The notes under the pieces were generated by a model. That model made no database searches. It worked only from the letters and a program-made list of their open reading frames with translations, and was not told the DNA's origin. This document shows positions 1-64,000 of a DNA stretch of 64,000 bases, piece after piece (position 1 is the first letter of the stretch; every line of letters begins with the position of its first letter). A program made the translations under genes and the position numbers. The stretch is from Saccharopolyspora gloriosae (GTDB taxonomy: Bacteria; Actinomycetota; Actinomycetes; Mycobacteriales; Pseudonocardiaceae), in contig NZ_CP059557.1 in assembly GCF_022828475.1 (NCBI RefSeq), forward strand, positions 4,201,470-4,265,469. The letters are read 5' to 3'.

Positions 1-1497
1 GGGGTCGAGCGGCGGCTGTCCTCCGACGAGCTCTGGCAGGACTACCAGCACCGCGCGGCGACCTACAACACGCTGCTCAGCGAACTGACCGGCCGGGCGA
101 GCGGCGTCGAAGGTTCGGCCACCGGGCACCTGCCGCCGGAACAGGAGCGGCAGGTCACCTCGACCGCGCTGGACACCCGGCTGATGCGGGTCACGTTGCG
201 CGGTTACCAGGCTTTCGGGGCGAAGTTCGCCCTCGCGCGCCGACGCTGCATCCTCGGCGACGAGATGGGGCTGGGCAAAACCGTGGAGGCGCTCGCCGCG
301 ATGGCGCACCTCGCGGCCGGGGGCGCCACGCACTTCCTGGTGGTGTGCCCGGCAAGCGTGCTGATCAACTGGGTGGACGAGACGTCCCGGCACAGCGCGC
401 TCATCCCGCATCCGCTGCACGGCCCGACTCGGGACGCCGACACCGACGCGTGGCTGCGCGACGGCGGTGTCGCGGTCACCACGTTCGACACCTTGCAGCG
501 GCTGCGCCGGCTCGGCACCGTGGCGATGGTCGTCGTCGACGAAGCGCACTACGTCAAGAACCCGCAGGCGAAGCGCTCCCAGGCCGTCGTGTCCGTGGTG
601 GCCGGTGCGGAACGCGCGCTGCTGCTCACCGGCACGCCGATGGAGAACCGGGTGGAGGAGTTCCGCACCCTCGTCGGCTACCTGCAACCCGAGGTGGCGC
701 GGAAGCTCGACGCGCGGGACGCGTTGTCCCCCACCAGGTTCCGCAAAGCCGTGGCGCCCGCGTACCTGCGGCGCAACCAGGAGGACGTGCTCACCGAGCT
801 GCCCGAGCTGATCGAGCTGGAGGACTGGGTCGAACTCGACGGCGACGAGTCCCGCGCATACCTGGCAGGAGTGCGCGACGGGAACCTGATGGCGATGCGC
901 CGCGCCGCGTACGCCACCGGTCGTTCCGCGAAGCTGGAGCGGCTCCGCGAGATCGTCGAGGAGGCCGAGGCCGAGAAGTGGAAAGTCGTGGTGTTCACCA
1001 ACTTCCGGCCCGTCATCACAACCGTGCGCGGCGCGCTCGGCCCGGCGGTGATGCCGGAGTCGCTGACCGGCGACCTCAGCGCGCAGGGCAAGCAGGACCT
1101 CATCGACGAGTTCACCGAACGCGAGGGCCACGCCGTGCTGCTCGCCCAGATCCACGCGGGCGGCACCGGACTGAACATCCAGGCCGCGAACGTCGTGATC
1201 CTCGCCGAACCGCAGCTCAAACCGAGCACCGAGAACCAGGCCATCGCCCGGTGCCACCGCATGGGCCAGACCCGCAAGGTCCACGTGCACCGCATCCTCG
1301 CCAAGGACAGCGTGGATCAGCGCCTCACCGAGACGCTGGAGGCGAAGGCCGGGCTCTTCGACGCCTACGCCCGCGAGAGCACCGCCAAGCTCGCCGACCC
1401 GGAAGCGCTGAACACCTCCCCCGTGGCGGAGGAGTCCGACGGCGCCGTCGAACGACGCGTGCTCACGGCCGAACGCGCACGGCTCGGCATCGGCTGA
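1..1497 (+). CDS. SNF2-family DEAD/DEAH helicase (5' truncated by window edge)
   Basis: The frame is open from base 1, so the gene begins outside the window; 498 residues are visible. This is a SNF2/RapA-like ATP-dependent translocase, which would remodel protein-DNA complexes in the cytoplasm. Visible motifs, numbered from base 1, are GDEMGLGKT (motif I, about residues 86-94), DEAH (motif II), LLTGTPMEN (motif III) and, in the second RecA lobe, GGTGLNIQAANVVI followed by ENQAIARCHRMGQ (motifs V and VI). Both lobes are intact and it ends at TGA 1495-1497. The first ATG at 184 lies just before motif I and is too late to be the start. The specific role (repair, transcription recycling or defence) cannot be told from this part. 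Confidence 0.93.
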   Translation, partial: GVERRLSSDELWQDYQHRAATYNTLLSELTGRASGVEGSATGHLPPEQERQVTSTALDTRLMRVTLRGYQAFGAKFALARRRCILGDEMGLGKTVEALAAMAHLAAGGATHFLVVCPASVLINWVDETSRHSALIPHPLHGPTRDADTDAWLRDGGVAVTTFDTLQRLRRLGTVAMVVVDEAHYVKNPQAKRSQAVVSVVAGAERALLLTGTPMENRVEEFRTLVGYLQPEVARKLDARDALSPTRFRKAVAPAYLRRNQEDVLTELPELIELEDWVELDGDESRAYLAGVRDGNLMAMRRAAYATGRSAKLERLREIVEEAEAEKWKVVVFTNFRPVITTVRGALGPAVMPESLTGDLSAQGKQDLIDEFTEREGHAVLLAQIHAGGTGLNIQAANVVILAEPQLKPSTENQAIARCHRMGQTRKVHVHRILAKDSVDQRLTETLEAKAGLFDAYARESTAKLADPEALNTSPVAEESDGAVERRVLTAERARLGIG

Positions 1498-1635
1498 GCA
1501 GCCCCGCGCCCCATGGGGTCTTTTCAGGCATCTCCCGTTGCCCTTTCGCCCTCGGCGCCGCTTCGCCCGGCGACCACCGGCGCGGCGGTGGCGTCGTTCT
1601 TGCGGGCCTATTGATCAAGGTGGGAGCGACAGCGG

Positions 1636-1908
1636 ATGAGACGAACGGCAGCCACTTTGGTCGTCACGGCCGGATTGCTCGCGGGATCGGTCGGGCAGGC
1701 GGCGGCGGTCGGCAGCTGGGCCGAAGAGCCCGTTCCGGCACCCGACGGAGCCGGCAAGTTGACCGACGCGGACAGCGCCCGAGGCGAGTCCTGGGCGTTC
1801 GCTTGGCAGGTGGTCGACCTCGCGGAGTCCGGCAAGGTCACCGAGCTGATCCAGGTCGGTGACCAGGTGCAGCTGTTCGGAATCGGCCCCAACCTCGAAC
1901 CGTTCTGA
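1636..1908 (+). CDS. Small exported protein of unknown function, possibly cut short
   Basis: The product is 90 residues. A basic start (MRR), a hydrophobic stretch and a likely AxA cleavage site near residues 22-24 make a signal peptide, so the mature part is about 65 residues and exported. A GGTGGGAG Shine-Dalgarno lies a few bases upstream. No family is recognised. The frame ends at TGA 1906-1908, but the same frame continues for 34 codons with protein-like sequence (YGLDNGEWLGKP) to TGA 2011-2013. A Trp-to-stop change at 1906 is therefore possible. The downstream extension runs into a dispersed repeat at 1992. Confidence 0.6.
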   Translation: MRRTAATLVVTAGLLAGSVGQAAAVGSWAEEPVPAPDGAGKLTDADSARGESWAFAWQVVDLAESGKVTELIQVGDQVQLFGIGPNLEPF

Positions 1909-1991
1909 TACGGACTGGACAACGGCGAGTGGCTGGGCAAGCCGGCACCGCCCGCGGTCCGCGTGGAGGGCAGAACGGCCTGCGCAGCGGT

Positions 1992-2010
1992 ACCTCAGCG
2001 GCTTCCTCGC
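1992..2010 (+). repeat. Dispersed palindromic repeat, core copy 1
   Basis: The 19-nt core ACCTCAGCGGCTTCCTCGC occurs here and, reverse-complemented, at 14158-14176 and 28652-28670. A reverse-type half (CTCGCGAGGACCGCT) follows at 2024-2038. It sits in the 312-base gap between the small exported protein and the convergent TetR gene, where I see no other gene. Confidence 0.65.
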
Positions 2011-2220
2011 TGACAAGGATCATCTCGCGAGGACCGCTCGAGTCCTGACGAGTCCGGTCCAGCGTTCGACGCCGCTGGACCGGCTCCGTTACCAGGTGAC
2101 GGGCGGATACCCCCACACATCACGAAGTTGCCGCAACACCGCCCGCCAGTCGCGCGAACCCGGGCTAGAGCCCGGTGCGCGGAGAAAACCTTCCCGAACT
2201 ACGCGTTCGCCGAGCGGGAC

Positions 2221-2856
2221 TCAGCCCGAGCTCGGGTTTCCTCCCGTCAGATACCGCGTCAGCATCGCCACGAGTTCGTTCTCGAAGTGGGGGATGTCGA
2301 TCGGGTCCGATGCGGCGATGAGTTGGTGCACGACGAGTTCGACGGTGGAGACGACGAGGCGGGCCGCGGTGTGCGGGTCGCCGACGCGGACGTCCGCGTG
2401 TCGTTCGATCAGGTCGCGGACGTAGCCGACGTGGACCTTCTCCAGATGCGCGACCTTGTCCAGCAACGCCTGGGAGCGCGGGGCCTCCTCGATCATGATC
2501 CGCAGCAGTTTCGGGTCGTCGAGGTGGCTTTCGATGGCGGCTCGGACGAAGTGGCGAACCGTTTCCTCGACCGAGTCCGGCCACGCGTCGGGCAGCCGGG
2601 CGGCGGTGTTGCGCATGCCGTCGTCGAGGTGGCGGGTCAGCAGCTCGACCAGGATCGCGTCCTTGTTCGGGAAGTACTGGTACAGCGAACCGATGGAGAT
2701 CCGCGCCCGCTCGGCGATGCGGTTCGTGGTGCCGGCGGCGTAGCCGTGCTCGGTGAAAACGTGAGCAGCCGCGCTGAGGATGCGCTGGCGAGTGAGTTCC
2801 GCCCGGACTTGGCGCGGCTGTTTGCGCGGTCGCAGCCGTCGCTCACCCGAGTTCAT
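2221..2856 (-). CDS. TetR/AcrR family transcriptional regulator
   Basis: The protein has 211 residues with an N-terminal TetR helix-turn-helix (RQRILSAAAHVFTEHGYAAGTTNRIAERA, then SIGSLYQYFPNKDAIL, about residues 24-68) and a helical ligand-binding C-terminal part. The start is the ATG preceded by GAGGAGGT; an in-frame start 19 codons upstream has no ribosome site. It is divergent from the FMN-binding protein gene at 2997 with about 140 bases between, so it probably represses that gene and itself. The ligand is unknown. Confidence 0.9.
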   Translation of the reverse strand: MNSGERRLRPRKQPRQVRAELTRQRILSAAAHVFTEHGYAAGTTNRIAERARISIGSLYQYFPNKDAILVELLTRHLDDGMRNTAARLPDAWPDSVEETVRHFVRAAIESHLDDPKLLRIMIEEAPRSQALLDKVAHLEKVHVGYVRDLIERHADVRVGDPHTAARLVVSTVELVVHQLIAASDPIDIPHFENELVAMLTRYLTGGNPSSG

Positions 2857-2996
2857 GGCACCTCCTCGAACGCGCCGGAAAGCGAGTAGCGCGTGAAGCG
2901 AACAATTACTCATAATGATGCCACAACCTGCGGTGATGCATCACCCGTGAGCATTCGCAGGCCCGTTTCGAAGCAACGCGTTCAAGCAAGGAGCCA

Positions 2997-3632
2997 ATGA
3001 TGACGCACGCCCGCACCCGTCCCCGGCGGGTGTCGATGGAGGAGCTTCGCGCCCGGCTCGGGCAGCCCGATGACATGGTCACGGCCCTCAAGTCCGGGGT
3101 GAGCATCGATCAGCATATGCACCGCTTCATCGCCCACTCCCCCTACCTGTCGATGGCCACCTCCGACGCGGCGGGCCGCGCGGACTGCTCTCCTCGCGGC
3201 GATTTCCCGGGTTTCGTGAAGGTCCTCGACGAACGCACCCTCGCGATCCCGGACCGGCCGGGCAACAAGATCGCCGACGCGTTCCGCAACCTCGATGAGA
3301 ACGACGGCATCGGGTTGCTGTTCCTCATCCCGGGAGTCTCGGAAGTGCTGCGGGTCAACGGAAGCGCTTACGCCACCGACGATCCCGACGTGCTGACCCG
3401 CATGCGGGTCAACGGCAAGGACGCGCAGTTCGCGCTGATCGTCGAAGTGGAGCAGGCTTTCTTCCACTGTGGACGGGCGCTGTTGCGGTCCCGGTTGTGG
3501 GACCCGGACAGCCAGGCCCTCGCGGCGGAAATTCCGTCGGTGGGCGAGATCGCCGCCGCCCAGTCGGGCCTCGACATCGACCCGGCTTGGCTCGAACGCG
3601 AACTGCAGGCCGGATATCGCAAGCTGTACTGA
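2997..3632 (+). CDS. Pyridoxamine 5'-phosphate oxidase-like FMN-binding protein (MSMEG_1061 type)
   Basis: The product has 211 residues with a split-barrel flavin-binding fold. Recognisable blocks are SPRGD followed by GFVKVLDERTLAIPDRPGN, then a D-x3-NL-x2-N segment, as in actinobacterial PPOX-family proteins of this subgroup. Such proteins bind FMN, F420 or haem and act as oxidoreductases, often on unknown substrates. An AAGGAG site precedes tandem ATGs at 2997 and 3000. It is divergent from a TetR gene that likely controls it. Family placement is firm; the reaction is not known. Confidence 0.85.
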   Translation: MMTHARTRPRRVSMEELRARLGQPDDMVTALKSGVSIDQHMHRFIAHSPYLSMATSDAAGRADCSPRGDFPGFVKVLDERTLAIPDRPGNKIADAFRNLDENDGIGLLFLIPGVSEVLRVNGSAYATDDPDVLTRMRVNGKDAQFALIVEVEQAFFHCGRALLRSRLWDPDSQALAAEIPSVGEIAAAQSGLDIDPAWLERELQAGYRKLY

Positions 3633-3741
3633 CGACGGGCGCGGCGCGGAAAACCGTTTCCCCTTGGGCGAGCTCGGCTGTTACGGTCCGATGCGAGCGG
3701 CAAGAGAGGTTCCGCAGGGCCTCTGATCAGGGAGTTTCGAC

Positions 3742-3771
3742 GTGGTGAGTGACGACGACATCTCCGGGTGA
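3742..3771 (+). promoter_or_regulatory. Candidate 9-codon leader peptide upstream of the ABC-F gene
   Basis: GTG 3742 opens a 9-codon frame (MVSDDDISG, TGA 3769-3771) preceded by AGGGAG at 3729-3734 with 7-base spacing. Its GAC-rich codons (3752-3761) are perfectly complementary to 3822-3831, so a ribosome in the leader would disrupt the downstream fold. That is the layout of translation-controlled attenuators upstream of antibiotic-resistance ABC-F genes. The role is inferred. Confidence 0.5.
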
Positions 3772-3831
3772 ATCCGGAGTGTGAGCACCTCCGCAACCGC
3801 CTTCAGGCGGTGCGGGAGGTCATGTCGTCGT
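3752..3831 (+). promoter_or_regulatory. Three-stem RNA structure, candidate attenuator
   Basis: Outer stem: ACGACGACAT (3752-3761) pairs with ATGTCGTCGT (3822-3831), 10 of 10. It encloses hairpin I, CTCCGG/CCGGAG (3762-3767/3774-3779), and hairpin II, ACCTCC...ACCGCC with GGCGGT...GGAGGT (3787-3820), which has a TTCA loop and a 3x3 internal loop. The structure lies between the leader peptide and the ABC-F start at 3898. No T-tract follows, so premature termination, if any, is not of the simple intrinsic kind. Confidence 0.55.
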
Positions 3832-3897
3832 ACCCGTTTCCCCGTCCGCTCGCCGGGCCGCAGCAGCGCGCCCGCCTGGCGTTGGAAGGCACTCAGC

Positions 3898-5526
3898 ATG
3901 CCCGACGCACTGATCGTTTGTTCCGACCTCACCTTCTCCTGGCCGGATGACACGCCCGTGTTCGACGAGCTGTCGTTCACCGTGGGCGGCGGCCGCACCG
4001 GGCTCGTCGCGCCCAACGGCGCGGGCAAGAGCACGCTGCTCAAGCTCATCGCAGGGCAGTACCGGCCGCAAGCCGGTTCCGTCACCGTCCACGGGACCGT
4101 CGGCTACCTGCCGCAGAGCCTGCCGCTGGCCGGGGAACTCACCGTCGCCGACGTGCTGGAGATCGCCCCGACCCTGCGTGCGCTGCACGCCATCGAAGCC
4201 GGTGACGTCGGCGAACACCACTTCGCCACGGTCGGCACCGACTGGGACATCGAGGAACGTGCCCGCGCCGAACTGGATCGGCTCGGGCTCGGCGAGGTGC
4301 CGTTGGACCGGCCGTTGCGCACGTTCAGCGGTGGCCAGGTCGTGTCGCTCGGGCTCGCCGCGCAACTGCTGAAGCAACCCGACGTGCTGCTGCTCGACGA
4401 ACCCACCAACAACCTCGACCGCGACGCGCGCCACCGGCTGCACTCGGTGCTGGAGGAATGGCACGGGTGTCTGCTGCTCGTCGGCCACGACCGTGAACTG
4501 CTCGACCGGATGGACCGCATCGCCGAACTCGACCGGAGCGAAATGCGGTGGTACGGCGGCGGTTTCACCGATTACGAAGGCGCGCTGCGCGCCGAGCAGG
4601 AAGTCGCCGAGCGCCACGTCCGCAACGCCGAACAAGAGGTCAAGCGGGAGAAGCGGGAACGCCAGCAGGCACGGGAACGCGCCGATCGACGTGCGAGCAA
4701 CGCCGCCCGCAACGTGAAATCCGCCGGGCTGCCGAAGATCCTCGCCGGAGCACGCAAGCGCCGCGCGCAGGAATCGGCGGGCCGCGCCGACGGGACGCAT
4801 GCGCAGCGGGTCGATGAAGCCAAGGCCAAGCTCGACGAAGCGGGACGAGCGCTACGGGACGAGGACAGGATCTCCCTGTCGCTGCCGGGAACCCGGGTGC
4901 CCGCCGGGCGCACGGTGTTCCTCGGCGAAGGTCTGCGCGCCGGCTATGCGGGGACGCCGGTGTTCGCCGGCGTGGACGTGGCGATTCGCGGACCGGAGCG
5001 GATCGCGCTGACCGGGGCCAACGGTTCCGGGAAGTCCACGCTGCTGCGCCTGATCACCGGCGAGCTCGCCCCGGAGCACGGTGAGATCACCCGGACCGAC
5101 GGGCGGATCGCCTACCTCTCCCAACGACTCGACCTGCTCGACGCCGAACGCGGCGTCGCCGATAATCTGCGCGCGTTCGCGCCGGACATGCCGCAGTCGC
5201 AGTTCATGCACGTGCTCGCGCGGTTCCTGTTCAAGGGCGACCGCATGCAGCTGCCGGTCGACGTGCTCTCCGGCGGTGAGCGGCTGCGCGCGACGCTGGC
5301 CTGCGTGCTGTGCGCGGAACCCGCACCGCAGCTGCTGCTGCTGGACGAACCGACCAACAACCTCGACCTGGTCAGCGTCGGTCAGCTGGAGAGCGCGCTC
5401 AACGCCTACGAAGGCGCCCTCGTGGTCGTCAGCCACGACGAGCGTTTCCTCGCCGAGATCAACGTGACCCGTCGTCTCCACCTGTCCACCGGCGCACTGC
5501 GCGAAGCGGACGACAGCCCGCGTTGA
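3898..5526 (+). CDS. ABC-F family ATPase (ribosome-protection type)
   Basis: The product has 542 residues, two ABC ATPase domains and no membrane segments, which defines ABC-F. Domain 1 has NGAGKST, the signature FSGGQ and LLLLDEPTNNLD; domain 2 has NGSGKST, LSGGE and LLLLDEPTNNLD. A charged alpha-helical linker rich in Arg, Glu and Lys joins them (about residues 235-330). Members bind the ribosomal E site and either displace antibiotics or act in translation. ATG 3898 is chosen for GGAAGG at 3884-3889 and because the first beta strand begins directly after it; a frame-open GTG at 3781 lies inside the RNA structure. The upstream attenuator-like leader favours an antibiotic-resistance role, perhaps macrolide/lincosamide/pleuromutilin type, but the drug is not predictable here. 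Confidence 0.93.
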   Translation: MPDALIVCSDLTFSWPDDTPVFDELSFTVGGGRTGLVAPNGAGKSTLLKLIAGQYRPQAGSVTVHGTVGYLPQSLPLAGELTVADVLEIAPTLRALHAIEAGDVGEHHFATVGTDWDIEERARAELDRLGLGEVPLDRPLRTFSGGQVVSLGLAAQLLKQPDVLLLDEPTNNLDRDARHRLHSVLEEWHGCLLLVGHDRELLDRMDRIAELDRSEMRWYGGGFTDYEGALRAEQEVAERHVRNAEQEVKREKRERQQARERADRRASNAARNVKSAGLPKILAGARKRRAQESAGRADGTHAQRVDEAKAKLDEAGRALRDEDRISLSLPGTRVPAGRTVFLGEGLRAGYAGTPVFAGVDVAIRGPERIALTGANGSGKSTLLRLITGELAPEHGEITRTDGRIAYLSQRLDLLDAERGVADNLRAFAPDMPQSQFMHVLARFLFKGDRMQLPVDVLSGGERLRATLACVLCAEPAPQLLLLDEPTNNLDLVSVGQLESALNAYEGALVVVSHDERFLAEINVTRRLHLSTGALREADDSPR

Positions 5527-5828
5527 AGTGGAATAGGCAGTGCGGTATCCGCGGCCGGACTTTCCGGGGGAATAGCGGAAAACTCGACCAACAATTGGAA
5601 ACCGGATGCTCTGACCGGTGCCACGCCTGCGCACAGGTGTGACACCCGAAGGGACGTATGCGGTTACCGGTCACTTCCAGTAACTTGGAAGAAACTGGGG
5701 TTGTGGCCGGACGATTAACCCGCAGAACCGAAGCCGATCAGATCGTCGATCGCGCAGTGATCCGGCCCATTGCACCGAATACTTGCATCATGCGTGCTCG
5801 ATGAGCAAGACGATTCGGAGGAGGAACA
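5527..5828. other. Intergenic region upstream of the lasso-locus regulator
   Basis: This 302-base gap holds no gene I can support. It has a short inverted repeat, CTTCCA at 5674-5679 and TGGAAG at 5686-5691, which could be an operator for the LuxR gene at 5829. No clear terminator follows the ABC-F gene. Confidence 0.4.
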
Positions 5829-6530
5829 GTGGGGGAAAGCATTTCCGGTGACGGGTCCACACGGAATGCGGTCGTCCTCATCGCCCACGGCATTCCCACC
5901 TACCGCTATGGACTCGCGCTGGGACTGGAACAATCGGAATTCGCAGTGCAGGAATCCGCACCGGCGGACGCGCCGAACACCGGCGAGTGGGACGCGTGCC
6001 TGGTCGAGGTGTCGCGGTCCGACAGCTCCACGCTCTCCGCACTGCGGGACGCCCGCCCGGCAGGGGTGCTGATCGCCCTGCTCGACGAGCCGGACGCCGA
6101 TGATTACCGTGCGGCGCTGCGCATCGGAGCCGACGGGCTGGTCGCCCAGGACGCGGCGCTCGACGAGATCATCACGGTGCTGCGGCTGGCGCTGCGCGGC
6201 ACGGTGCTGCTGCCACGCGGAATCGCCCGGTCACTGGCCACCGGCGTGACCCGTCCGCCGACCGCGCTGAACCTCACCGGCGTGGACCGGGAACTGCTCA
6301 CTCGGCTGGCGATGGGCAGCCCGGTCGCCGACATCGCCAAGTCCGCCGGTTATTCGGAACGGCAGATGTATCGACTCGTCCGGGAGATCTACCACCGGCT
6401 GGGCTCCCGCAATCGCAGCGAGGCCATCGCGACCGCCACCAGGTGGGGACTCATCTCGGAAAGCCAGAGCAGGGCCGCCGCGGAAACCGACAACGCGGCA
6501 CGGCCACCGCCGCGCGCCCGCTGCCACTGA
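5829..6530 (+). CDS. Orphan LuxR/NarL-type response regulator, lasso-locus regulator
   Basis: The product has 233 residues. Residues about 10-120 resemble a CheY-like receiver, but where the phospho-acceptor Asp normally sits (in a pattern like LLDVRMP) the sequence reads WDACLVEVSRSD, so the acceptor is degenerate. Residues about 145-205 are a LuxR-type helix-turn-helix (LTGVDRELLTRLAMGSPVADIAKSAG, then the YHRLGSRNRSEAI recognition region). No kinase gene is adjacent. The GTG start follows GGAGGA. It lies 125 bases before the ABC exporter and probably controls the lasso genes independently of phosphorylation; that assignment rests on position. Confidence 0.85.
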   Translation: MGESISGDGSTRNAVVLIAHGIPTYRYGLALGLEQSEFAVQESAPADAPNTGEWDACLVEVSRSDSSTLSALRDARPAGVLIALLDEPDADDYRAALRIGADGLVAQDAALDEIITVLRLALRGTVLLPRGIARSLATGVTRPPTALNLTGVDRELLTRLAMGSPVADIAKSAGYSERQMYRLVREIYHRLGSRNRSEAIATATRWGLISESQSRAAAETDNAARPPPRARCH

Positions 6531-6655
6531 CCAGAACCGTCTTCCCGATCGAACCCCGCCACGTTCCCGAAACGCGCTACCGGGTACCGCCGACCCGGCC
6601 ACCACGGGTCGCGAAGAAGCCCGGAACGGCGGTCGGCAAAGTCCGAAGGAGTCAC

Positions 6656-8416
6656 GTGCTACAAGTTTTCCGGCCTACCAGGCAAAGCGACGACGAACAG
6701 GAGGATTCCCCCGGAATCGTTGAGGAAGCACCGGCAGAACCGACCAGGCGAGTCGGTGTCCGCGATCTGATCCAGATCGCCCGCGGGCACCAGCGCGCGA
6801 TCGCGATCGCACTGGTGCTCTCGTTGCTGGGCGCCGCGCTGGGGCTGGTGCAGCCGCTGCTGGCCGGGCGTGCCATCGACGCGTTCGCCCGGCAGCAGCC
6901 CTACCTGCCGTTGATCTGGGTGCTCGCGGCGGTGTTCATCAGCGAGGCCGTGGTCTCGGCACTGGGCCACTACGCGCTGGAGCGGTCCGGCGAAGGCATC
7001 GTGCTGGGGCTGCGGCAGCGGGTGATCGGCACGCTGCTGCGGCTGCCGATGCGCCGCTACGAGCAGCGGCGGCTCGGCGACCTGCTCGCCCGCACGAGCA
7101 GCGACACGACCCTGCTGCGCGACACCTTGGCCTACGACCTCTCCGAAGTCGTCGTCGGCGTGTTCGTCGTCATCGGCGGCACCGCCATGATGATCTGGCT
7201 GGACGCCGCGATGTTCCTCATCGTGCTGGCGATCATCGGCGCGATCGGGGCGCTGACCATGTTGCTGCTGGCGGGAATCCGCCGAAACGTCGAAGAAGCC
7301 CAAGACAGCCTCGGCGGCATGACCGCGGAACTGGAACGGGCGCTGTCGGCGATCCGCACGGTGCGGGTGATGCGGGCCGAAGATCGCGAGCAGGAACGGA
7401 TCGGGCAGCACGCCCGGCAGGTGTACGAGCAGAACCTCGCCGCGGCCAAACGGGATTCCGTGGTGAACCCGGCGATGACGCTGGCCATGCACGCCTCGCT
7501 GATCGCGGTGCTCGTGGTCGGCGGCATCCGGGTCGTCAGCGGCGCCTCGACGCTGGCCGACCTGGTGGGTTTCCTGCTCTACGTCACCTACATCGCGACG
7601 CCGATGGCCAACATCTTCGACGTGATGGCCACCTTGCAACGCGGACTTGCTGCATTGCAACGCGTCGACGACGTGACGCGGATGCCGGTGGAGGAGGCCG
7701 CCGCGCCGGTCACCACCACCCCGCGCGAGCCGGCCGCCCCCGAGGTCCCCGCGGTGGAACTGCGCGACGTCTGGTTCGGCTACGACCCGGACACCCCGGT
7801 GCTGCGCGGGGTCTCGTTCGCCGTGCCGCGCAACGACCACGTCGCGCTCGTCGGGGCGTCCGGAGCGGGCAAGTCGACGATTTTCGCGCTGCTGGCCCGG
7901 TTCTACGACCAGGATCGCGGGCGCATCCTGCTCGACGGGGTCGACACGCGCGACGAGATGAGCCGTGACGAGTGCCGCTCGCACCTGAGCCTCGTGGAGC
8001 AGCACTGCCCGATCATGCACGGCACGCTGGGCGAGAACATCGCCTACGCCAAGCCGGACGCCGACCGCGAGGAGATCCGGCGCGTGGTGGAACTCGCGGC
8101 GCTGGACACCCTGGTGCAGCGGCTGCCGCACGGGCTGGACACGCCCGTCGGCGACCACGGCGACCTGCTCTCCGGGGGCGAGCGGCAACGAGTCGCGCTG
8201 GCCCGCGCCCTGCTGCCACGTCCCCGGCTGCTGCTGCTGGACGAGCCGACCTCGCAGCTCGACAGCGCGAACGAGGCCGCGCTCACCGAGACCATCGCGA
8301 AGGTCTCCTCCGAATGCACGCTGCTGGTGATCGCACACCGCCCGTCCACCGTGCGCGCCGCGGACTCGGTCGTGACGCTGGAGTCGGGCCGGGTCACGGG
8401 GGCCTCCGTGAACTGA
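6656..8416 (+). CDS. ABC transporter, fused membrane and ATPase domains (putative lasso peptide exporter/immunity)
   Basis: The product is 586 residues, a half-transporter of MsbA/LarD layout: a six-helix membrane domain (about residues 40-330) and an ABC ATPase (about 350-586) with Walker A GASGAGKST (near 400), signature LSGGERQRVALARALL and Walker B LLLLDEPTSQLD. It would work as a homodimeric exporter. GTG 6656 follows AAGGAG at 6646-6651; a frame-open ATG at 6443 lies inside the regulator gene. No peptidase C39 domain is present, which fits a system with its own leader peptidase. Its place before the lasso precursor suggests export and self-protection, as with McjD. A perfect hairpin terminator at 8444-8485 ends this transcript. 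Confidence 0.88.
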   Translation: MLQVFRPTRQSDDEQEDSPGIVEEAPAEPTRRVGVRDLIQIARGHQRAIAIALVLSLLGAALGLVQPLLAGRAIDAFARQQPYLPLIWVLAAVFISEAVVSALGHYALERSGEGIVLGLRQRVIGTLLRLPMRRYEQRRLGDLLARTSSDTTLLRDTLAYDLSEVVVGVFVVIGGTAMMIWLDAAMFLIVLAIIGAIGALTMLLLAGIRRNVEEAQDSLGGMTAELERALSAIRTVRVMRAEDREQERIGQHARQVYEQNLAAAKRDSVVNPAMTLAMHASLIAVLVVGGIRVVSGASTLADLVGFLLYVTYIATPMANIFDVMATLQRGLAALQRVDDVTRMPVEEAAAPVTTTPREPAAPEVPAVELRDVWFGYDPDTPVLRGVSFAVPRNDHVALVGASGAGKSTIFALLARFYDQDRGRILLDGVDTRDEMSRDECRSHLSLVEQHCPIMHGTLGENIAYAKPDADREEIRRVVELAALDTLVQRLPHGLDTPVGDHGDLLSGGERQRVALARALLPRPRLLLLDEPTSQLDSANEAALTETIAKVSSECTLLVIAHRPSTVRAADSVVTLESGRVTGASVN

Positions 8417-8443
8417 TCCCCCGCCGCACGTCCAGAGCCTGAA

Positions 8444-8485
8444 CGAAAAGTGCCTCGCCGGAACATTTCGGCGAGGCACTTTTCG
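8444..8485 (+). terminator. Perfect hairpin terminator after the ABC exporter
   Basis: A perfect 17-bp stem, CGAAAAGTGCCTCGCCG at 8444-8460 and its reverse complement at 8469-8485, encloses an 8-base loop; the stem ends in AAAA/TTTT. It starts 27 bases after the exporter's stop and should separate the regulator/exporter transcript from the precursor. Confidence 0.85.
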
Positions 8486-8504
8486 CGCGTCGCACGATCG
8501 ACGG

Positions 8505-8549
8505 CGTCGGAATTCCGACGTAGAACAGTGCCGAAGAAACTGTTCTACG
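8505..8549. promoter_or_regulatory. Two adjacent perfect inverted repeats upstream of the lasso precursor
   Basis: The first is the 16-bp palindrome CGTCGGAATTCCGACG at 8505-8520. The second has 11-bp arms, CGTAGAACAGT (8519-8529) and ACTGTTCTACG (8539-8549), separated by 9 bases. Both lie 250-290 bases before the precursor ATG in a 379-base gap. They may be operators for the LuxR protein or structures in a long 5' leader. Function not shown. Confidence 0.5.
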
Positions 8550-8795
8550 CGTTCCGTTACACGCGACCGCACATTTGACGACAATTGCCATGAACATGGC
8601 TCCGAACCGCACATACATGCCACATCAGCACGTCGAACGCGCCATCATGAAAGGCACTGTCCGGCGAAGGATCGTCAGTCACCGACCTCGCTCGACATGG
8701 ATTTCCGGACGCCCGCCCGGATAGCATTACAAGCACGCTGATCAGCGTTGATGAATACGCAGAAGACAAGGCAACACCGATTCCAAGGAGTGGCC

Positions 8796-8912
8796 ATGTA
8801 TTCCAAGCCCAGCATCCTCAAGGTCGGCGGCTTCCAGAAGCTGACCCAGCACAGCCGGCCGGCGAAGAAGGACAAGGCCGGGCGCCGTCGCCCTCGCCAC
8901 ATCCTGCTCTGA
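8796..8912 (+). CDS. Lasso peptide precursor (38 aa), predicted His1-Asp8 ring
   Basis: This short gene was found by reading upstream of the cyclase. The ATG follows AAGGAG at 8785-8790. The 18-residue leader carries the actinobacterial lasso motif Y-x2-P-x-[LI]-x3-G-x5-T: Tyr2, Pro5, Ile7, Gly11, Thr17. Thr17 is the expected -2 residue, so cleavage after Gln18 gives the core HSRPAKKDKAGRRRPRHILL (20 residues). Asp26 becomes core position 8 and is the only acidic residue in the core, so an 8-residue macrolactam His1-Asp8 is predicted, with a 12-residue tail. There are no Cys, so no disulfide (class II). The core holds eight Lys/Arg against one Asp and ends in a hydrophobic ILL; both a His N-terminus and such charge are unusual. 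Cleavage one residue either way would give a 9- or 7-residue ring, also chemically possible. Confidence 0.88.
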   Translation: MYSKPSILKVGGFQKLTQHSRPAKKDKAGRRRPRHILL

Positions 8913-8936
8913 GCCACCGAGCACCGCGGAGAAGAG

Positions 8937-8965
8937 CGCGAGCCACGGTTCTGCCGTGGCTCGCG
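8937..8965 (+). promoter_or_regulatory. Stem-loop between lasso precursor and cyclase genes
   Basis: A perfect 12-bp stem, CGCGAGCCACGG (8937-8948) and CCGTGGCTCGCG (8954-8965), encloses a 5-base loop. There is no T-tract. In this position such a structure is expected to cause partial termination or to protect the 3' end of the precursor mRNA, giving much precursor and little enzyme. It also covers the GTG at 8956, an in-frame alternative cyclase start. Confidence 0.7.
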
Positions 8966-9003
8966 TCGAGCGCTCGCCCGTTCCCTGCTGGAGGCCTCCT
9001 TCC

Positions 9004-10839
9004 ATGAACCGTTTCAACCGTGCCGGCGAGTGGCTCGTCGTCCTGCCGGACCACCCCGCGTCCGAACCGCTCGCCGACTCGCTGGGCGGCGCGCTCCGCG
9101 TCGACCACCCGTCCGGACGGCCCTGGCTCGTCGGCAACTGGGGCACCGCGGACCTGCGGGTCGGGGCGGCCGGTCACACGAAGGTCGCCGCACTCGGCTT
9201 CTGCGCGGCGGACACCGAACAACTCATCCGCATCGCGGACCGCACCCGCACGGTCGCCGACCTCGACGCGACCTCGTTCGAACGCGCGGGCTGCTACCAC
9301 CTGCTGGCCTCGGTCCGGGGTGTGGTGCGTGCCCAAGGCACCCTGTCCGGCCTGCGCAGACTGGTCCACACCCGGATCGGCGGCATCACCGTCGCCGCCA
9401 CCCGAGCCGACGTGCTCGGCGCGATCAGCGGGGCCGAGGTGGACCCGCGGCGACTGCTGCTGCGGCTGTTGCTCTCCGAAGTCGCGCTGCACACGGTGAA
9501 CACCCCGCTGTGGCAAGGACTGCACGCCGTCGACGAAGACGGCTACCTCGTGCTCGACGAGCAGGGGCGGGCACGGGTGCACCGGCGGTGGAGCCCGCCG
9601 GTCGCCGACGTTCCGCTGCGGGAAGCCGCGGCACGGTTGCGCGTGGCGCTCGACGGCGCGGTGCGGGCGCGGGTGGACTCCGGGATGGCGGTGAGCAGCG
9701 ACCTCTCCGGTGGCCTCGACTCCACCACGTTGTGCTTCCTCGCCGCGCGGAACGGGCGTCCGCTGACCACGCTCACGACCTTGGCCACCGACGCCGGTGA
9801 CGACGATCCGTACTGGGCGGACCTCGCCGCCGAATCCCTCCCCGGCGTGCACCGGCTGCAATTCGCGTTCGCCGAGCTGCCCACCCCGTACGACGACCTG
9901 CTGCGCGCCGGGCCTGCCGGGGAGGAACCGTTCCCCGGCATCGAGGACCGCACGATGTACCGGGCGCTCGCCGCCTACCTCGGCGCCGCCGGGACCGCGG
10001 TGCACCTCACCGGCGACGGCGGGGACGAGGTACTGCCCGGCGGATCGTCCGGAGTCTTCGACTTCATGCTCAGCCGGCCGTGGACCGCGTTCTCCCAGCT
10101 GCGCGGATATCGCGCGCTGGAACATTGGAGCTGGGCCGACATCGGGCGCATGGCGTGGGAACAACGCCGCACCTATCCCGCTTGGCTGGCCGACCGCGCG
10201 CGCCGCGTCATCGCCTCACCGCTGGACGACGAAGGCGCCTCCGCGCTGCTGCAACTGCCACCGTGGGCGACCCAGGACGCGGTGGACGCGGTGCGGGACC
10301 TGCTCGTCGCCGAGGCCGACACCGCCGGGCGCCACGACGCCGGCTGGACCGAGCACCACACGGTGTGGGGCATCCGGCTGTGCGCGAATCTGGTTCGCGG
10401 CACCGTGCCGGTGTACGCCGCGGAAGGAATCCGGCTCAGCTCACCGTATTTGGACGACGCGGTCATCGAGGCGTGCATCGCGGCCCGCCCCTACGAGCGC
10501 CGCTCCCCCTGGCAGTACAAGCCGATCCTGACCGAGGCGTTGCGCGGGATCGTGCCGGAGGCCTCGTTGAAGCGCGTCACCAAAGCGGAGGGCTCCAACT
10601 TGGAGCACACCGGGATCCGCCGGAACGTCGACGCGCTCACCGCGCTGTGCGAGGACTCCCGGCTGGCCGAACTGGGCCTCATCGACGCGACCAGGTTGCG
10701 CGCGGTGTGCACCGGGTTCCAGCTGCGCCTGTTCACCCCGTACGCGATGTCCACGACGTTCAGCTGCGAGCGCTGGCTGCGCGATCTCGACGACGAGACC
10801 GCGCGCCCGGTGCTCGCCGAACAGAACGAGGTGTCCTGA
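9004..10839 (+). CDS. Lasso peptide cyclase (asparagine synthetase-like)
   Basis: The product has 611 residues. It is homologous to class B asparagine synthetases: an N-terminal glutaminase-like domain without a catalytic Cys2, and a synthetase domain with the ATP-binding PP-loop SGGLDS at residues 235-240. In lasso pathways (LasC/McjC) this enzyme adenylates the ring Asp/Glu side chain and joins it to the core N-terminus. Here it would link Asp8 to the alpha-amine of His1. ATG 9004 is chosen for GGAGG at 8990-8994; the upstream GTG 8956 lies inside a stem-loop. The stop overlaps the next start (TGATG). Confidence 0.93.
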   Translation: MNRFNRAGEWLVVLPDHPASEPLADSLGGALRVDHPSGRPWLVGNWGTADLRVGAAGHTKVAALGFCAADTEQLIRIADRTRTVADLDATSFERAGCYHLLASVRGVVRAQGTLSGLRRLVHTRIGGITVAATRADVLGAISGAEVDPRRLLLRLLLSEVALHTVNTPLWQGLHAVDEDGYLVLDEQGRARVHRRWSPPVADVPLREAAARLRVALDGAVRARVDSGMAVSSDLSGGLDSTTLCFLAARNGRPLTTLTTLATDAGDDDPYWADLAAESLPGVHRLQFAFAELPTPYDDLLRAGPAGEEPFPGIEDRTMYRALAAYLGAAGTAVHLTGDGGDEVLPGGSSGVFDFMLSRPWTAFSQLRGYRALEHWSWADIGRMAWEQRRTYPAWLADRARRVIASPLDDEGASALLQLPPWATQDAVDAVRDLLVAEADTAGRHDAGWTEHHTVWGIRLCANLVRGTVPVYAAEGIRLSSPYLDDAVIEACIAARPYERRSPWQYKPILTEALRGIVPEASLKRVTKAEGSNLEHTGIRRNVDALTALCEDSRLAELGLIDATRLRAVCTGFQLRLFTPYAMSTTFSCERWLRDLDDETARPVLAEQNEVS

Positions 10840-11108
10840 TGACCGTGCGCCTGCACCGAGACGTCTCCCTGATCCGCACCGACGACGGCGGGGTGCTGCT
10901 CGATCAGCGCTCCGGGGAGTACTGGCAGCTCAACCACACCGCCGCGACCGCGCTGCGGCTGCTGCTCGACGGAACGGGTGAGCAGGAGGTCGCGACGGCG
11001 CTCGTCGCCGAGTGCCAACCGGGCGAAGTGGAGCCGGACCAGGCGTTGCGGGACGTGCGCGAGCTCGCCGACGAGTTGACGGCCGCGAAACTGGCGGTGC
11101 GCTCGTGA
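10839..11108 (+). CDS. Lasso RRE protein (PqqD-like, B1)
   Basis: The product has 89 residues with a PqqD/RRE winged-helix fold: a beta-rich N-terminus with GVLLDQRSGEYWQLNHTAATAL, then helices ending in a D-V-R-E-L segment. As in other actinobacterial lasso loci, it should bind the leader through its YxxP motif (Tyr2/Pro5 of the precursor) and deliver it to the peptidase and cyclase. Start and stop both overlap neighbours by 1-4 bases, so the three enzymes are translationally coupled. Confidence 0.9.
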   Translation: MTVRLHRDVSLIRTDDGGVLLDQRSGEYWQLNHTAATALRLLLDGTGEQEVATALVAECQPGEVEPDQALRDVRELADELTAAKLAVRS

Positions 11109-11530
11109 GCACGCAGGAGACGTTGTTCCGCCACGACGGCCGCGCACCGCTGCGGATCCGCCTCGCCGCGCGCCTCGCCGTCGCGATCGCGCTGGGATTG
11201 TCGCGGCTGCCACCACGGCGCATCCGGGCGGTGCTGGTGGCGGTGCGGGGACGGGCGCGGCCCGCCGCGCACGATCAGGTGCTGGCCGCCCGCCGAGCCG
11301 TGGTGGCGAGCAGCGTGACCTGTGCGGGCAAGGGGTGCCTGCCGCGTTCGATCGCGACGGCGCTGCTGGTCCGGATGCGCGGGCAGTGGCCGAGCTGGCG
11401 GGTGGGTGCGCGCACGGCGCCGTTCGGCGCGCACGCCTGGGTGGAGGCGGAGGGACGCCCGGTGGGCGAGGACGCGAACATCACGTCGTTCCGCCCGCTG
11501 CTCTCCGTCGACCCCCGCGACCCCGCATGA
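11105..11530 (+). CDS. Lasso leader peptidase (transglutaminase-like, B2)
   Basis: The product has 141 residues. It belongs to the lasso peptide B2 family, a Cys protease of transglutaminase fold. Candidate triad: Cys78 in GCLPRS, His110 in GAHAWVE and Asp123 in VGEDA. It removes the leader after Gln18 of the precursor. GTG 11105 overlaps the preceding stop. With the RRE protein it forms the split B protein typical of actinobacteria. It is the last gene of the operon and is followed by a palindromic doublet. Confidence 0.93.
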   Translation: MSTQETLFRHDGRAPLRIRLAARLAVAIALGLSRLPPRRIRAVLVAVRGRARPAAHDQVLAARRAVVASSVTCAGKGCLPRSIATALLVRMRGQWPSWRVGARTAPFGAHAWVEAEGRPVGEDANITSFRPLLSVDPRDPA

Positions 11531-11534
11531 GTTC

Positions 11535-11642
11535 GGGTGAACGGTCCTTTCGACCGATCCGGTCAGCGGCATCCATCTCACCCGCGGGAATAGGTGAACG
11601 GCCCGTTTAGCCGGTCGGATTGAGCAAAGGTTCCATTCACCG
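11535..11642. repeat. Palindromic doublet, family 1, copy A (convergent junction)
   Basis: There are two imperfect palindromes of about 50 bases: 11535-11583 (GGGTGAACGG... to ...TCACCC) and 11592-11642 (AGGTGAACGG... to ...TTCACC). Related doublets lie at 41757 and 50763. Each sits between convergent genes, here the lasso peptidase and a TetR gene, so a bidirectional terminator is likely. Confidence 0.7.
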
Positions 11643-11661
11643 GAGGTGGTTCGGTGTTCGG

Positions 11662-12291
11662 TCAGGGTGGTTGCGGGGGGCCGATCCGGTCGGTGAGGTA
11701 GCCGGTCAGCAGGCGGGTGATCTCGTTGATGACGGTGTCGCGGTCGATTCGGGGGCGGTCCAGGACGTAGCTGATCGTCAGGTACTCGACCGTGCGCACC
11801 AGCACCCACGCGACCGCGTCCACCCGGCCGCCGCGCCCTCGGTCGTAGAGCAGCAGCGTCGTGGTCACCAGCTCGTCGATGCGGTGCTTGAAGTCGGCCC
11901 GTCGAGTATCGGCGGCAGGCGGCAGCTGCTCGTAGAGCACCCGCACCAGACCCGCGTTCTCCTCGAACGCGTCCAGCAGCGCGATCACGTTGCCGCGCAC
12001 CGCACCCGTGAGCGAACCGCCCGCGAGGTTGGCGACGAACGCGCTGGAGATGCGAGCGTGCATCCGGTCGGTGGAACGATCGATCACCTGAGCCAGCAGC
12101 GCGTGCTTGTCCGGGAAGTACTGGTAGAGCGACCCGGGACTGACGCCCGCCGCGGTGGCGATGCGGCTGGTGCTCGCCCGGTCGTAGCCGTGTTCCAGCA
12201 GGACGGCGTGACCGGCGTCGATGATCCGGTCGACCATCGCGCGGGACCGCTCCTGGCGGGGTTCGCGACGCACCGGACGCCGGGAGATCAC
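11662..12291 (-). CDS. TetR/AcrR family transcriptional regulator
   Basis: The product has 209 residues. The N-terminal helix-turn-helix reads MVDRIIDAGHAVLLEHGY, then STSRIATAAGVSPGSLYQYFPDKHALL. The likely start is GTG 12291, with GGAG five bases upstream. That ribosome site is the last of three tandem 15-bp repeats (12292-12336), each holding TTTGGAG. A start further upstream would add a Val/Phe/Gly-rich stretch out of place in TetR proteins. It is divergent from the MpaB-type oxygenase gene at 12377 and probably represses it. Confidence 0.85.
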   Translation of the reverse strand: MISRRPVRREPRQERSRAMVDRIIDAGHAVLLEHGYDRASTSRIATAAGVSPGSLYQYFPDKHALLAQVIDRSTDRMHARISSAFVANLAGGSLTGAVRGNVIALLDAFEENAGLVRVLYEQLPPAADTRRADFKHRIDELVTTTLLLYDRGRGGRVDAVAWVLVRTVEYLTISYVLDRPRIDRDTVINEITRLLTGYLTDRIGPPQPP

Positions 12292-12336
12292 GAGCACTCC
12301 AAAGACGAGCACTCCAAAGACGACCGCTCCAAAGAC
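12292..12336 (-). repeat. Three tandem 15-bp repeats carrying Shine-Dalgarno cores
   Basis: On the plus strand the unit is GAGCACTCCAAAGAC (two exact copies) plus GACCGCTCCAAAGAC. Read on the minus strand each unit gives GTCTTTGGAG, so the TetR start codon is preceded by three spaced GGAG sites. Slippage would change the number of sites without changing frame. Confidence 0.7.
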
Positions 12337-12376
12337 GAATTGAACGCGAACAAATCTTCGTGTCAGCATCCTGCAC

Positions 12377-13615
12377 ATGACCCCACCTGTGGCGCAACGC
12401 ACTTCCGCGGCGGCGTACCCCACCCGCTTCTTCGGGGCACCGCAACGTTCCGAACGCATCGGGCGAGTTCTGCGCTGGGCCGCCGGGGTGAAGGATCTCG
12501 ACGAGGAACTGCTGGACCGGATCGGGCGGCGGATGTTCACCCGCGACGAGATCGGCGCGCGCCTCGTCCGCGCGATGGGCCGGGATCGGCCGGACGCGGA
12601 GCGGGTGACGATGGCCGGGTTCGGGCAGGCGCTGGAGCACGGGATCGACTCGGTTCCCGACGCTCCCGCCGCGTTGCGGGAGTTCTTCGCCGAGGTGGAC
12701 CGGGTTCCGGACTGGGTGGACTTCGACCTGGTGGAGCGGGGAGCGCGCACGATCCGGCGGATGGGGCGCAACGTGGACGACGTGCTGCTGCAGCTGTCGC
12801 TGATCGGCGGCTACCGGTTCGGCGGGCCGGCGGATCTGCTGGTGGCGACCGGTGGCCTCACCGGCTCCACCGCCATGCGCAGGCTCGGTGAGACGAAGAA
12901 GTGGGCCATCGCCATCAGCCGGCCGGGTGGAATGCGCCGCGACGGCGAGGGTTTCAAGCTCACCGTCCACGTGCGGGCCATGCACGCGCTGATCAACCAC
13001 CGCTTCGAGACCAACGGCCGGTGGGACTCGCAGCGTTGGGGTCTGCCCATCAACCAGGCCGACCAGGCCGCGACGCTCGGGCTGTTCAACAGCACCTTGC
13101 TGCTCGGGGTGCGCGGGCTCGGGTGGCTCGTGACGCCCGCGGAGTCGCGTGCGGTGATGCACGCGTGGAAGTACGTGGGCTGGTTGATGGGCGTCGACGA
13201 GGACTTCCTGTTCGACGGAGAACGCGAGCAGAATCGGTTCAACTACCACATCTTGCGCGTCCAGGACGGCGTGACACCGGCGGGCGCCGCGCTGTCGGGC
13301 GCGCTGGTGGCGGGCAAGCGGAACCTGGATCGCGGCCGGTTCAGCGCGGTCATCGGGCCGTACGAGCGGCTGCGCTTGCTGAGCATGCTGCGGTACTTCC
13401 TCGGCAAGAAGGACATGCGGGATCTGGAGCTGCCGGTGGTTCCGGTCTGGGCGATCCCGCCGATCGCGGCGAAGAATCTGGTGCTGTCCGGGCTGATCGC
13501 GCGCAGCCGCCGTGGCCGCCGCTACCTGGAGCGCGCGGGCGACCGGTTCGCGCAGCGAGATCTGCACCGGACGTTCGGAACCGCTCGGCCGGAGATCGGC
13601 GCGCTGCCATCCTGA
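12377..13615 (+). CDS. MpaB-type oxygenase (DUF2236)
   Basis: The product has 412 residues, mostly alpha-helical, of the MpaB/latex-clearing-protein superfamily. It is recognised from the RxGETKKW region (RRLGETKKWAIAI), the H-x-R-AMHALINHRF segment and GLPINQADQAATLGLFN. Characterised relatives are haem-b oxygenases that cleave isoprenoid or rubber double bonds, and MpaB itself. The substrate is not predictable here. It is divergent from a TetR gene, a common arrangement for this family, and followed by a hairpin at 13631. Confidence 0.85.
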   Translation: MTPPVAQRTSAAAYPTRFFGAPQRSERIGRVLRWAAGVKDLDEELLDRIGRRMFTRDEIGARLVRAMGRDRPDAERVTMAGFGQALEHGIDSVPDAPAALREFFAEVDRVPDWVDFDLVERGARTIRRMGRNVDDVLLQLSLIGGYRFGGPADLLVATGGLTGSTAMRRLGETKKWAIAISRPGGMRRDGEGFKLTVHVRAMHALINHRFETNGRWDSQRWGLPINQADQAATLGLFNSTLLLGVRGLGWLVTPAESRAVMHAWKYVGWLMGVDEDFLFDGEREQNRFNYHILRVQDGVTPAGAALSGALVAGKRNLDRGRFSAVIGPYERLRLLSMLRYFLGKKDMRDLELPVVPVWAIPPIAAKNLVLSGLIARSRRGRRYLERAGDRFAQRDLHRTFGTARPEIGALPS

Positions 13616-13630
13616 TTCCATCGCGGCAGC

Positions 13631-13660
13631 ACCGGCCCCATCGTTCTCGGCGGGGCCGGT
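13631..13660 (+). terminator. Hairpin after the MpaB-type oxygenase
   Basis: ACCGGCCCC (13631-13639) pairs with GGGGCCGGT (13652-13660), a 9-bp perfect GC-rich stem with a 12-base loop, 16 bases after the stop. Confidence 0.6.
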
Positions 13661-13739
13661 TCTCGTGGTGCCGGGAGCCCGCCTCGCACGCGGTGGCGGG
13701 GCCGGAATTCCGCCCTGGTCGCGCCTACGCCTCGATCGC

Positions 13740-14045
13740 CGCACTGCCGCGAGTGCTCATCTCGCCACGAACATCCGGCCGGTCGAGTGCTTCGATGAAC
13801 TCCGCAAAGACGCCATCGCCCGCGACGACGGCGAGGCGCGGCTCAAGTCCGCGCTGCGCGAAGCGTTGCAGCGCACCGCAACGACCGCTACGTCAAGGGC
13901 GAACGCGAATCCGGGGCCGAAGCGGCCACTCCGGCCACCGTGCACGGCGACGGTTCGCAGGTCCGCGCGGCCGATCTGCCCTTCCACCTGCCGTCGGAGC
14001 CGATCAAGACCCACGAACCTGCGGGGGCCTCGGCCTGCCGTGCGG
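13740..14045 (+). pseudogene. Possible decayed gene remnant, unknown family
   Basis: No intact gene fits in 13616-14134. One frame gives protein-like sequence (NIRPVECFDELRKDAIARDD, then ALREALQRT) up to about 13878, after which a second frame carries on (NDRYVKGERESGAEAATPAT, then SQVRAADLPFHLPSEPIKTH). The change of frame, and the absence of a start codon or ribosome site, suggest a frameshifted fragment. I do not recognise the family. Confidence 0.35.
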
Positions 14046-14069
14046 CACCTGCGGTGAGCACGCCCCCGC

Positions 14070-14092
14070 CCCGAGGTGAGCATCACCTCGGG
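14070..14092 (-). terminator. Hairpin downstream of the MFS gene
   Basis: CCCGAGGTGA (14070-14079) pairs with TCACCTCGGG (14083-14092), a perfect 10-bp stem with a 3-base loop, 43 bases past the stop of the minus-strand MFS gene. Confidence 0.7.
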
Positions 14093-14097
14093 ACGGC

Positions 14098-14176
14098 TCG
14101 CGGTTTCCTCGCGAGGATTCCTGTCGTAGCGGAGCTACTTGAGGAATCGATCCGGCGGCGAGGAAGCCGCTGAGGT
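14098..14176. repeat. Dispersed palindromic repeat, family 2, copy 2
   Basis: The left arm is TCGCGGTTTCCTCGCGAGGA from 14098; the right arm, at 14158-14176, is the reverse complement of the 19-nt family core. The element overlaps the last codons of the MFS gene and supplies its stop. Confidence 0.65.
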
Positions 14177-15496
14177 CTCGCCATCGGCGCCGCCGGGCAC
14201 CCCGCCCTGACCTCCTCGCCGCCGCAGCACCAGCACCGAGCCCGCCGCCAGCAACGACGCGAACGCCAAGGCGTAGAGGCCGTAGGTCACGGTCCCCGTC
14301 TGCTCCTTGATCAGCCCGAAGCCGAACGGGGCGACGAAGCCGCCCAGGTTGCCCAGCGAGTTGATCACGGCGATGGCGGGGGCGACGATCCGCGGGCTCA
14401 GGCTCTGCTGCGGAATGGACCAGAACAACGGGCTGGCGCTCTTGAACCCCATCGCGGCCAGGCACAGGAACACCAGTGCGGGCCACGGCGACACGACCGC
14501 CGCGAGCCAGGTGCCGACCGCCGCGGTGAGCAGCGCGAACACCAGCAGCGGTCGCCGATCGCCCATCCGGTCCCCCGCGCGCCCCGCCAAGTACATCGCG
14601 ACGATCGCGCAGATCCACGGCAGCGAGGACAGCAGCCCCACCGTGACGTCGTTGGTGCCGTCGATGCGCCGCACGATCGACGGCAGCCAGAACGTGTTGG
14701 CGTAGATGGACAACTGGATGGCGAAGTAGATCCAGCAGAACAGCAGCAGCTTCGGCTGCAGCAGCAGCCGCCAGCGCGAGCCGCCGCGATCATCCGCGGA
14801 CTTCACCTCGTCCTCGGCGGCGATCCGGCTCGTCAGCGCGTCCTTCTCCCCGTCGGTGAGCCAGCGCGCGTCGCGGATTTCGGCGTCCAGGAAGAAGAAC
14901 GCGACGGCGCCGACGACGACCGACAGCGCGCCCTCCAGCCCGAACATCCACTGCCAGCCGTGCGCGCCCAGCAATCCGTCCATGGACAGCAGCGGCCCGG
15001 ACAGCGGACCCGAGATCGCCGCGGCGATCGACGAGCCCGCGACGAACAGCGCCGTCGCCCGGCCCCGGTGCGAGTCCGGCAACCAGCGGGTGAAGTAGAA
15101 CAGCACCGCCGGGAAGAACCCGGCCTCCGCCGCGCCGAGCAGGAAGCGCAGCACGTAGAACATCTCGGGGCTGTTGACGAGGGCCATCGCCGCCGAGACC
15201 AGCCCCCAGCTGATCATGATCCGGGTGAGCCAGATCTTCGCGCCGAAGCGCTCCATCAGGACATTGCTGGGCAGCTCGAACAGCGCGTAGGCGATGAAGA
15301 ACAACCCGGCGCCGAAACCGTAGGCCGCGGCCCCGATGCCGACGTCGGCTCCCAGGTGGCTCTCGGCGTACCCGATGTTGGAACGGTTGAGCTGATTGCA
15401 GATCAGCATGATCACGAACAGCGGGACGACCCGTCGGAAGATCTTGCCGATGGCACTGCTGAGCGCGGGATCGTGCTGCTCGGACGTGAACGACAT
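14135..15496 (-). CDS. MFS transporter, anion:cation symporter (phthalate/sugar acid permease-like)
   Basis: The product has 453 residues and about 12 membrane segments. The N-terminal NQLNRSNIGYA segment, followed by YALFELPSNVLMERFGAK and the GAAEAGFFPAVLFYFTRWLP block, is typical of the ACS family (tartrate, phthalate, glucarate and related organic anions). GGGAG precedes the ATG. The last residues (SAASSPPDRFLK) are encoded by a dispersed repeat, so the original C-terminus may have been replaced. It is likely monocistronic; no catabolic gene is adjacent. Confidence 0.88.
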   Translation of the reverse strand: MSFTSEQHDPALSSAIGKIFRRVVPLFVIMLICNQLNRSNIGYAESHLGADVGIGAAAYGFGAGLFFIAYALFELPSNVLMERFGAKIWLTRIMISWGLVSAAMALVNSPEMFYVLRFLLGAAEAGFFPAVLFYFTRWLPDSHRGRATALFVAGSSIAAAISGPLSGPLLSMDGLLGAHGWQWMFGLEGALSVVVGAVAFFFLDAEIRDARWLTDGEKDALTSRIAAEDEVKSADDRGGSRWRLLLQPKLLLFCWIYFAIQLSIYANTFWLPSIVRRIDGTNDVTVGLLSSLPWICAIVAMYLAGRAGDRMGDRRPLLVFALLTAAVGTWLAAVVSPWPALVFLCLAAMGFKSASPLFWSIPQQSLSPRIVAPAIAVINSLGNLGGFVAPFGFGLIKEQTGTVTYGLYALAFASLLAAGSVLVLRRRGGQGGVPGGADGETSAASSPPDRFLK

Positions 15497-15624
15497 CGGT
15501 CACTCCCTCGATCGCGGTCCGGTGCCCCGGCACCGGACGCGCTCACCGTAGAAGGGGTGATCACCGCGCGTCCAAACCCAAATCGGCAACGGTCGATACC
15601 CGAATTGACTCGATCGACGTTCGC

Positions 15625-16527
15625 TCAGGTGGCCCGCAAACGGTCGCGGAGTGATCGGGCGACGCGTGCCATGAGGGCTTCGGCTTCCGGTTGGGTCGCG
15701 GCGGACACTCGCGATTCGGTCAGGGCCGCGATGGCGAACAGCCCGCCGCCGGCGTGTTCGACGACGCCGACCTCGTGACGCAGGTTCAGCACCGTCCCGG
15801 TCTTGGACGCCCAGGTCGAAGCGTCGGAGCTGAAGTCCGGTGCCAGCCGATGCCGGATCAGGTTGGCGCCCATCAGCTCCCGCACCCGCTCGGCGACACC
15901 GGAGTCGATCACCGACGGCGTCCAGAGCGCGTGCAGCAGGTCCACGAAGTCGCGCGCCGAGCCGGAGTTCGCTCGGCTGACGTCGAGCTGAGCGATCCGG
16001 TGCCCACGCCCGGCGGTGGCCGCCCCGATCGCCAGCGAGTGCGCCAGGTGCACGTCGGCGGTGTCGAACCGTTCCGCGGGCGTCTCGCTGAGGTCGCCGA
16101 CGAGGTGCCGCGCCGTGATGCCGCGCAGCCCCCACTCCCGCAGCATCCGGGTGACCTCGGCAGGCGGGGTGATGTCGAACAGCACGTCGGCGGCGACGTT
16201 GTCGCTGATCGCCATCGCCAGGTACATCAGGTCGTCGATCGCCACCCGCGCCGGATGCCGGAACCGGCTCAGCCCGGTCGGGCCGGGCGTGGTGATGCGG
16301 CCGGGCCGCACCGGTACCTCGGTGGCGCCGTCGAGCTCGCCGCGCCGGATGCGTTCCGCGGTGGCGACGGCCAGCGGGATCTTGATCAGCGAGGCGACGG
16401 GGAACGCCACGTCCGGCTCTATGCCGATCTCCCGCCCGGAACGGAGGTCGCGCACCAGGAACGACCCGCGCAGGCCGCCGTCGTCGAGTTCGGCGACGAG
16501 CTCGCTGATCAGTGCTTCGGTGTTCAC
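15625..16527 (-). CDS. Beta-lactamase-fold serine protein, BlaB-like (penicillin-recognising)
   Basis: The product has 300 residues without a signal peptide, so it is cytoplasmic. It carries the serine penicillin-recognising motifs S46-x-x-K49 (VASLIKI), S108-D-N110 and K242-T-G. The class A Glu166 motif (ExxLN) is not evident, so efficient beta-lactamase activity is doubtful. It lies downstream of a LysR gene which is divergent from a class A beta-lactamase. That matches the published S. cacaoi blaL-blaA-blaB locus, where BlaB is needed with BlaA to induce blaL. GTG 16527 follows GGAG. The alternative is an independent serine hydrolase. Confidence 0.78.
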   Translation of the reverse strand: MNTEALISELVAELDDGGLRGSFLVRDLRSGREIGIEPDVAFPVASLIKIPLAVATAERIRRGELDGATEVPVRPGRITTPGPTGLSRFRHPARVAIDDLMYLAMAISDNVAADVLFDITPPAEVTRMLREWGLRGITARHLVGDLSETPAERFDTADVHLAHSLAIGAATAGRGHRIAQLDVSRANSGSARDFVDLLHALWTPSVIDSGVAERVRELMGANLIRHRLAPDFSSDASTWASKTGTVLNLRHEVGVVEHAGGGLFAIAALTESRVSAATQPEAEALMARVARSLRDRLRAT

Positions 16528-16648
16528 CTGGTTCTCCAGCTCCTCGGTACGGGCAAGGGTTCGCAGAGCATCGTTGTCTTCGCCGGGCAGCGACCGATCC
16601 GGGCAGGCCGACCACCGGCGGGTTCCGCGCCGTTCGAGTGCTGGACGT

Positions 16649-17518
16649 TCACTCGGCGCCGAGGCAGTGGGCGATGCCGTGCCACAGCGTGGTGCGCAGC
16701 CGGTCGGCGTCGGGTCCGGCCTCCGCGGTGACGTCGTAGCCGCGTGCCAGGGGCAGCTCGGCGATCCGGTGCCACCGCAGTCCGAACTCGGCGGCCTGCG
16801 CGTTCGAGCACAGCAGCAGGTCCGCCGACCCCAGCGCCTCGGCGACGCCCGCGCTCAACGACTCTGCCACGACGACCTGAGCCGGTCGCAGCCCCACCGC
16901 GTCGCGCACCCGCAGCAGCCGGTCCCGCACGTGCGGCACGTCGTCCTCCGGCTGAATCCACACCCGGCGGCGCGGCGAACGGCCCGACCGGCCCACCCGC
17001 AGCGAGTCCAGGTGCACCGCCGCGCGATCCAGGTCCACGGCGGCGGCCACGCCCAACGGCACCGTCCACACCGCTTCGTCGGCGGGTACCGCGATGAGCG
17101 CGGCGCGAACGTCGTGGGTGTGCACGAGGTCCAGTCGTTCCGCCGGGGCGGCCGGGCGGAATTCGAGGAACAGCTCGTGCGCCCGCGCCTCGGCGTCCAG
17201 TTCCGCGAGCGCTCGGGTGGTGCAGGTCGCGGGCAGCGCGAGCCGCAGCGGCCGTAGTCGCGCCCGCTTCGCGTCCTGTTCCAGCGCGTCGGCGAGCCGC
17301 ACCAGGCGGCGTGCCCTCGGCAGCATCTCCCGGCCGAACGGGGTCAGCCGTGCCTGGCGGGCCGAGCGGTCGAACAACCGTTCCCCGAAGTGCCGTTCCA
17401 GCGCGGCGATGCGGCGGCTGGCGACCGGCTGCGGGATACCGGCCGCGGCCGAACCGCCGGTGAAACTGCCGACTTCGCTGACGCTCACGAACGCCCGGCA
17501 CCCGCCCACCAGATCCAC
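16649..17518 (-). CDS. LysR-family regulator, BlaA/AmpR-like activator of the beta-lactamase
   Basis: The product has 289 residues with a winged helix-turn-helix at residues about 1-60 (AFVSVSEVGSFTGGSAAAGI, PQPVASRRIAALERHFGERLFDR) and a LysR effector domain. It is divergent from the class A beta-lactamase at 17627 across a 108-base shared promoter and co-directional with the BlaB-like gene. AmpR/BlaA-type regulators activate the divergent beta-lactamase in response to cell-wall damage. That role is inferred from position. Confidence 0.85.
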   Translation of the reverse strand: MDLVGGCRAFVSVSEVGSFTGGSAAAGIPQPVASRRIAALERHFGERLFDRSARQARLTPFGREMLPRARRLVRLADALEQDAKRARLRPLRLALPATCTTRALAELDAEARAHELFLEFRPAAPAERLDLVHTHDVRAALIAVPADEAVWTVPLGVAAAVDLDRAAVHLDSLRVGRSGRSPRRRVWIQPEDDVPHVRDRLLRVRDAVGLRPAQVVVAESLSAGVAEALGSADLLLCSNAQAAEFGLRWHRIAELPLARGYDVTAEAGPDADRLRTTLWHGIAHCLGAE

Positions 17519-17626
17519 GACGTCAGTATATATGTCGATTCGGCATGGAACCGGTCATTTTCGTCTTGGACAGCATCGCGGGCGCTCGCAAGACTGGGCG
17601 CGTCGATCAATGACGAGAGGATTCCA
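17519..17626. promoter_or_regulatory. Shared promoter of LysR and beta-lactamase
   Basis: This 108-base divergent intergenic region has an AT-rich island (GTCAGTATATATGTCG, about 17521-17536), unusual against its surroundings, which is a reasonable place for a promoter -10 and a LysR site. I could not settle on a single T-N11-A operator. Confidence 0.45.
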
Positions 17627-18520
17627 GTGTTCAGCCACCGCCTTCACCAGGCAGCCATCGCCGCGTTGACCGTGCTCGCCCTCGCGGGCTGCTCCGGTGT
17701 CGACGCGGCAACGCCCGCGCCCGCTCCCCCCGCCGCCACCGCTCACCAGGCCGAGTTCGGCGATCTGGAGCAACGCTTCGACGCGCGCCTCGGCGTGTAC
17801 GCACTGGACACCGGAACGGGCCAGGAGGTCGCCTTCCGCTCCGACGACCGCTTCGCCTTCGCCTCCACGCACAAGGCGCTCTCCGGAGCCGAGGTGCTGC
17901 GGCGGAACACCATGGAGGGGCTCGAACGCCGGATCACGTACTCCCAGGCGGACGTCGTCAGCAACTCGCCGGTGACCGAGAAGCACGTCGCCGACGGGCT
18001 CACCGTGCGCGAAGTGATCGACGCGGCCATCCGCCACAGCGACAACACCGCGGCGAACCTGCTGTTCCGCGAACTCGGCGGCCCCGCCGAGCTCACCGCG
18101 GCGCTGCGCGGAATCGGCGATACGACGACCCGCTCGGACCGGACGGAGACGGACCTCAACCAGACGTCCCCCGGCGACCCGCGCGACACCAGCACTCCCC
18201 GCGCCCTCGCGGAGAGCCTGCGCACCTACACGACGGGCGACGTGTTGCCCGATGCACAACGCGCGCTGCTCAACGAAATGTTGAACCGGAGCCCGCTCAC
18301 CCAGGAACTCATCCCGGCCGGTGTCCCCGAGGGATGGCTGGTCGGTGACAAGTCCGGTGCCGCCACCTACGGGACCCGCAACGACATCGCGATCATCCGG
18401 CCGCCGCATCGCGCGCCGATCATGCTGTCGGTGCTGTCGGACCGGCAGGCCCCGGACGCCGAGTACGACGACGCGCTGATCGCCGAAGCCACGCGCGTCG
18501 TGATCCGCGCGCTGGGGTGA
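17627..18520 (+). CDS. Class A beta-lactamase (lipoprotein)
   Basis: The product has 297 residues. A lipobox (LALAG-C22) follows a hydrophobic signal, so it is probably membrane-anchored outside the cell. All class A motifs are present: S80-T-H-K83 (Ambler 70-73), S138-D-N140 (130-132), E174-T-D-L-N178 (166-170) and K242-S-G (234-236). It should acylate and hydrolyse beta-lactams. GTG 17627 follows GAGAGG. It is divergent from its probable LysR activator. Confidence 0.95.
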   Translation: MFSHRLHQAAIAALTVLALAGCSGVDAATPAPAPPAATAHQAEFGDLEQRFDARLGVYALDTGTGQEVAFRSDDRFAFASTHKALSGAEVLRRNTMEGLERRITYSQADVVSNSPVTEKHVADGLTVREVIDAAIRHSDNTAANLLFRELGGPAELTAALRGIGDTTTRSDRTETDLNQTSPGDPRDTSTPRALAESLRTYTTGDVLPDAQRALLNEMLNRSPLTQELIPAGVPEGWLVGDKSGAATYGTRNDIAIIRPPHRAPIMLSVLSDRQAPDAEYDDALIAEATRVVIRALG

Positions 18521-18616
18521 GGCGATGTCCAATGAGGTGCGCGGAGCGGGTTTTTCCGTTGGCGGGTATGGAAAACCTCCGGGTTGAACACCCCCGAGAG
18601 GAAGTGGGGAGGCCCC

Positions 18617-18742
18617 ATGGGACGGGCGAACCTGCGGCGGTTGAAGGACGTGGTGATGTCCCGCCTGGGCATCGGAAACCCGGGTCGGCGCGATCCCCTG
18701 CTGCACACCGGCCCGCGCACACCACCGGACGCACCTCGCTGA
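18617..18742 (+). CDS. Candidate 41-aa small protein, unknown function
   Basis: The ATG is preceded by GGGGAGG at 18606-18612, the best ribosome site in the 370-base gap 18521-18890. A perfect 12-bp hairpin starts 6 bases after the TGA. The product is basic (N-terminus MGRANLRRLKDVVMSRLGIG, C-terminus rich in Pro, Arg and Thr) with no signal peptide and no known motif. It could be a small regulator, a peptide, or chance. It has no lasso leader motif. Confidence 0.45.
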   Translation: MGRANLRRLKDVVMSRLGIGNPGRRDPLLHTGPRTPPDAPR

Positions 18743-18747
18743 GCGCT

Positions 18748-18782
18748 GCCGTCGCCGCCTGCCCGTGCCGGGCGGCGACGGC
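18748..18782 (+). terminator. Hairpin after the 41-codon ORF
   Basis: GCCGTCGCCGCC (18748-18759) pairs perfectly with GGCGGCGACGGC (18771-18782); loop of 11 bases, no T-tract. Confidence 0.6.
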
Positions 18783-18805
18783 GCTGGTGCGCGGTGGCGC
18801 GTGCC

Positions 18806-18826
18806 CCGCGCATCGGCGATGCGCGG
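18806..18826. promoter_or_regulatory. Palindrome upstream of TetR, possible operator
   Basis: CCGCGCATC (18806-18814) and GATGCGCGG (18818-18826) form a perfect 9-bp inverted repeat with a 3-base spacer, 65 bases before the TetR start. This suits an autoregulatory TetR site, or a structure in the transcript. Confidence 0.4.
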
Positions 18827-18890
18827 TCCCCGGCGGCGCCGCCGGTGTGGGTGGGACTGACGTGGGCAAACATGTGATGATGTAGGAACG

Positions 18891-19583
18891 ATGCCGCGCA
18901 CCAGAGAAACGTCCACACCATCCCGTTCCGAGAGCGCCGCGAGGCGCACCGAGCGCCCGCGCCGCCGGATGAGCCCCGAGCAGCGCCGCGAACATCTCCT
19001 CGGCGCGGCGCTGCAGCTCTACGGCGAACGCGCGATGGACGACGTGACCATCGACGACATCGTCGCCGAGGCCGAGGTGTCGCGGGCGTTGTTCTACCGC
19101 TACTTCTCCAACCTGCGGGAAGTGCACGTCGCGGCGCTGACCACTGTGGTCGACGAGCTGATCGAACGGATCGCCCTCCCGCAGGAGGGGGAGCTCATCA
19201 CGCAGCTGCGCGCGGGCCTGACGGAGTTCGTCACCTCGGTGGAGGCCTTCGCCAGCAGCTACACCGCATTGCTGCGCAGCGGCTCCACCATCGCGACCAG
19301 CGAGACCGAGACGCTGATCGACAAGGTGCGCAACCACGTGGTCGAGGTGGTGCGCCAACGCGTCGGCATCGACGATCCGGCGCCGCTGCTGCTGCTGACC
19401 TTGCGCGGGTGGGTGGCGCTGGTGGAGACGACGTGCGTCACGTGGCTGCAGACCCACAACCCGCCGCGCGAGGTGTTCGAGGACTGGCTCACCGACCAGC
19501 TGATCGCCATGGTCGGCACCACCGCGAGCCACGATCCCGTGGTGGCGGAACAGATCGCGCCGTTGCTGCGCGAACTCGGCTGA
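18891..19583 (+). CDS. TetR/AcrR family transcriptional regulator
   Basis: The product has 230 residues. A basic N-terminal tail of about 30 residues precedes the helix-turn-helix (RREHLLGAALQLYGERAMDD, then VTIDDIVAEAEVSRALFYRYF). It converges on the FprB gene at 19654, so it probably acts on the nearby diiron oxygenase or hydrolase promoters rather than on a divergent neighbour. The ligand is unknown. Confidence 0.88.
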   Translation: MPRTRETSTPSRSESAARRTERPRRRMSPEQRREHLLGAALQLYGERAMDDVTIDDIVAEAEVSRALFYRYFSNLREVHVAALTTVVDELIERIALPQEGELITQLRAGLTEFVTSVEAFASSYTALLRSGSTIATSETETLIDKVRNHVVEVVRQRVGIDDPAPLLLLTLRGWVALVETTCVTWLQTHNPPREVFEDWLTDQLIAMVGTTASHDPVVAEQIAPLLRELG

Positions 19584-19653
19584 CCTTCAGGAGTCCTGCC
19601 GGTCCTCGCAACGGGTCATCGGCCGCGACGGCTCCGCCCAGCTGACCAGACTC

Positions 19654-21279
19654 CTACCTCCCGAACAGGCGGTTCGCGGCGCCCAGCAGCTCCGACGTCG
19701 TCGCGAACTTGACGCGCGGCCGGCCTTCGCGCTCGCCGCGGTCGCGTTCGGCCTTGTCGATGGCGAGCATGCCGCGACGGCCGACGGATTTCGGCGCGCG
19801 AGTGCGCACCAGCCGGTCGAACCCGGTCCCGGCCGGAGCCGCCAACCGCCCTGCGGCCGCGTCGTCGAGCAGGGACCCGACCGTCTCACCGGCGCAGCCG
19901 CGGTTGGTCCCGATGCCGCCGGACGGGCCGCGCTTGGCCCAGCCGACGACGTAGGTTCCGGGCAGCGGTTCGCCCGATGACGCGGCGAGCACTCGGCCCG
20001 CCCGGTTCGGCACCGTCGAAGTGGCGGTGTCGAAGGGCAGCCCGGCGATCGGCGTCGAGCGGTATCCGATCGCCCGGATCAGCAGGCCCGCCGCGATCGA
20101 ACCCGCACCACCGGAGTCGCGAACGCGCACCGACCGCACCCGGTCGTCCCCGTGCACGGCGGCGGGTTCCGTCCCGAACCGGAACACGAGGCGCTTGCCC
20201 TCGGCGGGCGGCGCGGCCCAGTCGATGTTCTCCAGCGGCAGGTCGGCGAGCAGTTCCGCCTTGCCACCGGGTTCGGCATCGGTCAGCGCCACTCGTGTCT
20301 TCGGCGCGTCCTCGACGACGAGCCGGACACCCGGAAGGTGTTGCATCGCAAGGAATTCCGGCGTGGTGAACGCGGCGCTCTCCGGCCCGCGCCTGCCGAG
20401 CAGCACGACCTCCCGCACCTTTCCGGCGCGCAGCCGCCCCAACGCCTGATCGGCGATGTCGGTGGCCGCGAGCCGTTCCGGATCGCTGAGCAGGATGCGG
20501 GCCACGTCGAGCGCCACGTTCCCGTTGCCGACGACGACGGCGCGTTCCGCCGAGAGGTCCACTTCCACTTCGGCCGCATCCGGGTGCGCGTTGTACCAGG
20601 CGACGAACGAGGTCGCCGACATGCTGCCGGGCAGATCCGCGCCTTCGATGCCGAGTTCGCGGTCGGCGGCGGCGCCCACCGCGTAGATCACCGCGTGGTG
20701 GTGGGCCGCCAGCTCCTCGTGCGTGACGTCCCTGCCGACTTCGACGTTCATGTGCAGGCTCACCCGAGGATGCCGGTAGAGCCAGGAGAAACCGTCACCG
20801 ATCTTCTTCGTCGACTGGTGATCCGGCGCCACCCCGGAGCGCAGCAGACCGCCCGCCACCGGCAGCCGGTCGATCATGGTGACCTCGGCGCCGGTGTCGC
20901 GCAGCAGCGCCTGCGCCGTGTACGCGGCGGCAGGCCCGGTGCCCACGATGGCGACGCGCAGCGTGCCGACCGAAGCGGGCAGCGAGCGGGGGAAGTTCGG
21001 GGCGCCCCAGTCGTTCGAGGCCGACGTCGTCTCGTAGTACTCGCGGTTGAGCCGGGCGTAGACGGTGTCGGCACCGCGCAGCCGATCCACCGGGAAGATC
21101 GCGTCGACCGGGCAGGCATCCGCGCACGCACCGCAGTCGATGCACGTCCGCGGATCGACGTAGAGCATGTCCGTACGCCCGAAATCCGGCTCATCCGGAG
21201 TGGGGTGAATGCAGTTGACCGGGCACACCGACACGCACGACGCGTCATTGCAGCAGGTCTGGGTGATCGCATACGCCAT
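19654..21279 (-). CDS. fprB: FprB-type ferredoxin-NADP reductase with N-terminal ferredoxin domain
   Basis: The product has 541 residues. Residues 1-70 are a bacterial ferredoxin with Cys-rich blocks CCNDASCVSVCPVNC and CIDCGACADACP, a 7Fe or 8Fe type. The rest is a glutathione-reductase-like flavoprotein with the FAD-binding loop GTGPAAAYTA, an NADP-binding GNGNVALDVARIL and the C-terminal GWAKRGPSGGIGTN. It would pass electrons from NADPH to an internal or partner ferredoxin. ATG 21279 is chosen because MAYAITQTCC matches the family start. It lies 92 bases downstream of the diiron oxygenase in the same direction and may feed that enzyme or the P450s nearby. Confidence 0.9.
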   Translation of the reverse strand: MAYAITQTCCNDASCVSVCPVNCIHPTPDEPDFGRTDMLYVDPRTCIDCGACADACPVDAIFPVDRLRGADTVYARLNREYYETTSASNDWGAPNFPRSLPASVGTLRVAIVGTGPAAAYTAQALLRDTGAEVTMIDRLPVAGGLLRSGVAPDHQSTKKIGDGFSWLYRHPRVSLHMNVEVGRDVTHEELAAHHHAVIYAVGAAADRELGIEGADLPGSMSATSFVAWYNAHPDAAEVEVDLSAERAVVVGNGNVALDVARILLSDPERLAATDIADQALGRLRAGKVREVVLLGRRGPESAAFTTPEFLAMQHLPGVRLVVEDAPKTRVALTDAEPGGKAELLADLPLENIDWAAPPAEGKRLVFRFGTEPAAVHGDDRVRSVRVRDSGGAGSIAAGLLIRAIGYRSTPIAGLPFDTATSTVPNRAGRVLAASSGEPLPGTYVVGWAKRGPSGGIGTNRGCAGETVGSLLDDAAAGRLAAPAGTGFDRLVRTRAPKSVGRRGMLAIDKAERDRGEREGRPRVKFATTSELLGAANRLFGR

Positions 21280-21370
21280 GGTGAGGACCCTGTTCTCGGA
21301 ACCGTTCGGGAGGTTCGTCTCGCTTCGGGAAGGCGGTCGAGGCTCCCGCCTTCCCGAAGCGAGCATCAAC

Positions 21371-22282
21371 TCAAATCATGTTGGTGCGCCGGTAGATCGC
21401 CATCGCCGGGCGGGTGAGCAGACCGGCTTCGGACAGGAAGTCCATCAGGTGCACGCAGCTGTTGCGGAGCATGGACTTGCGGTGCTCGTTGCGGCGCACG
21501 GCCGCCACGGCGCGTTCCGGATCCAGCCCCACCGACTTGTAGACGTCCTTCTGCACCATGTTCGTGACGATGACGTTCGCGACCACCGAGATCAGCAGCG
21601 CGCTGGCGTGGCGTCGCACCGTGCCGACGCCGCGCAGGCTCTCCTTGATCTCCTGGCGGGCGAACTTCATGTGCCGCGACTCCTCCACCACGTGGATCTT
21701 GCTGGTGGTGCGCACGATCGACAGCACGTTCTCACCGCGCATCCAGTCCCGCTGCATGACGTCGAGGACCTCTTCGGCGACGAGGATCCCGCCGTAGGCC
21801 GATTCGGCGCTGGCGAGGGTCTTGAACAGCCTGCCGAGCAGCGCGACGGACGGCGGCGGCAGGTAGGCGGGGACCTCCATCTTCGCGCACGCGCGCGCGA
21901 ACATGATCGAATGCCGGCATTCGTCCGCGATCTCGGTGAGGGCGAACCGGAATTCGGCGTTGGCGGGGTCCTTGACGTACTGATCGCGCAGGATCATCTG
22001 CTGCAGGATCATCTCGAACCAGATGCCGATGCTCATGACCGAGCACACTTCGTGCCGGGTGAGCGTGACCTGCTGCTCGGCGCTCAGCTCGTCCCACAGC
22101 GGAGTGCCGTACAGCGTGCTCCACTCCGGGTTGAGGCCGTGGGCGTCGGGGGGCAGCGGTGATTCCCAGTCCACTTCGGTGGCCGGGTCGTAGGACAGCG
22201 TCGCCGCCGAGTCCAGCAGCCGCTGCGACACGTCCTCGTCCGCAGCCGTTCGCTGCGTGGATTCGGTTGGTGTGCTGGTCAT
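21371..22282 (-). CDS. AurF-like diiron oxygenase
   Basis: The product has 303 residues, all-helical, of the AurF/p-aminobenzoate N-oxygenase-like diiron family. Likely metal ligands lie in RHEVCSVMSIGIWFEMILQQ, EIADECRHS and VEESRHMKFAR, the paired E-x2-H patterns of this fold. AurF-like enzymes hydroxylate or N-oxygenate small substrates using O2 and two electrons. The ATG is preceded by GGAGGTGTCATCC. It is followed by an FprB-type reductase, a plausible electron donor. The substrate is unknown. Confidence 0.85.
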   Translation of the reverse strand: MTSTPTESTQRTAADEDVSQRLLDSAATLSYDPATEVDWESPLPPDAHGLNPEWSTLYGTPLWDELSAEQQVTLTRHEVCSVMSIGIWFEMILQQMILRDQYVKDPANAEFRFALTEIADECRHSIMFARACAKMEVPAYLPPPSVALLGRLFKTLASAESAYGGILVAEEVLDVMQRDWMRGENVLSIVRTTSKIHVVEESRHMKFARQEIKESLRGVGTVRRHASALLISVVANVIVTNMVQKDVYKSVGLDPERAVAAVRRNEHRKSMLRNSCVHLMDFLSEAGLLTRPAMAIYRRTNMI

Positions 22283-22588
22283 GGATGACACCTCCACTGG
22301 GCCTCGCGGGCCGCGGGACGGGTGGGTTCGCCGTTCGCGATCTACCGGCGCTGACCGGTCGCACGCTCCAGCGAAGACGCCTTATGAGACTCCGTGTCAT
22401 CTTAGACAGAATGTCAATAACGTGTCGAGCACCCCATCGCACCCAGGCGGACCAGTAGCCGAAGGTGAGCCCGCCGCACCTTAAGTCAATCACTTGCTTT
22501 ATGGTCGGCGGGGTTCCTCGCGGGCGTGAACGCGCACGACGCAGGGGCGATCATGGCGGCGAGCGCTGTTCGACGTAAGGAGCGACCG
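22283..22588. promoter_or_regulatory. Divergent promoter region with operator-like repeats
   Basis: This 306-base gap lies between the diiron oxygenase and the hydrolase. It contains TGTC-ATCTTA-GACA (22395-22408, a short inverted repeat) and TTAAGTCAATCACTTG (22481-22496). The latter matches 13 of 16 positions with TTAAGGCAGTCGCTTG at 47034-47049. Both are suited to TetR-type binding. Confidence 0.5.
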
Positions 22589-23512
22589 ATGTCCATCCTG
22601 TCCCGTCCCGCAGTGGCGGCGCTGGCCGCCAAGACCATGCAACGAGCCGTCGCGGCGAGGCACCGGCCGCCGCTCGATCGATTCCCCGAATTCCCCGCCC
22701 GCACCACCGAACTCACCGTGCCGACCTCGATCGCCCCGTCCCGCGCCGTGCTCTACCGCCCGGCGGACGCGGAACCGAACCCGCCGGTGCACGTCAACTT
22801 CCACGGCGGCGGATTCGTCCTGGGCCTGCCCGAGCTCGACGACCCGCTGTGCCGGTTGATCGCGGCCACCGCGGGAGTCGCCGTGCTCAACGTGACCTAC
22901 GTCCTCGCACCGCAGCACCCCTTCCCCGCGGCGCCGCACCAGGCCTTCGAGGTGACGCGCTGGGCCGCGGAGCACGGGGACCGGCACGGCTGGGACGGCG
23001 GCAGGCTGTCGGTCGGCGGGCAGAGCGCCGGTGGTTCCCTCGCGGCCGCCGTCGCCCGCCAGGCGCTCGAACAGGGCGGCCCGCAGATCGCGCTGCAAGC
23101 ACTGCACTACCCGGTGCTCGACCTGGCCACCCCGGCCAAGGACAAGCCGTCGACGCTGCCCCGGCCCGCGCTGCGGCCGTGGATGGGCGAGATGTTCAAC
23201 GCCTCCTACCTGCCGGACCGCAGCCGACGTTCGGACCGCCTCTGCTCCCCCGCCGCGCCGGACGACACCGCGGACCTCACCGGCATCGCTCCGGGGCTGA
23301 TCGTCACCGCCGAGCACGACGGCCTCAGCGCGGAGGGCGAGCGCTACGCCGAGCGGCTCCGCGACGTCGACGCGCTGGTGCAGCACCACGTGGTCGCCGA
23401 CGCCGACCACGGTTACGACGTCCGGGACGTCGCCAAAGCACGCGAGACCTACGACCTGCTCGCCTGCCACATCCGGCAGGCGCTGCACCCGCAGGCACCT
23501 GCGGACGAGTGA
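22589..23512 (+). CDS. Alpha/beta hydrolase, hormone-sensitive lipase-like esterase
   Basis: The product has 307 residues. The HSL-family oxyanion motif HGGG (in NFHGGGFVLG) precedes the nucleophile elbow GQSAGG; the Asp and His are likely in AEHDGLSAEG and DADHGYD. It should hydrolyse short-chain esters or lactones. ATG 22589 follows AAGGAG; an in-frame ATG 63 bases upstream has no ribosome site. It starts a hydrolase-SDR pair with a P450 behind a terminator. Confidence 0.88.
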   Translation: MSILSRPAVAALAAKTMQRAVAARHRPPLDRFPEFPARTTELTVPTSIAPSRAVLYRPADAEPNPPVHVNFHGGGFVLGLPELDDPLCRLIAATAGVAVLNVTYVLAPQHPFPAAPHQAFEVTRWAAEHGDRHGWDGGRLSVGGQSAGGSLAAAVARQALEQGGPQIALQALHYPVLDLATPAKDKPSTLPRPALRPWMGEMFNASYLPDRSRRSDRLCSPAAPDDTADLTGIAPGLIVTAEHDGLSAEGERYAERLRDVDALVQHHVVADADHGYDVRDVAKARETYDLLACHIRQALHPQAPADE

Positions 23513-23564
23513 GACCCGCTCGACCGCGCGCCCAAAATCCCTACCCCGAAAGGAGAATCCACCG

Positions 23565-24587
23565 ATGCCCGCCGCATTGACGCTGGAGTCCACAGTGGCC
23601 GAATGGCTCGACCACCCCGCCGGTGGGCCGATTCTGCGCCGCCTGCTCGAAGACAACGGCCAGAACCCCGGCGTGCTCAACGCCGTCCGGAATCTGCGGC
23701 TGGACCGGCTGGCGGAGATGAGCGACGGGCGGTTGAGCACGGCCGAACTCGAACGCCTCGCCGCCGAGGCCAACGCCGCGCACGTCGACTCGCCCGACCA
23801 AGGCGAACGGCCCGCGCCTCGGCCGGCGTGGAGGGAACGGATCACGCCGGGCCGCTTCACCGGCAGCACCGTGGTCATCACCGGTGCCGGCGCCGGGATC
23901 GGCCGGGCCACCGCCGCCCGCGTCGCCCGCGAAGGCGGCCGCGTGGTGGCCGCCGACGTCGCCGCGGACCGGCTCGACGAGCTGGTGGCGACGCTGGACG
24001 GACACGAGGTCGTGCCGGTGCGCGCGGACATCACCAGCCAGGACGGGGTGGCGGCCATCGTGGCCGCGGCGGACGGGCAGGTCGACGCGCTCGCCAACGT
24101 CGCCGGGATCACCGACTCCGGGATGCCGTTGCACGAGATCGACGACGAGCTGTGGCATCGGGTGATGGAGGTCAACCTGACCGGCATGTTCCGGCTCACC
24201 AGGGCGGTGCTGCCGCTGATGCTCGAGGCCGGGCGCGGTTCCATCGTCAACATCAGCTCGGAGGCCGGGCTGCGCGGATCCACCTCGGGGACCGCCTACA
24301 CCACCTCCAAGCACGCCGTCGTCGGCCTCACCCGCAGTGCGGCGTTCATGTACGGCTCCGACGGAATCCGGGTCAACGCCGTCGCCCCCGGCGGGGTCGC
24401 CACCGCCATCGACGGCGCCATGGGCTCCGCTTTCGGCCGGGAGCGGCTGGAGCCGATGCTGGTGACGCTGCCGGGCGTCGCCGAGCCCGAGCACGTCGCC
24501 GCGTCGATCACGTTCCTGCTCAGCGAGGACTCCGTCAACATCAACGGCGCGCTGCTGCCCTCCGACGGCGGCTGGTCCATCCGGTGA
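23565..24587 (+). CDS. Short-chain dehydrogenase/reductase with N-terminal extension
   Basis: The product has 340 residues. The C-terminal ~245 residues are a classical SDR: TGAGAGIG cofactor loop, NVAG, catalytic Ser in ISSEAG, and YTTSK. An N-terminal ~95-residue helical segment (TVAEWLDHPAGGPILRRLLE and onward) precedes it and is not part of the fold; it may mediate oligomerisation. AAGGAG precedes the ATG. It would oxidise or reduce an alcohol/ketone, perhaps on the product of the adjoining hydrolase or P450. Confidence 0.88.
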   Translation: MPAALTLESTVAEWLDHPAGGPILRRLLEDNGQNPGVLNAVRNLRLDRLAEMSDGRLSTAELERLAAEANAAHVDSPDQGERPAPRPAWRERITPGRFTGSTVVITGAGAGIGRATAARVAREGGRVVAADVAADRLDELVATLDGHEVVPVRADITSQDGVAAIVAAADGQVDALANVAGITDSGMPLHEIDDELWHRVMEVNLTGMFRLTRAVLPLMLEAGRGSIVNISSEAGLRGSTSGTAYTTSKHAVVGLTRSAAFMYGSDGIRVNAVAPGGVATAIDGAMGSAFGRERLEPMLVTLPGVAEPEHVAASITFLLSEDSVNINGALLPSDGGWSIR

Positions 24588-24595
24588 CGGCCCCC

Positions 24596-24625
24596 GGCTC
24601 GCCTGACCCCCGGATCAGGCGAGCC
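24596..24625 (+). terminator. Terminator after the SDR gene
   Basis: GGCTCGCCTGA (24596-24606) and TCAGGCGAGCC (24615-24625) form a perfect 11-bp stem with an 8-base loop, 9 bases after the stop. Confidence 0.75.
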
Positions 24626-24706
24626 GCCCTGGTTTGCCGACAGTCAGTCAACTGAATTAAGATTGACCGCGCAGCCTGTCGACCACCCACCACATCAGGA
24701 GTGCGC

Positions 24707-25924
24707 GTGACTCAGCCACCTACCGGCCACCCGGGATCAACGAGCACTCCGATCTCGACGCGCAGAACCGGGTTCGGCCCGGCGCCGGACGTGGCGGCGG
24801 TGCGCGGCAGGGACGGGATCATCCAGATCCCCACCCCGTTCGGCCCGTCCGCGTGGCTGCTGACCCGGCACGCCGACGTGCGCCGGATGCTCGGCGACGC
24901 CGACACCTTCCGCAACGGATGGGGTCCCGAGGACCTGCCCGGTGAGCGCCGCGATCCACGTCAGCTCTCCGGCGACCGCAGCGGCAACCTGCTCGCGCTG
25001 GACCCGCCCGACCACACCCGGTTGCGCCGGATGCTCACGCCCGAGTTCACCGTGCGGCGGATGCGGCGCCTGGAGCCGCGGATCGTGGAGATCGTCGACG
25101 AGCACCTCGACGCGCTCGAAGAACACGGTCCGCCTGCCGACCTGGTCGCGAACTACGCGCTGCCGATCCCTTCTTTGGTGATCTGCGAACTGCTCGGAGT
25201 TCCCGTCGAGGACCAGGCCGAATTCCAGGAACGCACCAACCGCCAGCTCGACACCACGCTGCCCGAGGACGAGAAGGTCGAGCTGTCCCGGCAGTCCCTC
25301 GCCTACATGACCGGACTCGTCGAACGGGCGCGGCAGCACCCCGGCGAGGACCTCATCGGCATGTTGATCCGCGACCACAACGAGTCGCTGACCAACGCCG
25401 AACTCGTCGGCATCGCGAACCTGCTGCTCGTAGCCGGGCACGAGACGACCTCCAACATGCTCGGCCTCGGCACGCTCGCCCTGCTGCGCCACCCCGAGCA
25501 GCTCCGGCTCGTCCGCGACGACCCGGACAGCGTGGCGGGCGCGGTCGAGGAGCTGCTGCGGTGGCTCAGCATCGTCAACAGCGGCTCCCCCCGGATGGCG
25601 ACCCGCGACGTCGAATTCGAGGGCAGCACGATCCGGCGCGGCGACCTCGTGTCGTTCAACCTCCCGGCGGCGAACCGGGATCCGCGGCTGCTCGACGACC
25701 CGGAACGGCTCGACGTGACCCGGGCCGCGAGCCCGCACGTCGGCTTCGGCCACGGCATCCACCACTGCATCGGCGCCCCGCTGGCCCGGATGGAGATGCG
25801 CATCGCCTTCCCCGCACTGCTGCGACGCTTCCCGAACCTGAGCCTGGCGGTGCCGGAGGACGACGTCGCCTTCGCCACCTACCAAGCGATCTACGGCGTG
25901 CAGGAACTCCCCCTCGCCTGGTGA
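24707..25924 (+). CDS. Cytochrome P450
   Basis: The product has 405 residues. P450 marks: I-helix AGHETT, K-helix E-x-x-R in EELLRW and the haem loop FGHGIHHCIGAPLARME with the thiolate Cys. It is a soluble class I bacterial type (CYP105/107-like size) needing ferredoxin and reductase; FprB at 19654 is the nearest candidate. GTG 24707 follows AGGAG at 24697-24701. A short palindrome CAGTCAACTG (24645-24654) lies upstream. The substrate is unknown. Confidence 0.93.
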   Translation: MTQPPTGHPGSTSTPISTRRTGFGPAPDVAAVRGRDGIIQIPTPFGPSAWLLTRHADVRRMLGDADTFRNGWGPEDLPGERRDPRQLSGDRSGNLLALDPPDHTRLRRMLTPEFTVRRMRRLEPRIVEIVDEHLDALEEHGPPADLVANYALPIPSLVICELLGVPVEDQAEFQERTNRQLDTTLPEDEKVELSRQSLAYMTGLVERARQHPGEDLIGMLIRDHNESLTNAELVGIANLLLVAGHETTSNMLGLGTLALLRHPEQLRLVRDDPDSVAGAVEELLRWLSIVNSGSPRMATRDVEFEGSTIRRGDLVSFNLPAANRDPRLLDDPERLDVTRAASPHVGFGHGIHHCIGAPLARMEMRIAFPALLRRFPNLSLAVPEDDVAFATYQAIYGVQELPLAW

Positions 25925-25931
25925 CGTTCCG

Positions 25932-25972
25932 GTGCGGCGATTCTCGTTGCGGGGCAAGGAGAATCGCCGCAC
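25932..25972. terminator. Bidirectional terminator after the P450
   Basis: GTGCGGCGATTCTC (25932-25945) and GAGAATCGCCGCAC (25959-25972) form a perfect 14-bp stem with a 13-base loop, between the convergent P450 and EspG-like genes. Confidence 0.85.
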
Positions 25973-25992
25973 ACCCCCAGTCGGAACCGCCG

Positions 25993-26811
25993 TCACCTGG
26001 TGGGGCGGGTCGCGGCGATGAGTTCGCCGAAGGCGGTGGCCAAGTCCGCCTCGCGCAGCGGGTTGATGCTGACCCAGTCGCCGTTGCGACCGATCCGGAC
26101 CCGCCCCCTCGGTCCGTCCACCCAGGACAGTTCGCCACCCGCGCGGACGGTGGCGCCGCCACGATTCCGCTCCGTCGCGCCCAACTGTCCCTGGCCGCGC
26201 ACCTTCGGCAGCAGTTTGATGAGGTGATCGAGCTGCGCCGGATCGCCACCGTGCTCGCGCACCAGATCCCGCAGCAGGCGTTGCCGCTCGGCATCGTGGC
26301 CGACGTCGGCGATGAGCCCGTTCGCGGCTTCGACCGCTCGCGCGGGAAGCGTGATCGGCAACGCCCGGACGCCGTCCAGTTCGGGCACCATGGCGAGCAG
26401 TTCCCGCAGCAGTGAGCCCTCCGCCACCCGGTGCACCGTCACCACGTCGGCCGGGTCGGCACCGAGCTCGCGCCGCAGGATCAGCGCCGAAGACCGGTAG
26501 ATCAGCGCCGCCACGCCCGTCGTGCCACCCGGCCCGCTCAGCACCAGGTCGACCGTTCCCCGATGTTCCCGCAGCGCGGCGACCAGGTCCGCCGCGAGCC
26601 CCGTCGGCCCGGAGTCATCGGCCAGGCCGCGCAGGTTCAAGGTCTGCCCGGCCGTGTTCAACAGCACTTCGCGTTCGCCGCCGATGCGGCCGAACGACGG
26701 CACCCGCAACGGGAACGGGCACGGCACTCCGGCATGCGTGGCGAGCAGGTCCAGCTCGACGAGCCCGAACCGCGCGCCCACCGCCTCGTCCACGACGCCG
26801 CCCGGGATCAC
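25993..26811 (-). CDS. EspG-family ESX secretion-associated protein
   Basis: The product has 272 residues and matches the EspG family in length and in blocks such as DLVLSGPGGTTGVAALIYRS and the C-terminal GRVRIGRNGDWVSINPLREADL. EspG proteins are cytosolic chaperones that bind PE/PPE-like substrates of type VII (ESX) secretion. The start overlaps the stop of the preceding gene by 4 bases. Its partner is likely the large WXG/PPE-like protein upstream. Confidence 0.8.
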   Translation of the reverse strand: MIPGGVVDEAVGARFGLVELDLLATHAGVPCPFPLRVPSFGRIGGEREVLLNTAGQTLNLRGLADDSGPTGLAADLVAALREHRGTVDLVLSGPGGTTGVAALIYRSSALILRRELGADPADVVTVHRVAEGSLLRELLAMVPELDGVRALPITLPARAVEAANGLIADVGHDAERQRLLRDLVREHGGDPAQLDHLIKLLPKVRGQGQLGATERNRGGATVRAGGELSWVDGPRGRVRIGRNGDWVSINPLREADLATAFGELIAATRPTR

Positions 26812-27152
26812 GGCTGTTCCCCGCCCGCGGCCCGCAGGATCCGCTGGATCTCGGCGTCGTTGTTGAGGTATCCCGTCACGGTCTCCTGCAACGACGCGTG
26901 GAAGGTGTTCACCCTGGTGTCCGCGCCGCCGACCTCGCCGCTGAGACCGGTTTCCCCGGCCGCCTGGCGGAGTTTCATGGCCAGGTGCAGCGCGGGCGGC
27001 GCCGTGCCGAGCATCGGCAGGCGTTGTGCCAGCTCGCCCGCCGAGTTGACCAGGCCCGTGGTGCCTTCGCCGATGGCGGTCAGCGCCGCGACCTGCGTGG
27101 TGAGCTCCTCCGGCTGGAGTTGAAAGCCCTTCGACACGTTCTCGGAAGTCAT
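26808..27152 (-). CDS. ESX secretion-associated small helical protein (WXG100-like)
   Basis: The product has 114 helical residues without a signal peptide. Its size and position between an EspG-like gene and a PPE-like gene suit the type VII secretion target superfamily. A clear WxG is not visible, so it may be a structural relative (ESX-1 associated DUF2580-like). A GAGGGGAA site precedes the ATG. It is probably co-secreted or a partner of the larger protein. Confidence 0.65.
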   Translation of the reverse strand: MTSENVSKGFQLQPEELTTQVAALTAIGEGTTGLVNSAGELAQRLPMLGTAPPALHLAMKLRQAAGETGLSGEVGGADTRVNTFHASLQETVTGYLNNDAEIQRILRAAGGEQP

Positions 27153-27162
27153 CGTGTTCCCC

Positions 27163-28341
27163 TCACTCCCCGATGACCGGGGGCATCACCGGCTCGTCGA
27201 CCTCGAAGAGCCGCTGGTCGACCATGGGCAGCCGGTTGCGGTGCTCGGCGCCCTCGTCATCGCGGTCGCGGCCCGCGCCACCACCCGGCATCATCCCGCC
27301 GCGGCCTGCTCCGCGTCCCGCGCCGGCCGCCGCTGCCTGCGCGGCGGCCGCGCGCAGCGCCGAGGCGCCGATCCCCGCGCGTCCGCCCGGCGGCAGCGCC
27401 GTATCCAGCGGCCCGGGGCCGACGAGCTTCCCCCACGGCACGCCGCCGCCCGCGGACCCACCGCCGCCCGTCGGGGATCCGCCGGAGAACCCCGCGGAGC
27501 TCGTCGAAGCGGGTCCGGTGAGCGCCTCACCCGGACCGGCGGATCCCGACGCTCCCCCTGCGCCCGTGGAACCCGCCGATGCGATCGACCGGCTGCTGCC
27601 GACCAGGCTCTGCTCGTAGGTCTGCATCACGTGCACGGCTTGGGCTTTCTGCTCGGCGGACGCGACGTTCGCGAGGAACCCGCTCGCCATGCCACCCGCC
27701 ACCGCGCCCACGGCGGCCCCCATCATCGCTCCCGGAGCGGCGCCGATCCCGCCCGCGCCGGCGCCGAGGACACCCCCGATCACGGTTCCCGCCGCGGTCC
27801 CCAACGAAGTACCGGCACCGGTGAGCGCCGCGGAATCGGTCGGCGGCGGCATCGCGTCCCGCGCGACCGACAACGCGTCGCCCGCCTCCCGCACCGCCTG
27901 CCCGTTGGTGCCGGCGCGGGTGCCGATGTCCGAGGTCCGGTCCCCCAGCTCGCCCAGCTCACCGGCGGCTCGCTGCGCGGCCTGCCCGTTCCAGTTGCGT
28001 TCCAGCGCACCTCGCTGTTCGCGCAACCCTTCGGCGTGTCCGGTCAATTCGGTGCCGTGCCGCTCCCACTCACCCGCGACCTCGCCGACGTCACCGACGT
28101 CGGCGCCCTGCCACAGCATGTCGTAGAGCTGTTGGTGCGAGTAGGAGTTCCAGTTCGTCCCGTCCTCCGGGATCGGCGAACCGAAGTACCCTTCCCACAC
28201 GTTGCGCAGCGCGTCCACCACCGGCTGCGCCAGCGCTCCGACCGGCCCCGCCTGCCCCAGCACGGCGGTCGCGGTGTCCGCGAGGTTCTGCACCCCGTCG
28301 GACGCCATGGCGATCAGATCGTCTTCTCCCTTGTCGGTCAT
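27163..28341 (-). CDS. Large WXG/PPE-like type VII secretion substrate
   Basis: The product has about 392 residues. The N-terminal ~180 residues are helical with a W-N-G turn (LERNWNGQAAQRA), as in WXG100/PPE proteins. A glycine/alanine-rich hydrophobic stretch follows (about 185-225), resembling glycine-zipper membrane segments, then a low-complexity Gly/Ala/Ser/Pro tail. Starts at 28341 (chosen), 28353 and 28365 are all possible; ribosome sites are weak. It heads a three-gene run with a WXG-like protein and an EspG chaperone. No ESX core machinery is in the window. Confidence 0.72.
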   Translation of the reverse strand: MTDKGEDDLIAMASDGVQNLADTATAVLGQAGPVGALAQPVVDALRNVWEGYFGSPIPEDGTNWNSYSHQQLYDMLWQGADVGDVGEVAGEWERHGTELTGHAEGLREQRGALERNWNGQAAQRAAGELGELGDRTSDIGTRAGTNGQAVREAGDALSVARDAMPPPTDSAALTGAGTSLGTAAGTVIGGVLGAGAGGIGAAPGAMMGAAVGAVAGGMASGFLANVASAEQKAQAVHVMQTYEQSLVGSSRSIASAGSTGAGGASGSAGPGEALTGPASTSSAGFSGGSPTGGGGSAGGGVPWGKLVGPGPLDTALPPGGRAGIGASALRAAAAQAAAAGAGRGAGRGGMMPGGGAGRDRDDEGAEHRNRLPMVDQRLFEVDEPVMPPVIGE

Positions 28342-28572
28342 GTCCCGTTTCATCCCCCTGCACACCGGACTGCGACGCGGTGAAACGGTATCCGCGACCG
28401 ATGAAATCCTGATGAAACGATGATCGTCGCGGTCAGAACCATCGCCACGGCACTACCTCCGTCCGCGACGGAACACGCGAAGAACTCGGGCCGTGCGGAA
28501 TGATCTTTTGAGCTGTGTCTTGTCAGCTGCGGAGCTGCTGAACAGCGACCGGCTCGAGCGAGCCGAGCACCG

Positions 28573-28680
28573 GCGGGTTCCTCGCGAGGACAGCGATTTC
28601 GCCGTGCATCGGACACATACGTCAGAAATCGCGGTACACCGGCAGGGGGCGGCGAGGAAGCCGCTGAGGTTCCGCCACCC
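28573..28680. repeat. Dispersed palindromic repeat, family 2, copy 3
   Basis: The left arm is GCGGGTTCCTCGCGAGGACA from 28573 with GCGATTTC to 28600; the right arm at 28652-28680 contains the 19-nt core in reverse (GCGAGGAAGCCGCTGAGGT) followed by TCCGCCACCC. GATTTC/GAAATC pair inside. It lies just past the stop of the AfsR-like gene in the 361-base gap 28342-28702, which I believe holds no gene. Confidence 0.7.
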
Positions 28681-28702
28681 GGACTCCTACGCAGACCGCT
28701 GC

Positions 28703-31579
28703 TTAAAGGAACACCTCACGAAGCCCACCGATCGAGTCGGTTGTTCCGGTGAGGTCCGCGAGGGTCAGTGCCGAACGGAAGTGCTCCTGGGCCTCGTTGC
28801 GCCGCCCTTCGCGCAGGCAGGTTTCGGCCAAGCGCTGGTGCATCTCCAGTTCCACCGAGCCCGGGCCGTCCGCGGGGAACGCCTCCAGCGCCCGGCGTTG
28901 CGAGTCGAGCGCGCCTGCCGGATCGCCCAGTTCGTACTCGGCCGAGCCCAACCTGGACAGGCTCCCCGCGTACAGCACGAGGTCACCGAGCTCCTCGGCG
29001 GAGTCGACGGCTTGGCGCAGCGCGGTCACCGCCTCACCGAAACGTCCGACGACGAGGTGAACACTGCCGGAGTAGCACAGCGCTCGCGCCATCATCGCGG
29101 CGCTGCCGAGCTTCTCGCCCAGCGCATGGATGCGCTCGAAGCGCTCGAGGGCCTCGTCGTGGCGCTGGTCGACGTGCTGGAGGTAGCCGAGGTACGAGTC
29201 CGCGCGCTCGATCAGCCAATCGTCGCCCAGCTCAACAGCCGCCTCGAGCGCTTCGCTCAACGCATCGACCGCTTCGTCCTTCGCCCCGGTCAATCCGGCC
29301 ACCACGCCCAAGGCGCCCAGGGCGCGCGATTCCTCCCAGCGGTCGCCGAGGTTCCTGGCGGCGTGCAGCGCGTCGCGGAAGCAGCAGCGCGCCTGTTCCT
29401 GGCGGCCCTGGACGAGTTCGACGCAGCCGAGCCAGAAACGCAGCGCCGCGACCATTCGCCGCTCACCGGCATCCGCGAGGTGTTCCAGGGCGATCTCCAC
29501 GACTGCCCGGCATTCGTGGACCCGTCCCCGCCGCAGCAGGTAGTCGACGCCGGCCTCGGCGATCAGGCACGCGTGGTCCACGTTTCCGGTGGCCACGGCG
29601 TGCGAGACCACGTCGGACAGGTCGCCCGCCGAGTTCAGCCATTCCACGGCGTCCCGAACCCCGCTGAACGGCGTCGCGCGGGAACACCGCTCGTCGGGGC
29701 GTCTCGCGCGCTTCCAGTCGACGGCGCGGCGGGCCGCGGTCAGGTGGAGTTCGAGCAGCCGGACGTCGGCGGCCGCGGTCTCGGACTGGTGCTCCGCGGC
29801 GAGCCGCCGCGCGAACACGGCGACCAGATCGTGCAGCCGGTACCGGTCGACGGCGGGTTGCTGCACCAGGTTCGCGTCCACCAGGTTCTCCAGCACCTGA
29901 CCGGCTTGTGCGGGCGGGCAGTCCAGCATCGCCGCCATCGCGAGGCGGTCCAGCTCGGCGGACGGTGCTCGGCTCAGCGCCCGGAAAGCCCGTTGCTCGA
30001 TGCCGGGAATTCGTTGGTACGACAGGCGAAACGCCGCTTCCACGCTCCGATCCCCCGCTGTCAGCTCGCCGAGCCGGGCGCCATCGTCGGAGAGCCGGGA
30101 GACCAGGTCCTCCAATGTCCACATCGGACGGTGTTGCAGTCTTGCCCCGGCGATGCGCAGCGCCAGCGGCAGCCGCCCGCACAACCGGGCCAGTTCCCGG
30201 GCCGCGGCCCGCTCCCGATCCGTCGACGGGGTGCCGACGATGCCGCCGAGCAGTCCCTGCGCCGCGTCCACGTCCAGCGGCCCCAACGAGATCCGGCGCC
30301 GCACGTCCAGCCCGGTCAGCCGTCTGCGGCTGGTCACCAGCACGCTGCTCCCGGCTCCGGCCGGCAGCAGCGGACGGACTTGCTCGGAGCTCGACGCGTC
30401 GTCGAGGATCAGCAGCAGCCGCAGCGGAATCGTCGCCGATCGCCACCACGCCGCGAGCTCGTCGAGATCATCCGGGATGGCGCTGTCATCCACGCCCACG
30501 GCCCGCAGCAGTCTCCGCAGCACCCGCTGCGGCGCCAACGCATCGCGCACCTCGCTGTGGCCGTGCAGATCCACGAACAGGCAGCCGCCGGAGCGTTCGG
30601 CGCGCAACGCCCGTGCGGCCGTCACGGCGAGCGCGGTCTTCCCGGAGCCCGCCACGCCGTCCACGGCGTCGACCGTGACGGCCGCGCCGCCCGCCGACGC
30701 GGTGAGCAGCGCCAGCTCACGATCACGGCCGACCAGGTCGCCGACATCGGCCGGGAGCTCGTCGCGCGCGGTCCCGCGCTGGACGGTCGCACGAGGCGCG
30801 GCGTCCTCACCGAGCAGCACCGCCTGCTGCGCGCGCCGGGTCTCCGCGCCCGGTTCGACGCCCAGTTCCTCCACCAGCCGGTGGCGCAGTTCGGCGTAGA
30901 CCGCCAGCGCGTCGGCCCGCCGGCCACCGTCGTGCAGCGCGCGCATCAGCAGCGCGGCCAGAGTCTCGTTGTCGGGGTGCGCCGCGAGCAGCGTGGACAA
31001 CTCCTCCACGGCCTCGGCGTGGCGGCCGAGCCGCAGCTCCCACTCGGCCTTCTGCTGCGCGAGCGCGATCCGCCGCTCGGTCCAGCGGCGCCGCTGGCCC
31101 GCCACGAACGGACCGGGCAGCCCGGCGAGCGGCTCGCCCGCGAACAACGCGAGCGCAGCGGCGCACAGTTCCACCGCCGCCGCCAGATCACCTGCCCGCT
31201 GCGCCGCGCGGGCTTGCGCCGCGAAGTCCTCCAGCAGCACCGAATCCACCCGCACCCGGTCACCGTGGAACCGGTATCCACCGCGGTCGCCGCTGATGAC
31301 GGGGTCGCCACCGAGACTCTTGCGCACCCGGTAGACGTAGCTCGGCACGACCTTGAGCCCGGTACCCGGCGGCTCCTCGCCCCACACCGCGTCGAGCAGC
31401 TGCTGCCTGCTGACCGTGACGTCCGGCCGCAGCAGCAACGCGGTGAGCAACGCCTGCTGGCGGACCGGCCCGAGGTCCAGCGGCGTCGCACCGCGCCACG
31501 CTCGCAAGGGGCCGAGGACGGTGAAGCTCAGTCCGCACTCGGCGGACACCGGTGGGCCGTTCACCTGAACCGGCGGCAT
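28703..31579 (-). CDS. AfsR/SARP-type regulator with BTAD, NB-ARC and TPR domains
   Basis: The product has 958 residues. Order: OmpR-type winged helix (about 18-95, with LDLGPVRQQALLTALLL and VVPSYVYRVRKSLG), bacterial transcriptional activation domain (about 100-250), STAND/NB-ARC ATPase with Walker A GVAGSGKTAL (near 310) and LLLILDDASSS, then a tetratricopeptide region (about 640-950). AfsR-like proteins activate secondary metabolism or stress genes when the ATPase domain is switched. No Shine-Dalgarno is visible at the ATG, so a leaderless transcript is possible. The target genes are not clear; the ESX substrate genes lie downstream. Confidence 0.92.
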   Translation of the reverse strand: MPPVQVNGPPVSAECGLSFTVLGPLRAWRGATPLDLGPVRQQALLTALLLRPDVTVSRQQLLDAVWGEEPPGTGLKVVPSYVYRVRKSLGGDPVISGDRGGYRFHGDRVRVDSVLLEDFAAQARAAQRAGDLAAAVELCAAALALFAGEPLAGLPGPFVAGQRRRWTERRIALAQQKAEWELRLGRHAEAVEELSTLLAAHPDNETLAALLMRALHDGGRRADALAVYAELRHRLVEELGVEPGAETRRAQQAVLLGEDAAPRATVQRGTARDELPADVGDLVGRDRELALLTASAGGAAVTVDAVDGVAGSGKTALAVTAARALRAERSGGCLFVDLHGHSEVRDALAPQRVLRRLLRAVGVDDSAIPDDLDELAAWWRSATIPLRLLLILDDASSSEQVRPLLPAGAGSSVLVTSRRRLTGLDVRRRISLGPLDVDAAQGLLGGIVGTPSTDRERAAARELARLCGRLPLALRIAGARLQHRPMWTLEDLVSRLSDDGARLGELTAGDRSVEAAFRLSYQRIPGIEQRAFRALSRAPSAELDRLAMAAMLDCPPAQAGQVLENLVDANLVQQPAVDRYRLHDLVAVFARRLAAEHQSETAAADVRLLELHLTAARRAVDWKRARRPDERCSRATPFSGVRDAVEWLNSAGDLSDVVSHAVATGNVDHACLIAEAGVDYLLRRGRVHECRAVVEIALEHLADAGERRMVAALRFWLGCVELVQGRQEQARCCFRDALHAARNLGDRWEESRALGALGVVAGLTGAKDEAVDALSEALEAAVELGDDWLIERADSYLGYLQHVDQRHDEALERFERIHALGEKLGSAAMMARALCYSGSVHLVVGRFGEAVTALRQAVDSAEELGDLVLYAGSLSRLGSAEYELGDPAGALDSQRRALEAFPADGPGSVELEMHQRLAETCLREGRRNEAQEHFRSALTLADLTGTTDSIGGLREVFL

Positions 31580-31746
31580 AGGAAGAGACTACGCAGTGGA
31601 TCAGCTCCGAGCGGTGCTTTTCGCGAGGCTTCCGGCGAATTCCCTCGGATAGCGGCGTGCGGATCGGCGCCCGATTCTCCCTGCGAACCAGCAGTTCCGA
31701 GGCTGTGACCGGGAATATCGCGACGGCGCGGCGGTGTTGGCGTGTC

Positions 31747-32118
31747 ATGGACGAGCCGACCACCGGCAGCACCGAACCCGCCCCGGCACGGGAACTGCTG
31801 GCCGCCGAACGCGCCGGTGCGCTGGAGCGGATCGAGTCCCTGCGGCGGCAACTGACCTCCATCCGCGAGGTCTCCACCTGGACGGGCGCCGACGACGAGC
31901 ACGATCCGGAAGGCGCGACCATCGCCTACGAACGAGCCCAGCTGCAGGGCCTGCTCACCGACGCCGAGCGGGAACTGGAAGCACTGGACCGAGCCACGGC
32001 CCGCCTGGACGAGGGCAGCTACGGCCACTGCGAACGCTGCGGCGGAACCATCGGCCCCGAACGCCTGGAGGCCCTGCCCGCCACCCCCACCTGCATCACC
32101 TGCGCCACCCGCCCCTGA
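31747..32118 (+). CDS. TraR/DksA-type zinc finger protein
   Basis: The product has 123 residues: a coiled-coil (about 13-90, rich in Arg, Glu and Leu), then a C4 zinc finger with Cys95, Cys98, Cys116 and Cys119. DksA-type proteins bind the RNA polymerase secondary channel; actinobacterial relatives of this size are often of unknown role. The ribosome site at ATG 31747 is weak; an upstream in-frame ATG at 31657 would add 30 unconvincing residues. Confidence 0.82.
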   Translation: MDEPTTGSTEPAPARELLAAERAGALERIESLRRQLTSIREVSTWTGADDEHDPEGATIAYERAQLQGLLTDAERELEALDRATARLDEGSYGHCERCGGTIGPERLEALPATPTCITCATRP

Positions 32119-32312
32119 CCAGCCGACGCAGTCGAGTCGCCACGGGCGCCGTGTACCAGTTCCGCCACGCACGGCTCGATCACCTCGCCGAGAAGACCGT
32201 TGCTGACGCCGCTGCCCAGGGGCGAGGACCTACCGTGCGATGACGCGGGCCGTCGCTGATCAGTTCGTGGACGAGGCACCCGCTCAGCATCCTCCGGCTG
32301 AGTTGGTCGGCT

Positions 32313-33201
32313 TCACCGGAGGCGGGCCTCGGCGAAGTGGAACGTCGGTGCCGCCGGGTCGAGGACCGGTGGCACCGCGCGGCCGTGAGCATCGGCCATC
32401 GCGCTCGGGTCCGCGAGCCGCGCGCTCCACCCGCGTGCCGCGAACCAGGTCAGCGGGTCGTCCACGCCGCTGCGCACCGGCGACCGGTTGTCACCGAGGA
32501 CCTGCCGTCCTGAAGCGAACGTCCGCGCCTCGAACACGCTCCGGTCGGCGACGTCGGCGAACAGCGCGGAACCGGGCGCGGACAGCTGTCGTGCGGCGGA
32601 CAGCAGCACCTCGACATCCCCCGGACCGAGGTACATCAACAATCCTTCTGCGATCCATGCCGTGGGAACGTCGGGGGGCGAACCCGGATTCCCGCAACGC
32701 GACCGGCCACGACTCCGTGAGGTCGGCGGGCACCGATGCCCAGCGCACTCCGGGCGCGGACTCGACGCCGTCGAGCACGTGCCGGACGAAAGCCACCACC
32801 TCCGGCTGGTCCACCGTGAACACGTCGACCGGCCCCGGCCAGGTGAGGCGCAGCGCGCGAGCATCGAATCCCGCGCCGAGCACAACGACCTGCCGCGCTC
32901 CGCCCGCCACGGCGGCGAGGACCGCATCGTCGATCCAGCGGGTGCGCAAGGCCAGGAAGCCGCTCATCGCCGGGACCATCGCGCCGGGAGTCGCACCCTC
33001 GGCCAGCCACCGCCACTGCTCGCTCGAGTCCGGTGCCGCCGCCACCGCCGCGTCCACCAGCTTGCGCGCCCACGGATCGCGCACCAGAGCGCCGGGAGCG
33101 GCGGATTCGACCGCGCGTTCCTGAGCCACCGCCGCGGCCGTCAGGGCCACACCCTCCGGTATCGACGGTCGCCGGTTCGCCGAAGGATCTTGACTGGTCA
33201 A
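32313..33201 (-). pseudogene. SAM-dependent methyltransferase (TIGR00027/LCM type), frameshifted
   Basis: The N-terminal two thirds has the SAM-binding block VVVLGAGFDARALRL and VFTVDQPEVV, typical of the leucine carboxyl methyltransferase-like family. The remaining third (PTAWIAEGLLMYLGPGDVEV and onward) lies in another frame. The switch falls in a run of six G at 32673-32678 (C6 on the coding strand); one base fewer restores a continuous product of about 295 residues. TTG 33201 follows GGAGAGGAG. This may be a true frameshift, a phase-variable tract or a sequencing error in a homopolymer. Confidence 0.75.
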
Positions 33202-33505
33202 GAGCGATCTCCTCTCCAGGCCCCGCCCGGAACACCACGGCTCTCGCCCGGAGGCCACGACGCTGCGACCACGGTATCCCCGGAACTTCCGGAAAGCGGC
33301 CCGGCAGCCCGGAGAAATCATTCCGGCCCGCCGACCGGAGACCCGGTGGCCGACCGCATCCGCTCGACCCGCCGGCCCGGCCCGTCAGCGCGGACCATTC
33401 CCCTAGAAGCACGCTTGATCGGACAGTAGGCGATCAGCGGGCGAGCGAAGCGGGAACTCGGACACTCGGCGCACTGCCTCGGGGGAATTGCATCTGTCGC
33501 GCAAC

Positions 33506-33524
33506 CATGGTTAGGCTAACCTAA
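33506..33524. promoter_or_regulatory. DtxR/IdeR-type iron box
   Basis: GGTTAGGCTAACCTAA at 33509-33524 matches the last 16 bases of the 19-bp consensus TTAGGTTAGGCTAACCTAA with no or one mismatch. It lies 62 bases before the siderophore acetyltransferase start, so that gene should be repressed when iron is plentiful. Confidence 0.88.
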
Positions 33525-33586
33525 CTACGATCTATGACCGGTGATCACACCGGTCGGCGCGCTCGCGACCCGGCGACGGAGGCAGC

Positions 33587-34156
33587 ATGGCTTGGACCAG
33601 GACCCCGCAGGACATCTCGTTCAGCACGTTCGACCTGAACTGGGGTTTCTTCGCCCTGCGGCTCATCGACATTCGCGCCGACGTGACGCTGCTGCGCAGG
33701 TGGCTGCTGGATCCGCGGACCTCGTCGTGGTCACCGGGTCGGTCGATGAAGGTGCGGCAGCTGCTCGAAACGATGCTGCTGACGCCGGAACGCCAGGTGT
33801 TCCTGGGATTCCGCGACGACGTCCCGTCCTTCCTGTTCGAGACCTTCCCGCCCGAGTACGGCTCGCCGGGCAAGCGCTCCGGAGCGGTCGGCGTGCGACT
33901 GCTCGCCTCCCCCACCGGAGACGAGAATCCGGAGCTGGCCACGGCGATCCTGCGCACGATCGTCAAGATGGTCCTCAGCGATCCCGACACCGATCGGGTG
34001 CTGCTCGAATCGGACGTCACCAATGCGCGAATGCCCCGGATCGCGGCGGGATTCCACTCCGAGCAGCGGACCACCGCACGCGGCACCGAAGTCTGCGTCA
34101 GCATCTGCACCCGCGCGGACGTCGAGGAGGAGTACCGGCTGGAAGCGGCGGGGTGA
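33587..34156 (+). CDS. GNAT acetyltransferase, siderophore biosynthesis type (IucB/RhbD-like)
   Basis: The product has 189 residues of GNAT fold, close to the acetyltransferase of hydroxamate siderophore pathways. Marks include WLLDPRTSSWSPGRSM, the substrate-side FLFETFPPEYG and the C-terminal RIAAGFHSEQ. Such enzymes acylate N-hydroxylated ornithine or lysine. It stands alone here without an ornithine hydroxylase or NRPS/NIS synthetase, so the rest of the pathway must be elsewhere. An IdeR box directs iron control. Confidence 0.8.
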   Translation: MAWTRTPQDISFSTFDLNWGFFALRLIDIRADVTLLRRWLLDPRTSSWSPGRSMKVRQLLETMLLTPERQVFLGFRDDVPSFLFETFPPEYGSPGKRSGAVGVRLLASPTGDENPELATAILRTIVKMVLSDPDTDRVLLESDVTNARMPRIAAGFHSEQRTTARGTEVCVSICTRADVEEEYRLEAAG

Positions 34157-34389
34157 CCCGCGCGGGAGCGGTTTTCGCCGGGGGCGCAACGGAAGTCCGA
34201 TCGCGCGGCGAACCAGCGGAGATCGCATCGGTGGCACCGCCTGCGGCGAACTTCCCCACGCACACCGGGATCACCCCGCGGCGGACACGACCGACCGGCG
34301 TTTCCGACGACGCTGCCGGCGGGATCCGAGGTGCGTAGGCGACGGGTTCCGTTGGCGCGCAACAGGATTCGCCGCGATCCGCGTGTCGA

Positions 34390-34413
34390 TGCCCCGGACC
34401 GGTGTCCGGGGCA
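34390..34413 (-). terminator. Hairpin terminator after the DUF397 gene
   Basis: TGCCCCGGAC (34390-34399) and GTCCGGGGCA (34404-34413) form a perfect 10-bp stem with a CGGT loop, 9 bases past the DUF397 stop. The rest of 34157-34422 shows no gene. Confidence 0.75.
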
Positions 34414-34422
34414 CCGGGGTGC

Positions 34423-34599
34423 TCACTCGGCGTCGAACCGGCCGCGCTTCACCGAGTCGACGAACTTCAGGACGTCCACCCGCAGCGCCGGGCCGTCCGG
34501 GTCCTTCGAGTCCCGAACCTGACCGCGCGCACTCGACAGCTCAACGCAGTTCCCGTTCGGATTGGAACGGACGGATTTCTGCCAACGAACCTCGTTCAC
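34423..34599 (-). CDS. DUF397 family small protein
   Basis: The product has 58 residues, read directly from the sequence. Family marks: W-x-K-S-x-R-S near the N-terminus, NCVELSS, then VRDSKDPDGPALRV and a Phe-Val-x-x-x-K C-terminus. DUF397 proteins are paired with XRE/DUF5753 regulators (as in whiJ-like and bldB-linked loci of Streptomyces) and act in development or antibiotic control. The GTG overlaps the XRE stop by 4 bases. Here the DUF397 gene is intact while the regulator is frameshifted. Confidence 0.88.
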   Translation of the reverse strand: MNEVRWQKSVRSNPNGNCVELSSARGQVRDSKDPDGPALRVDVLKFVDSVKRGRFDAE

Positions 34600-35446
34600 C
34601 GGTCAACCTCCCACTCCTTGAGAGCCTTGGCGAGGTAGTCTCGCGAATCAGTCGAGTCCATGGCGATATCACGAATCTTGAGCAACGCCTTTCGATATTC
34701 ACGCACGTCATACTCAACGGGAACGAAAACCCCGGAACCGTAGTGCTCGAAATGCACGACCGCGGGCGAATCCGGAAAATCGTAGACGACGAATGGGCCT
34801 GACCAACCAGGGTGCCAACCCACTCTCAACGGCACGACCCGGATCGTCACCTTGGGCTTGTCGCCCATGTCGAGGAGATGCGCGAGCTGCGCGCTCATGA
34901 TCTGGGCCGAACCGATCGGTTCGTGCACGACCGCCTCGCTGATCAGTGCTTCGAAACGCACCGGATCTCGTTTGCTCAACACCGCGCCGCGCCCGCGCGG
35001 GCGATGACTCGGGTGTCCAGATCCTCTTCGGGCAGGTCGACCTCTCCCAGGATGGTCCGGCTGTAATCCGCAGTCTGCAACAACCCCGGCACGACCATCG
35101 GCGACCACTCCGAGATCGCGGAGGCGGCGCGTTCGCACTCGATCGCGCCCGCCGACCGCTGCGGGATTCCGGCGGTGCCGACGGTGAGCCGGCTCGGTTC
35201 GCCGAGGTTGCGGGCCAGGTCGAGGATCCGCTCCCGTTCGCCCGCCGACACCCGCAGCGCTGTCAGGATCATCGCGACGGTCTCGACACCCGGTACCCGG
35301 TGGCCGGTCTCCCAGTGGGAGATCTGCGTGTGCGAGAACTCCAGTCGTCTCGCTAACACCCGGAGGCCGACTCCTCGTGTTTCCCGCGCATCGCGCAGCG
35401 CGGCCGAAAGAGCTCTCGCACGAGGCGTACCTGCGGTGGCAGCCAT
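34596..35446 (-). pseudogene. XRE/DUF5753 regulator, frameshifted
   Basis: The first part is an XRE helix-turn-helix (LRVLARRLEFSHTQISHWETG, residues about 27-48) followed by the DUF5753 start (SPMVVPGLLQTADYSR). This frame stops at 34976, while the rest of DUF5753 (KRDPVRFEALISEAVVHEPI through FVVYDFPDSPAVVHFEH) is in another frame. The total of 851 bases is not a multiple of 3. The shift is in the GC run 34981-35000. ATG 35446. A single base indel would restore about 283 residues, the usual size. Confidence 0.8.
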
Positions 35447-35926
35447 GCAACACCTACCTGTCGTCGCTGTTTTCCCCTGATCACACGATCGGCGCTCTGG
35501 TCGTCCCCATTCGCAACCGGTCAACGTGAGCGTCGACCGATCCGGAGCGCGGAAACAGGGCGCGGAACGCACTCGATTCTGGCGCATCCGGCGAACGAAC
35601 CATTCGAGGAATCGCCAATGCCATCCGGCAAAACGCCCGATCGAGTGTTCGACGAAAAAGCCGACGCACTTGCCGCTTCGCGCGCAAATTCTCCGCACCA
35701 GAGCGTGCACGTGCGACGGCGGCATGGAGATCTGGCGAACAGGTCTCGTCAACGCGGACGGAATCGAGTTGACGAAAGCACCGGCGCCCTTCGACGACAC
35801 CGGGCACGACCCGCTCACCTGACCACCCGGATCGTGCGGCCTCCCCTCCCCCGCCGCACGGATTCCGGGACGCCTCCCGTCCGCCGCACCGCCGCTCCTG
35901 ACCCGGCGGTCACGCGAGGGAAGCGG
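35447..35926. other. Intergenic region upstream of the XRE gene
   Basis: The stretch from 35447 to 35926 holds no gene I can support. Short open frames on the plus strand lack ribosome sites and recognisable sequence. It should contain the XRE promoter. Confidence 0.4.
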
Positions 35927-36023
35927 GCAGGGCACGCCGTAACCCCGGCCACGTCGGCGTGCCCTGCTGCTACTCGTGCCCGAAACGCACTTCGGCGCGA
36001 TCACCGGAGTGATCGCGCCGAAG
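35927..36023 (-). terminator. Two strong hairpins downstream of the MFS efflux gene
   Basis: Hairpin 1: CTTCGGCGCGATCAC (35990-36004) with GTGATCGCGCCGAAG (36009-36023), a perfect 15-bp stem and CGGA loop. Hairpin 2: GCAGGGCACGCCG (35927-35939) with CGGCGTGCCCTGC (35955-35967), a perfect 13-bp stem. Both follow the MFS stop at 36059. Confidence 0.82.
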
Positions 36024-36058
36024 CGGTCTGATCTTCGGTTCTCGGCCGGATGGATCGC

Positions 36059-37552
36059 TTACTTGGCCGCCGATTCCGTGGACCGCTGCTCGTCGGTGGA
36101 GCTCGTCACCGACACCGGATCGCCGGACTTCCCGGACGCCCGGACGAACAGCGAGGTCGCGAACGCGAGCACGCCGATCACTCCGGCCACGACGAACGCC
36201 GTACGCAGACCCGCGGCATCCGGCGCACCGGACGGCGCGGTGCTGCCGAGCGAAGCGACGGTGACGAACACCGCCGTGCCGAACGCGCCGGCGACCTGTT
36301 GCAGCGTCGCGAGAATCGCGCTGCCGTGGGAGTGCAGGTGGTCCGGCAGCGCGCTCAGCGACTCCGTCATCAACGGCGTCATCATCATGCCGAGCCCCGC
36401 CATCAGCAGCACGTGAATCGCGATCACCGCGCCCAGCGAGGAATCCGGCCCCAGCGCGGCGAACAGCCACAGCGACACCGCCATCGCCAGCGCGCCGGGG
36501 ATCACCAGGCGGCGTGCGCCGTAGCGGTCGAACAGCCGTCCCACCGGGCGTCCGAGCAGCCCGAGGACCAGCCCACCGGGGAGCACCGCCAGACCGCTGA
36601 CGAACGTGCTCGTTTTCAGCACGGTCTGCAGGTACAGCGGCAGCATGATCGCTCCGGCGCCCAGCAGGCACATGAACAGCAGCGCGGTCAGCACCAGCGC
36701 CACGACGAACGACCGGATCTTGAACGGGCGCAGGTCCAGCAACGCTCGGTCCTGGCGCTGGAGGCGGAGCTGCCGCAGCACGAACACCACCAGCGCCAGC
36801 GCGCCGACCACGAGCGGAACCCACGGCGGCACCGCCTGGTCCCCGCCGCCGGACTCGCCGGTCGAGGACAGGCCGTAGAGCAGGCCGCCGAACCCGGCCG
36901 CGGACAGCAGCACCGAGAACACGTCCAGCGGCACCCGCCGCGTCTCGCTCTCCAGCCGCATCCAGACCACGCCGATGACCAGGGCCAACAGCGACAACGG
37001 CAGCACCAGCCAGAACATCCAGCGCCAGCCCAGCGAGGCCAGCACGGCGCCGCCGATCGTCGGCCCCACGGCGGGGGCGACGGCGATGACGATGGTGATC
37101 GTGCCCATCGTCGCGCCGCGCCTCGACACGGGAACCAGGCGCATCACGGAGGTCATCAGCAGCGGCATCATCATCGCGGTCCCGCACGCCTGCACGACCC
37201 GGCCGACCAGCAGCACCGCGAAACCCGGTGCCAGGCCGCTGAGCAAGGTGCCGATGCTGAACAGGGTGAGCGAGGCGATGAAGATCCGGCGCGGCGTGAA
37301 CCGCTCCAGCAGGAACCCGGTGATCGGGATGACCACCGCCATCGTCAGCAGGAAGCCGCTGGTCAGCCACTGCACTGTCGTGGTCGACACCCCGAGGTCG
37401 GCGGTGAGGGCGCGCAGCGCGACGCTCAGGATCGTCTCGTTGAGGATCATGACGAAGGCCGAGACGACCAGCACACCGAGCAGCACGGCCGCTCGCGGTG
37501 GAGCGGTCCCGCGCGCGGGTTCCGTGTCCACGGCGTTCGTGGAGTCGGTCAT
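36059..37552 (-). CDS. MFS multidrug efflux transporter (DHA2 family, 14 TM)
   Basis: The product has 497 residues and about 14 membrane segments, an EmrB/QacA-like drug:proton antiporter. Markers: TVQWLTSGFLLTMAVVIPIT in the first half, GRVVQACGTAMMMPLLM (motif C region) and a hydrophilic C-terminal tail. ATG 37552 is preceded by GAGGGG; longer frames upstream are not coding. It is followed by two strong hairpins. An operator-like sequence lies about 340 bases upstream at 37888. Confidence 0.9.
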   Translation of the reverse strand: MTDSTNAVDTEPARGTAPPRAAVLLGVLVVSAFVMILNETILSVALRALTADLGVSTTTVQWLTSGFLLTMAVVIPITGFLLERFTPRRIFIASLTLFSIGTLLSGLAPGFAVLLVGRVVQACGTAMMMPLLMTSVMRLVPVSRRGATMGTITIVIAVAPAVGPTIGGAVLASLGWRWMFWLVLPLSLLALVIGVVWMRLESETRRVPLDVFSVLLSAAGFGGLLYGLSSTGESGGGDQAVPPWVPLVVGALALVVFVLRQLRLQRQDRALLDLRPFKIRSFVVALVLTALLFMCLLGAGAIMLPLYLQTVLKTSTFVSGLAVLPGGLVLGLLGRPVGRLFDRYGARRLVIPGALAMAVSLWLFAALGPDSSLGAVIAIHVLLMAGLGMMMTPLMTESLSALPDHLHSHGSAILATLQQVAGAFGTAVFVTVASLGSTAPSGAPDAAGLRTAFVVAGVIGVLAFATSLFVRASGKSGDPVSVTSSTDEQRSTESAAK

Positions 37553-37960
37553 GGTTCGAGTACCCCTCACAGAACTAGGTCGAGCGTGTTCTCCGGCGCG
37601 GCCGCGTCGCGGCGCTTGGAGTCGGAGCTCCGAGAATGTGCACCCCGCCGATGTCGACGGGCTTGTTCCGGCACGGGTGCCGAACCGGTCCCGGCACCGC
37701 ATGGACGTGCGACGGCCAAGAGCCGAGATCAACTACTTGCCCCCAGGCGTGCGGTCGCCCGCACGGCCGCCCACGAGCGCGGACGGCTCAGCACAGTTTA
37801 GATGCCCCGTTCGAGTGGTGCGGGCGAACCCGGCGTCGAACCGGCCGAGGAACGTGTGAGCACAGTACGTTCGTCGAGGTCACAGCGTTAAGACAAGCGA
37901 CTTGAGCTGTCGGCGAACACTGAGCTCCGCCTTCGACTGATCACGCTCCGCGACCCGAGA
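37553..37960. promoter_or_regulatory. Promoter region of the MFS efflux gene
   Basis: This 408-base gap holds no gene that I can support. TTAAGACAAGCGACTTG at 37888-37904 resembles the operator-like sequences at 22481 and 47034, with one extra base. Confidence 0.4.
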
Positions 37961-39151
37961 TCAACTCAGGTGACTCCCGAACGTGTCAGACCCCCGGTCC
38001 CTGATCGCGGCCGGATCGGTGAGCAGCTGCTGCAGTGCGAGCTGCCCCGCACCGATCATGAGCAGGTCCGCGCCGAGCGCCGCAGGCACGATCCGCACCC
38101 CCTCCGAGGCGGGACCGACCGATTGCTCGCGCACGAGTCCGGCCAGCCGCTCCGGATCGGCGCGCAGCACGTCCGCGAGGAAGCCGCCGAGCACCACGAG
38201 CTCCGGGTTGAGCACGTTGATCGCGTTGCTGACCGCGACGCTGAGCACCCGGGCCTGGCGGGCGAGCTCAGCGCGGACCGCCGGGTCGGCCGATGCCGCG
38301 AGGGCTTCGGAGAGCTCGACCTGATCCGCCGATTCGAGACCCACGAGTTCGAGCAGCCGCGCACGGCTCACCTCGTCCTCCAAGGTTCCGTCTTCGACCG
38401 CGCGGTCGGCCGGATCGCGGATTCCCGGCCGGTTCCTGCCGAATTCGCCCGCGTAACCACCGAACCCGCCGAGCGGCGCACCGCCGGTGATGACGCCGCC
38501 GCCGATGCCACTCGCGCCGCCGTTGAGGTAGACGAGATCGCGCACGCCGGCGCCGGCGCCGAAGATGTGCTCGGCCAGCGCGCCCAGGCTCGCGTCGTTC
38601 GCGGCGAACGCCGGGTGCCCCGTCGCGCGGAGCAGGGCGGCGGCGATCGACTCCTCCCGCCAGCCGAGGTGCGGCGCCCACCGGACCACGCCGTCGGCCT
38701 CCCGGACCAGGCCGGGGACGGCGACGCCGATGCCCGCCACGCGGCGGCCCGCGAGTTCCGGTTCCGCTAGGTTCCCGACGACGATCTCAACGGTTTCCGC
38801 CACCGTGACCGGGTGGGCCACCTCGTTCCGGATCCGGGTCCGGACCGCGCCGCCGAGGCTGACCACTCCGACGGTGACCGCGTCCAGCTCGGGGTTCACG
38901 GTGATCGCGACGCAGTCCGGGTCCGGGTGCACCACCGGTGAGGGGCGGCCGACGCGCGCGGTGCTCTCCGGGCCGGACTCGAGGACGAACCCCATGCCGG
39001 TGAGCTCGGCGATCAGGGCGGCGACGGTGGAGCGGCTGAGCCCGGTGGCGCGCGTGATCTCGGCGCGGGAGAGCGATCCCTTGCGGTGCACGAGATCCAG
39101 CACCGTCGCGAGGTTGCCCCGCCGCACGCGATCCAGGTTGCTGCCGCGCAT
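37961..39151 (-). CDS. xylR: ROK family transcriptional repressor (XylR-like)
   Basis: The product has 396 residues. An N-terminal winged helix ([28 protein letters not shown], about 21-48) is followed by a sugar-kinase-like ROK domain with GIGVAVPG and the glycine-rich [21 protein letters not shown] full Cys-rich ROK zinc signature is not present. It is divergent from xylose isomerase and is expected to repress it in the absence of xylose. The ATG is preceded by GAAGGGCG. Confidence 0.88.
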
Positions 39152-39252
39152 CGATCGCCCTTCGTTCGGACCAAGCCTCGGGTGTTGTCACCGGTTCACC
39201 GGGAACCCTATTATGTTTTTCAAACGAACAAATCAAAGGGAGTCGAGTGATC
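39152..39252. promoter_or_regulatory. xylR-xylA divergent promoter/operator
   Basis: This is a marked AT-rich island in a GC-rich genome, TTATGTTTTTCAAACGAACA then AATC, at about 39211-39234. It is the likely XylR operator and overlaps the xylA promoter. Confidence 0.6.
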
Positions 39253-40446
39253 ATGAGCCTCACCCCCACCCCGGCCGACCGGTTCTCCTTCGGCCTCTGG
39301 ACCATCGGCTACACCGGCGCCGACCCGTTCGGCGGCCCCACCCGTTCCCCGCTGGACACCGTGCACGCCGTGGAGAAGCTCGCCGAACTCGGCGCCCACG
39401 GCCTCACCTTCCACGACGACGACCTGTTCCCCTTCGACGCCACCGAAGCGCAGCGCCGCACCGAGATCGACCGGTTGAAGCAGGCGCTCGACGACACCGG
39501 GATCGTCGTCCCGATGGTCACGACGAACCTGTTCTCCCACCCCGTGTTCAAGGACGGCGGACTCACCTCCAACGACCGGGCGGTGCGCCGATTCGCGCTG
39601 CGCAAGGTGCTGCGGAACCTGGATCTCGCGGCCGAGCTGGGCGCCCGGACCTTCGTCATGTGGGGCGGTCGCGAAGGTGCCGAGTACGACTCCGCGAAAG
39701 ACGTCGGTCAGGCACTGGAGCGCTACCGCGAGGCGGTGAACCTGCTCGGCGACTACGTGATCGACAAGGGCTACGACCTGCGGTTCGCCCTGGAACCGAA
39801 GCCGAACGAGCCGCGCGGTGACATCCTGCTGCCCACCCTCGGGCATGCCATCGCGTTCATCGACTCGCTGGAACGCCCCGAGCTCGTCGGCGTCAACCCG
39901 GAGGTCGGGCACGAGCAGATGGCCGGGCTCAACTACGCGGCGGGCATCGCACAAGCCCTCTACCACGGCAAGCTCTTCCACCTCGACCTCAACGGCCAGC
40001 GCGGCATCAAGTACGACCAGGATCTCGTATTCGGCCACGGCGATCTGCACAACGCGTTCGCGCTCGTGGACCTGCTGGAGCACGGCGGGCCGGGCGGGGT
40101 GCCCGCCTACGACGGGCCTCGGCACTTCGACTTCAAGCCCAGCCGAACCGAGGACGAAGCGGGCGTGTGGGACTCGGTGCGGGCCAACATGGCGAACTAC
40201 CTGCTGCTCAAGGAACGGACCGCCGCGTTCCGCGCCGACCCCGAGGTGCAGGAGGCGCTGGAAGCCGCGCGGGTGCCGGAGCTGGCACGGCCGACGCTGG
40301 CCGACGGTGAGGGCTACGCGGCGCTGGTGTCCGACCGCTCCGCGTTCGAGGAGTTCGACGCCGCCGGATACTTCGACGGCCACGGATTCGGGCTGGTGCG
40401 CCTGCAACAGCTCGCGACCGAGCACCTGATGGGCGCCCGCGGATGA
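39253..40446 (+). CDS. xylA: Xylose isomerase
   Basis: The product has 397 residues. It converts D-xylose to D-xylulose in the cytoplasm using two divalent metals. Catalytic and metal residues can be placed with the numbering known for actinomycete XylA: His54, Asp57, Glu181, Lys183, Glu217, His220, Asp245, Asp255, Asp257, Asp287. That fit supports ATG 39253; GTG 39247 is also open. No xylulokinase gene is in the window. It is divergent from a XylR-type repressor and followed 30 bases later by an alditol oxidase. Confidence 0.95.
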
Positions 40447-40476
40447 CCTCGGACGGTCACCTCGCACAATGACCGG

Positions 40477-41757
40477 ATGCCGAGCCACAGGGGAACCGTG
40501 ATCCGCACGAACTGGTCGGGCAACTACGCCTACCGCGCACCGAGATTCGCCGAACCGCACTCGATCGACGAGCTCGCCGAGGCCGTCACCGGCGGCGAGC
40601 GGGTGCGGGTCGCGGGCACCGGGCACACCTTCAACGGCATCGCCGACAGCGCGGACCTGCGGATCTCGCTGGCGGCGATGCCGAGCGGGATCAGCATCGA
40701 CTCCGCGCGCCGGGTGGTGTCGGTGTCCGGCCCGGTGCGTTACCGCGAGCTGACCGACCACCTGCACAGGCACGGGTGGGCACTGGCGAATCTGGCTTCG
40801 CTGCCGGACTTGTCGGTGGCGGGCGCGATCTCCACCGGCACGCACGGTTCCGGAACTCGGTTGCGTGGTCTCGCCTCCGATGTGCGGGCGATCGAGCTGC
40901 TCACCGCGCGGGGCGAACTCCGCGAGCTGCGCGAGGGCGATGCCGAGTTCGCCGGTGCGGTCGTCGGGCTGGGCGCGCTGGGCGTGATCACTCGGTTGGA
41001 GCTCGCGGTGGAACCCGCCTACCTGATCACCCAGCACGTCTACGGGTCGCTGCCGTGGCCGGTGGTGGCCGACGAGCTGGGCGCGCTGCTGGCTTCCGGG
41101 TACAGCGTCAGCCTGTTCACCGACTTCGACGACGCCGGTGTCCGCCAGTGCGTCGTGAAGGAGCACGAAGGCGTCGCCCACGATGCCGGAACGTTCGACC
41201 GCGTCGGCGTCCGGCTCGTGGACGGGCCACGCCATCCGATGGCGGGCGGTCCGGCGGAGAACGTCACCGCCCAGGCCGCGCCCGGCCCGTGGCACGAACG
41301 GCTACCGCACTTCCGGGCCGGCCGGACTCCCAGCAGCGGCGCCGAAATCCAGAGCGAGTACCTCGTCGACGCCCGGCACGCGGCCGACGCCGTCGAGGCG
41401 CTGCGGGCGGCCGCTCCGGCGTTCGCGCACCTGCTGCTGGTGAGCGAGCTGCGTTCCGTCGCCGCGGACGACCGGTGGCTCAGCCCCGCCTACGAGCGGG
41501 ATTCGCTGGCGATCCACTTCACCTGGCGCCTCGACCAGCCCGGCGTGGAAGCCGCGCTCCCCGCCGTCGAGGCGGCACTGGCCCCGTTCGGCGCCCGCCC
41601 GCATTGGGGCAAGGTCTGGACGATGCCCCCCGACGTGCTCGCCGAGCGCTATCCGCGCCTCACCGACTTCCGCGACCTCACCGACCGCTGGGACCCGAAC
41701 CACCGCTTCCGCAACGACTTCCTGACCCACCACGTCTTCGGCCCCCGCACGACCTGA
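40477..41757 (+). CDS. Alditol (xylitol) oxidase, FAD-dependent
   Basis: The product has 426 residues. It belongs to the VAO flavoprotein family and closely resembles Streptomyces AldO: TNWSGNYAY at the N-terminus, the covalent-FAD His in GTGHTFN (His50), SVAGAISTGTHGSG, and the C-terminal FGARPHWGKVWTMP. AldO oxidises the terminal hydroxyl of xylitol or sorbitol, giving the aldose and H2O2. With xylA this makes xylitol to xylose to xylulose. GTG 40498, preceded by AGGGGAA, would give an N-terminus nearer to AldO. Weaker alternative: arabinono-lactone oxidase. Confidence 0.88.
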   Translation: MPSHRGTVIRTNWSGNYAYRAPRFAEPHSIDELAEAVTGGERVRVAGTGHTFNGIADSADLRISLAAMPSGISIDSARRVVSVSGPVRYRELTDHLHRHGWALANLASLPDLSVAGAISTGTHGSGTRLRGLASDVRAIELLTARGELRELREGDAEFAGAVVGLGALGVITRLELAVEPAYLITQHVYGSLPWPVVADELGALLASGYSVSLFTDFDDAGVRQCVVKEHEGVAHDAGTFDRVGVRLVDGPRHPMAGGPAENVTAQAAPGPWHERLPHFRAGRTPSSGAEIQSEYLVDARHAADAVEALRAAAPAFAHLLLVSELRSVAADDRWLSPAYERDSLAIHFTWRLDQPGVEAALPAVEAALAPFGARPHWGKVWTMPPDVLAERYPRLTDFRDLTDRWDPNHRFRNDFLTHHVFGPRTT

Positions 41758-41868
41758 GGTCAATGCCTCCGCAACCCGCTCCGACCGGTCAAAGGGCCAT
41801 TGGGTCACCGGCAGGACCAGGTGAACGGCCCATTTGACCCTGGAGTGGGCGAAAGGGGACATCCACCT
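41757..41868. repeat. Palindromic doublet, family 1, copy B (convergent junction)
   Basis: Unit 1 is 41757-41809 (AGGTCAATGCC... to ...GGGTCACC) and unit 2 is 41819-41868 (AGGTGAACGGCCCATTTGAC... to ...CATCCACCT). It fills the gap between the convergent alditol oxidase and beta-propeller genes and is homologous to copies at 11535 and 50763. Confidence 0.7.
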
Positions 41869-41893
41869 GGTCGTCTCCGGTGGTCCTCGGCGT

Positions 41894-43492
41894 TTACGCG
41901 CGGGTGAGACGGAGGATGGTGCCTTCGCCTCCGGCGGCGAGGAGCAGAGAGCCGTCGGGAGCGGTGGTGATTCCGGCGAAAGCGCGCGGCTGGCCGGGAA
42001 TTCCGGGAGCCGTCACAGGTTCCGGTTCGGCAGGAGCGCTTCCCGGTGGTGGGCCGACGGGGAGGTCCTCGGCCTCGACCCGGTGCTCACCGGTGGCCGG
42101 GGAGATCGCCAGGAGCCGGCGCCGCCCAGCCTCGACGACGAACAGTTCACCGTCGTGCCAAGTGAGCCCTTGGGGCCGCGCGATCCCGCCCGCCACGATT
42201 TCCGCGCCGTCAGCGGAGATCCGCAGCACCTGCCCGGCGCCCTGATCACTGACGTAGCACTCGCCGGCCCCGTCGATCGCCACGTCCGCCGGTGCGTCGA
42301 GACCCTCGGCCAGCGCGGTCACCACGTCGTCCCGGTCGATCGACAGCACCCGTCCGCCGCCGGGCTCGGCGACCACAAGCGCGCCGTCCGCGTCGACCGC
42401 GATCCCGCCCGCCCCGGCGAGCCCGGAGGCGCGCACCCGCGCGGCTCCCTCCGCCGGGTCGTAGGTGCGGACGTCGCCGAACTGCGAAGTGAGGTGCAGC
42501 AGCCCGCCGTCGGCGACCACGCCGTGGGCGAACCCGCCCAGTTCCGAGAGCAGCGGCCCGCCCGCCTCACCACCGAGCTCCCCGGTGGCGGTGCCGAGGC
42601 GGAAGTGGTCGGTGGCGTACCAGCGCCCCTTCTCGTCGGCGGTGACGTCGAACGGTCCGCTGAAGCCGCGCGCAACGATCGGACGCGGCTTCTCGTCGAG
42701 CTCGATCCGGGTCAGACCGCCGCTGGCGAAGCTGGAGACGAGCATCCGGTTCTCCGCGTCGAACGCGGCGTTGTCCATGCCCGCGATCCCCGTCGTGGTG
42801 ATCGAGCGTGCCCCGGCCCCGTCGAACCTGGTCACGATCCCTTCCACCCCACGGGAAACGACGACGAGCTCCCCGCCCCGGTCGAAGCGCACCGCTACCG
42901 GCTGATGCACCTGTTCGGCCACCAGCTCCGGAGTCCCGCCCTCCGGCGAGATCCGCCAGACCTCGCCGGTCATCATGTGCGGGTAGTACAGCAACCCGTC
43001 CGGGCCGAGCTGCATCGCGTTGCCCATCGCGAGTCCGTCGGTGAGCACCACCGGTGCTCCCCCGTCGGGGAAGAGCTCGAAAACGCGGCCGTCCCGGTAC
43101 ATCTCGTTGACGAACAGCCGATCACCGACGCAGGTGATCCCGTTCGGGCACCGCAGCCCGTCGGCGACGACGCTGAACTCGCCTGCCGGGGTGCGCCGCC
43201 ACACCAGGCCGGGGTTCAGGTCCGTGATGTACATCGAACCGTCCGCGCCGAACGCCAGGTCGTCCGGCGAACGGACCGGGCCGTCCAGCGGCACGACGAC
43301 CTCGACCTCCCCGGACTCGACGTCGACCGCGCTGATCTGCCCGGCGAGGTACTGCGCGACGTGCAGCCTGCCGTCCGGGCCGAACGCGACGCCGTTGGAG
43401 CCCCACAGCGCGTTCGGCGGGTTCTCCCGCTGGATCTCCCACCGAATACCGGTCACCTGCCGGGATACCTGCTGCGCGACGAATCGGTTCAC
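41894..43492 (-). CDS. SMP-30/NHL-type beta-propeller protein
   Basis: The product has 532 residues made of repeated blade motifs (GSNGVAFGPDGRLHVAQY, DDLAFGADGSMYITDL, GGIAVDADGALVVAEP and others), as in gluconolactonase/SMP-30 and strictosidine synthase-like propellers; it appears to hold two propellers or one large one. No signal peptide is seen. GTG 43492 overlaps the stop of the upstream monooxygenase by 4 bases, so the two are translationally coupled. A lactone-hydrolysing role after a Baeyer-Villiger step is attractive but inferred. Confidence 0.8.
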   Translation of the reverse strand: MNRFVAQQVSRQVTGIRWEIQRENPPNALWGSNGVAFGPDGRLHVAQYLAGQISAVDVESGEVEVVVPLDGPVRSPDDLAFGADGSMYITDLNPGLVWRRTPAGEFSVVADGLRCPNGITCVGDRLFVNEMYRDGRVFELFPDGGAPVVLTDGLAMGNAMQLGPDGLLYYPHMMTGEVWRISPEGGTPELVAEQVHQPVAVRFDRGGELVVVSRGVEGIVTRFDGAGARSITTTGIAGMDNAAFDAENRMLVSSFASGGLTRIELDEKPRPIVARGFSGPFDVTADEKGRWYATDHFRLGTATGELGGEAGGPLLSELGGFAHGVVADGGLLHLTSQFGDVRTYDPAEGAARVRASGLAGAGGIAVDADGALVVAEPGGGRVLSIDRDDVVTALAEGLDAPADVAIDGAGECYVSDQGAGQVLRISADGAEIVAGGIARPQGLTWHDGELFVVEAGRRRLLAISPATGEHRVEAEDLPVGPPPGSAPAEPEPVTAPGIPGQPRAFAGITTAPDGSLLLAAGGEGTILRLTRA

Positions 43493-45315
43493 TGCGCGTC
43501 CCCTTCCACCAGCACCTCGGTCATGTCGGTCTCCGCACGCCACTGCCGCAGCAGCGCGTAGAACTCGACCGGGCCGCCACCGTAGGACTCGCTGCGCTGC
43601 CGGGGTTTGCCCTCATTGTTGTAGTAGCTCGGCGTGCACTGCTCGAAGAACTCCTTGTTGTACTGCTCCTTGTCCCGGATCGTCGCCACCCACGCGGCCT
43701 CCGCCTCCGCGCTGGGTTCGACGTAGCGGGCACCGCGATCGCGGGCCGCGGCGATCACCTCGGCCACGTGCACGGACTGCTCGTCGAGCACGTGCGCGAA
43801 GTTCACCGAGGACGCGTTCTGCGAGGCACCGAGCCGGAAGTAGTTCGGGAAGCCGTGGCTGTAGAACCCGTGCAGGGTCTTGAGCCCGCCGCTCCAGTGC
43901 TCGGCGAGGGTGCGCCCGTCGCGCCCGCGCACCGTTTTCGCCGCCGCCGCGGCGGGACCGGCGCCGAGGTCGAAGCCGGTGGCGAACACGATGCAGTCCA
44001 CTTCGTACTCGACTCCGCCGGAGACCAGGCCGCGCTCGGTGATCCGTTCCACGCCCGCTCCGCCGGTGTCGACGAGGGTTACGTTGGGGCGGTTGAAGGT
44101 GGGCAGGTAGGTGTCGCTGAACGTGGGCCGCTTGCACAAGCGGCGGTACCAGGGTTTGAGCGCTTCGGCCGTCGCCGGGTCCTCGACGATCTCCTCCACG
44201 CGGGAGCGGATCGAGTTCATCTTCGCGAAGTCGGCCAGTTCCGCGAACAGTTCGCCGTCCGCGTCGAGGACGGCGTTGTCGTCGCTGGGCATGATGGCGC
44301 GCAGGGTCTGCACGCTGTCGGTCCAGCGGTCGGCCACCATGTCCTGTTCGGCTTCGCCGCCGGTGACCAGCGTCAGGAAGTTCTCGCGCCGCTCGCGCTG
44401 CCAGCCGGGCCGCAGCGTCGCCGCCCATTCCCGGTCGGTCGGCCGATTCCCGCGTTCGTCCACTGAGGACGGAGTCCGCTGGAACACGTACAGGTGCTCG
44501 GCTTCCGCGCCCAGGTGGGGCACGCATTGGATGGCGGTGGCGCCGGTTCCGATCACGGCGACGCGCTTGTCGGCGAGCTTGTGCATGCCGCCGCTCGCGT
44601 CACCGCCGGTGTAGTCGTAGTCCCAGCGGCTGGTGTGGAAGGTGTGTCCCTGGAAGGTCTCGATGCCGGGCAGACCGGGCAGCTTCGGCCTGCTGAACGG
44701 CCCGCTGGAGACCACGACGTAGCGCGCGGTCATCACGTCGCCGCGGTCGGTGCGCACGGTCCACGTGGCCGTGGCCTCGTCCCACTCGACGTCGGTGACC
44801 TCGGTCTGGAAGCAGGCGTTGGTGTAGAGCCCGAAGTGGCGCCCGATCGCCTGCGCGTGCCCGCGGATCTCGGAGCCCGGCGAGTACTTCCACTCCGGGA
44901 ACGAGCCGAGTTCCTCCAGCAGCGGCAGGTAGATGTAGGACTCGATGTCGCAGTGCACGCCGGGATAGCGGTTCCAGTACCAGGTCCCGCCGAAGTCCCC
45001 GGCCTTCTCCACGACGCGGATGTCGGTGAACCCGCGCTCGACGAGCCTCGCGGCCGCGGTCAAGCCGCCGAACCCGCCTCCGACCACGAGCACCTCAACG
45101 TGGTCGTGCAGCGCTTCGCGGTCGAATCCGGGCTCCACGTAGGGATCGTCGGCGTAATAGCCGAACTCGCCGGTGGTCGCCTGGTACTGCTCGGATCCGT
45201 CCGGTCGCAGCCGCCGGTCCCGCTCGGCGCGATAGCGCGCCCGCAAGGCATCCGGGTCGAACCCCAGTACGGCCGGATCGAGCGCTTCGCGCCGAGAGTC
45301 CTCAGTGGTGGACAT
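43489..45315 (-). CDS. Flavin-containing monooxygenase, Baeyer-Villiger type
   Basis: The product has 608 residues. FAD loop VGGGFGG (about 78-84), NADP loop GTGATA and between them FQGHTFHTSRWDYD, the BVMO fingerprint F-x-G-x3-H-x3-W with D in place of P. The N-terminal ~60 residues are an extension common in cyclododecanone/steroid-type BVMOs. It would turn ketones into esters or lactones with NADPH and O2. GAAGGGG precedes the ATG. It is coupled to the propeller gene; an MFS gene lies upstream behind a repeat. Confidence 0.9.
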   Translation of the reverse strand: MSTTEDSRREALDPAVLGFDPDALRARYRAERDRRLRPDGSEQYQATTGEFGYYADDPYVEPGFDREALHDHVEVLVVGGGFGGLTAAARLVERGFTDIRVVEKAGDFGGTWYWNRYPGVHCDIESYIYLPLLEELGSFPEWKYSPGSEIRGHAQAIGRHFGLYTNACFQTEVTDVEWDEATATWTVRTDRGDVMTARYVVVSSGPFSRPKLPGLPGIETFQGHTFHTSRWDYDYTGGDASGGMHKLADKRVAVIGTGATAIQCVPHLGAEAEHLYVFQRTPSSVDERGNRPTDREWAATLRPGWQRERRENFLTLVTGGEAEQDMVADRWTDSVQTLRAIMPSDDNAVLDADGELFAELADFAKMNSIRSRVEEIVEDPATAEALKPWYRRLCKRPTFSDTYLPTFNRPNVTLVDTGGAGVERITERGLVSGGVEYEVDCIVFATGFDLGAGPAAAAAKTVRGRDGRTLAEHWSGGLKTLHGFYSHGFPNYFRLGASQNASSVNFAHVLDEQSVHVAEVIAAARDRGARYVEPSAEAEAAWVATIRDKEQYNKEFFEQCTPSYYNNEGKPRQRSESYGGGPVEFYALLRQWRAETDMTEVLVEGDAQ

Positions 45316-45390
45316 GTGGCCCCTTCGTACTCATGGATGTGCGGTTTGGCTCTTGATCTGTCTTGTCGGTGGCGGCCACGCACGCGACCG

Positions 45391-45480
45391 CGGGTTCTCA
45401 GCGGTTCCTCGCGAGGACGACGATTTCCCTTGTGGCCGAGCCACTTGCGAAATCGGTCCCGCAGCGGCGGGTCCGCCGAC
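45391..45480. repeat. Dispersed palindromic repeat, family 2, copy 4
   Basis: CGGGTTCTCAGCGGTTCCTC then GCGAGGACGACGATTTCCC begins at 45391; GCGAAATCG pairs with CGATTTC further on. It lies between the MFS stop (45488) and the monooxygenase start, i.e. at a gene 3' end like the other copies. Confidence 0.65.
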
Positions 45481-45487
45481 CGGCCCG

Positions 45488-46915
45488 CTACGTGGACCGA
45501 GAACCACGCCCGGGCAGGAAACCGGCGACCAGGAACGCCACCAACGCCGCGCCCGCTCCGATCCCGAGCACAACGCGGAATCCGCTCAACGCGGGCACGG
45601 CCGCGCCGCCGACCTGGATGGTGAGGTTCGCGAGGATCACGCCCGCCGTCGCGCTGGACACGGACGTGCCGATGGAGCGCATCAGCGTGTTGAGGCTGTT
45701 CGCGGCGGCGGTCTCCGACACGGGAACCGCGCCCATGACCAGCGCGGGCATCGCGCCGTAGGCGAGTCCGATACCGGCCGCGATGATGCAGGAGATGACC
45801 ATGAGCTGCCAGATCGCCGACATCATCACGAGTCCCAGCCCGTAACCCGCGGCGACCACGAGCGCCCCGCACATCAAGGTCACCTTCGGCCCGCGAGTGC
45901 GGGAGATCCACGCGGAGACCGGGGACATCGCCATCATGACCAGCCCGTTCGGCGCCATCACCAGTCCAGCCGCGAGAATCGTCTGCCCCAGCCCGTAGCC
46001 GGTCGCCGCCGGAAGTTGCAGCAGCTGCGGAATCACCAGCGACATCGCGAACATCGCGAACCCGAACACCACGGACGCGAGGTTGGTCAGCAGCACCTGG
46101 CGCCGGGCACTGGTCCGCAGGTCGACCAGCGGCTGCCGGGCGCGCAGTTCCCACCACCCCCACACCAGCAGCACGACCAGTCCCCCGGCCACCAATCCCA
46201 GCGTCAGTCCGCTGGTCCAGCCCCAGTCGGCTCCTTTCGACAGGGCCAGCAGCAGGCACAACAGCGCCACCGACAGTCCGATGGCTCCCGGCAGGTCGAA
46301 GCGCCCGCCGGTGCGCACCGCGGACTCCGGAACGAGGGTCTTCACCAGCCCGGCCGCGACGAGCCCCAGTGCGCCCGCGGCCCAGAACAGCATGTGCCAG
46401 TCGGCCTTCTCGGCGATGAACGCGGCCGCCGGCAGCCCGAGCGCGCCGCCCACACCGAGCGAGGCGCTCATCAGCGCGGTCGCGCCGCCGAGCCGTTCGG
46501 CGGGCAGTTCGTCGCGCATGATGCTGATGCCGAGCGGGATCACGCCGGCCGCCAGCCCTTGCAGGAGCCTCCCGGCCACCATCGGCGCCAAGCTGTCCGC
46601 GAGCGCGCACAGCACCGACCCCGACACCATGACGACGAGGCTGATCAGCAGCATCCGCCGCTTGCCGTACATGTCGCCGAGCCTGCCCACGGTGGGCGTG
46701 GCGACGGCGGCGGCCAGCAGCGTCGCGGTGATCGCCCACGCGGTATCGGCGGCGGTGGCGCCCAGCAGCCTGGGCAGCGTGGGCACCAGCGGCACCACCA
46801 GCGTCTGCATCAGCGAGACCGAAATACCGCCGAAGGCCAGCACCGGAACGATCGCGTTGGGACGCGGGTGCGCCGGCCGATCCGCGCGCCGGGGCGCGCT
46901 GAGGGCGTGGGTCAT
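45488..46915 (-). CDS. MFS transporter (DHA2-like drug/metabolite efflux)
   Basis: The product has 475 residues and about 14 membrane segments. GRLGDMYGKRRMLL (motif A) and GRLLQGLAAGVIPLGISIMRDELP (motif C region) place it among drug:proton antiporters. ATG 46915 follows AGGAG. It is divergent from the P450 at 47113 with an operator-like palindrome between (47034-47055). It may export a product or substrate of this oxidative cluster. Confidence 0.88.
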   Translation of the reverse strand: MTHALSAPRRADRPAHPRPNAIVPVLAFGGISVSLMQTLVVPLVPTLPRLLGATAADTAWAITATLLAAAVATPTVGRLGDMYGKRRMLLISLVVMVSGSVLCALADSLAPMVAGRLLQGLAAGVIPLGISIMRDELPAERLGGATALMSASLGVGGALGLPAAAFIAEKADWHMLFWAAGALGLVAAGLVKTLVPESAVRTGGRFDLPGAIGLSVALLCLLLALSKGADWGWTSGLTLGLVAGGLVVLLVWGWWELRARQPLVDLRTSARRQVLLTNLASVVFGFAMFAMSLVIPQLLQLPAATGYGLGQTILAAGLVMAPNGLVMMAMSPVSAWISRTRGPKVTLMCGALVVAAGYGLGLVMMSAIWQLMVISCIIAAGIGLAYGAMPALVMGAVPVSETAAANSLNTLMRSIGTSVSSATAGVILANLTIQVGGAAVPALSGFRVVLGIGAGAALVAFLVAGFLPGRGSRST

Positions 46916-47033
46916 CGGGTGGAGCTCCTGTCGTGGAAATGGCGGTGTCACGCAGAACCGCTGTTCGTCCCAGTAGTCGTGCCGTCGAGCCGGAATGCCC
47001 CGTCGCACGATGCTTCGGCACCGAATCCGATCG

Positions 47034-47055
47034 TTAAGGCAGTCGCTTGACTGAC
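47034..47055. promoter_or_regulatory. Operator-like palindrome between MFS and P450
   Basis: CAGTC-GCTT-GACTG (47040-47053) is a perfect 5-bp inverted repeat inside TTAAGGCAGTCGCTTGACTG. It is a likely site for the TetR encoded at 48327 and could control both divergent genes. Confidence 0.6.
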
Positions 47056-47112
47056 GATAGCAGCTGCGGTTAACTGATTCCAGGCTCGATTCCCGCCACG
47101 AGGAGGCGCACG

Positions 47113-48330
47113 GTGACTCAACCTGACGAGCGGGTGCTGGACTATCCGATTCCGGCCCCGGACGCGCTGGGGCCGCCCGCCGAGTGGGAGGAACTGCGCA
47201 GCCGGTGCCCGGTGTCCAGGGCGAAGCTGCCCAGCGGCGACGAGGTTTCCCTGCTGACCCGCTATGCAGATGTCAAGACCGTGCTCTCGGACCCGAGGTT
47301 CGGCCGCAAGCTCGACGAACCCGACGCGGCCCGCATCTCCGACACCGACTCGGGCGGGCTGTTCAACAGCGAGATGTCTTCGGCCCTGCCGCAAGGGGGC
47401 GAGGCTCACCAGCGCTGGCGGAGACTGCTCAACCGGTGGTTCACCGCCAAACGGATGGCGGCGTTGCGCCCGGAGATCGAGGCGATGGCCGAGCAGCTGG
47501 TCGACGAGATGGTCGCGAGCGGCGCTCCCGCCGACTTGAAGGCCGGGTTCGGCTTCCCGCTCCCGGTCTGGGTCATCTGCGACATGCTCGGCGTCCCCAC
47601 CGCGGACCGGGACCGGTTCTCCCTGTGGTGGGACACCTTCTTGAACCTCACACGGTACTCGGAGCAGGAGTTCAAGGCCGCCGAAACCGAGTTCTTCGCC
47701 TACATGGCCGAGCACATCGCGACCAAGAAGGCGCAGCCCGGCGACGACCTGCTCAGCGAACTGATCTCGGCCACCGACGCCGAGGGCGAGCGGATGTCCG
47801 ACCGCTCGTTGGCGGCCACCGGGCTCGGGCTGCTGATCGCGGGGCACGAGACCACCGCCAACATGATCGGGAAGATGGTGGCCATGCTGCTGTCGGACCG
47901 CGGCCGCTGGGAACAGCTGCTCGCGGACCGGTCGCTGATCCGCTCCGCGGTCGAAGAGGCGCTGCGGTTCGACGCCAACAACGGCCTCGGCATGGTCCGC
48001 TACCTCTACGAGGACATCAAGATCGCCGGTACCGCACTGCCGCGCGGCACCACGGTCATGTGCAGCATGTCCGCCGCGAACCGCGACGAGGACGCGTTCG
48101 ACGGCGCCGACGACATGGATCTGCACCGCAGCCCGAACCCGCACCTGGCGTTCGGCACCGGCGCGCACTCCTGCCTGGGCCAGGCGCTGGCCCGCACCGA
48201 GCTCCAGGTGACGCTGGAAGTCCTGCTGCGCAGGCTCCCGACCTTGGAGCTCGCGGTGCCCGCGGAAGAGCTGCGGCGGCTGGAAGGACTGGTCGTCGGC
48301 GGACTCCGCGAAGTGCCGGTGCGGTGGTGA
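47113..48330 (+). CDS. Cytochrome P450
   Basis: The product has 405 residues. I-helix AGHETTANM, K-helix in EEALRF (E-x-x-R) and haem loop FGTGAHSCLGQALARTELQ with the thiolate Cys. It is a class I soluble bacterial P450. GTG 47113 follows GAGGAGG. It overlaps a TetR gene by 4 bases and is followed by a 3Fe-4S ferredoxin; the original reductase downstream is now a pseudogene. The substrate is unknown. Confidence 0.93.
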   Translation: MTQPDERVLDYPIPAPDALGPPAEWEELRSRCPVSRAKLPSGDEVSLLTRYADVKTVLSDPRFGRKLDEPDAARISDTDSGGLFNSEMSSALPQGGEAHQRWRRLLNRWFTAKRMAALRPEIEAMAEQLVDEMVASGAPADLKAGFGFPLPVWVICDMLGVPTADRDRFSLWWDTFLNLTRYSEQEFKAAETEFFAYMAEHIATKKAQPGDDLLSELISATDAEGERMSDRSLAATGLGLLIAGHETTANMIGKMVAMLLSDRGRWEQLLADRSLIRSAVEEALRFDANNGLGMVRYLYEDIKIAGTALPRGTTVMCSMSAANRDEDAFDGADDMDLHRSPNPHLAFGTGAHSCLGQALARTELQVTLEVLLRRLPTLELAVPAEELRRLEGLVVGGLREVPVRW

Positions 48331-48977
48331 CGGTGGGCGCGGCGCGGGCCAAGCAGGTGAGCGAGACTCGGGAGCTGATCTTGTCGGCCGCCGAGCGGCT
48401 GTTCGCCGAGCACGGGGTCGCCGCCGTGTCCAACCGCCAGGTCAGCGAGGCCGCCGGGCAGGGCAACAACACCGCGGTCGGTTACCACTTCGGCACGAAG
48501 GCCGAGCTGGTCGCCGCCATCGTCCGCAAGCACCACCAGGAGATCGAAGACCTGCGCGCTCGGATGGTCGCCGACGCGCGCGGATCCCGGAACGTGCGGG
48601 ACTGGGTGGCGTGCACGGTGCTCCCGCACGCGCGGCACCTGGCCGATCTCGGCACGCCGAGCTGGTTCGGCCGGTTCGGCGCGCAGGCCATGACCGACCC
48701 GGCCTACCGCGAGATCATGTCGCAGGAGTCGCTGAACTCGCCGTCCCTGCTGGAGGCCACCTCGGAGCTCAACCGCTGCCTGTCCCACCTTCCGGCAGAG
48801 GTGCGCGAAGATCGCCGCGACATGGGGCGGCAGCTGATGGTGCACGTCGTGGCCGAACGCGAACGCGCGCTCGCCGAGGGCGGCACCACTGCCCGCGCTT
48901 CCTGGGACCAGGCCGCGACCGGCCTGATCGACGCGCTCACCGGCCTCTGGCTGGCCCCCATCACCACAAGCCCGTGA
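48327..48977 (+). CDS. TetR family regulator within the P450 operon
   Basis: The product has 216 residues. The helix-turn-helix reads LILSAAERLFAEHGVAAVSN, then RQVSEAAGQGNNTAVGYHFGTKAELV. GTG 48327 overlaps the P450 stop, so regulator and enzyme are translated together. It probably represses the MFS/P450 promoter through the palindrome at 47040-47053 and is released by the P450 substrate. The last point is inference. Confidence 0.88.
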   Translation: MTVGAARAKQVSETRELILSAAERLFAEHGVAAVSNRQVSEAAGQGNNTAVGYHFGTKAELVAAIVRKHHQEIEDLRARMVADARGSRNVRDWVACTVLPHARHLADLGTPSWFGRFGAQAMTDPAYREIMSQESLNSPSLLEATSELNRCLSHLPAEVREDRRDMGRQLMVHVVAERERALAEGGTTARASWDQAATGLIDALTGLWLAPITTSP

Positions 48978-49043
48978 CGAATCGCGGCTCGGGCACGTCC
49001 GTTTTACCCCGTTGCACACCTCCCCACGGAAATGGAGCACGTC

Positions 49044-49241
49044 ATGCAGGTGATCGTTGATGAGGACAAGTGCTGCGGCGCCGGGACATGCGTGATGGTC
49101 GCGCCCGACGTGTTCGATCAGCGCGATGAGGACGGCGTGGTGGTGCTGCTCGACGCCCAGCCCTCGGCCGGGCTGCACGACGGCGTCCGGGAAGCCGCGA
49201 ACATGTGCCCGGCGGCCGCCATCACCCTGGACGAGTCGTGA
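49044..49241 (+). CDS. 3Fe-4S ferredoxin, P450 electron carrier
   Basis: The product has 65 residues with CCGAGTC, then VFDQRDEDGVVVLL, and a C-terminal C-P (NMCPAAAI). This is the single-cluster [3Fe-4S] ferredoxin type that accompanies actinobacterial P450s. ATG 49044 follows GGAG; an in-frame ATG at 49032 contains that ribosome site. The stop overlaps the GTG that opens the reductase remnant. Confidence 0.93.
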   Translation: MQVIVDEDKCCGAGTCVMVAPDVFDQRDEDGVVVLLDAQPSAGLHDGVREAANMCPAAAITLDES

Positions 49242-49735
49242 GCGATGCCGGTTCGGCCCTGGTCGTCGATGTGCCTGCCACCAAGCTGTCCACAGTGGAG
49301 TGACTGTGTCGCGGCGGGCGCACCGGCTCGGTGACGGTACTCGGCGCCGAGCGACACCTGCCCTGCGACAGGCCGCCGCTGTCGTGCACGCGGTCGGCGA
49401 CGTGGCCCGGCGGTAGAACGAGCGGCTGAATTCGCTGGTGCGGCTGGAGAACCGCACGCACGCTACCGAGCAGGCCAGGCGTGGCGGCGGTGAACGTCCT
49501 CGGAGGGGACCGCGCGTCACCGGTCCCCTACTGCTGGGCCGACCGGCACGCCGTCAGATCCAGGTGCACAACGCCCTGCCACCGGACGCCGAAGTGACCA
49601 TTGTGGACGAATATCTCGACGGGGCCAGGTTCGTGCGCGCTACCGGCGGGACGGCCGCACCACGGGCGTGCTCGGCCGGAACATGGCCGAGCACAACCGA
49701 ATCCGCCGCCAAGAGATCATTGACGCCCGCGCGGA
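49238..49735 (+). pseudogene. Decayed NAD(P)H:ferredoxin reductase
   Basis: Remnants of an FAD-dependent ferredoxin reductase appear in order but in different frames: GSVTVLGAERHLPCDRPPLS (near 49320-49380), then HAVGDVARR, an in-frame TAG at 49414-49416 and NERLNSLVRLENRTHATEQA, VAAVNVLGGDRASPVPYCWA, IQVHNALPPDAEVTIVDEYL, DGRTTGVLGRNMAEHNRI. The whole middle (FAD- and NAD-binding domains) is missing. The start GTG overlaps the ferredoxin stop, as in an intact operon. The P450 must now use another reductase. Confidence 0.88.
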
Positions 49736-50064
49736 ACCGGCCACGACGCGCTGAACCGGCACCTGGTGTTCCCGGACGGCGGCGCGCGCGTGGCGCGGGG
49801 CGACCTCCGTGGCGGTCCCGGTTGCGTCCCCGGCGAGCAGCATTCGGAGAACTCCGACGCGCTGCCGCCGATGCCGCGGCGCGCTCACCGCGATGGCCGC
49901 CGACCGGCGGCCTCGACCGGCCGAGGCGCGTTCCCGGCAGCGTGGCGGTGCCCGGCGAGTTCGAGGAAACAGCACCTCAGGACGGCCCTTCGCCCAGAGC
50001 GGCCATGTCCGCCGTCGGCGTGCCGGTGATCCGTTCAACGAGGTCGACCTCTACCATTCGACGG
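49736..50064. other. Intergenic region upstream of lexA
   Basis: About 330 bases without a supported gene. Some short frames look protein-like, perhaps further remnants, but none has a start or a known motif. No clear actinobacterial SOS box (GAAC-N4-GTTC) is visible close to the lexA start. Confidence 0.35.
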
Positions 50065-50727
50065 GTGACCACCTACGACGATCTTGATCCGTTCGAGCAC
50101 CTGGACGCCTCCTCGCTGCCGCTACGTCAGCAGCGGATCCTGGCGACGATCCGGGATTCGGTGGTCCGGGACGGGTATTCGCCGAGCACCAGACAGATCG
50201 GCGAGGCCGTCGGCCTGCGGTCCACCTCCTCGGTGTCGAAGCACCTGGCGAGCCTGGAGGAGAAGGGGTTCCTGCGGCGCAGCGACACGGTCTCGCGCCC
50301 CATCGACGTGCGCGCGTTCCTGCGCGGCTCCGCCGCCGAACGGTCGGACGAGAACTCCGTGACGGTGCCCGTCGTCGGCGACATCGCCGCCGGGACGCCC
50401 ATCGCCGCCGACGAGCACGTCGACGACACCCTGACGCTGCCCCGCGAATTCGCCGGGCGCGGCACGGTGTTCGCGCTGCGCGTGCGCGGTGACTCCATGA
50501 TCGACGCTGCGATCTGCGACGGCGACACCGTGATCGTGCGCCAGCAGCAGGAGGCGCACTCCGGCCAGATCGTCGCCGCGCTGCTCGACGACGAGGCGAC
50601 GGTGAAGGTGTACCGCCGCCGCAACGGCCACGTGTACCTCGAACCGCGCAACCCCGCCTACGAGGTCATCGACGGCGACCACGCCGCCATCCTCGGCACC
50701 GTCATCTCGGTCCTCCGCAGCGTCTGA
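50065..50727 (+). CDS. lexA: LexA-type SOS repressor / S24 peptidase
   Basis: The product has 220 residues. An N-terminal winged helix (SPSTRQIGEAVGLRSTSSVS, about 39-58) is followed by the self-cleaving peptidase domain: cleavage site Ala109-Gly110 (DIAAGTPI), catalytic Ser144 (RGDSMIDA) and Lys181 (ATVKVYRR). RecA-stimulated cleavage would derepress SOS genes. GTG 50065 is chosen because the frame upstream runs into decayed sequence; the ribosome site is weak. It may be a second LexA paralogue rather than the main one, since no SOS box or recA-linked context is seen. Confidence 0.88.
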   Translation: MTTYDDLDPFEHLDASSLPLRQQRILATIRDSVVRDGYSPSTRQIGEAVGLRSTSSVSKHLASLEEKGFLRRSDTVSRPIDVRAFLRGSAAERSDENSVTVPVVGDIAAGTPIAADEHVDDTLTLPREFAGRGTVFALRVRGDSMIDAAICDGDTVIVRQQQEAHSGQIVAALLDDEATVKVYRRRNGHVYLEPRNPAYEVIDGDHAAILGTVISVLRSV

Positions 50728-50762
50728 CGCCGCCCCTGTTCCATCACCGACAGCATGCCTTG

Positions 50763-50865
50763 AGGTGAATGCCTCCTTCGACCAACCGGTCAGCGGGGGC
50801 GTTCACTCCACACCAGGTGAACGCCTCCTTTGACCGGCCGAATCGGGAGAAGGCGGCATTCGCCT
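50763..50865. repeat. Palindromic doublet, family 1, copy C (convergent junction)
   Basis: Unit 1 is 50763-50809 (AGGTGAATGCCTCCTTCGAC... to ...GTTCACTCC) and unit 2 is 50815-50865 (AGGTGAACGCCTCCTTTGAC... to ...CATTCGCCT). It lies between lexA and the convergent iron permease gene. Confidence 0.7.
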
Positions 50866-50879
50866 GGACGGATCGTGCG

Positions 50880-52970
50880 TCAGGTGCGGCGGCTTCGGGT
50901 GAGGAGCCAGATGAAGTACGGGGCTCCGATCAGCGCCGTCATCAGGCCCGCCGGGAGCTGCGCCGGTGCGATGACGCTGCGGCCGAGCGTGTCGGCCGCG
51001 CACACCAGGATGCCGCCGAGCAGCGCCGCCACCGGGAGCATCCGGGAGTGCCGCCTGCCCACGATCGCGCGCGCCGCGTGCGGAGCCACCAGGCCGACGA
51101 ACGCGAGCACCCCCACCCCGGCCACGGCGGTGCCGGTCAGCAGGACCGCGCACGTGAGCAGCCGCAGCCTCGCCGACGGGACCGCCACGCCCAGCACTCG
51201 CGGCGTCTCGTCGTCCACCGACAGCAGGTCCAGCTCGTGCCTGGCCCGAACCAGGAACGGGATCAGCACCAGCAACGCCAGGACCATCGGCACCAGGTGC
51301 TCGTAAGTCCGTCCGTACGTCGAGCCGCCCAGCCAGGTCAGCGCCTTCGTCTCGTTCCACGGATCGGACAAGGTGATCAGCAGCGTCACCAATGCCTGGG
51401 TGCCCGCTTGCGCGCCGAAACCGATCAGCACGAGGCGTTCGCTGGCGAACCCGCCCTTCGCCGCCATGGCGAACACCACGGCGGTCGCCACGGCGGCACC
51501 GACGCCCGCTCCGCTCGCCTGGATCCAGAAACCGGCGCCGGACCACACCGTGATGACGGTGACCGCGCCGAAGCCCGCGCCGCCCGCGACACCGATGATC
51601 CCCGGGTCCGCCAGCGGGTTCCGCGCCACCGCCTGGATCACCGCACCGGCCAGGGCCAGGCAGGCACCGGCCAGCAACGCCGCCACCACTCGCGGCAGCC
51701 GGTTCGCCATCACGCTGGTGACGATCGGCCCCGCCTGCCCGGTCACCAAATTGGCCAAGTCGCCCAGCAGCAACAAAGTGTCGCCGAGCAGCACCGACCC
51801 CGTCGCCACACCGGCGACGAACACGACCAGCCCGCCCACGATCAGCCTTTGACGCAGGGCGGTGACGCCGCTTCGGACCCCGGCGGCGGGTGGTTCCGCC
51901 GACGTGGCGGTCACCCGGATGTTGCGGCACAGCACCATGAGGAAGACCGCACCGAGCAAGGTCGTCGCCACGCCGGTCGGGATCTCCAGGGCTCCCTGCG
52001 CTCCGATCAGGGCGCGCAGCAGCACGTCCGCGGCCAGCAGCAGCACCACGCCGGTGGCACCGGAGATCGGGATCAACGCGGCGTGCCGGTGCAGGCCGGG
52101 AACCTGGTTCGCCAGCAGCCGCACCAGCGCGGGAGCGGCCAGCCCCACGAAGCCGATGGGTCCCGCGAGGGTCACCGCCGATGCCGCCAGCAGCACCGCC
52201 AACGCGATCGACGCGAACCTGATCCGCCCTACGTGGACTCCCAAGCTCCGGGCGTGGTCGTCTCCCAGGTAGACCAGGTCGAGCCGCCGGGCGATCGCGA
52301 GCAACGCCACCACCCCGAGGCCGATCACCGGCGCCAATGTCCGGACCCCGTCGAGTCCGGTCTGCCCCAGCGAACCGGAGCCCCACGCGAACAACCCGCG
52401 GGTCTCCTGGTCGAACAGCAGCAGCAGGACGCGCGTCAGCGAGGTCATCGCGAACGCCGTGGCGGTGCCCGCCAGCACCAGCCGCACGATGCCGGTGCCT
52501 CCGAGCCCGGACAACGAGATCACCAGCAGCGCGGCGCCCAAGCCCCCGGCGAACGCGATGCCCGTCGTGCCCAGCAGCGGCAGCGTGGTGCCGAACGCGG
52601 CGACCGCGACGATCGCGAGGTGCGCTCCGGCGTCCACGGCCATCGTGTCCGGGGACGCCATCACGTTGCGCGCCACCGATTGCAGCACCGAACCGGCCAC
52701 GCCGAGCGAGTTTCCGACCAGCAGCGCCGTCAGCAGCCGGGGCAACCGGGACTCGACGACGACGGCGGCCGCCGCGTCGGTGCCGCCGCCGAACATCAGC
52801 CGCAGCACACCAAGAACGTCCACAGTGGATGTTCCTTGGGTGAGGTGCACCGCCGAACCCAGCACGATGAGCGCGCCCAGCACGATCACCAGCAACGTCA
52901 GCCGCCCGCCGCGGCGAACCGGACCGGCCGGTGCGGCGGGCGGGCGGATCAGGGTCTTGCCACCGTTCAC
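50880..52970 (-). CDS. Iron-siderophore ABC transporter permease, fused double FecCD (FhuB-like)
   Basis: The product has 696 residues: two FecCD permease units in tandem (about 25-345 and 370-690), each with many membrane helices and the L-x-G-x3-Q-x2-x-RNPLADP/RNVMASPD-type loop that contacts the ATPase. This single-chain layout is that of FhuB. It would import ferric siderophore with the binding protein and ATPase encoded upstream in the same operon. The start is GTG 52970, 7 bases after the binding-protein stop. Confidence 0.92.
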   Translation of the reverse strand: MNGGKTLIRPPAAPAGPVRRGGRLTLLVIVLGALIVLGSAVHLTQGTSTVDVLGVLRLMFGGGTDAAAAVVVESRLPRLLTALLVGNSLGVAGSVLQSVARNVMASPDTMAVDAGAHLAIVAVAAFGTTLPLLGTTGIAFAGGLGAALLVISLSGLGGTGIVRLVLAGTATAFAMTSLTRVLLLLFDQETRGLFAWGSGSLGQTGLDGVRTLAPVIGLGVVALLAIARRLDLVYLGDDHARSLGVHVGRIRFASIALAVLLAASAVTLAGPIGFVGLAAPALVRLLANQVPGLHRHAALIPISGATGVVLLLAADVLLRALIGAQGALEIPTGVATTLLGAVFLMVLCRNIRVTATSAEPPAAGVRSGVTALRQRLIVGGLVVFVAGVATGSVLLGDTLLLLGDLANLVTGQAGPIVTSVMANRLPRVVAALLAGACLALAGAVIQAVARNPLADPGIIGVAGGAGFGAVTVITVWSGAGFWIQASGAGVGAAVATAVVFAMAAKGGFASERLVLIGFGAQAGTQALVTLLITLSDPWNETKALTWLGGSTYGRTYEHLVPMVLALLVLIPFLVRARHELDLLSVDDETPRVLGVAVPSARLRLLTCAVLLTGTAVAGVGVLAFVGLVAPHAARAIVGRRHSRMLPVAALLGGILVCAADTLGRSVIAPAQLPAGLMTALIGAPYFIWLLTRSRRT

Positions 52971-52977
52971 CGCGCGG

Positions 52978-53952
52978 TTACTCGTTCAACGCGGCGACGG
53001 CGGCGTCGACGTACTGCGCCATGGAGCGGGGTCCGCCGAACATCCACAGCGAGTCGGGGAAGCGGTGCACCTTGCCGCTGCGCACGAACGGCAGTTTCGT
53101 CCAGATCGCATTGTTCGCCAGCTCGTTCGCGTACGGGTCGGTCTGCGCGTTCGCCCCGTACCAGAACCGCACGTCCGGCAACGCCGTCAAGCCCTCCACG
53201 TCGGCCTGCGCGAGCCCGTACGCCGGATCGCCCTGCATCGGCCACGCGTTGCGCAGACCGATGCGCTCGAACACGTCCGACACCAGCGAACCGGCGGCGA
53301 ACGGCCGGATGCTGACCGCTCCGGAGGTCACGTAAGCGTCGGAGAACGCGACCTGCTCGCCGAGCGCACCCGCCCGCTCCACCGCGGCCCGCCCCTCGGC
53401 GATCTTCGCGTCGAACTCGGACCGCAGCTGCGCGGCCTGGTCCTCGGTGCCGGTGGCCTTGGCGATCATGTCCACGTTCCGGAACATGGTGCCGATGGAG
53501 TCGTCTCCGCCGCCACCCTCGATGACGATGACCGGCACCGTCGACTCGACCTGTTCCAGCGCGCCTTCGGTCATGCTGTCGGTGACGACCACGAGGTCCA
53601 GGCCCAGCGAACCGAGCGTGTCGAGGCTCGGCTCGCCGCGAGTGCCGATATCGGTGGAAGTCCCGTCCAGCGGGGCCGCGCTCACCCACTTGCCGTAACC
53701 GTCCACGTCGGAGACGCCGACCGGCATGACGCCGAGCGATACGAGGTTCTCGATGCCGTTCCACTCGGTGGCCGCGACCCGCTTCGCGGGGCCGTCGAGC
53801 GCGACCTCCTTGCCGCGGGCGTCGACGATCGTGATCGGTTCGCCGCCGCTTCCGGGCGCGTCGGCGCCGCCTGCCTGTTCCGTGGTGCCGCAACCAGCCG
53901 CGAACAACGTGACGACCGCGGACAACCCGATGATCACACGGGTGCTGCGCAT
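52978..53952 (-). CDS. Iron-siderophore substrate-binding lipoprotein (FecB/FhuD type)
   Basis: The product has 324 residues. A lipobox (LFAAG-C21) follows a hydrophobic signal, so it is anchored to the outside of the membrane. The periplasmic-binding-protein-2 fold is seen from DARGKEVALDGPAKRVA and the long connecting helix. It captures ferric siderophore for the fused permease. The second gene of a three-gene operon under an IdeR-type box. Confidence 0.9.
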   Translation of the reverse strand: MRSTRVIIGLSAVVTLFAAGCGTTEQAGGADAPGSGGEPITIVDARGKEVALDGPAKRVAATEWNGIENLVSLGVMPVGVSDVDGYGKWVSAAPLDGTSTDIGTRGEPSLDTLGSLGLDLVVVTDSMTEGALEQVESTVPVIVIEGGGGDDSIGTMFRNVDMIAKATGTEDQAAQLRSEFDAKIAEGRAAVERAGALGEQVAFSDAYVTSGAVSIRPFAAGSLVSDVFERIGLRNAWPMQGDPAYGLAQADVEGLTALPDVRFWYGANAQTDPYANELANNAIWTKLPFVRSGKVHRFPDSLWMFGGPRSMAQYVDAAVAALNE

Positions 53953-53986
53953 GTCTCTCCTGCCTTGCGTGGACCGGCGGCGCCGG

Positions 53987-54826
53987 TCAAGCCGATGTGA
54001 CGCGGACGCCGGCGGCGTTGAACCGCCCGACCGCGCGAGTGCGGATGCGGCCGTCCGCCGGTCCTGCCTCGACCTCCACCTGAATGCCGTAGGCGCGGGT
54101 GAGGTTCGCCGAGGTGAGCACGTCGGCGGGAGCGCCTTCCGCGGTGACCTGGCCGTCTTCGAGCAGCAGCAACCGGTCCGCGACGGCGGCGGCCTGGTCG
54201 AGGTCGTGCAGCACCACCCCGACGCCGACGCCGTGTTCGTCGGCGAGATCGCGGATCACGTCGAGGATCTCCACCTGGTAGCGCAGGTCGAGGAAGGTCG
54301 TCGGCTCGTCGAGCAGCAACAGCTCGGTGTCCTGAGCCAGGCAGCTCGCCAGCCACACCCGCTGCGCCTGCCCACCGGACAACGCCTGCACCGGCCGGTC
54401 GGCGATGGCGGTGAGCCCGGTCAACGTCATCGCCCGCTCCACCGCGCCGGGACCCTCCGGATCGCGGCCGCCCCAGCGGGATCGGTGCGGGTGGCGCCCG
54501 AACTCCACGAGCTCCCGCACACTCAGGCCGCCCGGCGCCGTGCGCTGCTGCGACAGCAGCGTGATCCGGCGGGCGAGTTCCTTCCCGGACAGCGCGCGCA
54601 GTTCGGAGCCGTCGGCGAAGGCGACCTCACCGGCGACCGGCGGGTGCAACCTGGCGAGGGCGCGCAGCAACGTCGACTTCCCACTGCCGTTCGGCCCGAT
54701 CAACGCGGTGACCGCCCCCGCCTCGAGCGAGATCGACGCGGCACGCACCACGACCTCACGTCCATAAGCGACGTCGATCTCACGGGCGGACACACCGGCC
54801 GCAGACTGCGGAGGGCTCTTGGACAC
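53987..54826 (-). CDS. Iron-siderophore ABC transporter ATPase (FecE/FhuC type)
   Basis: The product has 279 residues: Walker A GPNGSGKST, signature LSGGQAQRVWLA, Walker B LLLLDEPTTFLD, switch His in GVVLHDLDQA. It energises ferric siderophore uptake. GTG 54826 begins 10 bases after a weak iron box. First gene of the ATPase - binding protein - permease operon. Confidence 0.92.
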   Translation of the reverse strand: MSKSPPQSAAGVSAREIDVAYGREVVVRAASISLEAGAVTALIGPNGSGKSTLLRALARLHPPVAGEVAFADGSELRALSGKELARRITLLSQQRTAPGGLSVRELVEFGRHPHRSRWGGRDPEGPGAVERAMTLTGLTAIADRPVQALSGGQAQRVWLASCLAQDTELLLLDEPTTFLDLRYQVEILDVIRDLADEHGVGVGVVLHDLDQAAAVADRLLLLEDGQVTAEGAPADVLTSANLTRAYGIQVEVEAGPADGRIRTRAVGRFNAAGVRVTSA

Positions 54827-54836
54827 ACCAGTACAC

Positions 54837-54855
54837 TAAAGACAGGCTTACCTAA
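54837..54855 (-). promoter_or_regulatory. DtxR/IdeR-type iron box of the uptake operon
   Basis: On the minus strand TTAGGTAAGCCTGTCTTTA matches 13 of 19 positions of TTAGGTTAGGCTAACCTAA, with the left half nearly perfect. It lies directly before the ATPase start. Confidence 0.68.
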
Positions 54856-54921
54856 CCCACAAGAGTGTTCACCGGCACAATCCAAAACGCAGCTTTCCGC
54901 GAGCTGCATAGCGGGTCGGGT

Positions 54922-55021
54922 GGCGGAACCTCAGCGTTCCTCTCGCTGCGGGATCAATTTCCCAAGCGGCTCCGACCACGAGGGAAATTGCTCCTCGCGG
55001 GAGGAACGCTGAGAACCCGCC
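54922..55021. repeat. Dispersed palindromic repeat, family 2, copy 5 (long hairpin)
   Basis: Left arm GGCGGAACCTCAGCGTTCCT (54922-54941) pairs with AGGAACGCTGAGAACCCGCC (55002-55021) with few mismatches; inside, AATTTCCC (54956-54963) pairs with GGGAAATT (54982-54989). This is the most complete copy. It lies downstream of the multicopper oxidase stop (55089). Confidence 0.78.
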
Positions 55022-55088
55022 GGTGGTCGGCCTGCATTGGTGGTCACTGCTCACCGGCTTCGCCGCTGACAAGATGGCGATCAAAAAA

Positions 55089-56918
55089 CTAGCCGGCGTC
55101 ACCGCGATAAGACTCATGACCGTGGCCGCCGCGGTGGGGGTGGAATTCGGCGACTTCGGCGGGGTGGACGACGAAGGGGCGCATCATGCCTTCGTCTTCG
55201 TGGTCGAGGATGTGGCAGTGGTACATGAACTGGCCGGTGGATTCGCCGAAGCGGCCGAGGACGCTGACCCACTCGCCGCTGCCGACGACGGTGGTGTCCT
55301 TCCTGCCGTGTTCGTACTCCTCCAGCGGGATGTCGGTGAAACCGGTGGCCGGTGAGGCGGTGCCGCCGAGCGCGAGGTCGAAGTCCGGGGTGAAGCCACG
55401 CCGCGCGAGGATCTGGAACTGCACCAGGTGGATGTGCATGGGGTGGGCGGGGCCGCCGAAGTGAATGAAGTTCCACTCCACGATGCCGTTGTGCTTGATG
55501 AAGATGCTGACGGTGTCGTCGAACAGCGACGCGACCTGCCGGAACGTTCGAGTTCTCCCCGCCCGGGGGTCGGTGACCTGGATGATGTTCTCGGCGGGCA
55601 CTGGCGGAATGTCGTCGTGGAGCTCCTGCAGTTCCCACATCTCCGGATGCGCCATGCCCGCGGTCCCCGGTGGCACCAGCGCGATCCACACCTGGTCGTG
55701 CTCGTCCGGCACGTGCGCGACGCGGATCGGCTCGGCGGGGAGGACGTCCGGCAGGTCGAAGTCGTCGCGGCCGGGACGGCCCCGCACCCGGAACTGCATG
55801 AGGTCGGGTTCCAGGGCCGCGTTGTCGGCGGTGTTGGTCAAGCGCAGCGAACGGCCGCTGAAGCCGTCGAAGTCGATGACGAGGTCGGCGCGTTCCGCCG
55901 GTGCCAGCACCAGGCCCGTGTCGGGGAGCGGCACCGGTCGGGGCAACAGTCCGCCGTCGGTGCCGATCACGCGCACCGCCGCGTTCTCCGATCCGCCGTC
56001 CTCGTTGATCAGGTTCAGCCGGTAGAAGCGCGCGTTCGACGTGTTGGCCAACCGGAAGCGGTAGCTGTCGCGTTCGACCTCCATGTGCGGCCAGATCACA
56101 CCGTTGACCAGTGTGAACGGTCCGATGAACGGGACCAGCGCGGTGCCGATCGCGTCGACTTTGAACAACAGCCTGCCGGTCAGGTTCCCCGCCGGGTCCG
56201 TGTCGAGGTTCCGGTCGCAGATCAGCAGCGGAATGTCGCGATCATCGGGCAGTTCCAGCTCATCGCGGATCCGGTACGCACCGAACAGTCCAACGTGGAC
56301 GTTCCAGCGGGTGATGGCCATCGCGTGGTCGTGGTACCAGAGGTTCGCGCCGGGCTGCCGGTTCGGGTACTCGGCGAGGTGGGAATGCCCGCGCAGCACC
56401 GCGTTGTGCGCCCAGCCGTCGCTGCCGCCGTTCGCGTCGGCGCCGTGCAGGTGCGTCACCAGCCAGCCGGGGATCTCCGGGACGCCGTCGATGTGCGCGG
56501 CGCCGTCGGCGGGGCTCCCGTCCGGATTCCTCGGATAGCCTGGATTGTTCGACGGCAGCTCGGCCGGGGGCGTCCCGGCCGGTGCGGCCGGCACCCGGAC
56601 CGCGACCAGTGGCATCGTTCCGGTGATGTCGTTGGTCCACGAAACACGCAACATCCGGTCCCGATCGACCTCGATGGTCGGCCCGGGGAAGTGCCCGTCG
56701 TAGGCCCACAGCACGGTTTCCGGCAGCCGGCCGTGCAGTCGCCTGCGGATCGTGATCGCGCGCACCGCCAGCTCCGCGTCGCGTCCGCGCGGCCGCAGCA
56801 CCGGTGGCACCGGCAGCGGGTCCAGGAACTTCGTCAGTCCGAAATCAGGACCGCGTTCGGCCGTCGCGGCGGTCCGCGCCGACATCTCCACCATGCGCCG
56901 ATCCCCCAGTTCGTCCAT
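55089..56918 (-). CDS. Multicopper oxidase, phenoxazinone synthase/CotA-like
   Basis: The product has 609 residues. All four copper-binding His blocks are visible: HLHGAD, WYHDHAM, HPMHIHLVQF and HCHILDHEDEGMM, so type 1, 2 and 3 copper sites are complete. There is no signal peptide or Tat motif, which suits the cytoplasmic phenoxazinone synthase/o-aminophenol oxidase group rather than exported laccases. It oxidises phenols or aminophenols with reduction of O2 to water. ATG 56918 follows GAGGAT; the frame is open 18 bases further. No neighbour gives an obvious substrate. Confidence 0.9.
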   Translation of the reverse strand: MDELGDRRMVEMSARTAATAERGPDFGLTKFLDPLPVPPVLRPRGRDAELAVRAITIRRRLHGRLPETVLWAYDGHFPGPTIEVDRDRMLRVSWTNDITGTMPLVAVRVPAAPAGTPPAELPSNNPGYPRNPDGSPADGAAHIDGVPEIPGWLVTHLHGADANGGSDGWAHNAVLRGHSHLAEYPNRQPGANLWYHDHAMAITRWNVHVGLFGAYRIRDELELPDDRDIPLLICDRNLDTDPAGNLTGRLLFKVDAIGTALVPFIGPFTLVNGVIWPHMEVERDSYRFRLANTSNARFYRLNLINEDGGSENAAVRVIGTDGGLLPRPVPLPDTGLVLAPAERADLVIDFDGFSGRSLRLTNTADNAALEPDLMQFRVRGRPGRDDFDLPDVLPAEPIRVAHVPDEHDQVWIALVPPGTAGMAHPEMWELQELHDDIPPVPAENIIQVTDPRAGRTRTFRQVASLFDDTVSIFIKHNGIVEWNFIHFGGPAHPMHIHLVQFQILARRGFTPDFDLALGGTASPATGFTDIPLEEYEHGRKDTTVVGSGEWVSVLGRFGESTGQFMYHCHILDHEDEGMMRPFVVHPAEVAEFHPHRGGHGHESYRGDAG

Positions 56919-57137
56919 CGAGAATCCTCGCGGCACGCCCCGGAAACGAGCTCTCGGCCGGACGTGGCGATGAGATGACCGCCGCGCGCCCCCTGCGCCG
57001 ACGATCCGTGACGGGCGGGCACCCGCCGATGCTCAGTGGACACGCGATTTCCGCTAGTGCACAAGGGATTCAGCACATCGATCACCCGCTCGCGCCATGA
57101 CGATCACTCGAAAGGGAGCCGACGACCACGGAGATCC

Positions 57138-58229
57138 TCAACGGCTGAGGTGGTCCAGGACTGAGTCGGTGACCTCTCCGGTTTCAGCCGTGCCGCCCAC
57201 GTCCGGGGTGAGCACGCCCGCGGCCGCGGTGGCTTCGATGGCCGCGTTGAGCCGGGTGGCTTCGGCGTGCAGGCCGAAGTGGTCGAGCATGAGGGCCGCG
57301 CTCCCGATGGCGCCTGCCGGGTTGGCCAGCCCGCGACCGGCGATGTCCGGAGCGGAACCGTGCACCGGCTCGAACATCGACGGGAACCGGCGGTCCGGAT
57401 TCAGGTTCGCGCTGGCCGCCAGCCCGAGACTGCCCGCCAGCGCGGAACCGAGGTCGGACAGGATGTCGGCGTTCAGGTTCGAGGCCACCACGACCGAGAG
57501 GTCCGCCGGTTTGAGGACGAACTTCGCCGCCATCGCGTCGACCAGGACGCTCTCGGTCTCCACATCGGGGTAGTCCCGCGCGACCCGATCGAACGTCTCG
57601 TCCCAGAGCACCATGCCGTACTGCTGGGCGTTGCTCTTGGTCACCGAGGAGACCTTCTTGCGCGAGCGGCCGCGCGCGAGGTCGAAGGCGAACCGGATGA
57701 TGCGCTCGCAGCCGTGCTCGGTGAACAGCGCGGTCTGCAACGCGACCTCGTTGCCCGCGCCGCGCCCGGACAGGTTCCGTCCGCCGAGGCCCGCATATTC
57801 ACCTTCGCTGTTCTCCCGGACCACGACCCAGTCCAGCTCGGTGTCGTCGGCCACGCGCAGCGGGGAGGTGATGCCGGGGTGGAAGTGAACGGGCCGGATG
57901 TTGGCCCACTGGTCGAAGTTCTGGCAGATCTTCAGCCGCAGCCCCCACAGGCTGATGTGGTCCGGCACCGAGGGCCAGCCGACCGCGCCGAAGTAGATCG
58001 CGTCGAAGTCCTGGAGGGCGTCGAGGCCGTCTTCGGCCATCATCCGGCCGGTCCGCGTGTAGTACTCGCAGCCCCAGGGAAATTCGGTCCAGTCGAAGGC
58101 GAACGCGCCATCGGAGGCCGCGGCCATCGCGTCGAGGACGGTACGTCCCGCGGCCACGACCTCGGCTCCGACGCCGTCGGCGGGAATGGCGGCGATCTTG
58201 AAGGTGCGGGTGGTGGACGGTGCTGACAT
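57138..58229 (-). CDS. Tartrate dehydrogenase/decarboxylase family (isopropylmalate dehydrogenase-like)
   Basis: The product has 363 residues of the beta-decarboxylating dehydrogenase superfamily: VVVRENSEGEYAGLGGR, KSNAQQYGM, and NLNADILSDLGSALAGSLG with MFEPVHGSAPDIAGRG. The WPSVPDHISLWGLRL block with KICQNFDQWANIRP is typical of tartrate dehydrogenase (TtuC-like) rather than LeuB. It uses NAD, Mn2+ and K+ to oxidise tartrate or D-malate. It is co-directional with a LysR gene and near a dicarboxylate transporter; a T-N11-A palindrome lies upstream. Confidence 0.88.
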   Translation of the reverse strand: MSAPSTTRTFKIAAIPADGVGAEVVAAGRTVLDAMAAASDGAFAFDWTEFPWGCEYYTRTGRMMAEDGLDALQDFDAIYFGAVGWPSVPDHISLWGLRLKICQNFDQWANIRPVHFHPGITSPLRVADDTELDWVVVRENSEGEYAGLGGRNLSGRGAGNEVALQTALFTEHGCERIIRFAFDLARGRSRKKVSSVTKSNAQQYGMVLWDETFDRVARDYPDVETESVLVDAMAAKFVLKPADLSVVVASNLNADILSDLGSALAGSLGLAASANLNPDRRFPSMFEPVHGSAPDIAGRGLANPAGAIGSAALMLDHFGLHAEATRLNAAIEATAAAGVLTPDVGGTAETGEVTDSVLDHLSR

Positions 58230-58315
58230 CGGTGCGGCTCCCGTGCGCGTCGTGGGCTGTGGCGCATCGAGTCAAGCCCGCCGCGACGCGCACCGTCCAA
58301 CACGCGTTCGCGATG

Positions 58316-58336
58316 CGACTCATAGGTCGCGCCTAT
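58316..58336. promoter_or_regulatory. LysR-type operator upstream of tartrate dehydrogenase
   Basis: ATAGG-TCGCG-CCTAT (58322-58336) is a perfect palindrome of T-N11-A form, preceded by CGACTC so that CGACTCATAGG (58316-58326) is the exact reverse complement of CCTATGAGTCG at 59303-59313 before dctA. Confidence 0.68.
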
Positions 58337-59244
58337 CCGAGTTCGCCGGAGTCCAAGTAGTCCGCGCGCCGGTGGTCGCGTGCCACGGCGAGAAAAGCGC
58401 TCGCGGCGGGAGTCAGCCGCGCCGCGCGGCCGACCAGCGCCACGTGCAACTGCGCCGGATGGTCGATGCGGGCGATCCGCGCTCCCGCGCGCCGAGCCAG
58501 CGGTACCCAGCCCGCGGGCAGCACCGCCGAACCGACTCCTTGCAGCACCAGCGGGAGCACCGAGGTGCGGTGCGCGACCTCCGCCGCGATGCTCACGTCC
58601 ACCCCGGCGGCGAGCACGTCGTCGACGATCCGGCGCATCAGGCTTCCCGGCGGGGAGACGATCAGGCGCGCGCCCGCCAGGTCCTGGATCGAAACCGTTT
58701 CGTGCACGGGAAAATCGGCGCCCGAGGCACCGACCAGGTAGAACTCCTGCACCTCCAGTTCCCGCACCTCCACGCCGGGCGGGTTGGGCACCTCGGGAGC
58801 CCCGATCAGCCCCAACTCGCACGTCCCGTTCTTGATCAGCGCCACCACTTCGTCCGGGGTGAACGCGGCCTCCGCCCCGACCGTGACGCCGGGATGGCGC
58901 AGGCAGAACTCCCGCGTCAACGTGCCCAGCGGTTCCACCCCCGGCGACGGCATCGTGGCCAGTTCCACCCGGCCCCGCAGCAGGCCCTTCACCGAGTCCA
59001 CCGCCGAGCGGGCGGTGCGCAGGTCGCGCAGCACTTGACGAGCCGGTCCCACGAGTTCGGTGCCGGCGTCGCTGAGCACCACGCCCCGCCCCACCCGGTG
59101 GAACAGCGGCACGCCGAGCTCGCGCTCCAGGCCCGCGATCCCCTGCGACAGCGAGGGTTGCGCCAAGTGCAGCACCTCCGCCGCCCGGCCGAACCCGCCG
59201 TGGTCGACGACCGCCAAGAAGTACTCGAGGCGCCGGGCGTCCAT
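58333..59244 (-). CDS. LysR-family regulator of the tartrate/dicarboxylate genes
   Basis: The product has 303 residues: helix-turn-helix (LEYFLAVVDHGGFGRAAEVL, then HLAQPSLSQGIAGLERELGV, about 6-45) and a LysR effector domain with CbbR/CynR-like features. ATG 59244 follows GGAGGTCGCGG. It is divergent from dctA and upstream of tartrate dehydrogenase; the two promoters share an 11-bp sequence, so it probably activates both in response to tartrate or a related acid. Confidence 0.88.
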   Translation of the reverse strand: MDARRLEYFLAVVDHGGFGRAAEVLHLAQPSLSQGIAGLERELGVPLFHRVGRGVVLSDAGTELVGPARQVLRDLRTARSAVDSVKGLLRGRVELATMPSPGVEPLGTLTREFCLRHPGVTVGAEAAFTPDEVVALIKNGTCELGLIGAPEVPNPPGVEVRELEVQEFYLVGASGADFPVHETVSIQDLAGARLIVSPPGSLMRRIVDDVLAAGVDVSIAAEVAHRTSVLPLVLQGVGSAVLPAGWVPLARRAGARIARIDHPAQLHVALVGRAARLTPAASAFLAVARDHRRADYLDSGELG

Positions 59245-59302
59245 CCGCGACCTCCAGCCGAACGCCCCGGACCGCCAGGTCAAGGGCATTCCATCGGGAG
59301 AA

Positions 59303-59317
59303 CCTATGAGTCGGTTA
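59303..59317. promoter_or_regulatory. LysR-type operator between LysR and dctA
   Basis: CCTATGAGTCG (59303-59313) within T(59305)-N11-A(59317); it is the inverse of the site before tartrate dehydrogenase. It lies about 76 bases before the dctA start and 60 before the LysR start. Confidence 0.65.
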
Positions 59318-59392
59318 GCAACATACTCTTGGACGCGGCCGCTCCCGCCGGGTCACCGTGGTGCCCACATTTCCCAGGGTCAAGGAGGATTC

Positions 59393-60808
59393 ATGGGCGG
59401 GGCGACGCATGCCGTCGACGGCCGGGCGAACCGGAAGCGCTGGTACCGGCAGCTCTACGTGCAGGTGCTCGTCGCGATCGCGGTCGGGATCCTCGTCGGC
59501 TGGCGATGGCCGGACCTCGGTGCGGCGATGGAACCCATCGGCAGCACGTTCATCTCGACGATGAAGATGCTCATCGGGCCGATCGTCTTCCTCACGATCA
59601 TCGGCGGCATCGCCAACGTCGCCGATCTGAAGAAGGTCGGCGTCACCGGGCTGAAAGCGCTGACGTACTTCCAGGTCGGCACGATCGTGGCGATGGCGAT
59701 CGGGCTCGTCGCGATCAACCTCTTCCGCCTCGGTGAGGGCGTGCACGCCGATCCCGCGAAGCTCCGGACCGCGGGCTCGGCGCAGCAGTACGTCGAGCAG
59801 GGCGAGACGCAGCACTGGTGGGAGATGTTCACCGGCCTCGTCCCGGAGAGCTTCTTCGGCGCCTTCGTCGAAGGCGACATCCTGCAGATCATCTTCCTCG
59901 CGGTGCTGTTCGGCATCGCGATCAAAGCGGTCGGCCCCATCGGCGAACCGATCATCGCGGGCGTCGCGCGGTTCACCGAGGTCGTGTTCAAGGTTCTGAG
60001 CTTCGTGATGAAGGCGGCTCCGCTCGGCGCGTTCGGTGCGATGGCCTACGCCGTCGGCGCGTTCGGGATCTCCACGTTGAGCAGTCTCGGCTCACTGATC
60101 GCGCTGTTCTACGTGACGTCGATCGTGTTCGTCCTGGTCGTGCTCGGCGGGTTCCTCGCCGCCTACGTCCGGCTCAACATCTTCCAGCTGCTGCGCTACC
60201 TCAGGGAGGAGTTCTTCCTCGTCCTCGGCACCTCCACCGCCGAACCGGCGTTGCCGGGCCTGATGCGCAAGATGACGTTCATGGGCGCCGACCGCGCCAC
60301 CGTCGGTCTCGTCGTGCCGACCGGGTACAGCTTCAACCTCGACGGCGCCGCGATCTACCTGTCGCTGGCCACCCTCTACATCGCCCAGGCCACCGACACC
60401 CCGCTGAACGTCGGGCAGCAGCTCGGCCTGCTCGCCGTCATGCTGCTCACCTCCAAGGGCGCGGCCGGTGTCGCGGGCGGCGGGTTCATCGCGCTGACCG
60501 CGACCCTGTCCACCATCGGGACCGTGCCCGCCGCGGGCATCATGTTGATCTTCGGGATCGACAAGTTCATGTCGGAGTGCCGGGCGCTGGTGAACTTCTA
60601 CGGCAATGCCGTGGCGACCCTCGCCATCGCGAAGTGGGACGGGAACCTCGACCTCGCCCGCGCCCGCCGAGTCCTGGCCGATCGCGATTCCGCAGAACTC
60701 GCCGCCACCTCCGGTGCGGCGGCATCCGACGCCGCCCCCTCCGGTGCGGCAGCCGAATCCGGTGGGGCGACCCCGCCGAAACCGGCATCCGAAGCGCCCG
60801 CGTCCTGA
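59393..60808 (+). CDS. dctA: C4-dicarboxylate:cation symporter
   Basis: The product has 471 residues of the DAACS family: eight membrane helices and re-entrant loops, with GTSTAEPALPGLM, YSFNLDGAAIYLSLATLYIAQ, STIGTVPAAGIM and NFYGNAVATLAIAKW. It imports succinate, malate, fumarate or (by context) tartrate with protons or sodium. ATG 59393 follows AAGGAGG. The Ala/Ser/Pro-rich tail after the last helix is longer than usual. Divergent from its likely LysR regulator. Confidence 0.92.
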   Translation: MGGATHAVDGRANRKRWYRQLYVQVLVAIAVGILVGWRWPDLGAAMEPIGSTFISTMKMLIGPIVFLTIIGGIANVADLKKVGVTGLKALTYFQVGTIVAMAIGLVAINLFRLGEGVHADPAKLRTAGSAQQYVEQGETQHWWEMFTGLVPESFFGAFVEGDILQIIFLAVLFGIAIKAVGPIGEPIIAGVARFTEVVFKVLSFVMKAAPLGAFGAMAYAVGAFGISTLSSLGSLIALFYVTSIVFVLVVLGGFLAAYVRLNIFQLLRYLREEFFLVLGTSTAEPALPGLMRKMTFMGADRATVGLVVPTGYSFNLDGAAIYLSLATLYIAQATDTPLNVGQQLGLLAVMLLTSKGAAGVAGGGFIALTATLSTIGTVPAAGIMLIFGIDKFMSECRALVNFYGNAVATLAIAKWDGNLDLARARRVLADRDSAELAATSGAAASDAAPSGAAAESGGATPPKPASEAPAS

Positions 60809-60893
60809 GAGTTCTCGAATCGTCGCCTGCGGCGGCCGATCTTCGGCTAGGTTCGATCACGTCGCCAGCGTCGTGAGCTCGGGGGGAAGCGGG

Positions 60894-61217
60894 ATGTCGG
60901 ATCTGGTCAGGATGCCGTTGGAGAACGGCGGAGAACTGCTCATCGAATCGACCGACGGTCAGGGCTCGATCCCGGTCGGCGGTGGCGGAAAGGTCGTGCA
61001 GGCCTCCGAGACCGTGCAGAAGGCCATGGGCAACATCCGGTCCGCCGCCGAGGCGGTGCTCGATGAGCTCCGCGCGATGGAACAGCCGCCGTCGAAGGTC
61101 AACGTGCAGTTCGGCATCAAGGTCACCGGTGAGGCGAACCTCGCGGTCGCGAAGTCCTCCGGTGAGGCCAACTTCAACGTCACCATCGAATGGAACGACG
61201 TCAAGCCCGACAAGTGA
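60894..61217 (+). CDS. Trypsin-co-occurring domain (Trypco1) protein, CU044_2847 family
   Basis: The product has 107 residues: a short beta N-terminus (VRMPLENGGELLIES), a helix, and a C-terminal beta sheet with QFGIKVTGEANLAVAKSSGE. This is the Trypco1 pattern, named for its genomic link to trypsin-like proteases. Proposed (comparative genomics, Aravind group) to be a regulatory or sensing part of NTP-dependent conflict systems. GGGGGAAG precedes the ATG. It is 56 bases before the protease-STAND gene. Confidence 0.82.
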   Translation: MSDLVRMPLENGGELLIESTDGQGSIPVGGGGKVVQASETVQKAMGNIRSAAEAVLDELRAMEQPPSKVNVQFGIKVTGEANLAVAKSSGEANFNVTIEWNDVKPDK

Positions 61218-61273
61218 CTCCCGCCAGGCTGATTCTCGCGGCGCCGCAGCGGTTCCCTCGCAGGTGAGTGCAC

Positions 61274-64000
61274 ATGACGGAACGTACTGAGCCGGCCTCG
61301 GCCGAGCCCCTGGCCGCTTCGCTGGTCCGGCTCGTCGCCGGGCGGCGGTTACTCGGCACCGGTTTCACGCTGCCCGGTGGGCGGGTGGCCACCTGCGCGC
61401 ACGTCATCGCGGGGTTCGACGAGGTCCACGCGCAGTTCCCGCTGCTCGGTTCCGACGGGTGCGCGGTGGAGGTGGTCGAGCGCGACGACGACGCCGACAT
61501 CGCGATCCTGCGGCTGCTCGAACCACCCGAGCGCGCGCTGCCCACTCCGGTCCGGCTGGACAGAGCCGTGCGCGAGCACCGGTTCAGCGTCTTCGGGTTC
61601 AGCGACGCCCAGCCGCACGGGGTCTGGGTGTCCGGCTCGCTCGCCGGGGCGCAAGGTGAAGGTCGCGTCCAGATGCGGGTGGATCCTGATCACGAGCTCA
61701 TCGTGCGCGGATTCAGCGGCGCCCCGGTGTGGGACGAGGAGCTGCACGGCGTCGTCGGCATGGTCGTGACCAGGTCCGGAACGAACAAGACCACGGCCCA
61801 CCTCGTGCCCGTGTCCTTCCTCGGCGAGTGGACCGTCGACGCACGCGATCCGTACCGCGGGCTGGAACGGTTCGAGCGCGATCACGCCACGCTGTTCCAC
61901 GGCCGCGACGCGGCGATCGAGGAGTTGCTGCAACGCCTGGAGTCGCGGGGGCTGGTCGCCGTCGTGGGACCGTCCGGGAGCGGCAAGTCGTCGTTGGTCC
62001 GGGCCGGCGTGCTGCCCCGGCTGGAACAGCAGGGCCGCGCGGTCGTCGAGCTCCGTCCCGGCGACTCCCTCGACTCGGTTCCGGTCGCCGTCGGCCGCAC
62101 CGCGTTGTTCCTGGACCAGTTCGAAGAATCGGTCATCGCCGATCCTGAAGCGGCCCGTGAGCGGTTGACGCAGGTAATCGACCTGATGGCTGCGCAGCCC
62201 GGTTCGCTGCGGGTCGTGCTGACGTTGCGCTCCCGCTCCCTGGACTCGCTGATCGCGCCGGGCACCCGCGAGAAGCTCAACGATGCCGTCTGGCTGCTCG
62301 AACCCATGGGCCAAGACGACTTCCGGGAGGCGATCGTCCGGCCCGCCGAGGACAGCGGCTTCGGATTCGAAGTCGGGCTGGTGGACGCGATTCTGCACGA
62401 CTGCCCGCCGGAGCACGGCACGCTTCCGCTGCTGTCCGAGGCGTTGAAGCAGCTCTCGGACAGCAGGCACGGCAGCTGGCTGACCCACGCGGCCTACCAG
62501 GAACTCGGACGGTTACCCGGAGCGTTGCGCGACCGCGCTGACGCCGTGCTCGCCGAGCTCGGCTCGGCGGAAGCCGCGGTCGCCAAGCGGCTGCTGATCA
62601 ACCTGACCCGGCCCGACGGCGACGGCGGCCACACGCGTCGCCGGGTGGAATTCGACGAGCTCGATGAGGCGCACCGGTCCGTCGCCGATCGGCTCGCCCA
62701 CGCACGTCTCGTCGTCCGCCGCGAAGGGCAGGTCGAACTGCCGCACCAAGCGTTGATCGACCACTGGCCGACGCTGCGCGGCTGGTTGGAGAACGACGAG
62801 GTCTTCCTCGCCTGGTCGGCGCGGCTCCACGACCTCCGCGACTCCGGTGGGCAGCTCAGCGGGGCACCATTGGCCGAAGCATCGGACTGGCTGCGAAAGC
62901 GCCCCGCCGACATTCCCCCGGCACAACGGGAATTCATCACCCGCGGCGAGGCCGTGCAACGCCGTTCGCAACGCCGCTGGCGCACGATCACCGCGATCTC
63001 GGCGACCCTCGCCCTCGTCGCGGTCGTGCTCACCGGGGCGGTGGGCAAGTTCGCGAGCGACGTCGACGGCCAGCTGCGCATCAACAACGCGCGCCTGCTC
63101 GCGCAGGCCGCTGAACGCGCGGCGGAAGTGGATCCGCGCCAGGCGCTGCAACTGGCTTTGGCGGCGTACCGGGAGAAGCCGGACAGCGACGAGGCTTACG
63201 TCGCGCTGCTCGATCAGCGCCTGCGGTGGGACGGGGTGAACCGCGTCCTCGGCCCCGAGCTGATCCCGGACGCCGACGTCGACCGATTGCAGGTGAACTC
63301 CGACGGCCGGGTCGTCGTCGCCTTCCACACCGACCAGTCGAAGAGCCCGACGTTGTGGTGGGACCTGGAAGGGCCACATCCGCGGCACCGCGAGCTCCCG
63401 GTCGATCCGTCCGTGTCCGCTCCCAGCCAGGTGGCTCCGAGCCCGGACGGCCGGATGCTGATCGTGTTGGAACGCGGCGCGGCGCCCCGCTTTCGGCTGT
63501 TGGACCTCACGGCCGGGGACCGGCCGATCACGCTCGCCTCGCCGGACGGATTCGCTCAGGACCGGGCGGACGTCGCCAACTTCAGCTGGAACAGCCGGTT
63601 CCTGGCCACCCACTCGATCGACGATCCACAAACGGTGCGCGTGTGGGATCTGGCCACCGGGCAAGAGCTTCCCGACCAGGTCAGGTTGGAACCGAACACC
63701 ACGTTGGAGACCTTGTTCCCGTCATCGGACGGCAAGTCGCTGATCACCAAGGACTTCACGGGTGGGAGCGCTCCGGACACCGTGGTTCACTGGGACCTCG
63801 CCTCCGGGCGGCGGCTCAGCAGCCATCCGATCGAATCGCAGGACACCCTCGCGGGAAACGGAACGATCCTCGCCAAGTGCGACGAGTCCGGCGTGCACGC
63901 GGTCGACCTGTTCACCGATCGCGTCGCGGCGGAGCTGCCGGGGACTCCGTGCCTCAGCCTCAAGACCGACCTCACCGGCCAGTACCTCGTGTCAGACGTT
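61274..64000 (+). CDS. Trypsin-like protease fused to STAND NTPase with beta-propeller (3' truncated by window edge)
   Basis: The frame is open for 909 codons to the last base. Residues 1-185: trypsin-like domain with triad His43 (TCAHVIAG), Asp75 (DADIAIL) and Ser148 (GFSGAPV); no signal peptide. Residues 200-560: nSTAND1-type ATPase, Walker A GPSGSGKS (232-239), Walker B LFLDQFEE (278-285), and VLTLRSRSL. A hydrophobic segment at about 570-590 may be a membrane helix. From about 640, WD40-like blades (PSPDGRMLIVL, VRVWDLATGQEL) form a sensor. Together with Trypco1 this is a predicted inflammasome-like conflict system in which ligand binding by the propeller would trigger proteolysis. Confidence 0.9.
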   Translation, partial: MTERTEPASAEPLAASLVRLVAGRRLLGTGFTLPGGRVATCAHVIAGFDEVHAQFPLLGSDGCAVEVVERDDDADIAILRLLEPPERALPTPVRLDRAVREHRFSVFGFSDAQPHGVWVSGSLAGAQGEGRVQMRVDPDHELIVRGFSGAPVWDEELHGVVGMVVTRSGTNKTTAHLVPVSFLGEWTVDARDPYRGLERFERDHATLFHGRDAAIEELLQRLESRGLVAVVGPSGSGKSSLVRAGVLPRLEQQGRAVVELRPGDSLDSVPVAVGRTALFLDQFEESVIADPEAARERLTQVIDLMAAQPGSLRVVLTLRSRSLDSLIAPGTREKLNDAVWLLEPMGQDDFREAIVRPAEDSGFGFEVGLVDAILHDCPPEHGTLPLLSEALKQLSDSRHGSWLTHAAYQELGRLPGALRDRADAVLAELGSAEAAVAKRLLINLTRPDGDGGHTRRRVEFDELDEAHRSVADRLAHARLVVRREGQVELPHQALIDHWPTLRGWLENDEVFLAWSARLHDLRDSGGQLSGAPLAEASDWLRKRPADIPPAQREFITRGEAVQRRSQRRWRTITAISATLALVAVVLTGAVGKFASDVDGQLRINNARLLAQAAERAAEVDPRQALQLALAAYREKPDSDEAYVALLDQRLRWDGVNRVLGPELIPDADVDRLQVNSDGRVVVAFHTDQSKSPTLWWDLEGPHPRHRELPVDPSVSAPSQVAPSPDGRMLIVLERGAAPRFRLLDLTAGDRPITLASPDGFAQDRADVANFSWNSRFLATHSIDDPQTVRVWDLATGQELPDQVRLEPNTTLETLFPSSDGKSLITKDFTGGSAPDTVVHWDLASGRRLSSHPIESQDTLAGNGTILAKCDESGVHAVDLFTDRVAAELPGTPCLSLKTDLTGQYLVSDV

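Follow-up and report, generated by a model that had tools for sequence, protein, structure and literature searches.

What does the short gene just upstream of a lasso cyclase operon in Saccharopolyspora gloriosae encode, and what might a peptide so rich in positive charge do? The window, that is, the whole 64,000-nucleotide stretch of DNA analysed here, has a 38-codon ORF plus stop codon at 8796-8912 (+), exactly where a preliminary description of this DNA had placed a lasso precursor gene (A), and genes for a cyclase (C), an RRE protein (B1) and a leader peptidase (B2) follow it, as that description had said. By analogy with characterised pathways, we put the probability that the product is a class II lasso peptide closed between His1 and Asp8 at roughly 0.85. 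The best reading of the locus as a whole is a new, uncharacterised, exported family of polycationic lasso peptides: an addition to a known class rather than a novel type of system.

The precursor gene and its operon

Gene A encodes MYSKPSILKVGGFQKLTQHSRPAKKDKAGRRRPRHILL, in which an 18-residue leader (MYSKPSILKVGGFQKLTQ; 8796-8849, +), supported by its alignment to NF033521 and by its homologues, precedes a core (HSRPAKKDKAGRRRPRHILL; with the stop codon 8850-8912, +) marked out by residues invariant in all eight homologues. An AAGGAG sequence (8785-8790) lies six to eleven bases 5' of the ATG. The leader had been said to fit the class II motif Y-x2-P-x-[LI]-x3-G-x5-T, and does so residue by residue (Y2, P5, I7, G11, T17), with Thr at -2, Gln18 at -1 and His19 as the first residue of the core; the motif recurs in all eight homologues, with I or L at the bracketed position. 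Residues 2-18 align to the lasso leader domain model NF033521 at 16.9 bits (cut-off 19), and the PF19397 score is 13.6 bits (cut-off 22.6); both scores fall below cut-offs that are thresholds of curated models, not a biochemical feature of class II lasso peptides. The residue counts given earlier are also correct: the core has eight Lys/Arg, two His and a single acidic residue, D8, and its net charge is +7 with His uncounted. Class II cores have Asp or Glu at positions 7-9, here D8 in eight of eight, and the cyclase, RRE protein and B2 peptidase of the class are all encoded with the precursor.

The cyclase (9004-10839, +; 611 aa, asparagine-synthase-like) matches PF00733 at 130.2 bits, well over the Pfam cut-off of 21, while no NCBIfam lasso-cyclase model exceeds its own cut-off. 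It is followed by B1 (10839-11108, +), an 89-aa PqqD-like RRE protein (NF033530, 91.8 bits, cut-off 70), and by B2 (11105-11530, +), a 141-aa transglutaminase-like leader peptidase with a GTG start (NF033537, 109.6 bits, cut-off 33), in which two residues, Cys in GCLPRS and His in AHAWVE, are retained at all eight loci.

Left unmentioned in the preliminary description is gene D (6443-8416, +), which encodes an ABC exporter with fused membrane and ATPase domains (PF00664 and PF00005); its true start is probably downstream of 6443, and no peptidase domain was found in it by Pfam scan. Relatives of D at 61-90% identity occur at the seven other loci. In the window and in one other genome of its genus (G120) D lies 5' of A, whereas in all six genomes outside that genus it lies 3' of B2; since a relative adjoins the operon at every other locus, D belongs to the lasso system. 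Genes A, C, B1, B2 and D are present at all eight loci, with flanks that vary between genera. B1 and B2 were found by tblastn at all eight (for B1 of G173 the match covers 51 of 89 residues). No sixth gene is common to the eight among codon-filtered ORFs of at least 90 aa, a filter on length and codon composition that excludes B1, part of the B2 genes and short genes in general.

Three further features lie around gene A. A LuxR/response-regulator-like gene upstream (5829-6530, +), with weak NarL/UhpA-type matches that are all sub-cut-off, may be a local regulator; it is found only in the window's genus and, among the eight loci, is shared with G120 alone. Between D and A is a terminator-like hairpin lacking a T tract (8444-8485, +; -37.7 kcal/mol, z -6.0), which the terminator scan did not pick up; in comparison with G120, three base pairs of the stem have changed in both partners, and the pair next to the closing pair is broken (as judged by eye). 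Between A and C is a possible attenuator hairpin (8936-8966, +; z -1.96, with 11 of 200 shuffles folding equally well), the stem arms of which are identical in G120. The two hairpins may reflect separate transcription of A and a tuning of A over C. A promoter/terminator consensus scan gave no sites. The interval between D and A also has a perfect 11-bp inverted repeat, CGTAGAACAGT-N9-ACTGTTCTACG, at 8519-8549, which is not conserved in G120.

Also upstream, on the same strand, is a gene for a ribosomal-protection-like ABC-F protein (3898-5526; NF000355, over cut-off), considered as a self-resistance gene that would point to the ribosome. Relatives are present in all six genomes of the window's genus, including four that lack the precursor, and the gene is not shared with the neighbourhoods of other genera, so it says little about the target.

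Distribution, conservation and probable loss of the locus

How widespread is this peptide? A homologue was found in eight of 297 genomes of the taxonomic family, the window's own included. Among 390 family genomes, 18 have a match at E <= 0.01: eight over the whole peptide (in five genera), one partial (G321, a relic) and nine short and low-scoring, the last probably chance matches from their length and score. A second weak match in G254 is the precursor of another basic-core operon. Within the window's genus, two of six genomes have the precursor, and among 396 genomes sampled evenly from the phylum no full homologue was found besides the window's own (six matches: this one and five short, weak ones). 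The seven other carriers, which include Amycolatopsis azurea DSM 43854 (L059, G107) and Saccharopolyspora indica KCTC 29208 (L058, G173), resemble the window in having H1, D8 and all five genes, and their precursors are 68-100% identical to it. Within the family, the top eight cyclase matches sit in these same eight genomes, at 61-100% identity, and the next is at 46%. This coincidence of full-length precursors and best cyclases argues that the locus is more than chance. Of 298 genomes from the wider order, 22 have a match to the cyclase alignment at E <= 1e-120, four of them outside the family; no strongly basic precursor was found in the three of those four that were examined. Mobile spread was considered and set aside, with five plasmid records at E <= 1e-60 (at most 36.9% identity) and four loci on viral contigs (up to 29%).

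Conservation within the precursor bears directly on the core boundary. Core residues H1, S2, R3, P4, K7, D8, R12-R13-R14-P15-R16 and L19 are identical in all eight homologues, and position 9 is K or R throughout; in the leader, M-Y-S-K-P, G11 and T17 are retained. The residue at -1 is Q, K or M while the H-S-R-P that follows it is invariant; this variation beside a fixed H1 and D8 supports the proposed start of the core at His1, and none of the eight has a different conserved boundary. The 8-residue ring proposed earlier agrees with the invariance of D8; two of the eight (G047 and G254) have an additional Asp at position 10.

Compared with A. azurea (G107), the window core differs at one residue and by nine synonymous differences in 15.8 sites (core pS 0.57, pN 0.023; leader pN 0.229), and the G047 core likewise differs at one residue. 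A general claim that the core is more constrained than the leader holds against these two genomes, but not over all 28 pairs, where the core has a pN/pS of 0.362 and the leader one of 0.351; core and leader are therefore constrained alike. As judged from these sequences, the peptide is maintained by selection in several Pseudonocardiaceae. The earlier remark on close relatives needs correction: the peptide occurs, conserved, in five genera and is no isolated case, and its homologues are uncharacterised.

Other genomes appear to have lost the operon. In G321 the leader and first core residues are fused to the middle of B2. Two members of the window's genus retain fragments beside the ABC-F gene, as in the window: G101 has B1, B2, two pieces that make up roughly the final quarter of C, and fragments of the regulator (A and D were absent in the 10 kb read), and G137 has pieces from the beginning of D together with 210 of 233 residues of the regulator (A, C, B1 and B2 were absent in the 12 kb read). 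From the position of these two relics, these strains probably descend from an ancestor that had the operon, which was then lost by deletion. The relics at three loci imply that the system is dispensable.

A cyclase clade with basic cores

Are strongly basic cores peculiar to this family? The cyclase collection has 110 rows (30 from the genome search and 80 from a search of related loci), with at least three genomes appearing twice. Precursors were extracted for 95 by the T-2 rule; the script missed some, including those of L020, L023 and L025, and these three and two further G254 copies were entered into the trees by hand. Among the 95, the first core residue is G (43), C (13), L (11), H (8), F (8), A (5), R (2), W (2), V (1), K (1) or Y (1), and all eight His1 rows belong to the window peptide's family.

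On a tree of 109 rows (omitting L058 and L059, which are copies, and the partial L130, with the rows entered by hand), the 18 rows with a net charge of +4 or more require five changes, as against 16.9 for shuffled labels, and 14 of them form a single clade (SH-aLRT 98). With 46 rows chosen from the 109, the support for this clade is 98/95, and it is recovered in 96% of 200 bootstrap trees. It includes the window cyclase, its members are Pseudonocardiaceae and one Geodermatophilus, and its cores are strongly basic in all 14 rows, with net charges from +5 to +8. The other cores in it are GLLGRRRDSRNRLRPQA, GSRGRQRDSRRRQKN (twice), AVRPGYRRDGRYIRARRHHTD, RGGARPPRDSRWTRRRRRGE and APKRKRGHDHRCKNRRPKGGHGY; the last three have Asp at position 9 by the T-2 rule, with a doubtful boundary for RGGARPP.... 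Basic cores thus mark a whole cyclase clade, which offers a simple lead for genome mining.

They are not confined to it: L031, L100 and L103 (+4) and L096 (+6) fall outside, and near a further cyclase outside the clade, L037/L164 (G034; without a label in the trees), lies a lasso-type precursor whose core is RRGRWGRDRRWRRRWW (+8). Charge is therefore no proof of common function by itself. L096 (Saccharothrix obliqua) has, at about 2850-3990, four tandem Arg-rich lasso precursors (e.g., GPRGPRPDFRRRRPRF) before one cyclase, apparently a separate origin of basic cores. No recognisable precursor was found for the four rows (L027-L030) of the sister group of the basic clade, so the trait is not placeable further back. 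Sister-group loci L177-L180 (G109, G157, G126 and G142) have tandem pairs of lasso-type cyclases in four of four genomes, with no B1/B2 match or recognisable precursor in the 13-15 kb read from each. Within the basic clade, contig 33 of G254 has three cyclases in about 55 kb (L046, L047 and L048), each with its own strongly basic precursor.

Adaptation of the enzymes to basic substrates was also considered, and dropped. Most clade cyclases are more acidic (net charge from -14 to +1, against a median of +1 in the other rows), but their six typical acidic positions are no excess over five other clades, which have 0, 2, 6, 11 and 16.

Possible functions and comparison with known lasso peptides

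By analogy with known lasso pathways and enzyme families, B1 would bind the Y-x2-P...T leader, B2 would cut after Gln18, and the cyclase would activate (adenylate) the Asp8 side chain and join it to the alpha-amino group of His1. The product would have an 8-residue ring and a 12-residue Arg-rich tail, with a predicted monoisotopic mass of 2373.42 Da, and D would both export it and protect the producer. Most likely, the peptide would enter cells by virtue of its charge and bind an anionic target inside.

The rarity of His1 noted in the preliminary description is borne out beyond the eight of 95 rows above: the 62 lasso peptides tabulated in the accessible part of PMC12427821, a review of 2025, start with G (39), S (9), C (7), A (3), L (3) or W (1), and none with His, so that acceptance of His by the window cyclase is a prediction. 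This lack of precedent, and a product predicted from sequence alone, would be compatible with another core boundary, or with a linear or a branched-cyclic, unthreaded product of enzymes that only trim; the Arg-rich tail would, moreover, need threading through an 8-residue ring. On the other hand, the canonical enzyme set is complete, H1 and D8 are invariant at all eight loci, and lariocidin, according to the accessible text of PMC11451635, threads a charged tail through a ring of just this size. We consider such a product quite improbable, and continue with the His1-Asp8 lasso.

What would it act on? Our guess, leaning towards yes, is that its role is antibacterial, and the occurrence of a near-identical peptide in related bacteria suggests an unstudied family of natural antibiotics. 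As a target, rRNA or the ribosome is a tentative guess against which we would bet: it is favoured by the likeness in charge to lariocidin, and held back by the missing Gly residues flanking Asp8. Less likely still is the broader idea that the basic-core clade, with its ordinary N-terminal leaders, arose separately as a second line of polycationic lasso antibiotics and converged with lariocidin on entry by charge and an rRNA target, the window family closing its ring on His.

The same lasso peptide might instead, as lassomycin does, hit a Clp-type protease ATPase and not rRNA. Lassomycin contains Arg, in its tail, and its only acidic residue is Asp8 (PMC12427821, accessible part), and its target is given as ClpC1 in the accessible part of PMC13352647. 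Its net charge is +3, however, against +7 for the window core, no sequence likeness is visible beyond Asp8 and basic residues, and among codon-filtered ORFs of at least 90 aa no methyltransferase gene is common to the eight loci. A protease target finds no support beyond the lassomycin precedent, and we think it very unlikely. Another possibility is that the peptide is no antibiotic, but serves as a signal, binds polyanions at the surface or interacts with proteins. Non-specific binding of polyanions is possible for basic peptides; the antibacterial action of this one is a guess, and conservation of the core is silent on its target. The patchy distribution (eight of 390 genomes) and the relics at three loci nevertheless resemble those of antibiotic clusters, and the exporter gene is retained at eight of eight loci, so that a role of this kind seems unlikely, if less so than the Clp-type target. 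An antibacterial lasso peptide is the reading that we carry into the comparisons below.

In the literature searched, the core string HSRPAKK does not occur (the peptide may be present in prediction sets such as LassoPred or LassoESM), no lasso peptide of A. azurea is described (the species appears only in a reference), and nothing on the window peptide is among the matches listed for His N-terminal or for polycationic or arginine-rich lasso peptides. The six precursors in the accessible table of PMC5974421, a match for lasso peptides and Actinoalloteichus, include none of this family.

Among the known systems, the best NCBIfam model for the window cyclase is NF033561, for macrolactam cyclases of the albusnodin/ikarugamycin type; the score of 235.9 bits is under the cut-off of 300, and no acetyltransferase gene is common to the eight loci among codon-filtered ORFs of at least 90 aa. 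Lassomycin shares Asp8 and a tail with Arg, and differs in its Gly1, its charge, its methyl-esterified C-terminus and its putative methyltransferase (PMC9266682, accessible part); no lassomycin locus was found in 24 genomes of one genus.

Lariocidin is closer in charge. The earlier statement that most characterised lasso peptides are not strongly cationic needs the correction that some known ones are, lassomycin at +3 and lariocidin among them: in the PMC12427821 table the median net charge (K+R-D-E) is -1, and the only two of the 62 to reach +5 are lariocidin and lariocidin B, both at +6. The accessible part of PMC13352647 gives lariocidin as +7, which fits a count without the ring Asp and would make the window core +8. 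According to the accessible text of PMC11451635, lariocidin has a Ser1-Asp8 ring of eight residues, binds the small ribosomal subunit as a ribosome inhibitor, and is thought to be taken up by way of the membrane potential; the core of triculamin differs from it at five positions. Like the window peptide, lariocidin is polycationic and lacks Cys, with its 8-residue ring closed on Asp8. Unlike it, lariocidin starts with Ser1 and has Asp8 flanked by Gly on either side, and its cluster includes an acetyltransferase; the Gly next to Asp8 is termed critical and conserved in PMC11451635 (accessible text), and the window family has H1, K7 and K/R9 in eight of eight instead of the Ser1 and flanking Gly of lariocidin and triculamin.

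Weak matches to lariocidin-like cores (E 0.05 to 0.37) were found in five of 276 genomes of the genus of G412, taken for Streptomyces, and one of them, G1032, looks real. At this locus (L161, about 7960-11180) the ORF begins MSKKSKPGDG...; its core follows immediately on Met, and its C-terminal extension is acidic. The neighbouring genes encode a 424-aa Asn-synthase-domain protein, a GNAT protein and an ABC transporter, and another cyclase-B1-B2 set lies about 4 kb away. The layout, known from this one locus, lacks a leader and has the 424-aa protein, whereas in the window an N-terminal leader precedes the core and the cyclase is 611 aa long; a core directly after Met may define the lariocidin group.

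The five-gene cassette of the window is clean and suited to heterologous expression, and with this family one could ask whether His1 is acceptable to a lasso cyclase, whether polycationic lasso peptides have evolved repeatedly, and whether charge alone suffices for cell entry. Lariocidin provides the precedent of a highly charged lasso peptide as a broad-spectrum ribosome inhibitor; the window family has more positive residues than lariocidin, and is nearly unchanged in five genera.
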